This document shows positions 1 through 28,342 of a stretch of DNA of 28,342 nucleotides, in pieces. The stretch is taken from IMG/VR virus record IMGVR_UViG_3300020445_000051, positions 1 to 28,342 of that record; one strand, written 5' to 3'. Below the pieces are notes generated by a model. The model saw only the letters and a list, made by a program, of their open reading frames with translations. It was not told the origin of the DNA and searched no databases. The first letter of the stretch is position 1, and every line of letters starts with the position of its first letter. The stretch comes from a virus. Made by a program: the position numbers and the translations under genes.

Positions 1-733
1 ATGCATCTTCTAAGATCTGACGACCATTGAGTGTTACACCACCTAGCATTTGAATGCCATCATACTTACTTAGGTTACGACCCCACTGTTGCATGAAGAT
101 CGCTTCACAATAATCTTTTAACCAGTTGTCATTATAAGAAGAAGTAAAGATTTCAGTATCAGTTCTCATAGTACAGTCAACTAAAATATAGTTACCTACT
201 GTGAGTTCATCCCAACTAAAGTCAAGGTATAATTTATTCTCAACCCTATTGTATCTAATTCTACGATTAGCACGAGAGTTAGTTACCCAATCAAGTGTCT
301 CAAGATATTGAGAAACCATATAATAATGTAGGATTTGAGAGTTCGTGAATGCGTAAATATCATTCAAGAAAATCTGGTACTTAATGTTAAACATGTTACC
401 AGGTACTACGCTACTGCTACTTAAATTAGCATACACCTGATTAATTCCTACCACGCCAGGAGGTAGATCAATACTAAGATTATTCTTCTTCCAGTCAGTT
501 CCAGTTATGTCTGTACTGCCCATTGCAGAAGTCTTAATAGCTTCAGTAACCTCAATCTTAATCAACTGTTTATCAGAACCATCGTAATGATATTCTTGCC
601 AATAGTCAATCGCTTCTTCCACTAGGTCATCCAGCTGCTCATCACATACATTGATGTCAATAGCAGGGTATCCTAATCTACGAAGAGCATAGTTTTTTAA
701 CTCAGTTTTAGTGGCAGGTTTTGTAGCAGACAT
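1..733 (-). CDS. 13: T4 gp13-like neck protein (3' end cut by the window)
   Basis: The reading frame opens at ATG 733 and stays open for 244 codons to the window edge, so the C-terminus is missing; T4 gp13 is about 309 residues. The N-terminus has the pattern I recognise in gp13: a polar segment, then LRRLGYPAIDINV, then DEQLDDLVEEAIDYWQEYHYDG, which resembles T4 gp13 'LGAPIINVELTPDQIYDCI...YHFDG'. Later segments rich in Trp and Tyr (near residues 125-165) and the pattern QQWGRNLSKYDG near residue 220 fit the family. In T4, gp13 and gp14 form the neck that closes the DNA-filled head and accepts the tail. The start lies six bases after the fibre gene stop, so translation is probably coupled. 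No late promoter motif lies in that gap. The gp13 assignment is from family memory and gene order; gp14 is the main alternative. Confidence 0.8.
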   Translation of the reverse strand, partial: MSATKPATKTELKNYALRRLGYPAIDINVCDEQLDDLVEEAIDYWQEYHYDGSDKQLIKIEVTEAIKTSAMGSTDITGTDWKKNNLSIDLPPGVVGINQVYANLSSSSVVPGNMFNIKYQIFLNDIYAFTNSQILHYYMVSQYLETLDWVTNSRANRRIRYNRVENKLYLDFSWDELTVGNYILVDCTMRTDTEIFTSSYNDNWLKDYCEAIFMQQWGRNLSKYDGIQMLGGVTLNGRQILEDA

Positions 734-739
734 TTTTTA

Positions 740-3700
740 TTAAGCGAATGAGGATATAGTCAATGTAGTTACATCGTTAGCAGCAACAGCTTCTCCAACT
801 TTGAAGAATCCATCAACATTATCAACAGTAATTAAACTTGTACCCATAGCAGTGATAACTCCAGTAGTACCAGAGGTTGCACCAGTTACGGTTGCACCAA
901 CTTCCATCGTTGTGATATCGGATAGTGCGAAGGTAGCATGAGTATAGGTAGTTGCGATATCAACCGTTGCGTTAGCAAAGATTGTTGCAACATCAATAGT
1001 TGAACTATTACCATGAATAGCAGATACAGGTATCGTTGCACTGTTACCATGAATTGCAGAAACTGGAATCGTTGCTGCACTACCATGAATAGCACCCACA
1101 GTTAGGGTAGCACTGTTACCGTGGATAGCACCAACAGTAGTTGTTGCATTACCATGAATAGCAGCAACACCAGTAATTGAGTTACCATCTCCAGATCCAG
1201 AAATTGTGATCGTGTCAGAAGCAGCATATCCAGTACCATCATTATTAATTGCAATACCAACTACGTGTCCAGATCCATTGGTAGTAACGTCAAGAGTCAA
1301 TCCAGTACCAGAGTTATTAGTAGTTGTAGCAACACCAGTTATAGTTTGACTAGCAGGGTATCCAGTACCAGCGACCATTATTGAATTAAGAGTCTTAACA
1401 CCAGATGCATTAGCATTAGTTAATGTGATTGTATCTGATGCAGCATAACCAGAACCATCGTTAACGACAGTCATTCCAGTTACTCCACCAGATCCATTAA
1501 CAGCAACAGTAACTGTTAATCCAGTACCAGAACCTCCAGAGGTTGTATTAACTGTACCAGCAGAATAACCTGAAGCAGCAGAAACAATAGAACCAAGTGT
1601 ATTAACACCAGTTGCATTAGCATTGGTGATTGTCAATGTATCACCATTAGAATAATTTATACCATCATTATTAACTGCTACAGCAGTTACTCCACCAGAT
1701 CCATTAGCTGTAATGTCAACAGTTAAACCAGTACCAGATCCACCCGTTGTAGTTGCAAGTGCAGAACCAGTAGAGTATCCAGAACCAGCAGCAGTAACAG
1801 TACCAAGTGTATTAACACCAGATGCGTTAGCGTTAGCAATCGTAATTACTTCAGATGCAGCATATCCTGATCCATCGTTGTTAATTGAAACACCGTCAAC
1901 AACACCGTTAGTAACAGTAACGTTAACAGTTAGACCAGATCCAGAACCAGATGATGTCGTATTTAGAGCAGTACCTGAACCGTATCCAGTACCACCTGCA
2001 CTAATTGATCCTAGAGTTTTAACTCCAGATGCATTAGCGTTAGTGATTGTTAAGACTTCAGAGTTAGCATAACCAGAACCATCATCATTGATAGTTACTC
2101 CAGTTACAGAACCTGAACCATCAACTGTAATGTCAGCAGTAAATCCTGTACCAGATCCAGATGCAGTTGTTGCAATTGCAGATCCAGCAGCATAACCTGT
2201 TCCAGCAGTTGCTATAGAACCAAGAGTTCTAACACCTGTTGCATTGGCATTGACAATAGTGATTGTATCATCTACTGCGTAACCAGTACCAGCAGCGTTA
2301 ATAGCAGCGTTAGTTACAACACCATTAGATGTTGTGAGGTTTAGAGTTAATCCTGATCCACCACCTCCAGTGGTTGCAATAGCAGTACCGTTTGCGTATC
2401 CTGTACCACCAACAAGAGTATCAATAGTAGAAGCACCACCAGCGTTAGCATTAACTATAGTGATCGTCTCTCCGTTTGCATATCCTGTACCAGCAGCATT
2501 AACTGAAAGGTTGGTGATGTTACCATTTCCATCAACGGTAGTGTCAAAGGTTAATGCAGATCCACTTCCACCAGTTGTAGAAACGTTAGTACCAGAAGTG
2601 AATCCACCAACTCCACCTGATAATGTACCCAAGTTCAAGGTAGAAACACCACCAAGGTTAGGGTTAGTAATTTGTAAACTATCTCCGATTAAGTATCCTG
2701 TACCAGCACCATTTACAGCAATGGCAGTTATAGCACCAGCAGCACTTACTGTAGTATCAACTGTCAATCCAGTTCCAGTTCCACCAGATGTGGCAACTGC
2801 GGATCCAGCAGTGAATCCACCAAGACCACTAGCAGTAATTGATCCAAGACTTACAACAGTTCCTGGTGTAGGATCTCCAGATAAGTTAAGTGTTAATGTT
2901 GTTGCAGTAGCAAGGTTATTCAACATAGCACTAAGTTGTGCATATGCGTTGTCAAGTTTTGCTTGAACTCTTGCTTCTGTATAGTAAAGATTAGTTCCTT
3001 CAGAAAGATCAGCAGTATCATGGTTGCTGAGGTTTGCTGCTTGAGTAGCAGTTGCAGGAGTAATGTCAGCAGTACCATTAAAGGCAGTACCACCAATATT
3101 TCTTGGAGTTGCTAGAGCAGTAGCAGTAGCAGCATTTCCAGAGGTGTCCTGATTACCCGCTGCGTTAACGCCTGGAAGGTTAATTGCAGCAGTACCGTCA
3201 AATGATACCCCACCAATGTTTCTTGCCGTTGCAAGGGCAGTAGCGGTGTCTGCGTTACCTGTCACATTACCAGTGACATTACCAGTAAGAGCACCAGTTA
3301 TAGTTCCACCTGCTTCAATATCATCCGTCCAGATCTTACTCCATCTGTGAGTAGTAGTTCCTAAAGTATAAGAACTATCTGTATCAGGTCTAACATTCTT
3401 AGAATCAGTAGTTGTAGCAAGAAGATTACCAGTAACGTTACCAGTAACAGCTCCAGTTAGTGATGCTGTAATAACACCAGCAGCAAAGTTACCAGATGCG
3501 TCACGAATGACTAGGTTGTTTGCTGAGTTAGCAGAGTTAGATGTAATTGTAATACTTGGATTACCAGCAACACCACCACCGTTTGAAATACCAATACCAC
3601 CACCAGATACCTGAATAGTACGTTGAGCATATGTGTTAGCAGCTGTACGGGCAACCAGACCTGTTCCACTCATTCCTGCCAAAGCAGTAATATCTGCGTC

Positions 3701-6700
3701 ATTAAAGGTAGTAGTAACAGTAAAGTCTGCACTACCATTTACAGAAACCGTACCATCTACTACACCATCAATGGTGAGAGTTCTAGCAGTTTTCCAAATA
3801 TCAGCAGAAGTTGCGTTACCCTGAATACCAGCAGAAGCACCAGCACCACTTTCAACAGTGATGATGTGAGCAGAGAAGTCTCCAGAAGAGTCACGAGCAA
3901 CAACTGTAGAGTTTGTAGCAGCAGTTGCAGTTGTCATTCCATCTAACAAGTCTGCGTTAAGGTTAGCAATCTTGACTGTATTAGGAATAACTAAAGCAGG
4001 TCCAGAAGGAACTTGTGAAATTAATTGTCCGTCAACAGTAATAGTACCATCAACGTTTACGTTGTTATCTACATCAAGAGCAGTACCAGCACCAGTAATA
4101 TTAACTGAACCAACCTGTAGAGTACCATCAGTTCCACTGAATGTCTCAGCACTATTGGTTGCAGCAGTTAAAAGTCTGAATGTATTAAGGTTGTTATCCC
4201 ATCCAAAGAATCCAAGTCTTGCTTGAGAATCATAGTATCTAAACTCAATACCACGATCTAAACCATCATTAGAAGTAGGAGCAGTAGCACCACCCAAAGT
4301 CATTACAGGGTCTTCTACCGTAGTGACAGTACTTTCTACTGTGGTAGTAGATCCTAATACGGTGAGGTTTCCACCTACTTGGAAATTATTTCTTACTTCA
4401 GCATTACCTGAAGATGTATCTACAAAGAAACTATTCTGAGTTCCAACAGTATCATATACAACAAAGTCTCCACCAGTATAGAGGTTCTTATTTACTCTCG
4501 CACCACCAGTAGTTGTTAATGATACCTGAGCATCACCATAGGATGTAATATCCTTAGTATCTGTAATGGTAATCTTACCAGCAAATGCTGCATCATCAGT
4601 CTGAGTTAAGGTTCCTGTAGTTTCTAGGTTACCATAAATTCTTGCACTACCACCAATAGCAGTGTCTCTAGCAATACCAACACCACCAGTTACTTGTAAT
4701 GAACCATCAGCAGCATAAGATCCTGTTAAGGTTTGCTGTGTGTTGTTAGTAACAGATGTAATACCAGTAACACCTAGAGTGTTGTTAATACCAGCAGCAA
4801 GAGATACGTCTAGTGTACCTGAAATAGTTGTATTACCATTATCTGTGTCAACAGTAAACTTATCTACTGCACCAGCAGTCTGAATCTTGAACATCTTGTT
4901 GTCAGACTTGACAATAAGATCATCTTGGATAGTTGTAGCACCATCTACATTTAAAGTAGTGTCAAAGTCAACTGCATCCTGACCATTCAGTGTACCTTTA
5001 ATAACTGTATTACCAGTTGAAGATGCAACTGTAAATTTATCAGTTGTACCTGATCTAACTGCAAAGTTATTATCTACATCTACAGTTCCATTGAACTCTG
5101 AATTATTTGTGACTTCTAATGTTCCACCAATAGTTGTATTACTATCAACGTTAAGAGTTGAATTTAACTCAGTGTGTCCATCAGCAGTTAGAGTACCCTC
5201 AATATTAGTATTACCAGTTACGTTATCAACGAAGAACTTATCAGTAGTACCGTTGCGAACTGCAAAATCAGCATCTACATCAACAGTACTGTTAAATTCT
5301 GTAGCACCAGTTACAGTTACGTCACCATCTATCTGTACATCTCTACCAAGAGTAGTATCACCATGAACTGTGAATGTACCTACAGTTGCTGAACCAGTTG
5401 CAGATCTACCAACAGTAGTATTACCAGTTGCACCAATTACTTGGAACTCAATATCGTCTCCACTATTCTTCTTACCAATAAAGAGACCTTCACCAGAACC
5501 AGTAGCACCAATGAATAGTGAGGTGTTAATACCAGCACCACCATAGACCCTTAAGTTAGATGTGTTATGGTTTGAATAACTTGGAGTGTATGCAGAAACA
5601 GAACCAGTACGTAGTTTATAACGTATTGATAGGTAGTTTCTTAGACCGTAGTTTTCAGTTGCGTCTTCTTGCTGGTTAAAATCACCGTTTAGATATAAGT
5701 CACCATTAAAGAGAACGTCCTTATCAAAGTATGCACCACCATCTACTCTCAATGCACCGTAGTCAGAAGACCCAATTGTATGTGGAGCACCAGATACAAT
5801 ATTAGGATTGTCTGTAGACTCAAGATAAACCAGACCAGCTACATTTAAACTAGAAGCAGCATCAATAGCACCAGTCTGAGTTAAGATACCACCAATATCA
5901 ACATTACCTGTGGTAGTATGAAGTGTAGTCTTAGTAGTTCCTGAACCATTCTTAAGTTCTAAAGTCTTAGAAGCACCTTGGAATACGATATTATCATCAA
6001 ATCTACTTGTACCGTGAGTACGGAAGTTAGTATCTACATCTAAAGTACCACCAATATTAACATCATCTCCAATACCAGCACCACCAGCAACTACTAAATC
6101 TCCAGTAGTATTTGATGTTGAGTTAGTATTAGTTGTTAGACTTAAGTTACCAGCGATGATCCCTGCATTTGTTCCAGTGAATACCTCTGAGGTATTTGTG
6201 GCATCGTAGAGGAATGTGAACGCTCCTGTATGCCCTCCAAGATCTGAGGCCGAATCATCGTAACCAAAGAATCCAACTTTTGCGCTTGCGTCGTAATATC
6301 TGAATTCAACTCCTCTATCCTTATTGTCGTCTGCCGCAGGAGCAGTATCACCACCAAGAGTGATAATAGGGTCATCCACTGCAAGAGTGGTAGAATTAAC
6401 CGTTGTAGTTGTTCCATCTACTTGTAAATTTCCTTGTACTACTACCGTTCCAGTGACCGCACGGTCATCACCTGGATCCAAATACATTGTTGCATTGGAA
6501 GTAGCAATATAATTTGATTGGAATCTTGAATCTTCTATATGAACTTTACCAGTTGCTTCAGTAGCATCAATAGTTACAGTATCTTCTGCTTGAATAACAA
6601 CACTACTTGTTCCAGCACCAGCATTAAGGGCAACAAGTGTTAGGTTTCTAGCACTACCACTGTTCTGAGACAGACCAAGAGTGAAGTTTCCATCACCTGT

Positions 6701-8098
6701 CTTACTTATTGTTTGATTAACTGCACCATCAAATGTTACGTCAGGGTCACTGAAGTAAGATCTGACGTTAATATCAATTTCTCCAGCACCACCGTCACCA
6801 GTATTATTAGCACCGAATAGAAGATTCCCTGAAGTATCGTTAATTTTAACATAGTTTAAATAATCAAATCCATGATGTGAACCTGCTATTGTTAACTCTT
6901 GATCTAGTTCAAAATTCTGTTGTGTATTATTGTCAGAGAATGATAATCTATTATTCTGAAGTTGAGTATTATCAATACCTTGAGCAGCAATGCTTACATG
7001 ACCATTATCATCAACATCAAAATCTTCTTGTGCAAATGAAGCAAGACCTTTTTGTTCTACCTTAGCAGCAGCAAGATATCTCCATCCATTAGTATCAGAT
7101 GCATCTGTATGAGTTGGTGCTGCAACTCCAGCAGAAATACCTGTAATTGCCTGATAAACCTTTGAAGCGTTCTCAATAATATCGTAACGCACATACGTAG
7201 TACCTGCATTGTAAGCAGCATACTTACTACCTTCTATTGCAGTAGCAATAGGAATAGTTAATGCGGATGTAAATCTACCCCACTGATCAACTGTAAATTG
7301 TGTTGTGTTAACAGTTATATTTGCAGCAGTTGGAAGACTATCTCCACCAACCGAAATTAAAGTAGATGGATTGTATACACCAACTTGTGCAATAAATTCT
7401 GCCTCTGATGCAATTGATGTATCAATAAGGTCAATCGTTGGGTTACCTGCAACACCACTACCATTAACAATAGATATCTTTCCAGAGGAACCCTGAAGGG
7501 TTCTAGGGATCATATTACCTGCTGATGCCCTAGTAATCAAACCTGTTGCAGTCATTCCTGCAATAGATGTTAAGTCAGTATCTAATGGTTGTACGTCAGT
7601 TAAACCTAAATCTACATATGAAGAAGGTGAAGCACCTGTTGTAATTCTACCTTTTGCGTCTACTGTTACCTTTGAATATTGTCCTGTAGATGTTGTAGTA
7701 CCATCATAATGTGGTAACGAAGTTAAGATCTGTAATTGTGCCGATATTGATAAGTTAGAAGATCCATCAAATGTGCCCGAACCTGCTAAGTCACTTGATA
7801 ACTGTATCTGACGTGGGTTTGCTAGTCTAGATGCTGTAGCAGCATTACCAATAATAGTGGCGGTGATAGATCCTGCACTAAAATTACCATCTGCGTCTCT
7901 TGCTACAAGAGTATTTGCTGTGTTAGCAACTGACTCTATCGGTCTAGCATATGGCAACGTGTTCCAACCCCTAACACCATCACCAATTTTGAATCGGTTT
8001 GTATCAAGTTCAATTCCAAGTTCACCTTGGGCTAACGTTGGGTTTTCGTTTGCCCACTCTTGAGCACCCCCTCGTCTTAGTTGAATTCTATTAGCCAT
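740..8098 (-). CDS. Giant repeat-built tail fibre protein with Mtd-like N-terminus
   Basis: This 2452-residue protein begins with IQLRRGGAQEWANENPTLAQ and GELGIELDTNRFKIGDG, the signature of the Mtd N-terminal domain found at the head of many phage fibre proteins, where it joins the fibre to the virion. Then come low-complexity beta-rich repeats: 'VARDADGNFSAG' and 'IAGMTATGLITR' units (residues about 65-230, repeated near 1440-1530), two copies of a block with 'DRGxEFRYYD' (near 556-653 and 1243-1335), many 'GTLxVxxxTxFNxTVDV' units between them, eight units of about 70 residues (1749-2308), and a 12-residue AIHGN array (2313-2371). The C-terminus carries a 'TSGA' type module. I see no C-type lectin or chaperone domain at the end. 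It sits between the DUF4815 protein and gp13, the T4 position of gp12 and wac, so a short tail fibre or whisker role is likely. No Shine-Dalgarno sequence is evident; a late promoter lies upstream. Confidence 0.85.
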   Translation of the reverse strand: MANRIQLRRGGAQEWANENPTLAQGELGIELDTNRFKIGDGVRGWNTLPYARPIESVANTANTLVARDADGNFSAGSITATIIGNAATASRLANPRQIQLSSDLAGSGTFDGSSNLSISAQLQILTSLPHYDGTTTSTGQYSKVTVDAKGRITTGASPSSYVDLGLTDVQPLDTDLTSIAGMTATGLITRASAGNMIPRTLQGSSGKISIVNGSGVAGNPTIDLIDTSIASEAEFIAQVGVYNPSTLISVGGDSLPTAANITVNTTQFTVDQWGRFTSALTIPIATAIEGSKYAAYNAGTTYVRYDIIENASKVYQAITGISAGVAAPTHTDASDTNGWRYLAAAKVEQKGLASFAQEDFDVDDNGHVSIAAQGIDNTQLQNNRLSFSDNNTQQNFELDQELTIAGSHHGFDYLNYVKINDTSGNLLFGANNTGDGGAGEIDINVRSYFSDPDVTFDGAVNQTISKTGDGNFTLGLSQNSGSARNLTLVALNAGAGTSSVVIQAEDTVTIDATEATGKVHIEDSRFQSNYIATSNATMYLDPGDDRAVTGTVVVQGNLQVDGTTTTVNSTTLAVDDPIITLGGDTAPAADDNKDRGVEFRYYDASAKVGFFGYDDSASDLGGHTGAFTFLYDATNTSEVFTGTNAGIIAGNLSLTTNTNSTSNTTGDLVVAGGAGIGDDVNIGGTLDVDTNFRTHGTSRFDDNIVFQGASKTLELKNGSGTTKTTLHTTTGNVDIGGILTQTGAIDAASSLNVAGLVYLESTDNPNIVSGAPHTIGSSDYGALRVDGGAYFDKDVLFNGDLYLNGDFNQQEDATENYGLRNYLSIRYKLRTGSVSAYTPSYSNHNTSNLRVYGGAGINTSLFIGATGSGEGLFIGKKNSGDDIEFQVIGATGNTTVGRSATGSATVGTFTVHGDTTLGRDVQIDGDVTVTGATEFNSTVDVDADFAVRNGTTDKFFVDNVTGNTNIEGTLTADGHTELNSTLNVDSNTTIGGTLEVTNNSEFNGTVDVDNNFAVRSGTTDKFTVASSTGNTVIKGTLNGQDAVDFDTTLNVDGATTIQDDLIVKSDNKMFKIQTAGAVDKFTVDTDNGNTTISGTLDVSLAAGINNTLGVTGITSVTNNTQQTLTGSYAADGSLQVTGGVGIARDTAIGGSARIYGNLETTGTLTQTDDAAFAGKITITDTKDITSYGDAQVSLTTTGGARVNKNLYTGGDFVVYDTVGTQNSFFVDTSSGNAEVRNNFQVGGNLTVLGSTTTVESTVTTVEDPVMTLGGATAPTSNDGLDRGIEFRYYDSQARLGFFGWDNNLNTFRLLTAATNSAETFSGTDGTLQVGSVNITGAGTALDVDNNVNVDGTITVDGQLISQVPSGPALVIPNTVKIANLNADLLDGMTTATAATNSTVVARDSSGDFSAHIITVESGAGASAGIQGNATSADIWKTARTLTIDGVVDGTVSVNGSADFTVTTTFNDADITALAGMSGTGLVARTAANTYAQRTIQVSGGGIGISNGGGVAGNPSITITSNSANSANNLVIRDASGNFAAGVITASLTGAVTGNVTGNLLATTTDSKNVRPDTDSSYTLGTTTHRWSKIWTDDIEAGGTITGALTGNVTGNVTGNADTATALATARNIGGVSFDGTAAINLPGVNAAGNQDTSGNAATATALATPRNIGGTAFNGTADITPATATQAANLSNHDTADLSEGTNLYYTEARVQAKLDNAYAQLSAMLNNLATATTLTLNLSGDPTPGTVVSLGSITASGLGGFTAGSAVATSGGTGTGLTVDTTVSAAGAITAIAVNGAGTGYLIGDSLQITNPNLGGVSTLNLGTLSGGVGGFTSGTNVSTTGGSGSALTFDTTVDGNGNITNLSVNAAGTGYANGETITIVNANAGGASTIDTLVGGTGYANGTAIATTGGGGSGLTLNLTTSNGVVTNAAINAAGTGYAVDDTITIVNANATGVRTLGSIATAGTGYAAGSAIATTASGSGTGFTADITVDGSGSVTGVTINDDGSGYANSEVLTITNANASGVKTLGSISAGGTGYGSGTALNTTSSGSGSGLTVNVTVTNGVVDGVSINNDGSGYAASEVITIANANASGVNTLGTVTAAGSGYSTGSALATTTGGSGTGLTVDITANGSGGVTAVAVNNDGINYSNGDTLTITNANATGVNTLGSIVSAASGYSAGTVNTTSGGSGTGLTVTVAVNGSGGVTGMTVVNDGSGYAASDTITLTNANASGVKTLNSIMVAGTGYPASQTITGVATTTNNSGTGLTLDVTTNGSGHVVGIAINNDGTGYAASDTITISGSGDGNSITGVAAIHGNATTTVGAIHGNSATLTVGAIHGSAATIPVSAIHGNSATIPVSAIHGNSSTIDVATIFANATVDIATTYTHATFALSDITTMEVGATVTGATSGTTGVITAMGTSLITVDNVDGFFKVGEAVAANDVTTLTISSFA
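986..1162 (-). repeat. 36-bp coding tandem repeat (AIHGN array)
   Basis: Five in-frame units read AIHGNATTTVG, AIHGNSATLTVG, AIHGSAATIPVS, AIHGNSATIPVS and AIHGNSSTIDVA. The first is 33 bases and the rest are exactly 36 (boundaries at 1130, 1094, 1058, 1022 and 986). Two decayed units (TIFANATVDIA, TTYTHATFALS) follow towards the C-terminus. Synonymous codon changes between units show the array is selected at protein level. The 12-residue period with one His per turn suggests a narrow beta-prism or beta-helix shaft. Confidence 0.9.
1175..2854 (-). repeat. Eight coding repeats of about 210 bp (70-residue GSGY modules)
   Basis: Eight tandem in-frame units cover residues 1749-2308 of the fibre. 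The general form is 'LGSIxxAGTGYxxGxAxATT', then 'GSGTGLTVDxTVxGxGxVT', then 'VxINNDGSGYAxxDTITI', ending in 'NANASGV' (NANATGV, NPNLGGV and NANAGGA in other units). Units 3-8 are closest to one another; units 1 and 2 have 'GGFTAG' or 'GGFTSG' in place of the first 'GTGYxxG'. The last unit replaces the NANA motif with GSGDGNSI. Nucleotide copies have diverged but remain in phase, so the array probably grew by unequal exchange and is now kept as protein. Confidence 0.9.
4096..4372 (-). repeat. Second copy of the DRGIEFRYYD fibre block
   Basis: This coding segment begins GNLTVLGSTTTVESTVTTVE, continues with DPVMTLGGATAP and DRGIEFRYYDSQARLGFFGW, and ends near SVNI. It matches the block at 6140-6433 residue by residue through the core, while the linkers differ. 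I recognise this block as common in structural proteins of marine T4-like phages. It probably forms a globular knob in an otherwise fibrous shaft. Confidence 0.85.
6140..6433 (-). repeat. First copy of the DRGVEFRYYD fibre block
   Basis: This coding segment begins GNLQVDGTTTTVNSTTLAVD, continues with DPIITLGGDTAP and DRGVEFRYYDASAKVGFFGY, then DATNTSEVFTGT. It is paired with the copy at 4096-4372, about 690 residues further towards the C-terminus. This copy has a short insert (SASDLGGHTGA) before the conserved Phe-rich strand. Confidence 0.85.
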
Positions 8099-8136
8099 TT
8101 GTTATATATTCGTGATGGGCACAGATCTATCCTAGA

Positions 8137-8144
8137 TATTTATA
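8137..8144 (-). promoter_or_regulatory. T4-type late promoter TATAAATA upstream of the fibre gene
   Basis: The minus strand reads TATAAATA, the T4 late promoter -10 element and a match to the NATAAATA form known from marine T4-like cyanophages. It lies directly after the T-tract of a terminator and 38 bases before the fibre ATG. If transcription starts about six bases downstream, the leader is roughly 33 bases. The position between a terminator and a long gene is strong context. Confidence 0.75.
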
Positions 8145-8146
8145 AC

Positions 8147-8173
8147 AAAAAAAGAAGGGGTCATGTGACCCCT
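8147..8173 (-). terminator. Rho-independent terminator after the small-gene pair
   Basis: On the minus strand AGGGGTC pairs with GACCCCT around the short loop ACAT (bases 8173-8156), followed by TCTTTTTTT (8155-8147). The stem begins only five bases after the stop codon of the gene ending at 8179. It would end the transcript arriving from gp8, the DUF4815 protein and the two small genes just before the fibre promoter. The core GGGGTCATGTGACCCC is a perfect palindrome on the plus strand, but the T-tract lies only on the minus-strand side. Confidence 0.85.
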
Positions 8174-8178
8174 GACCT

Positions 8179-8415
8179 TTATTCTTCAGTTGTGACTTCA
8201 TCCACGGTCTCAACACCGCCAGGAGGACCGTCCTCAAGATACTGCAAAGTCTCTAGAGCACCTTGCAATTTGAGAGCAGTAGTCTCATTTTCTTTAATTT
8301 TTGCTGCCAATTGATTGTTTTCATTAACCAATTTGGTTAGTCTCTCAGTAAATTGAACTTTCAATTCTTCTGGAGATACCTTTTCAACTGGGCTTTCAGT
8401 TGGAGTTGCTGTCAT
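8179..8415 (-). CDS. Small coiled-coil protein, 78 residues, function unknown
   Basis: The protein starts MTATPTESPVEKVSPEEL and then has a heptad-like stretch (about residues 17-60, including VNENNQLAAKIKENETTALK) that looks like one continuous coiled coil. The end is acidic (VETVDEVTTEE). It has no signal peptide, no membrane segment and no cysteine. The start lies 20 bases inside the upstream small gene in another frame, which implies translational coupling. A weak purine run (AATAAAGAAA) precedes the ATG. A terminator follows the stop at once. The position between virion genes suggests a small structural or assembly factor, for example for the fibre encoded next, but no family is recognised and that role is inference. 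Confidence 0.8.
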   Translation of the reverse strand: MTATPTESPVEKVSPEELKVQFTERLTKLVNENNQLAAKIKENETTALKLQGALETLQYLEDGPPGGVETVDEVTTEE

Positions 8416-8665
8416 TTTCTTTATTAAGTAGAAGTTTCAGTAGGTCTTTGACATCGCCTATATCAGATTTTAACCCATCTACGTCAGTTTGTAAAGTAGT
8501 AAAATCTTTTTTCTTAGCTTGCCTTGCCTCATATTGTGCCATGTACTCATCGTACTTGGTCATATTACAATTGACAATTGCATTTGATTCTGGATCACGA
8601 TACCACCCATCCTGTCCTTCAACAGGAATGAGTTCATCGGTAAAGTTAATTTTATTGTCAATCAT
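8396..8665 (-). CDS. Small protein with C-terminal coiled coil, 89 residues, function unknown
   Basis: The N-terminal half carries a compact motif 'GWYRDPESNAIVNCN' followed by TKYDEYMAQYEARQAKKKD. The C-terminal half (residues about 54-82, TLQTDVDGLKSDIGDVKDLL) reads as a coiled coil. I associate the '(Y)RDPxxxAIxNxxxxxYxxY' plus coiled-coil layout with small unnamed proteins in the late regions of marine T4-like phages. Its ATG overlaps the stop of the DUF4815 gene in an ATGA junction, and it has no Shine-Dalgarno of its own, so it is probably translated by reinitiation. A virion or assembly role is inferred only from position. Confidence 0.85.
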   Translation of the reverse strand: MIDNKINFTDELIPVEGQDGWYRDPESNAIVNCNMTKYDEYMAQYEARQAKKKDFTTLQTDVDGLKSDIGDVKDLLKLLLNKENDSNSN

Positions 8666-11600
8666 TTAGCAAGTGCAATAGCACGGAAGTCAGAGATCAA
8701 AGGAACACGAGCTTGGTTTGTAGAACGCATTACAATTTTAACTTGCATTGCATTGAAGTTCAAACCTTTCACTTCATATTCATAGTCTTTCCAAAGTTCC
8801 TCTTCTGTAGCAGTTGAGTTATAATTTGTTTGATAACCCATGTTGACCCACTGTTGCTCATCTATGTTACCAGTTGATCCAACAGGAACAACCTTATAAT
8901 AGATTGAGATAGTAGTGTCAGGATGTCTACTAGCAGCGAACGAAACCGTCAAAGCAGTTGCCTTGGTTGCGAGTTTAGTTAGACGTGTAATGTATATAGC
9001 TTCGTTTGGATCACCCTTTGCTACGGTTGACCAGTCTGTATTTGTACTGAATCCACTGTCTCCACTCTGCATATAATAACCAGATCCACTAGTACTAGAA
9101 CTAACAATATTGTTGATTCTATTAGAGGTGGTAATTAGAGAAGAACGGTCAAGGTCAATAACAGGTGATACATTATCAGACTCACTAGTTAATATACATT
9201 CCATAGTGAATGATTTATTACCACTCAATTCATTATCTTCATTCAACTTGGAGCATATAATACGAGGTGTTGGGAAGACATTTTGCTCATTTAAAATAAT
9301 ATCTTCAAATACACCATCATTTATAAATGACTGTTGAGTCATATTTGCTGCCTTACCATCATTCATTGACGTACCAGTAACAGTATTACATCTAGCACGA
9401 ATTTCGGTCTTAGGTAGAACCATAGTCTTCATGTTAGGTGTCAATACTTCAAATGGTAAGTTCTGAGTTGCAACACCAAATAGACCACCTGAACGTATGC
9501 CAGCAGTAGCGACAGAATCCAAGTGAAGCATATAAGTGTCCATAGTAGGACAAGAGATTGAGGTATGTACCTTATTAATTTCTGTTAGAGGAACACCATC
9601 AATGTTGTAACAGAATATTGGTTCTGCATTAGCATGAGCAGCAGCCGTAGTACCACCAGCACCTCTACCAGCAGCATTAGGAACTGTGATGGTCTTTCCA
9701 TCACTAGAAATTCCACTATACTGAATAATTTCATCTTCAATTTTTAAGTAACCAGGATTACTTACAGAGATTGCAACACCGTTAACTATCTGATGGAATA
9801 CACCAGCAGACTCAACACTAATTGAAAGTGCGTCAGCAGCAAGAGCAGATGTCAATACAGTTGGAGCAATCTCAGATGTAATACCTGAAATTTCAACGTT
9901 GTTTCCACGATCATGCATACCGTGGTTCTGATGATAGATCCAGCACTCACGTTCTGCATTATTATATGTTGGTTGTGCAACTGGGTATGCGTTAACACTA
10001 TCACCAACGGCAGTAACACCACCACTAGCGTGTGAAGTAGCAAATGCACCAGCAGCAGTACTATTTTCTTGGTCAATTTGATCGTTAGCAGGATCAAATA
10101 CACCACTTACATAACGAACTGTTAATTGTGAAGGAACACCTGATGAACCTTCAGTAAATCCTGTAATTTGTGCTCTAGTAGAACTAGAAGATCCAACAAC
10201 CCATCCACCTTCAACATTATTACCTGCATCAGGAACAGTGAATGTACCTGTAACAGGGTGTGTTAGATATAAAGTAGCAGTAGCAGCAGAAGATACGATA
10301 CCTTGTACTGTATTACCAGAGTTGTCTATAGATCCTGATAACCACGATCCTTTAATATCAGTAATAGTAATTGTGTCAGGGTCAGTTGTACTATTGAATG
10401 CTGTAACAGTTGCTTCAGCGTTAGTAGTTTCTTGATACAGACGAGCACCAACTGATATAGTATAGTTAGTACCAGTAGCAAGTGTTAGAACCTGTTGAGG
10501 TTTCAATGTCTGAACTGGGTTCTCAACTAGAGTATGTGAACCAGCATTTGCTAATCCAAGTTCTGCGTTTTCAAACTTAGCAAGACCACCAGCACTAGTA
10601 TCAAACTTAGCACGGTAAATTGTAAACTTCAAATCTTCGTACTGGTCAGCAGTCCACGTAGATGCGTTCTGTGACTTGAATAGTACACCAGCGTAAGGCT
10701 GTTCTGATATAGTTCTATCTCCACCAATCTCTAGGTCTCCCATTCGGGATATCCAGATAGTATATTCGTTAGAGTCAGATAATAGAACGAAACAATATTC
10801 AGTTGACTGCTGAATATAAACAGGTGCTTGGAATACAAACGTTGTTGATACAGCAGCATTATCAGAAATTTCAACATCCTCTGGGTTTAAACTAACGTCA
10901 GAGAAAGGTAGAATAACTTTAGAAGGATAACCATTTTCCATAGCACGAATCTGCATGGAGATTGGAATGTTCTTATCCTTACTTCCAAAGAATACGTCAA
11001 CCTTAGTTAAGAATACTCCACCCTCAGTGTCAACAATAAAGGATTGTGCAACAGGGTCATACCAACCAATCTGTCTAACCTCAGTTCTAGTAGATCTAAC
11101 AGTACGACTATCTGTAACAGTATCCATAACGACTTGAGCGTTACGTATTGAGTGGATAGTCTCTTGAACGGTAGTTAAAGTACCTCTTGCTGTAAAGTTT
11201 GCTTCAGCAGATGAATCAACTGTACCTGGAACTAGAGAGTTCTTTTCACTAGATGTAAATCTAATTTGTCTAATACCAGTTGCCCAACGTGGGTTAACGT
11301 TCTTAACTGGAGGTGGTATAAAGAAACAACCTCTAGCATATCCACGCTTATCGGTAATAAGACGACGATCTTTAACAACAGCACGAGCACCAGATGTCTG
11401 TCCTATCAATACTTCTCCTACCTGAATATTACCTCTTGCTTTGTTATTGGTAATCTTTGCCATCTGTGCAGCATTGTGGTTTAACAATGGTGTCTGAGAT
11501 GAATAGGATGATGGTAGTGCAGCATCATCAGTTGAATATGGGTTAGTGTCATATACACTATTAGGTTTCAAAACTTTCAAACGAACGTCTGAAGTCATAC

Positions 11601-14600
11601 CTTTAACAATTTCACCAACAACAAATGGTGTTTCATTTGTTCTAGCATCTTCAGTTGAGTTCTTAACTAACTCAATCAGTTTAGGAGTAATATAGTTACT
11701 AATCTTTTTCTTATCAAAGAAAGCATAAAGTCTTGTCTTAGGCTTAGCACGAGTAATAGTATAACGAATATTTCTGGATCTCATCCAAGGAATATTGGTT
11801 TGTGATAGAATTGAATCACCCTGTGATTGCCTTGTAATCTTAGGTACAACACGAGTTCTGATACCTAAACGAGTTTGGTTGTTAGTAACAGTAAACTCAC
11901 GACGTTGGTGTAGATAGAATAGACCTTGAGAACGACCAGCGTGACCCAATCTACCTAATCTACGACCACCACCTAGGTTAGTTCTAGAACGGAAGTTACG
12001 AGTAGATCTTACTCTTTCACCAGTCCAGTTAGTTGTCCAACCAGTCCACTGAGTAGGAGAAAATCCATTCTTATCAACGTTAAGATCTCTTGATACTTGT
12101 GAGAAGTCACCTTCAACGTTCTCAACACGAGCAGGTAGACGCTTGATGTCAACCCAGTCATCAGAGGATGGAAGAAGGTCAACACGTCCAATGAATGTGA
12201 ATACGTTAAATGGGTTTACGTTCTCAAGTCTTGAAGCATATGGTTGCTCAATAATCTGTTCAGATTCATAAGGAAGAGTAGCAACTAATGCCTCATCAAC
12301 ATCATCTATATCCCAAGGAGTTAACATAATACCTGTTGAGGTAGTAGCATTAAACTCCAATGGGCAGTTATTGGTATAGTGAGAAGGTCTTAAATATCCA
12401 TTCTGTATATCAATAGATGCTTTATAATCTTCGTTTAAAATGTCACCAATAGTATGGTCAGTAAAGTCATCTACAACATAACCATTCTTAAATCTGTTTA
12501 AACCATCTTCATCGTAAGTAGTAGCATTCTGAGTCTCAGTTTCTAAAAGAGATAGTGAAGTATAGTATTCAACGTTATCTAATCTAGTTTCAATGTTACC
12601 AATGTCACGCATTGTATAACGTCTGTTATTCTCAACCTCTACTAAAATATCTCTTTCTGGATCATAGCAATATGGTTTATGTTCAAGAACTGCCAAGAGC
12701 ATTGCTGAGTCCATATGGTCAGGTTCTTGAGGTTCCTCAGCAGACTTACCTCTAACAATAGTAAATTCTCCATCATGTGTAAGGAATAATTTATCAATTC
12801 TTGGTAGATAATAATCAAAGTCACATCGGAATGATGTGCCAGTATCCATTATATCAAAGACAGTTGAAGTAGCATCAAAGACACGGGATTCAAAGTCAAA
12901 ACAAGTACAAGTCACATAGTATGGGTTTCCAACTGTACCAGAACCATTAGCAAGTTCTTTAACACCTGGACGGAAATCAATTGTATCACGTAAGAACATA
13001 ATACCGCCTTCTGGTTTCCAGTTAGGAATCTCAGAATAATCTATACCAACATATGACTGAGCATTAAAGTAGTCTCCTGAAGACTCATGCTTGAAGTAGT
13101 CAAATACAACTGCTAATTGATGTCTTGGTTGCGAATAAGATCTTCCACGAACAAGTCTTGATACATCATAGTAATAAGAATCTTGTCCTGGTTGTAGGTT
13201 GAACTGTACAGTGATATCTGTTGATCCATTCTCAATTGCACCATCAGCATCAGAAACAAATGCTTGAATTGTTTCAGAGTTACTATTAACACCTGTTACA
13301 AGTTCACCAGGTATGAATGTACCATCAAGAACTACATGGTATAATTTTAGTGTTGAAGAAACAAAGTCTACAACTGTTGCACGAGCACCAGAAGTTGTAC
13401 CTTCAATAATAGTACCAGTTGCAAAGAATGCTGTTTCAACTAGAGTTACAAAAGGAACCTTAGCAGCTTCACCATCTAGTGATTCATATACTGCATGAAT
13501 CTTATAAACGTCATTTAAACCAAATGTAATTTCCTCGTCTTCAATACGGGTTCCGTACTTGTTACTATAACCTAATCCAAATAATTGTTGATCCTGCTTA
13601 GTTCTAGTCTTATTGACTGCCATAACTTGCATCTTAGATGCAGTTTTAATTTTACGTTGGACTACAGACTTAGATAATGCAACTGTGGCTTTAATAGAAG
13701 TAATATTCTTAAGTCCAGTATTAGCACCACCTGGAGATGTTAACGTAGCAGTTTGTCTATCAGCACCAAATGTAATTGCAATAGTACCTGCATTAACAGC
13801 AGCTTCCATATCAATCTTAGTACCAGGACCAGCGTAGTCGTTGTTACTACCACCACCTGTGTCAATAGTTACTACAAAGTTATCATTGGAGAATGTTTCA
13901 AACTGTTCATTCTCACCAAGAGTAATTGTTGTACCACCATTATTAATACTGGTAGCATTGTAACTTCTATAAACTGTGAAGGACTCGTCAGAAATTGACT
14001 TAATGGAGTGCTTCGGCATGTCAATGGTAAGGTTACCATTCTGATAATTCTTGAGGAATACTCTAGGTCTCATACGACCTACTTGCTGATAATCTCCATC
14101 TACAACAGTACCTATCTTATCTGCACCATCACATAATACAGTCTGAGCACCTGGTGTACCAAATATAACATTGGTTCCACTATTCTTATTAGCAGCAGTA
14201 ACGTTAATATCAGATTGATTAACTTTCTCTGCTCTAAATGTATTGTTACCTACTTCATCAGATAGACCTACAGTTAGAACTTCACCTGGTCTTATATCTG
14301 AAGCATAGTTAGATGCAAATCCAGTCAGTTTTGTAGTAGGTATACTACCTGTCAATACAACATTATGAGTTGAACCTTCAATCTGTTCAACAGTATTCAA
14401 TAGAAGGTCAGCAGTAAATACTACTTGTGATGATAATGAAAGATCAGCACGTCCTACAACAGAACGAGTATCAGTAAATTCATATTCCCACAAAGCAGAA
14501 ATAGATGTTAATGATACACCATCCAATTCAATAGCTTCTCCTTGTCTAAATCTACCTTTAACGTCTGTTAATTGAATAGTAGTTGTACTAATAGCACGAA

Positions 14601-16116
14601 TAGATCCTATAGCACCTGAAGAAGCACCTCTAACGATCATTCCAGTCTCATTAAGAGTGGCAGATACATCAGCAGCAGTATTTAATACTGTATACATTTG
14701 CACGTCAAAGATATGCAATTCATTACCTTCAGTAGCACCAGCAATACCACCATTAGTAAGGTTATTGCTTAACTGTGCACATCTTGCAAAACCAATTATA
14801 TTACCTTGAGGTGTACCTTCACCAGCAACATCCCAGTCATCACGTAATTCAAGTACTTGATAGTTATAAGTTACGTTTGGTCCTGTAAGTAATGGCCAAC
14901 CATATATGTTAGTAACTAGAACTGACTGTGCAAGTTCAAATGGAATAATTGTATTCTGAACTGCCTTAGTATCTCTTGCTTTTGGAATATCAACATAAGT
15001 TGGTGCAAGGGTATGAAGTCTATAACCTCTTACATACGCTTTACCTGGAGCAATCTCAGCAGCAATATATTCATCAGATGCTGCTAGTCCAGCATCAGAA
15101 CTTTCATCCTGTTGATACACACCATTATTAAATCCATCATCCTTATGCTCACGCATAGTGATGTCAAAAGTATCAAGAGCATAGTCTCCAGACTCTTCGT
15201 AAGTACGAATAGCCATTGATCTTTCAAGTTCTGAGTATGCAGTCTTTTCTACAAACTCTTGTACCTTAGAGTTCTTAAGACGCAACAATTCTATAAAGTT
15301 TTTATCCGAGTCATCGTCTATTGCTTTCTTAACCAGAGTAGTTCTAATTCTAAATCTATGACCACCTGGAGCAGAGTAGTTTGACGTACCTGCTGCGTTA
15401 TCATTTAGAGTTGGATCATCCTCAGAGGTAATAATTGATTCTGATACCTCAAGTCCTACTCTATATGATGGAGTGTTTGTATACTGGTCTAGAATAATAT
15501 AACCAGTAGGAACATCAACAAAATATCCACGAATGAAATATACACCTTCGTTAATATATGCTGCTGAAGCAGTTGCAGTAGCACCATCTGGTAACATCTG
15601 AGCGAAAGGTGAACCCATTTCAATCAGTGTAGTACCAAAAGTGATGTCAGCATCTGCCATCAACTGTTCATTATTTTTAAATTGTTTAACATCTGTATCA
15701 GAAGTAGAGTCAGCAGAATCAATATACTTAACGTATAGTGTAATATACCCCTTGTCTGATATAGTTGATGATATAGAATATAATACTTTTGCCTTAATAC
15801 CTGTTGTAACACCAGTAATTAACTTACCTGTCAACTGTTCCCTATACAACTCAACGTCAGCCCCTAAGAAGTTTTGTTGTAAAAGAATAGCAGAAACATT
15901 TAAGTCATAACCAATTTGACCAGGTATAACCATCGCACCTTCTTTAAAGAAGTGCGTTCCCATGTTCTCAATCTGATTCTGCATGATTGATTGCATGGTC
16001 GTGAGTTCACGAGCCTGGATTGGAAACCCTGGTCGGAACAACACCTTATAAAAATTTTTATCCTTGTCAAAGTCGTCGTAATACGGCGTGACATTCAGGT
16101 TAGTATTCTGTGGCAT
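8662..16116 (-). CDS. DUF4815-family giant virion structural protein, 2484 residues
   Basis: The N-terminus (residues about 5-66) has the DUF4815 signature: NVTPYYDDFDKDKNFYKVLF, then RPGFPIQARELTTMQSIMQN, then GTHFFKEGAMVIPG. The middle holds 'RDIGNIETRLDNVEYYTSLS' (near residue 1165), a basic strand-rich zone with TRAKPKTRLYAFFDKKK (near 1460), and 'VFFGSKDKNIPISMQIR' with NGYPSKVILPF (near 1700), all features I know from large structural proteins of marine T4-like phages. At least four 'TSGA' type modules are scattered through it. It follows gp8 by 14 bases, the place where T4 has gp9 and gp10, so a baseplate wedge or periphery role is likely. The start at 16116 is the only plausible one; no clear Shine-Dalgarno or late promoter precedes it, so it probably rides on the gp8 transcript. 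Equivalence to T4 gp10 is unproven. Confidence 0.9.
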   Translation of the reverse strand: MPQNTNLNVTPYYDDFDKDKNFYKVLFRPGFPIQARELTTMQSIMQNQIENMGTHFFKEGAMVIPGQIGYDLNVSAILLQQNFLGADVELYREQLTGKLITGVTTGIKAKVLYSISSTISDKGYITLYVKYIDSADSTSDTDVKQFKNNEQLMADADITFGTTLIEMGSPFAQMLPDGATATASAAYINEGVYFIRGYFVDVPTGYIILDQYTNTPSYRVGLEVSESIITSEDDPTLNDNAAGTSNYSAPGGHRFRIRTTLVKKAIDDDSDKNFIELLRLKNSKVQEFVEKTAYSELERSMAIRTYEESGDYALDTFDITMREHKDDGFNNGVYQQDESSDAGLAASDEYIAAEIAPGKAYVRGYRLHTLAPTYVDIPKARDTKAVQNTIIPFELAQSVLVTNIYGWPLLTGPNVTYNYQVLELRDDWDVAGEGTPQGNIIGFARCAQLSNNLTNGGIAGATEGNELHIFDVQMYTVLNTAADVSATLNETGMIVRGASSGAIGSIRAISTTTIQLTDVKGRFRQGEAIELDGVSLTSISALWEYEFTDTRSVVGRADLSLSSQVVFTADLLLNTVEQIEGSTHNVVLTGSIPTTKLTGFASNYASDIRPGEVLTVGLSDEVGNNTFRAEKVNQSDINVTAANKNSGTNVIFGTPGAQTVLCDGADKIGTVVDGDYQQVGRMRPRVFLKNYQNGNLTIDMPKHSIKSISDESFTVYRSYNATSINNGGTTITLGENEQFETFSNDNFVVTIDTGGGSNNDYAGPGTKIDMEAAVNAGTIAITFGADRQTATLTSPGGANTGLKNITSIKATVALSKSVVQRKIKTASKMQVMAVNKTRTKQDQQLFGLGYSNKYGTRIEDEEITFGLNDVYKIHAVYESLDGEAAKVPFVTLVETAFFATGTIIEGTTSGARATVVDFVSSTLKLYHVVLDGTFIPGELVTGVNSNSETIQAFVSDADGAIENGSTDITVQFNLQPGQDSYYYDVSRLVRGRSYSQPRHQLAVVFDYFKHESSGDYFNAQSYVGIDYSEIPNWKPEGGIMFLRDTIDFRPGVKELANGSGTVGNPYYVTCTCFDFESRVFDATSTVFDIMDTGTSFRCDFDYYLPRIDKLFLTHDGEFTIVRGKSAEEPQEPDHMDSAMLLAVLEHKPYCYDPERDILVEVENNRRYTMRDIGNIETRLDNVEYYTSLSLLETETQNATTYDEDGLNRFKNGYVVDDFTDHTIGDILNEDYKASIDIQNGYLRPSHYTNNCPLEFNATTSTGIMLTPWDIDDVDEALVATLPYESEQIIEQPYASRLENVNPFNVFTFIGRVDLLPSSDDWVDIKRLPARVENVEGDFSQVSRDLNVDKNGFSPTQWTGWTTNWTGERVRSTRNFRSRTNLGGGRRLGRLGHAGRSQGLFYLHQRREFTVTNNQTRLGIRTRVVPKITRQSQGDSILSQTNIPWMRSRNIRYTITRAKPKTRLYAFFDKKKISNYITPKLIELVKNSTEDARTNETPFVVGEIVKGMTSDVRLKVLKPNSVYDTNPYSTDDAALPSSYSSQTPLLNHNAAQMAKITNNKARGNIQVGEVLIGQTSGARAVVKDRRLITDKRGYARGCFFIPPPVKNVNPRWATGIRQIRFTSSEKNSLVPGTVDSSAEANFTARGTLTTVQETIHSIRNAQVVMDTVTDSRTVRSTRTEVRQIGWYDPVAQSFIVDTEGGVFLTKVDVFFGSKDKNIPISMQIRAMENGYPSKVILPFSDVSLNPEDVEISDNAAVSTTFVFQAPVYIQQSTEYCFVLLSDSNEYTIWISRMGDLEIGGDRTISEQPYAGVLFKSQNASTWTADQYEDLKFTIYRAKFDTSAGGLAKFENAELGLANAGSHTLVENPVQTLKPQQVLTLATGTNYTISVGARLYQETTNAEATVTAFNSTTDPDTITITDIKGSWLSGSIDNSGNTVQGIVSSAATATLYLTHPVTGTFTVPDAGNNVEGGWVVGSSSSTRAQITGFTEGSSGVPSQLTVRYVSGVFDPANDQIDQENSTAAGAFATSHASGGVTAVGDSVNAYPVAQPTYNNAERECWIYHQNHGMHDRGNNVEISGITSEIAPTVLTSALAADALSISVESAGVFHQIVNGVAISVSNPGYLKIEDEIIQYSGISSDGKTITVPNAAGRGAGGTTAAAHANAEPIFCYNIDGVPLTEINKVHTSISCPTMDTYMLHLDSVATAGIRSGGLFGVATQNLPFEVLTPNMKTMVLPKTEIRARCNTVTGTSMNDGKAANMTQQSFINDGVFEDIILNEQNVFPTPRIICSKLNEDNELSGNKSFTMECILTSESDNVSPVIDLDRSSLITTSNRINNIVSSSTSGSGYYMQSGDSGFSTNTDWSTVAKGDPNEAIYITRLTKLATKATALTVSFAASRHPDTTISIYYKVVPVGSTGNIDEQQWVNMGYQTNYNSTATEEELWKDYEYEVKGLNFNAMQVKIVMRSTNQARVPLISDFRAIALAK

Positions 16117-16130
16117 CTTAGGGACTTATA

Positions 16131-17663
16131 TTAGAATTCAATAACAACTTTAATGTCTTCAATCTGGTCGTTAGCACGAGAAATCGTACGTCTATTATCT
16201 ATGTAGATAAGATTACCAGAGTTAGACTCTATCTCAGGTTTTGCATAACCAGAGGTAAATCTCATACCTAGGTCATATTCGGTGTTGTTAATAACACGAG
16301 AAGAGGTGTTAGGAACAGCAGGGAAGTTCACATCTGGGTCGCCAGAAGCACCAGACGAGGAACCTTGAATGGCATTAGAACCATCAAACTCGTTCAAAGA
16401 ACCAGTAACAGCAGGGAAAATACCATCAACTCTATTTTGATAATACTTAAGAACCTTAGTTGTTGAGTTCCAAGAAATAACCTTACCAGTTGCAGTAACA
16501 GACTGACCACCCACAATACGAGTTTGTGTAATTGTTTCGTCAGGAATGAAGTTACCTTGGAAGGTTGTTGGGAAGATAACTGCTCTTGCAGCAGATAATG
16601 TTAGATCAGAAAGAAGTTCAGTAGTACCATACTTCTTAGGATTAGTGCAAAGACCAATACGACGATAATCGTTATCAATCGGGAAGTCTCCAGCACCTTC
16701 ATCATATGATAGTTTAGCGTTAACCATAACACGGTAAGCACCCACTTCCACTACTGGGTCTTTACCATGACCACCTGGAGGTGGAATGATAACGTCAATT
16801 TGACCACCAGTTCCAGTACCAATACCAGAAACTGAGTTAACGGTTACTTTACCAAAGGAATATCCAGTACCACCAGATGTCACAGTAGCAGAAATAACAC
16901 GACCACCATCAACCACGATGGAAACACGTCCACCAGTTCCATCTCCAGCAATCGCTACGTTATCATATGTACCATTGTTATAACCTGAACCAGATGAAGT
17001 AATGACAACAGTGTCAATTTCACCAGCAACAGCGTTAGAACTTACTGAAGCATCTGAGAATACAGGCATGTAATCAGCAGAGAAGAACTTCAGAACCTGT
17101 GCGACAGGAATAGTATACATATACTTCCAACGATACCCGTCAGAAGTAGTGATGATGGATGTAGAAGTACCAGTAGGTTCAATGGTAGAAGGCTTACCAT
17201 TAGGGTCAGCAGGAGAAGTACCGTTATAAATGCACTTATATACTTGGTAATTGGAGTTAACGACATAGAAGTCAGAGTCATACAACTTAGTAGCACCAGA
17301 CGATGCTGTGTTAGTTGGTGAGTAGTCATGACGATACATGTCATAAGTATAACCCAAACCACCAGTAGTTTGTTCTGGGGGAATCCAGTCAATACGACGT
17401 ACGACTTGAATCGTGTCAGCAGCAAGAACACGCTTCAATGACATCATATCATCGTAAGCATCAGAGAACTCATCAAATGAGTCTACCGCTTGCGGCGGTG
17501 AGTTTTCGTTGTCCCATTCTTGGGGACGACCAATAAAGATGTATAGACGATCTCTATCATCACCCGCAGTTGTGTCACTTGCCAGAGGATCTGGTCCTTC
17601 TAGTGACTTAATAAACTTCTGGGCTGTAAATATTCTAAATTGATCAGTAAGTAGTGCTGCCAT
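16131..17663 (-). CDS. 8: Baseplate wedge protein, T4 gp8-like, with a GSGY-module insertion
   Basis: The 510-residue protein has gp8 landmarks: LYIFIGRPQEWDNE (40-53; T4 gp8 'TIFITFGRSEPW'), a DDMMSLKRVL segment (71-80) followed by RRIDW (89-93), and SDGYRWKYMYTIP (174-186; T4 gp8 'GDGYVWEYLFEIP'). T4 gp8 is a 334-residue dimer in the baseplate wedge. About 80 of the extra residues (214-293) are two 'GSGY/GTGY' beta modules inserted between conserved parts; the sequence then returns with GGHGKDP (297-303). A second addition near 370-415 resembles the 'TSGA' type module. The start is fixed by an in-frame TAG just upstream. A GGAGG at 17682-17678 is the best Shine-Dalgarno in the window but lies 14 bases from the ATG. 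A TATAAATA promoter lies upstream. Confidence 0.87.
   Translation of the reverse strand: MAALLTDQFRIFTAQKFIKSLEGPDPLASDTTAGDDRDRLYIFIGRPQEWDNENSPPQAVDSFDEFSDAYDDMMSLKRVLAADTIQVVRRIDWIPPEQTTGGLGYTYDMYRHDYSPTNTASSGATKLYDSDFYVVNSNYQVYKCIYNGTSPADPNGKPSTIEPTGTSTSIITTSDGYRWKYMYTIPVAQVLKFFSADYMPVFSDASVSSNAVAGEIDTVVITSSGSGYNNGTYDNVAIAGDGTGGRVSIVVDGGRVISATVTSGGTGYSFGKVTVNSVSGIGTGTGGQIDVIIPPPGGHGKDPVVEVGAYRVMVNAKLSYDEGAGDFPIDNDYRRIGLCTNPKKYGTTELLSDLTLSAARAVIFPTTFQGNFIPDETITQTRIVGGQSVTATGKVISWNSTTKVLKYYQNRVDGIFPAVTGSLNEFDGSNAIQGSSSGASGDPDVNFPAVPNTSSRVINNTEYDLGMRFTSGYAKPEIESNSGNLIYIDNRRTISRANDQIEDIKVVIEF
16785..17024 (-). repeat. GSGY module pair inserted in gp8
   Basis: Residues 214-293 of the gp8-like protein contain 'TSSGSGYNNGTYDNV', 'GTGGRVSIVVDGGRVISATV' and 'TSGGTGYSFGKVTV'. 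This is the same consensus as the eight-unit array in the fibre gene (1175-2854), although the genes are otherwise unrelated. Confidence 0.75.
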
Positions 17664-17677
17664 GGCCTATGGGGTTT

Positions 17678-17682
17678 CCTCC
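17678..17682 (-). promoter_or_regulatory. Shine-Dalgarno GGAGG of gp8 at unusual spacing
   Basis: GGAGG is followed by 14 bases (AAACCCCATAGGCC) before the ATG, against a usual 5-9. The in-frame TAG at 17669-17667 excludes an earlier start. Most other starts in the window lack any strong purine box. Confidence 0.55.
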
Positions 17683-17686
17683 GTTT

Positions 17687-17694
17687 TATTTATA
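17687..17694 (-). promoter_or_regulatory. T4-type late promoter TATAAATA upstream of gp8
   Basis: TATAAATA begins two bases after the stop codon of the upstream 1145-residue gene and ends 23 bases before the gp8 ATG. A start about six bases downstream would keep the GGAGG box near the 5' end of the message. Confidence 0.75.
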
Positions 17695-17695
17695 C

Positions 17696-20600
17696 TCAGT
17701 CGTTGCGGATACTTGTATCGTAGGTTATTCTCTTTATTCTCCAAGAAGCACCACCCGCACCAACGAGCTTCTCACCACCAAGGATAACCTCAGCGACTGC
17801 ACCACTTCCTGTAGTATCAATTCCTGCATTTGTAAATGTCACAGTAGGGTGCAAAGTACCTGCTGTAACTACTTTCTTATATCCGTAACCACCATTGGTC
17901 ACAGTTAAAGAACCAACCTGGTCACCGTCAGATGTCATATTAACAACTGCCTGTGCTTGTATCTCACCAGAATTTTCAATTACAACTGTTGGAGTTGCAG
18001 TATAATCAAGTCCTGGTTCCAGTACCCTAACCTCTGTCACAGTAGAATCATCAGAGAACTCATAGAAATAACCATTTGTTCCGAGGTTTAGATTGTTAGT
18101 AAAGTATGGAAGTGGGTTGATAAGAACTAGAGTTCTAGTTGCTTGCTCCCATGATTCCACCGTTGCTTGAATATTAGAACTTTGTCCTGTTACAGTCTCA
18201 CCTACAACAAATGCTATACTATTAGTATCTGTTGTTGCTAATGTTACTCTTATTCTAGCAGTATGCTCAACACCATCTCTTAATGCTCCAGCAGATTCAA
18301 CCGTGGAGTACTTAAATGGTATAGAAGCATCTTTTACTTGATCACCAATTGCGAAGATAGTAGTATTCTGACCACCAACGGTTTCTTCAATACCATATAA
18401 TGAACTATGTATCCCACCATCTAAGTTAATTTGGTCGGCATAATCAGTTCCAGTATTGAATACATCAGGAATACCATCACCTGCACCTGAAGCTTCAGCA
18501 TCATCTTCAAATGCTTTGTCGGTCAAAGTTAATTGATATACGACAATACTTTCTCCTACAGCATCTATAATGTTATGTGGTAACTGTGTATTGTTTGATG
18601 CGTTAGGAGTACCACCATCAAAAGCAACTGTTCTATCTGAAGTAGATGGAATACCAGCATCAATAAATGCCAACTCATCAACTTGGAATACAATTAACAG
18701 TTCTCTACTTACTGGGTTCCAATCATAAACTTTAGCAATCTTATTACTTGCACTCTCAACCTTACGAACTAACCTATCTCCAACATTAAATTCGTATGTT
18801 GATACACCATCAACGTTCTGAATACCATCAACTATAACTCTCTGGTCATATCTAAAGTTAGTACCTCTAGTACATCCTAAGAATTTTTTAGTATTTTTAC
18901 TAGTATATTCAATGATCTCCTTACCGATCATGAATTTTCCAGATCCAGGATAGGCATCTGTACTATCTACAACTACTTCTTCATCGTTAGTATCAAGAGA
19001 TTTTTGAAGACCAGTAACAAAGAAACTAGCAGCATTATAAGACTGACGATTTCTAACCTTTCTTTTTACATTAACTAATTTAGTAAATATTATATTAGGT
19101 GATGATGTATATCCTCTACCTGGATCTATAACATCAATACCTACAACTTCACCTTGATCAATCCTTGCAGTTGCTCTAGCACCAACTCCACCACCACCTT
19201 GAATGTAAATATATGGTGGTTCTTGATAGAATCTACCTGGATTAGTAACAGCAATATTAGTAACTATACCACTATAATCAATGTTAGCAACACCCTCAGC
19301 ATCTTGTCCACCACCACCTTGGAAGAATAAAGTTGGTGGAGTTATATAACCAGAACCAGGATTATCTAATGATAAACCACTTATAGACTGTGTTATGGGA
19401 ATAGCAGCAGCACCCGTACCTTCACCACCAAGAATATCTGCTCTTGCTTCACCAAAATATCCATCACCACCAGCAATCATCTTAACATATTCAACCTGAC
19501 CAGCATTAGTTTCACTAAGAACAACTTCTGCTCTAGCACCGCTAGGTACTTCAGATGCTTGTACAGGAGGATTTGCACCTTTTCTAACTACATCACCATA
19601 ATAAGTATTACCAATAGCATAAGGGTACTCTGGAGTCCCATCAGCTGCCGTTGTCATAAAGTATGCATAAGTTCCATTTGGATACTCAGGAGTTACACAA
19701 TACCTACCATTATGCTCATCAAGATCACCTTCAGTAACATCCCAAATATAATCTGAAATGAATGTACCAGCAGGATAATTTAGAATATTAGTCTTATTAC
19801 CCATGTTAGGATGCATATAACAGAAGTAATGCAAATTAGCAGGTGCAAACCAAGGAACTGTAATTACAAGTTTTCTATTAGTAGCAGAGGTGTAATTAGA
19901 AACATACTGAGAATAGGTTACTTCTGCATTATTAATATAATACTTAACACCACGTTCATAAAGAACATCTTGATCATATAAGGTCTGACTATCTGCATGC
20001 CAACCTTGCTTATCTGTTTCTCCAGCAAAATCTGTTAATAGTAATACATGACCATCATTACTTGCATCATCTAAATTAAATGTAACTGTATCACCACGAT
20101 TAATAAGTTCAATAGGTGCTACAACTCCATCTAATAAGAACTTACTATTAGCAGTAGTAACAACATAAGTTGTATTAGTAGGTGTATTGATTCCTACTCT
20201 ATTACCATCAATTTCAACACCAGTTTTAAACCTATAACCAGTATCAATTCTCTTAATTGCAGACTGATCATCTAATGGTGTTGTATAACCAAATGGTCCA
20301 TATATCGGATACCCATCATATGATATACCTAAAACCTTACTGTGACCACCAGTATGACGTGCCTTATCTCCACCAAAATTAGTTTCATTATAATAAGTCT
20401 TAATTGTAAATAAACTATTGGCAGCAGCAAATGAATCAACTACCTTAGCATCTTGGAACAAATATAAATGATCATTATTTGGATACCCATGATAAGCATC
20501 ATGATCTCTATAATTTATCTTAATCTGATCAAAATTAAATCCAACAGGAGGAGTACCATCTGATCCTGCATCTGGAGATATTAATGGTGATCCATTAGCA

Positions 20601-21133
20601 AGTAATCCAACCTGTTCAGGAAGACGATTAGGATTATTCTGTTCAGGAACATCTTTACCACCACGATAAACTATCGTATGAGAATATGTCTGACCAAAAA
20701 TATTATTGTTATTAAATGTACTAGGAAATACTCCTGTCCTAGCAGGATCTGGAAGATTGTTAGATACTAGTGTTAACCTATCTCCAGCAAATGCTCCTGT
20801 AGTAATAGATGCAGTTGTACTACTTAAAATACTTCTGATATCAAAAGAATCGTTGGTTAAGTTATCATCCTGTTTTGCTGTTATAACAACACGCAAAGGA
20901 TCATACCCTTTACCACCATTTAATACTCTTACATGAACAACCTTACCAGCTTCTATTATTGGATATAATATTGCTTCAATCTCTGGTGTACCACAATTAG
21001 TGATATCTAACTTAGGTGGATCTGTAGCAACATAGTCTTTACCACCGTCTTTAACGACAACAGCATCTACACCAAAGTCTTTATTAAAGATTGGTGTAAT
21101 AACTGCTCCAGATCCAGGTATTGTTCTCGTCAT
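17696..21133 (-). CDS. Virion protein with a cupredoxin-like domain nested in a YHYH domain, plus GSGY modules
   Basis: This is a 1145-residue protein. Residues 20-85 hold a GSGY-like pair (KDGGKDYVATDPP, LNGGKGYDPL). A YHYH-type domain starts near 115 with 'NLPDPARTG' and 'TYSHTIVYRGG' and reaches DGYPIYGPFGY (273-283). It is interrupted at about 305-451 by a cupredoxin-like domain with possible copper ligands H362, C438, H441 and M444 (FCYMHPNMGN). It resumes with YPAGTFISDYIW (453-464) and NGRYCVTPEYPNGTYAY (475-491). The signature YHYH motif itself is lost (DHLYLF). Further GSGY modules follow at about 547-687, then 'GKEIIEYTSKNTKKFLGCTRG'-type and 'TSGA'-type modules and more GSGY units near the C-terminus. 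The ATG follows the preceding gene after three bases (TAA TAA ATG), so translation is coupled. A baseplate or tail surface location is inferred from gp8 next door. Confidence 0.85.
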   Translation of the reverse strand: MTRTIPGSGAVITPIFNKDFGVDAVVVKDGGKDYVATDPPKLDITNCGTPEIEAILYPIIEAGKVVHVRVLNGGKGYDPLRVVITAKQDDNLTNDSFDIRSILSSTTASITTGAFAGDRLTLVSNNLPDPARTGVFPSTFNNNNIFGQTYSHTIVYRGGKDVPEQNNPNRLPEQVGLLANGSPLISPDAGSDGTPPVGFNFDQIKINYRDHDAYHGYPNNDHLYLFQDAKVVDSFAAANSLFTIKTYYNETNFGGDKARHTGGHSKVLGISYDGYPIYGPFGYTTPLDDQSAIKRIDTGYRFKTGVEIDGNRVGINTPTNTTYVVTTANSKFLLDGVVAPIELINRGDTVTFNLDDASNDGHVLLLTDFAGETDKQGWHADSQTLYDQDVLYERGVKYYINNAEVTYSQYVSNYTSATNRKLVITVPWFAPANLHYFCYMHPNMGNKTNILNYPAGTFISDYIWDVTEGDLDEHNGRYCVTPEYPNGTYAYFMTTAADGTPEYPYAIGNTYYGDVVRKGANPPVQASEVPSGARAEVVLSETNAGQVEYVKMIAGGDGYFGEARADILGGEGTGAAAIPITQSISGLSLDNPGSGYITPPTLFFQGGGGQDAEGVANIDYSGIVTNIAVTNPGRFYQEPPYIYIQGGGGVGARATARIDQGEVVGIDVIDPGRGYTSSPNIIFTKLVNVKRKVRNRQSYNAASFFVTGLQKSLDTNDEEVVVDSTDAYPGSGKFMIGKEIIEYTSKNTKKFLGCTRGTNFRYDQRVIVDGIQNVDGVSTYEFNVGDRLVRKVESASNKIAKVYDWNPVSRELLIVFQVDELAFIDAGIPSTSDRTVAFDGGTPNASNNTQLPHNIIDAVGESIVVYQLTLTDKAFEDDAEASGAGDGIPDVFNTGTDYADQINLDGGIHSSLYGIEETVGGQNTTIFAIGDQVKDASIPFKYSTVESAGALRDGVEHTARIRVTLATTDTNSIAFVVGETVTGQSSNIQATVESWEQATRTLVLINPLPYFTNNLNLGTNGYFYEFSDDSTVTEVRVLEPGLDYTATPTVVIENSGEIQAQAVVNMTSDGDQVGSLTVTNGGYGYKKVVTAGTLHPTVTFTNAGIDTTGSGAVAEVILGGEKLVGAGGASWRIKRITYDTSIRND
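19784..20191 (-). other. Coding segment of the inserted cupredoxin-like domain
   Basis: Residues about 315-450 of the 1145-residue protein. The order of possible ligands is His (GHVLLLTD), Cys, His, Met in C-x2-H-x2-M, followed by GN as in the adjacent gene's C-terminal domain (QCTMHPTMGN). A cupredoxin normally binds one type 1 copper through His, Cys, His and Met. Copper binding here is predicted, not shown. Confidence 0.7.
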
Positions 21134-21136
21134 TTA

Positions 21137-22321
21137 TTAAGTTACGATTACGATTTGGTTGCCCATAGTGGGATGCATGGTACACTGATAATATAATGTT
21201 GCTGGTGCATCCATAGGTACTGTGAATGTAGTTGTACCAGAACCATCATTAGTCACTCCAGCAGTATAAGCATTACCACCATTTGATTGTCTTATCTCAA
21301 ATGGATGAACAACATACTGTGAATCATTCTTAAATCTATAGACTTGTCCTCTTTGTAGATAGAGGATAGGATCATTAGTAGCACTTACAAATCCTGAACC
21401 AGTAAATGTATAGTGACTATTAGTTCCATCTTCACCTAGAGTCCATGTTAATGTTGGACCTGAAACTGGAATCCAGTCAAATCCATCATACATCAGCATG
21501 TCTCCTTCAGCTACACCTGTTCCTTCATAGGAGAATCCACCAGAACCAGTATAGTTAATGGTTAAGGTGTCACCAGTAATACTGGTTGTTATAGATGTAC
21601 CACCAGTAACAGTTAATGTATCAGTTGCTCCAAGAGCAGTTGTTGTACCAGTGTCAGCATTGATTGTAGCAAATATATTTCCACCGCCAGCCCCGCCACC
21701 AGTTCCAGGTCTAAACTCACCATTAGCAGAATTCCAGGTAGGAACTTCCCCGTCTGCATAAGTTGTACTTTGAACATTACCAATACTTTGTAATGTAGAA
21801 GTAGAAGTGTCTAAGATCTCACGCCATCCAGCAGCTGCTGAATAATATGCTTTACCTACATCATTAACATAGGCAAACATTCCTGTATACGTTCCATGTG
21901 CAGGAAGATTAGCAGATGCAACATAAGGAGCATTCCACTTTAGAAATCCATCAGCACCATCAATAATAGTATCGGTAGCATTAGTACCATTTCTTAAAGC
22001 AATATCACCACTTCCATCCGATTGAATTACAATATTACCATTACCTGAAGATACAATGTTATATCCATTAACGTTTAAATTCTGTTCTAACGTTGCTTTA
22101 TTAGTACCTTGACCTGGAGCAAAAGCAGTACCATTCCAAGTCAAAGAATCTCCTAAGTTAGGAGATGCAGTACTTACTAGAAGGTTTCCTGCTCCAGCCG
22201 ATCCACCTAATGAATCATAGAGTTCTGTGAAATTTTCATTGACTTTAGTACCACCAGCACGTAGTGAATCACCAGTGCCATCATTAGCTGTAGTACCAAG
22301 TGCTAGTAGTTGTTTTGCCAT
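21137..22321 (-). CDS. Fibre-like virion protein with C-terminal cupredoxin-like domain, 394 residues
   Basis: The N-terminus has the phage structural motif 'GTTANDGTGDSLRAGGTKVN' followed by ENFTELYDSLGG. A fibre-like middle (about 47-285) contains 'LEQNLNVNGYNIVSSG' and 'GDIALRNGTNATDTIIDG'. Residues 291-394 form a cupredoxin-like domain: strands LYLQRGQVYRFKN, H339 in YVVHPFEIR, then TLYYQCTMHPTMGN with C380, H383 and M386. In plastocyanin the four ligands are likewise His, Cys, His, Met, with C-x2-H-x4-M near the end. There is no signal peptide, so the domain is probably displayed on the virion. A CATAAATA late promoter overlaps the stop of the previous gene, and no Shine-Dalgarno is evident. 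The fold assignment rests on the motif and strand pattern only. Confidence 0.8.
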   Translation of the reverse strand: MAKQLLALGTTANDGTGDSLRAGGTKVNENFTELYDSLGGSAGAGNLLVSTASPNLGDSLTWNGTAFAPGQGTNKATLEQNLNVNGYNIVSSGNGNIVIQSDGSGDIALRNGTNATDTIIDGADGFLKWNAPYVASANLPAHGTYTGMFAYVNDVGKAYYSAAAGWREILDTSTSTLQSIGNVQSTTYADGEVPTWNSANGEFRPGTGGGAGGGNIFATINADTGTTTALGATDTLTVTGGTSITTSITGDTLTINYTGSGGFSYEGTGVAEGDMLMYDGFDWIPVSGPTLTWTLGEDGTNSHYTFTGSGFVSATNDPILYLQRGQVYRFKNDSQYVVHPFEIRQSNGGNAYTAGVTNDGSGTTTFTVPMDAPATLYYQCTMHPTMGNQIVIVT

Positions 22322-22338
22322 TAGACTAAGTTTTTAAG

Positions 22339-22346
22339 TATTTATG
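22339..22346 (-). promoter_or_regulatory. Late promoter CATAAATA overlapping a stop codon
   Basis: The minus strand reads CATAAATA, and its TAA is the stop codon of the YHYH gene ending at 22342. The next ATG (22321) is 17 bases on, leaving a leader of about 12 bases if transcription starts six bases after the motif. It matches the NATAAATA late consensus of marine T4-like phages. Confidence 0.65.
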
Positions 22347-23196
22347 AAGGTCTCTGTTCTTTAGTACTAGGACCGAAGATGTATGGGTAAACTGGCTTGT
22401 TATCCTCATCTAATGTGAGGTAATAAGCAAATGTACCACTAGGAAATTCAGGAGTAACTGCGTATCTACCATTATAAACATCAAGGTCTCCTAAACCATT
22501 TACGTATTCATAATCTTGGATAAAAGTTCCAGCATTATATTGGCTGTAACTATATGTCCTATTCGCAGGTGGAGTAGTTAATACTCTATATGAACTAGTG
22601 AGTCTTTTAGTTCCTTGTGAATTATCAGTTGAAACTTTATACCCAAATGGTCCATATATCGGATACCCATCAAAACATACACCAACGATCTTTGAATGAC
22701 CATCAGGATGTCTAAAGAAGTTACCTTCATAGTTGGAATTTGAGAAGTATCCATTGGATTGAATTACTCCGTTTGCCCAACAGTTAGTAAGAAAACTTCC
22801 TGAATGATAATGATATGATCCATTCTGCTCTGGGTGACCCCCACAAGGGTCTACACCGTACGCTTCTTCATTATATACTGCATTCCATTGAAAGTTCGCT
22901 GGTAGAGCATTAGTATCACCAGGTAGAGGACCACCAGCCGCAGAAGGGTTGGTCATCAATACACCATTAAGTGCAATACCTATACCACCAAGACCAGTTG
23001 CTTGAGGGTTAGAAGTATTAGTTCCACCTCTATATGTAATATCAAAACTATAAGTTTGTGCAGAGATATTGTTAGGATTATTAGGAAAATTCCCAGAACC
23101 TAAAGGATATCCAGCCAAAGCAGGATCGGGAAGACCATTACTTGTTACAGTAAGAGTATTCCCATCAATAGTAGCAGTAGTATTAGAAGCTGGCAT
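22342..23196 (-). CDS. YHYH-domain protein, 284 residues
   Basis: This is a near stand-alone YHYH domain. It shows 'NGLPDPALAGYPLG' (20-33), TYSFDITYRGG (48-58), an intact GSYHYHSGSF (126-135), GHSKIVGVCFDGYP (166-179) with IYGPFGY, and a C-terminal half with YNAGTFIQDYEY (220-231), YNGRYAVTPEFPSGTFAYYL (241-260) and PVYPYIFGP. Cysteines C118, C139 and C174 lie near the His-rich core. YHYH proteins are a family of unknown biochemical function that also occurs in bacteria and in marine T4-like phages; His clusters hint at metal binding. There is no signal peptide. The gene lies between a giant structural gene and the cupredoxin-type fibre gene and has its own late promoter motif. A virion location is inferred from context. 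Confidence 0.85.
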   Translation of the reverse strand: MPASNTTATIDGNTLTVTSNGLPDPALAGYPLGSGNFPNNPNNISAQTYSFDITYRGGTNTSNPQATGLGGIGIALNGVLMTNPSAAGGPLPGDTNALPANFQWNAVYNEEAYGVDPCGGHPEQNGSYHYHSGSFLTNCWANGVIQSNGYFSNSNYEGNFFRHPDGHSKIVGVCFDGYPIYGPFGYKVSTDNSQGTKRLTSSYRVLTTPPANRTYSYSQYNAGTFIQDYEYVNGLGDLDVYNGRYAVTPEFPSGTFAYYLTLDEDNKPVYPYIFGPSTKEQRPS

Positions 23197-23214
23197 GTCT
23201 ACAGAACTTTTTAA

Positions 23215-23222
23215 TATTTATG
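23215..23222 (-). promoter_or_regulatory. Late promoter CATAAATA overlapping a stop codon
   Basis: CATAAATA contains the TAA stop of the giant gene ending at 23218 and ends 18 bases before the YHYH gene ATG (23196). The arrangement is the same as at 22339-22346, with a predicted leader of about 13 bases and no good Shine-Dalgarno. Confidence 0.65.
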
Positions 23223-26200
23223 GGGCGGGTGTACTTGACCATATGCTTGTTACAGCGAAGGTTCCAACTGTAGTACCTGTACCCGCTGGAGATGATCCTT
23301 GTCCAGGAATGTCTCCACTGTCCACGTTGGCAAGATTTTCGGGTGTTACATTAATAACATCAGTATCAACAACCTCTTCTTTATAAAGAGCTTCTTCACC
23401 GTATGCACTGAGATCTGGAGCAGTCCATTCATCAGCAACCACGTTAGTGATAGTAACACCAGGATAATTATAATTTGAACCAGGGGCGGTTGTATCTACA
23501 CGAGAAACACCAACCAGTGCTTTAACTGCACCATCAAAACCAGATGCACTGTCAACACGGATAACTGGACGTGCGCTGAATCCAGATCCAGGATTGGTTA
23601 CCTGAACAGAATCAATTCTATTCTTAACGATAGCAGCATTACCTTGAGCATCACGACCAAATACAGATCCGATATACTCAAATGTTACTAGTGTATTAGA
23701 AGATTCAATGACAGCAACTTCTCTATCTTCAGTCTCACCTTGAATGTCTAAGAGGTCACCTGCCTCAATTGGAGGAACAATCTCAGACTGCGTAACGTCA
23801 GCATCAGAACCAATGTATGCGAAACCAACGAATGTTGATCCTACACGAGGAGTTTCTTTGAAAACGACACGAGAACCAACAAGTTCAAAACCGATTCCAG
23901 GTTGCTGAATAACACCGTTAAGCGAGATAATGATGTTGTTGTCTGCGATAATAGACTCAGTTGCCTGTACACCTTCAGTAAGTGCGATAGAGTAGAATGT
24001 ACCGTCACGCTTAAGGTTGAAGGATGATCTCAATGAGTCAAACTCAAATGATATGTCATCCAACTGACGCATCTTACCTACGTAGAAACCAGTGAAGGAA
24101 GAACCAATGGTAGGTGCTTCGTTGAACTGTATGATGTCAGAGAATGCTGTGTATGAACCAGCCGCGCCTGGAGGTTGTAGAATACCATTCACAAAGACCA
24201 TCATGTGACCTTCAGGATCTGGGAAGTATGGAGTACCGTTTTGCTCAGTTAGTTTGAACTGTGTTTGTGTACCATCAAATCCAACGAACCAACGCTTAGT
24301 ACGTCCTACGACATCTATCTTCTCACTAGATGCTGCTTTATATCCATCATCAGAAATGATAGTATCATTTCCAGTAAATGTTCCAACAACATCACTTAGA
24401 TACACACGATTCGTTAATCCAATTTCATCAATTCTACTGACTGTACCGTAAGCAGTTGTAGTTGCGTTAACTGTAGTAGATACCTGACCATAAATTATTG
24501 GACTTGAAGTTTCACCTAATTGGTATTGACCAATATATTGACCATTAGCGAATGCTGAAGATCCTATTGGTGACACGTACAAGTAATTATTTGCATCATC
24601 CCATCCAGTAACAATACCATATGCACCACCGTCAATTATTGACTGATTATTGTTTGCTTGATAAACATACTGACCAACAGAGAAGTCAAGAGTTGCGTTA
24701 GCACCTGTGAGAGTAACACCTAAGCGTGTGTATCCCGTAGCAACAACCTTATCACCCGTAGCAATATTTGCTGCTATTGAAGGATGCTTAGTAACATCTA
24801 AGTAAATTCTAGTAGCATCTGGGTAAACAACTGAATTCTCTTCAAATGCACCTACGACACTCTCAGTATCAATTGTAAGTTTACCACCAGTATTATCAAG
24901 AACCGCACCTTCATTCTTATTGAATGCTACGATATCTGCCTTAGCACCACTACTATAACCCTTGAATGAGTATCCTGCCTTCATCTCATTAACGAGATTA
25001 ATAACTTGGAATCTATCAACGATAGTTTGAATACCCGCGTTAGTTAAAGTACCAACTTCAAATGTGATATTTGGAGCACCACCATTACCTAATAGTGCAT
25101 CAGGAAGTGTTAATACATCACTAACACCATATCCAGTACCACCATTAGCAATTGTAATATTAGCAGCACCTTGATCATCAACAGTTATGTTAAATGTTGC
25201 GTTAGAACCATTACCACCTGTAGCAGCGATACCATCGTAAGAACCTTGAGTTCTATTTACGTTAGCACCTGCATTTGTTAAGTTCGTAATAGATCCAACA
25301 AGGTTAGTACCACCTGCGAGAGCAGCACCAGAAGTTTGACCTGTAATTCCTAGGTATTGTGTGAATGTACCTGCACTGATTACAACGTCCATATAACGGA
25401 AGTTATCATCAGAAGAAGTAGCATAAACAACACCTGTTATAGCAGCGTTACCAGTGATTTGTATGATTTCACCTAAAGCGAAGTCTGCATTACCACCACC
25501 TAGAGTAACTTGATCTGCTTTGAAACTAAATCTCTTAAAGATCTTAGCAATTCTTGCTTCGTTACTTGTAACTTTCTCAATTTCAGCATAACTATCAGAT
25601 CCAACAGCATAGAAGTGATCAGAACCAACTATTTTTTGTCCAAGTCCTACAGGAACGTTTCTAGTACCACCAGCCACGTACGTAGTTGTTGGAAGTGTTA
25701 CACCAACATAACCAGTTTGTTGCTCATAGAAACTATCATCTACAAGTTGTGACTTATAAAGTCTGATAGTATTCTTGATACGGAACATTACTTCAGGTGT
25801 ATCATAGTATATGTTCAATTCTGGTTTGTAAGCAGGTATTGTTCCAGAATCAGGAGCAGGATTAATCAAATTATTATTGAGTTGCTCCTCAACAAAGTCC
25901 TCAAATTTATCAAGAATATAGTTCTTAATATTAAATTCATCAGAGATATAGAACTTCTCACCAGCCTCAGACTGATAGATGTCTAGGAATCCCTTATTAA
26001 GTTTAGCACCCCAGATAAATGAACCCTTAGTACCATCACCCTCAGAACCACCACCAGATAAAGTACCAGTATTATTGAGCATGTATTCCTTCATAGTGAT
26101 AGTAGAAATACCGAATGGAACACGAATTGTTATGAATGGTCGGAACCAACCAAATCCATAAGGTTTAACACCCCAGTATGTTCCCTTCATACCATTTGAA

Positions 26201-28342
26201 TCTGAACCATCACCAACAATTACGTTACCGTTAATGAATAGTGAAGGACCAATAGCACCTGTTACTGCATCCCATGTAAATTCTGCCTTATCGGTAGCAC
26301 TCCATGAAATACTATGACGGAACTTATAATACTCATCTTGCTTAACAAAGCAACTGAATGTATATTCCTGATAGGATAGTGAAGAACCTTCGTCAAACTT
26401 GTTGATAGCATCATCAAATTTGATTGTGTCCTTATCAAAGGTATCATATGTTGGTAGTGTAAATTCTCTTTCAATTACCTTAGCACTAGTATTAGCACCA
26501 GGAATATACTTGTCAGCAGTCATAGTGCCGTCTGGTGCAACACCTATATCATTAGAAATAGTACCACCAGTTACAGTCCAACCACCAGCATCAAAAGTCT
26601 CTCTTTGACCACTTGGCCAGATATTATCTGATTGAGTCTCACCTGAGACTGGTGATTGTATTAGACGTATATTTTTTAATGCTGCGGTATTGTTGAGGGT
26701 AGCAGTAGTTACTGGACCTTCAATACATTCTTCATCAGCACTCGTAAATGTATGAGTGAAATCACCACCAGTTTGTATCGCATTAATAGCAGCACTTTGT
26801 CCAGCAACAAATGTATGTGGGTACTGATCAGCAGTAGCAGCAATACCAACATTAACAATAATAGTACCATCTTGCTTCTTAATACCGTTAGGTGTACATG
26901 TTACGTACGTGTGTAAAGAAGTATCAGGTGAAGCACCAATATTAACAGAAAGCTGATCAGCACTAATGATTGTAGGTTCTAACCACTTTTGACTCCAAGG
27001 ATCAGTTGATCTTGGATAAGCATGAACACTAATCTCATTATCTAACTGACACTTGAATGTGATTGCTCCATCCTCAAATTTAATCAAATCACCAGCAGAA
27101 AGACCGTGGTTGTTGATGTCAAGTGTTAATATACCATTATTAGGATTATATGAAGCAGTATCAGGATCATCTACATTATCTGTACCTACTGATTTAATGT
27201 TAATTGACTTATTATAGAATGGGTCAGTTGTACGTGGGTATGTTTGGTTACCACCACCTTGAGTACAAGTGAATGTCAAACTATTAGGTGCAAGTCTAAT
27301 ACTAGTACCAGCAAGCAATCTATGACCAGTCATCACTGCACCAGGTAGACTGGAAGCATATGTATGAGATAATGGTACGCTAATAGCACCCTGACCACCG
27401 TTAACGTTAACTGTAATAGTTGTAGAACTAGTTCCTGTAATAGCGAGTCTGTTCTTGGCAGCATAATCTATACCACCTACAGCACGAGAACCAGTTAATC
27501 TAGGATACGCAGATTGAGTTTGATTACTTTGTCCAACATCAACAGTAACAGTTGTTCCAGTTACAGCATCAATTGATAATATTTGTCCAGATGCAGGGTC
27601 GGAAGAACGAGGATAAGGGTGCTGTGTAGCATGACTATCAGCATCGCAAGTAAAGATGACTGCCTGATCATCAATCTCAAGAGTATCAGAAGTAGTATAA
27701 CTATGAGATCCAATCTCCAATACTAGAAGTCCAGTAGCAGGAGTATATGTTGTACCAGCAGCAGCAGTCTTTTGACTTAAAGTTCCACCAACATCAAAGG
27801 TTAATCCATTAGTTACACCAGTAACAAATGTATGAGTACCTGTTGCAGCAGCACAAGTAAAGGTGAGAGATTCTGGTTTAAGACCAATGGTATCATCAGT
27901 AGTCAATCCATGATTAAGACCAACAGTCAACTCCATATCACCACTTGTGGCATTGTATGTTGCGTTAGTTACATCAAGTGCCCCAACTGTCAACTCCATA
28001 TCACCAGTAGTATGGTTATAATCAGCAGCAGTAGGAGTATAAGTTCCAGCAGTTGTCTTACCAACATCAACCGTAATAGTATTTGTGGTTACAGATTCAA
28101 CAGCAATATCTTTCTTATAGAATGGATCAGTTGGTCTTGGATATGAATGGTAACTACTATCATCATCCATTGCACAAGTAAATGTCAATGAATTTGGTTT
28201 GATTTGAATTACATCATTCTGTTTCTGGAGACAATCACTAAGTGCTGTCTGGAAAGTATGAGCAGTAGTGTTAGAAGATATTCCTACATTAACCACAAAA
28301 GTATTTGTAGTTACTCCTGTAATAGTCAACCATCTACCACTA
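23218..28342 (-). CDS. Giant virion structural protein (5' end outside the window), at least 1707 residues
   Basis: The frame is open to the window edge (codons for SGRW precede the TTG at 28329), so the true start lies upstream. Roughly the first 520 visible residues are repeats built around 'SLTFTC...HxYPRxTDP' and 'TVDVG'. A probable jelly-roll or lectin-like segment follows (26625 to about 25930) with GWTVTGGTISNDIGVAPDG, TFSCFVKQDEYYKFRHSISW and a Trp-rich GTYWGVKPYGFGWFRPF. Then come 'YDTPEVMFRIKNTIRLYKSQ', one GSGY-type module pair, two 'FVNGILQPPG' / 'ISLNGVIQQPG' modules, and 'NPGSGFSARPVIRV' near the C-terminus. It precedes gp8 in the cluster, where T4 has gp6 and gp7, so a baseplate wedge role such as gp7 is possible, but I see no clear T4 gp7 signature. 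The end is a Pro/Gly/Ser-rich tail. Confidence 0.85.
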   Translation of the reverse strand, partial: SGRWLTITGVTTNTFVVNVGISSNTTAHTFQTALSDCLQKQNDVIQIKPNSLTFTCAMDDDSSYHSYPRPTDPFYKKDIAVESVTTNTITVDVGKTTAGTYTPTAADYNHTTGDMELTVGALDVTNATYNATSGDMELTVGLNHGLTTDDTIGLKPESLTFTCAAATGTHTFVTGVTNGLTFDVGGTLSQKTAAAGTTYTPATGLLVLEIGSHSYTTSDTLEIDDQAVIFTCDADSHATQHPYPRSSDPASGQILSIDAVTGTTVTVDVGQSNQTQSAYPRLTGSRAVGGIDYAAKNRLAITGTSSTTITVNVNGGQGAISVPLSHTYASSLPGAVMTGHRLLAGTSIRLAPNSLTFTCTQGGGNQTYPRTTDPFYNKSINIKSVGTDNVDDPDTASYNPNNGILTLDINNHGLSAGDLIKFEDGAITFKCQLDNEISVHAYPRSTDPWSQKWLEPTIISADQLSVNIGASPDTSLHTYVTCTPNGIKKQDGTIIVNVGIAATADQYPHTFVAGQSAAINAIQTGGDFTHTFTSADEECIEGPVTTATLNNTAALKNIRLIQSPVSGETQSDNIWPSGQRETFDAGGWTVTGGTISNDIGVAPDGTMTADKYIPGANTSAKVIEREFTLPTYDTFDKDTIKFDDAINKFDEGSSLSYQEYTFSCFVKQDEYYKFRHSISWSATDKAEFTWDAVTGAIGPSLFINGNVIVGDGSDSNGMKGTYWGVKPYGFGWFRPFITIRVPFGISTITMKEYMLNNTGTLSGGGSEGDGTKGSFIWGAKLNKGFLDIYQSEAGEKFYISDEFNIKNYILDKFEDFVEEQLNNNLINPAPDSGTIPAYKPELNIYYDTPEVMFRIKNTIRLYKSQLVDDSFYEQQTGYVGVTLPTTTYVAGGTRNVPVGLGQKIVGSDHFYAVGSDSYAEIEKVTSNEARIAKIFKRFSFKADQVTLGGGNADFALGEIIQITGNAAITGVVYATSSDDNFRYMDVVISAGTFTQYLGITGQTSGAALAGGTNLVGSITNLTNAGANVNRTQGSYDGIAATGGNGSNATFNITVDDQGAANITIANGGTGYGVSDVLTLPDALLGNGGAPNITFEVGTLTNAGIQTIVDRFQVINLVNEMKAGYSFKGYSSGAKADIVAFNKNEGAVLDNTGGKLTIDTESVVGAFEENSVVYPDATRIYLDVTKHPSIAANIATGDKVVATGYTRLGVTLTGANATLDFSVGQYVYQANNNQSIIDGGAYGIVTGWDDANNYLYVSPIGSSAFANGQYIGQYQLGETSSPIIYGQVSTTVNATTTAYGTVSRIDEIGLTNRVYLSDVVGTFTGNDTIISDDGYKAASSEKIDVVGRTKRWFVGFDGTQTQFKLTEQNGTPYFPDPEGHMMVFVNGILQPPGAAGSYTAFSDIIQFNEAPTIGSSFTGFYVGKMRQLDDISFEFDSLRSSFNLKRDGTFYSIALTEGVQATESIIADNNIIISLNGVIQQPGIGFELVGSRVVFKETPRVGSTFVGFAYIGSDADVTQSEIVPPIEAGDLLDIQGETEDREVAVIESSNTLVTFEYIGSVFGRDAQGNAAIVKNRIDSVQVTNPGSGFSARPVIRVDSASGFDGAVKALVGVSRVDTTAPGSNYNYPGVTITNVVADEWTAPDLSAYGEEALYKEEVVDTDVINVTPENLANVDSGDIPGQGSSPAGTGTTVGTFAVTSIWSSTPAP
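26740..28341 (-). repeat. Degenerate coding repeats 'LTFTC...HxYPRxTDP'
   Basis: Four full units and one short unit are visible: NSLTFTCAMDDDSSYHSYPR, ESLTFTCAAATGTHTF (lacking YPR), AVIFTCDADSHATQHPYPR, NSLTFTCTQGGGNQTYPR and AITFKCQLDNEISVHAYPR. They are usually followed by TDP and a 'xIxSV...TVDVG' strand pair. Spacers differ in length and sequence. Each unit keeps one Cys, and most have a His before YPR. Confidence 0.75.

Follow-up and report, generated by a model that had tools for sequence, protein, structure and literature searches.

A predicted cupredoxin with a candidate copper site, inserted in a YHYH domain of a cyanomyovirus baseplate-wedge protein

The 28,342-nucleotide stretch of IMG/VR record IMGVR_UViG_3300020445_000051 analyzed here (the window) encodes a 1,145-residue protein, P0001, in which the initial annotation saw a clean cupredoxin-like insertion within the YHYH domain of a virion-type protein, building a double, possibly metal-binding head. 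The locus therefore raises three questions: which protein carries the insert, whether the insert is a cupredoxin with a metal site, and what such a site might do in a phage tail. Four genes are needed to place it.

17696..21133, minus strand: P0001, 1145 residues, open reading frame of the baseplate wedge protein, by its gene position before gp8 (phrog_708)
21137..22321, minus strand: P0003, gp9-like tail-fibre connector, 394 residues (phrog_677, 435.1 bits; T4_gp9_10_N, 31.6 bits against a cut-off of 25)
16131..17663, minus strand: P0004, gp8 homologue, baseplate wedge (PF09215, 60.8 bits; phrog_438, 767.9 bits)
22342..23196, minus strand: P0002, stand-alone YHYH protein, 284 residues, motif intact and no insert (phrog_2576, 486.1 bits; PF14240, 132.9 bits)

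The family phrog_708, a baseplate wedge subunit by its PHROG label, matches P0001 over its full length (1679.5 bits, two stretches); by family and gene order P0001 is a cyanomyovirus baseplate-wedge protein, its gene adjoining gp8. The long form of phrog_708 (group B below, for example in S-SM1 and syn9) belongs to the same family and shows the same order of gp9, wedge protein and gp8. In T4 it is gp7 that precedes gp8, the position held here by P0001. According to PMC7029224, T4 gp7 is absent from these phages. Neither the P0001 sequence (E ≤ 1) nor a profile of its body built from eight sequences (E ≤ 10) matched a PDB chain, and the published text examined held no mention of this protein in purified virions. 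Relatives of P0001 occur in 454 of 50,697 phage records (at least 80% covered at one place in 279), which excludes an oddity of a single contig.

The YHYH domain and its insert are laid out as follows.

20222..20812, minus strand: N-terminal part of the YHYH domain, residues 108-304, motif histidines lost (BLASTP with P0002; alignment)
19778..20221, minus strand: predicted cupredoxin insert (insert 2), residues 305-452 (BLASTP, structure prediction, fold comparison, invariant ligands in group A)
19598..19777, minus strand: C-terminal part of the YHYH domain, residues 453-512 (BLASTP with P0002, to residue 508)

BLASTP aligned P0001 with P0002 in two blocks, residues 108-304 with 3-207 (35% identity, E = 1e-28) and 453-508 with 220-275 (57% identity, E = 3e-16), 148 residues of P0001 (305-452) replacing 12 of P0002 (208-219). 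The region first annotated, 19598-20791, corresponds to residues 115-512; its estimate of about 145 inserted residues was close, and that of about 16 for the P0002 counterpart was too high. PF14240 likewise matched P0001 in two stretches (78.8 bits, cut-off 25) and P0002 in one, and this family and phrog_2576 align to P0001 on both flanks of the insert; P0001 differs from them in that the domain is split by the cupredoxin and both motif histidines are gone. An AF2 model from an 83-row alignment (gappy and near-identical rows dropped beforehand) reached a pLDDT of 94.1 and a pTM of 0.90 (pLDDT 33.9 when predicted from 10 close relatives alone), and in it the insert forms a distinct barrel at residues 314-455, predicted to be a Greek-key barrel of the cupredoxin type. 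The top Foldseek match in the PDB was the cupredoxin AcoP (E = 6e-4, probability 1.00); copper proteins made up 48 of the 50 rows listed, the rmsd was 6.7 over 158 columns, and only one match reached E = 0.001. VIA-align listed copper proteins in 50 of 50 rows, with rusticyanin at Z = 8.9 (rmsd 2.7 over 103 residues), slightly above the 7-8 that is this tool's typical best for models with no clear match. The two-block alignment, the predicted structure and the fold comparison thus bear out the insertion and the separate barrel that had been proposed. Sequence searches with the insert alone retrieved no family of copper proteins from Pfam (E ≤ 10) and none of the copper proteins in the PDB, where the single match, MHC class I (E = 0.31), was taken as chance.

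The predicted barrel is common to the insert and to amicyanin, rusticyanin and AcoP, and as in amicyanin, whose ligand loop has this spacing, a histidine is followed by C-x2-H-x2-M; single-domain cupredoxins stand alone, whereas that of P0001 sits inside another domain of a virion protein. A captured plastocyanin gene was rejected as the origin of the insert because its loop has a different spacing. To assess the candidate ligands, we compared 121 distinct relatives among those listed, window included. Several scans in this work used their best rows (80 of 133, 80 of 500 and 80 of 506, 78 of the last distinct), and before the comparison relatives of 800 residues or fewer were dropped, as were those that stopped short of either end and duplicates contained in other rows. 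The insert occurs throughout this family, whose members fall into group A (18, all four ligands), group C (5, methionine replaced by lysine) and group B (98); group A comprises 18 distinct rows including the window, the others being at least 48% identical to P0001.

20048..20050, minus strand: candidate ligand H362 (18 of 18 group-A rows)
19820..19822, minus strand: candidate ligand C438 (18 of 18 group-A rows)
19811..19813, minus strand: candidate ligand H441 (18 of 18 group-A rows)
19802..19804, minus strand: candidate axial ligand M444 (18 of 18 group-A rows; lysine in 5 of 5 group-C rows)

These residue numbers had been given correctly. All four positions are invariant in group A, against a background of 32 invariant columns among the 148 of the insert, indicating that their conservation is more than chance, and chance resemblance was rejected on this ground. 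The His, Cys, His, (Met) set of type-1 copper proteins is present in the insert sequence, and C-x2-H-x2-M occurs exactly once in each of the 18 A proteins and in 97 of the 98 B proteins among the relatives listed. H362, C438, H441 and M444 are the candidate residues through which the predicted cupredoxin would most likely bind one copper ion. A cupredoxin profile match was found in 0 of 97 cellular YHYH open reading frames from 80 loci (best 80 of 426). That analysis left out rows whose upstream sequence was short (5 of group A, 55 of B, 2 of C, 8 of S and 2 unclassed), together with L063, an S row that is a piece of an A-type gene.

Comparison with P0002 gave the 'double' head no support. SYHYHS of P0002 aligns with LYLFQD of P0001, so that both motif histidines are lost, as in nearly all relatives: H129 and H131 are kept in 0 and 1 of 16 wedge-protein rows of groups A and C and in 1 and 13 of 38 group-B rows, against 19 and 19 of 19 cellular YHYH rows and 6 and 6 of 10 viral stand-alone rows (triad residues were assigned from conservation in the alignment rows). 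It is very improbable that the module acts as a YHYH-type, metal-dependent hydrolase to which the cupredoxin is merely accessory. PMC7824862 does predict that YHYH domains are Zn-dependent hydrolases of the tail, their site formed by three histidines and one aspartate, and wedge proteins retain residues equivalent to H167 and D176; the loss of both motif histidines in P0001, and nearly always in its relatives of groups A, C and B, argues against it. That complete site is lacking in P0001, and P0002 has the motif histidines.

A related cupredoxin lies in the adjacent gene.

21140..21454, minus strand: cupredoxin at the C terminus of P0003 (residues about 290-394), candidate ligands H339, C380, H383 and M386 (profile matches)

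A profile of this gp9 domain matched type-1 copper proteins in 17 of 17 PDB matches at E ≤ 10, 12 of them amicyanin variants, the best being amicyanin (E = 1e-3); the match of P0003 to the NCBIfam amicyanin model (E = 0.038) is far below the cut-off. In hhalign the P0001 insert and the gp9 domain matched at 98.1 (E = 7e-14), and each of the four ligands is kept in 129 of 129 gp9-type domains. The first histidine of the gp9 domain lies two positions off amicyanin's own in the alignment, and the assignment of H362 as a ligand therefore rests on the motif and on invariance. The gp9 domain lacks a segment of about 37 residues (with a W378-H379 motif) that is present in the insert, and the idea that the neighboring gp9 gene had recently donated the insert was rejected, the two being 27% identical over 111 residues.

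In group B, all 98 listed members retain the insert-2 domain without His362, Cys438 or His441 (methionine at 444 in 4 of 98, a histidine one position after 362 in 21 of 98; at positions 434-450 a cysteine in 10, a histidine in 19, both in 4 and C-x2-H in none), and every one of them carries a further insert, also with a cupredoxin, at a different loop of its YHYH domain. This insert 1, by which the long form of phrog_708 exceeds P0001 (226-395 further residues), carries the ligands that insert 2 has lost, with C-x2-H-x2-M in 97 of 98 (L137 is without the methionine); its cupredoxins have the ligands H, C and H in 69 and M in 68 of 69 rows, duplicates and one insert missed by the pattern (L157) having been dropped. 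In profile comparisons the insert-1 cupredoxin scored 85.7 with the gp9 domain and 92.7 with insert 2 of group B, which itself scored 84.4 with the gp9 domain. A midpoint-rooted FastTree tree (118 tips, three rows dropped beforehand) gave support of 1.0 for A plus C and 0.634 for B; a tree including short forms has 0.118 printed at B, a label that rerooting may have displaced; and IQ-TREE, run with 61 of 140 rows, supported B at 99.9/100 and the split of A7 plus S from the rest at 71.4/92. Because group B forms one clade, the exchange of ligands between inserts counts as one event; these sequence trees give only moderate support to the A state as the older one.

This exchange bears on a reading that we consider unlikely, though worth keeping in view: that the barrel is an architectural β-sandwich binding another metal (zinc, iron) or none, with Cys, His and Met kept for stability or for that metal. 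The ligand-free insert-2 domain kept throughout group B suggests that a barrel is useful without metal, the axial methionine is missing in group C, and cupredoxin-like barrels are common in viral structural proteins (66 BFVD matches at E ≤ 0.001, for a model including the YHYH domain). Against this, all four ligands are kept across three separate domain sets, a ligand-bearing insert 1 is present wherever the insert-2 ligands decay (full motif in 97 of 98), and the C-x2-H-x2-M loop is that of amicyanin, the top PDB match of the gp9 domain.

The YHYH domain and cupredoxin together can be absent.

19508..20851, minus strand: removable cassette (YHYH plus cupredoxin), residues about 95-542 (S-SZBM1 orthologue; 22 distinct short orthologues without the cassette)

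The orthologue in Synechococcus phage S-SZBM1 matches P0001 at residues 1-93 and then 543-999, and both domains are missing from 27 of 27 short open reading frames (22 distinct and longer than 550 residues). This short wedge protein (phrog_22827) stands at the same position, before a gp8-like gene, and differs from P0001 in having neither domain. The initial annotation had not noted this short form, the gp9-type domain, the spread of the insert through the family or the second cupredoxin of group B.

Our best explanation, held tentatively and at slightly below even confidence, is that the P0001 insert is a copper-loaded structural and adhesive module of the baseplate. A wedge scaffold, which in the short form has no extra domains, would carry the cassette, a YHYH domain without motif histidines and with a cupredoxin inserted in one loop; H362, C438, H441 and M444 would hold one copper ion; wedge protein and gp9-like connector would have one such candidate site each; and the copper-loaded barrels would be exposed in the outer baseplate and fibre attachment as metal-stabilized structural and adhesive parts. 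Selection would retain one complete site per wedge protein, in group B within the second cupredoxin in the other loop. The insertion, predicted fold, ligand conservation, insert exchange, cassette-free orthologues and gene order come from the analysis itself; from them we infer the metal binding, the identity of the metal, and the exposure and role of the barrel. A wider proposal, in which we place somewhat less confidence, is that T4-like cyanophage virions are copper proteins with one selected type-1 site each in wedge and connector, the wedge site having been relocated in one large clade (second cupredoxin gained, old ligands decayed), and that the copper plays a part when the phage adsorbs to its photosynthetic host, which has a copper economy of its own, or when the baseplate is triggered there. 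At T4 copy numbers, if applicable, there would be about 24 such sites per baseplate.

Ligand conservation would also be expected if the site served chemistry, be it electron transfer, acquisition of copper from seawater, its delivery into the host or the recognition of a copper receptor there, and the idea of metal in tails has been published for iron (the Ferrojan horse, PMC11705849). We regard this as improbable: no partner, redox center or receptor was identified, and Pfam and PHROG profile matches indicated no copper-handling genes in the neighborhood of P0001.

The literature searched held no description of copper carried by tails of marine Synechococcus or Prochlorococcus viruses. Should the site bind copper, these hosts' tailed viruses would carry it where the host is met, the metal dependence of cyanophage adsorption would become directly testable, and copper would be added to the metals that marine viruses are discussed as carrying. 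The wedge-protein family also illustrates clearly how one domain can be nested in another in nature and how a putative metal site can move within one protein. As a minor observation, the PDB library searched contains T4 baseplate entries, T4 gp10 having been retrieved with P0003.

When the wedge protein P0001 (phrog_708) is aligned with P0002, the stand-alone YHYH protein of the same window, the match falls into two blocks on P0001 (residues 108-304 and 453-508), between which P0001 has 148 residues and P0002 has 12; the Pfam PF14240 match in P0001 is split in line with an insertion. Both results bear out the insertion that the initial annotation had placed within the YHYH domain of P0001 and had described as cupredoxin-like. 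The large genes of the window, a virus record of 28,342 bases, are on the minus strand and of T4-like cyanomyovirus type, according to ORF and profile searches of the window; in reading order they are as follows.

23218-28342, minus strand: giant structural ORF, first, extending beyond the window
22342-23196, minus strand: P0002, stand-alone YHYH protein (284 aa), second
21137-22321, minus strand: P0003, gp9-like connector (394 aa), third
21140-21454, minus strand: C-terminal cupredoxin of P0003, ligands H339, C380, H383 and M386
17696-21133, minus strand: P0001 (1145 aa), fourth
16131-17663, minus strand: P0004, gp8 homologue, fifth
After P0004, minus strand: DUF4815 protein, then a long structural protein

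An AlphaFold2 model of P0001 residues 96-520 (83-row alignment) had a pLDDT of 94.1 and a pTM of 0.90. AcoP, a cupredoxin, was its top PDB match by Foldseek and the sole one with E<=0.001 (E 6e-4, with an rmsd of 6.7 across 158 columns). Copper proteins made up 48 of the 50 Foldseek matches listed, the other two being human factor VIII and PD-L1. VIA-align of model residues 219-360 (P0001 314-455) gave rusticyanin with Z 8.9 (rmsd 2.7 over 103 residues) and copper proteins in all 50 matches listed; structure prediction and structural search thus agree with the cupredoxin proposal over P0001 314-455. Best Z values of 7-8 are typical for models without a clear match, and the fold claim therefore stands on the VIA-align result and the sequence evidence together. 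The candidate ligands H362, C438, H441 and M444 had been numbered correctly; in the model C438 is placed at a strand end, H441 and M444 in the following loop, and a final strand comes after. Type-1 copper sites are laid out in this way, with a strand-end Cys, a loop His and Met, and a last strand. We consider an insertion with a cupredoxin fold in P0001 very likely, and copper binding at this candidate site likely.

Used alone as a query, the insert retrieved no known copper protein or family in sequence searches of Pfam and the PDB. The C-terminal domain of P0003 matches it (hhalign probability 98.1, E 7e-14; BLASTP 27% over 111 residues, E 4e-7), and in a control comparison of both YHYH parts with the gp9 domain the probabilities were 0.2 and 0.3%. 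At E<=10, a gp9-domain profile built from 12 sequences found 17 sequences in the PDB, every one a type-1 copper protein: amicyanin variants account for 12 (best E 1e-3), and the others are three copper nitrite reductases/oxidases, auracyanin and pseudoazurin. Each of the four ligands is present in 129/129 gp9-type domains. Matches to this domain occur in 343 phage records; in the cyanopodoviruses P-SCSP2 and P-GSP1 it lies close to the N-terminus of a long protein, ligands present. In BFVD, 66 predicted viral structures match the model, YHYH part included, at E<=0.001. Three bacterial or archaeal genome contigs (L211, L212 and L214) may be phage sequence inside those genomes, because a YHYH gene precedes a gene with a gp9-type cupredoxin. 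Two proteins of about 2640 residues (L338 and L343) combine a cupredoxin match and a complete YHYH domain, widely separated in the chain; a stretch of L338 matches Pfam Copper-bind at E 0.0024, slightly under the cut-off.

The ligands were then compared among 121 distinct relatives, window included, drawn from the matches listed. Group A (18/121) has all four in the P0001-type insert (insert 2) and lacks insert 1, a second cupredoxin-bearing insert in another loop of the same YHYH domain. Group C (5/121) also lacks insert 1 and retains His, Cys and His with Met replaced by Lys; in its members L109-L112 and L116 this axial change gives CHNHINK. In insert 2 of group B (98/121), His362, Cys438 and His441 are each found in 0/98 matches listed and Met444 in 4/98, the loop has C-x2-H in none of the 98, His occurs at 363 in 21, and Cys and His both stand elsewhere in the loop in four. 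The non-ligand residues W378 and H379 are retained (97/98 and 94/98 of those listed), so the B insert-2 domain has been kept and its site lost. Judged by sequence, it and insert 2 of A are clearly one and the same insert (probability 100, E 3e-49). Insert 1, found in 98/98 listed B proteins, lengthens them by 226-395 residues near P0001 243-254. Its cupredoxin matches that of insert 2 in group A (probability 95.9, E 5e-9); among 69 aligned insert-1 cupredoxins, the ligands H, C, H and M are present in 69, 69, 69 and 68. C-x2-H-x2-M appears as a single copy per protein in 18/18 A and 97/98 B matches listed and is absent from all five C matches. Because group B is monophyletic (support 99.9/100), the ligand exchange between inserts was one event.

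Short forms, orthologues without the YHYH-cupredoxin cassette (P0001 about 95-542), show how the cassette is nested. The S-SZBM1 wedge protein (615 aa) aligns with P0001 1-93 and then 543-999, and none of 27 short-form ORFs (22 distinct, >550 aa) has a YHYH or cupredoxin match; the nesting is therefore scaffold, YHYH inside it, and cupredoxin inside the YHYH, with one more insert on top in group B. With the short forms as root, B is nested in a grade of A and C (moderate support, 71.4/92), which points to the insert 2 that bears ligands as the earlier state.

YHYH domains are predicted to hold a Zn site and hydrolase activity (PMC7824862). Equivalents of P0002 D116, H129, H131, H167 and D176 occur in 19, 19, 19, 18 and 19 of 19 cellular rows, all five in 4/4 short-form stand-alone rows, and each motif His in 6/10 viral stand-alone rows. 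Among wedge proteins, H129 is present in 0/16 A/C and 1/38 B rows and H131 in 1/16 and 13/38; H167 is present in every row. The suggestion of two metal sites in the head is not supported, given this loss of motif His, because of which the P0001 cassette probably has one.

Isolates S-SSM6b, S-RIM14 and S-ShM2 share the window's gene order from giant ORF through gp8; the S-SSM6b gene at the giant-ORF position is 20.8 kb (record 26677-47475). Counting only distinct ORF sequences with sufficient upstream DNA, the stand-alone YHYH gene is immediately upstream of the gp9-like gene in 17/17 A, 3/3 C and 11/11 short-form cases, and at that position in 0/51 B cases, a pattern with which S-SM1 and syn9 (B) are consistent; the gp9 cupredoxin is present in 82/82. 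One further short-form case, L063, represents part of an A-type wedge gene split over two overlapping ORFs (2006-3958 and 3814-5466) through sequencing error, mutation or frameshifting. In S-SM1, T4-GC969 is directly upstream of gp9 (the P0001 family is T4-GC399), and PMC3037559 includes T4-GC969 among the 41 proteins of the S-SM1 virion. PMC7029224 counts YHYH domains among the parts of these baseplates that may bind receptors, and describes T4 gp7 as absent from these phages. From position, fold and conservation, we infer that the cassette would be an exposed, metal-stabilised structural and adhesive baseplate module; less probably, the site would serve electron transfer or copper uptake. 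Our literature search, which omits most subscription journals and bioRxiv, yielded no description of a cupredoxin in the baseplate of a cyanophage.

Two P0002 relatives (L010:1986-3773 and L014:1978-3714) carry a C-terminal PHA depolymerase-like (alpha/beta hydrolase) domain, which P0002 lacks; L010 matches NF050058 at E 8e-8, below that model's cut-off. P0006 (740-8098, minus strand) has an N-terminal major tropism determinant domain (PF18454) and C-terminal repeats with the motif AIHGN.
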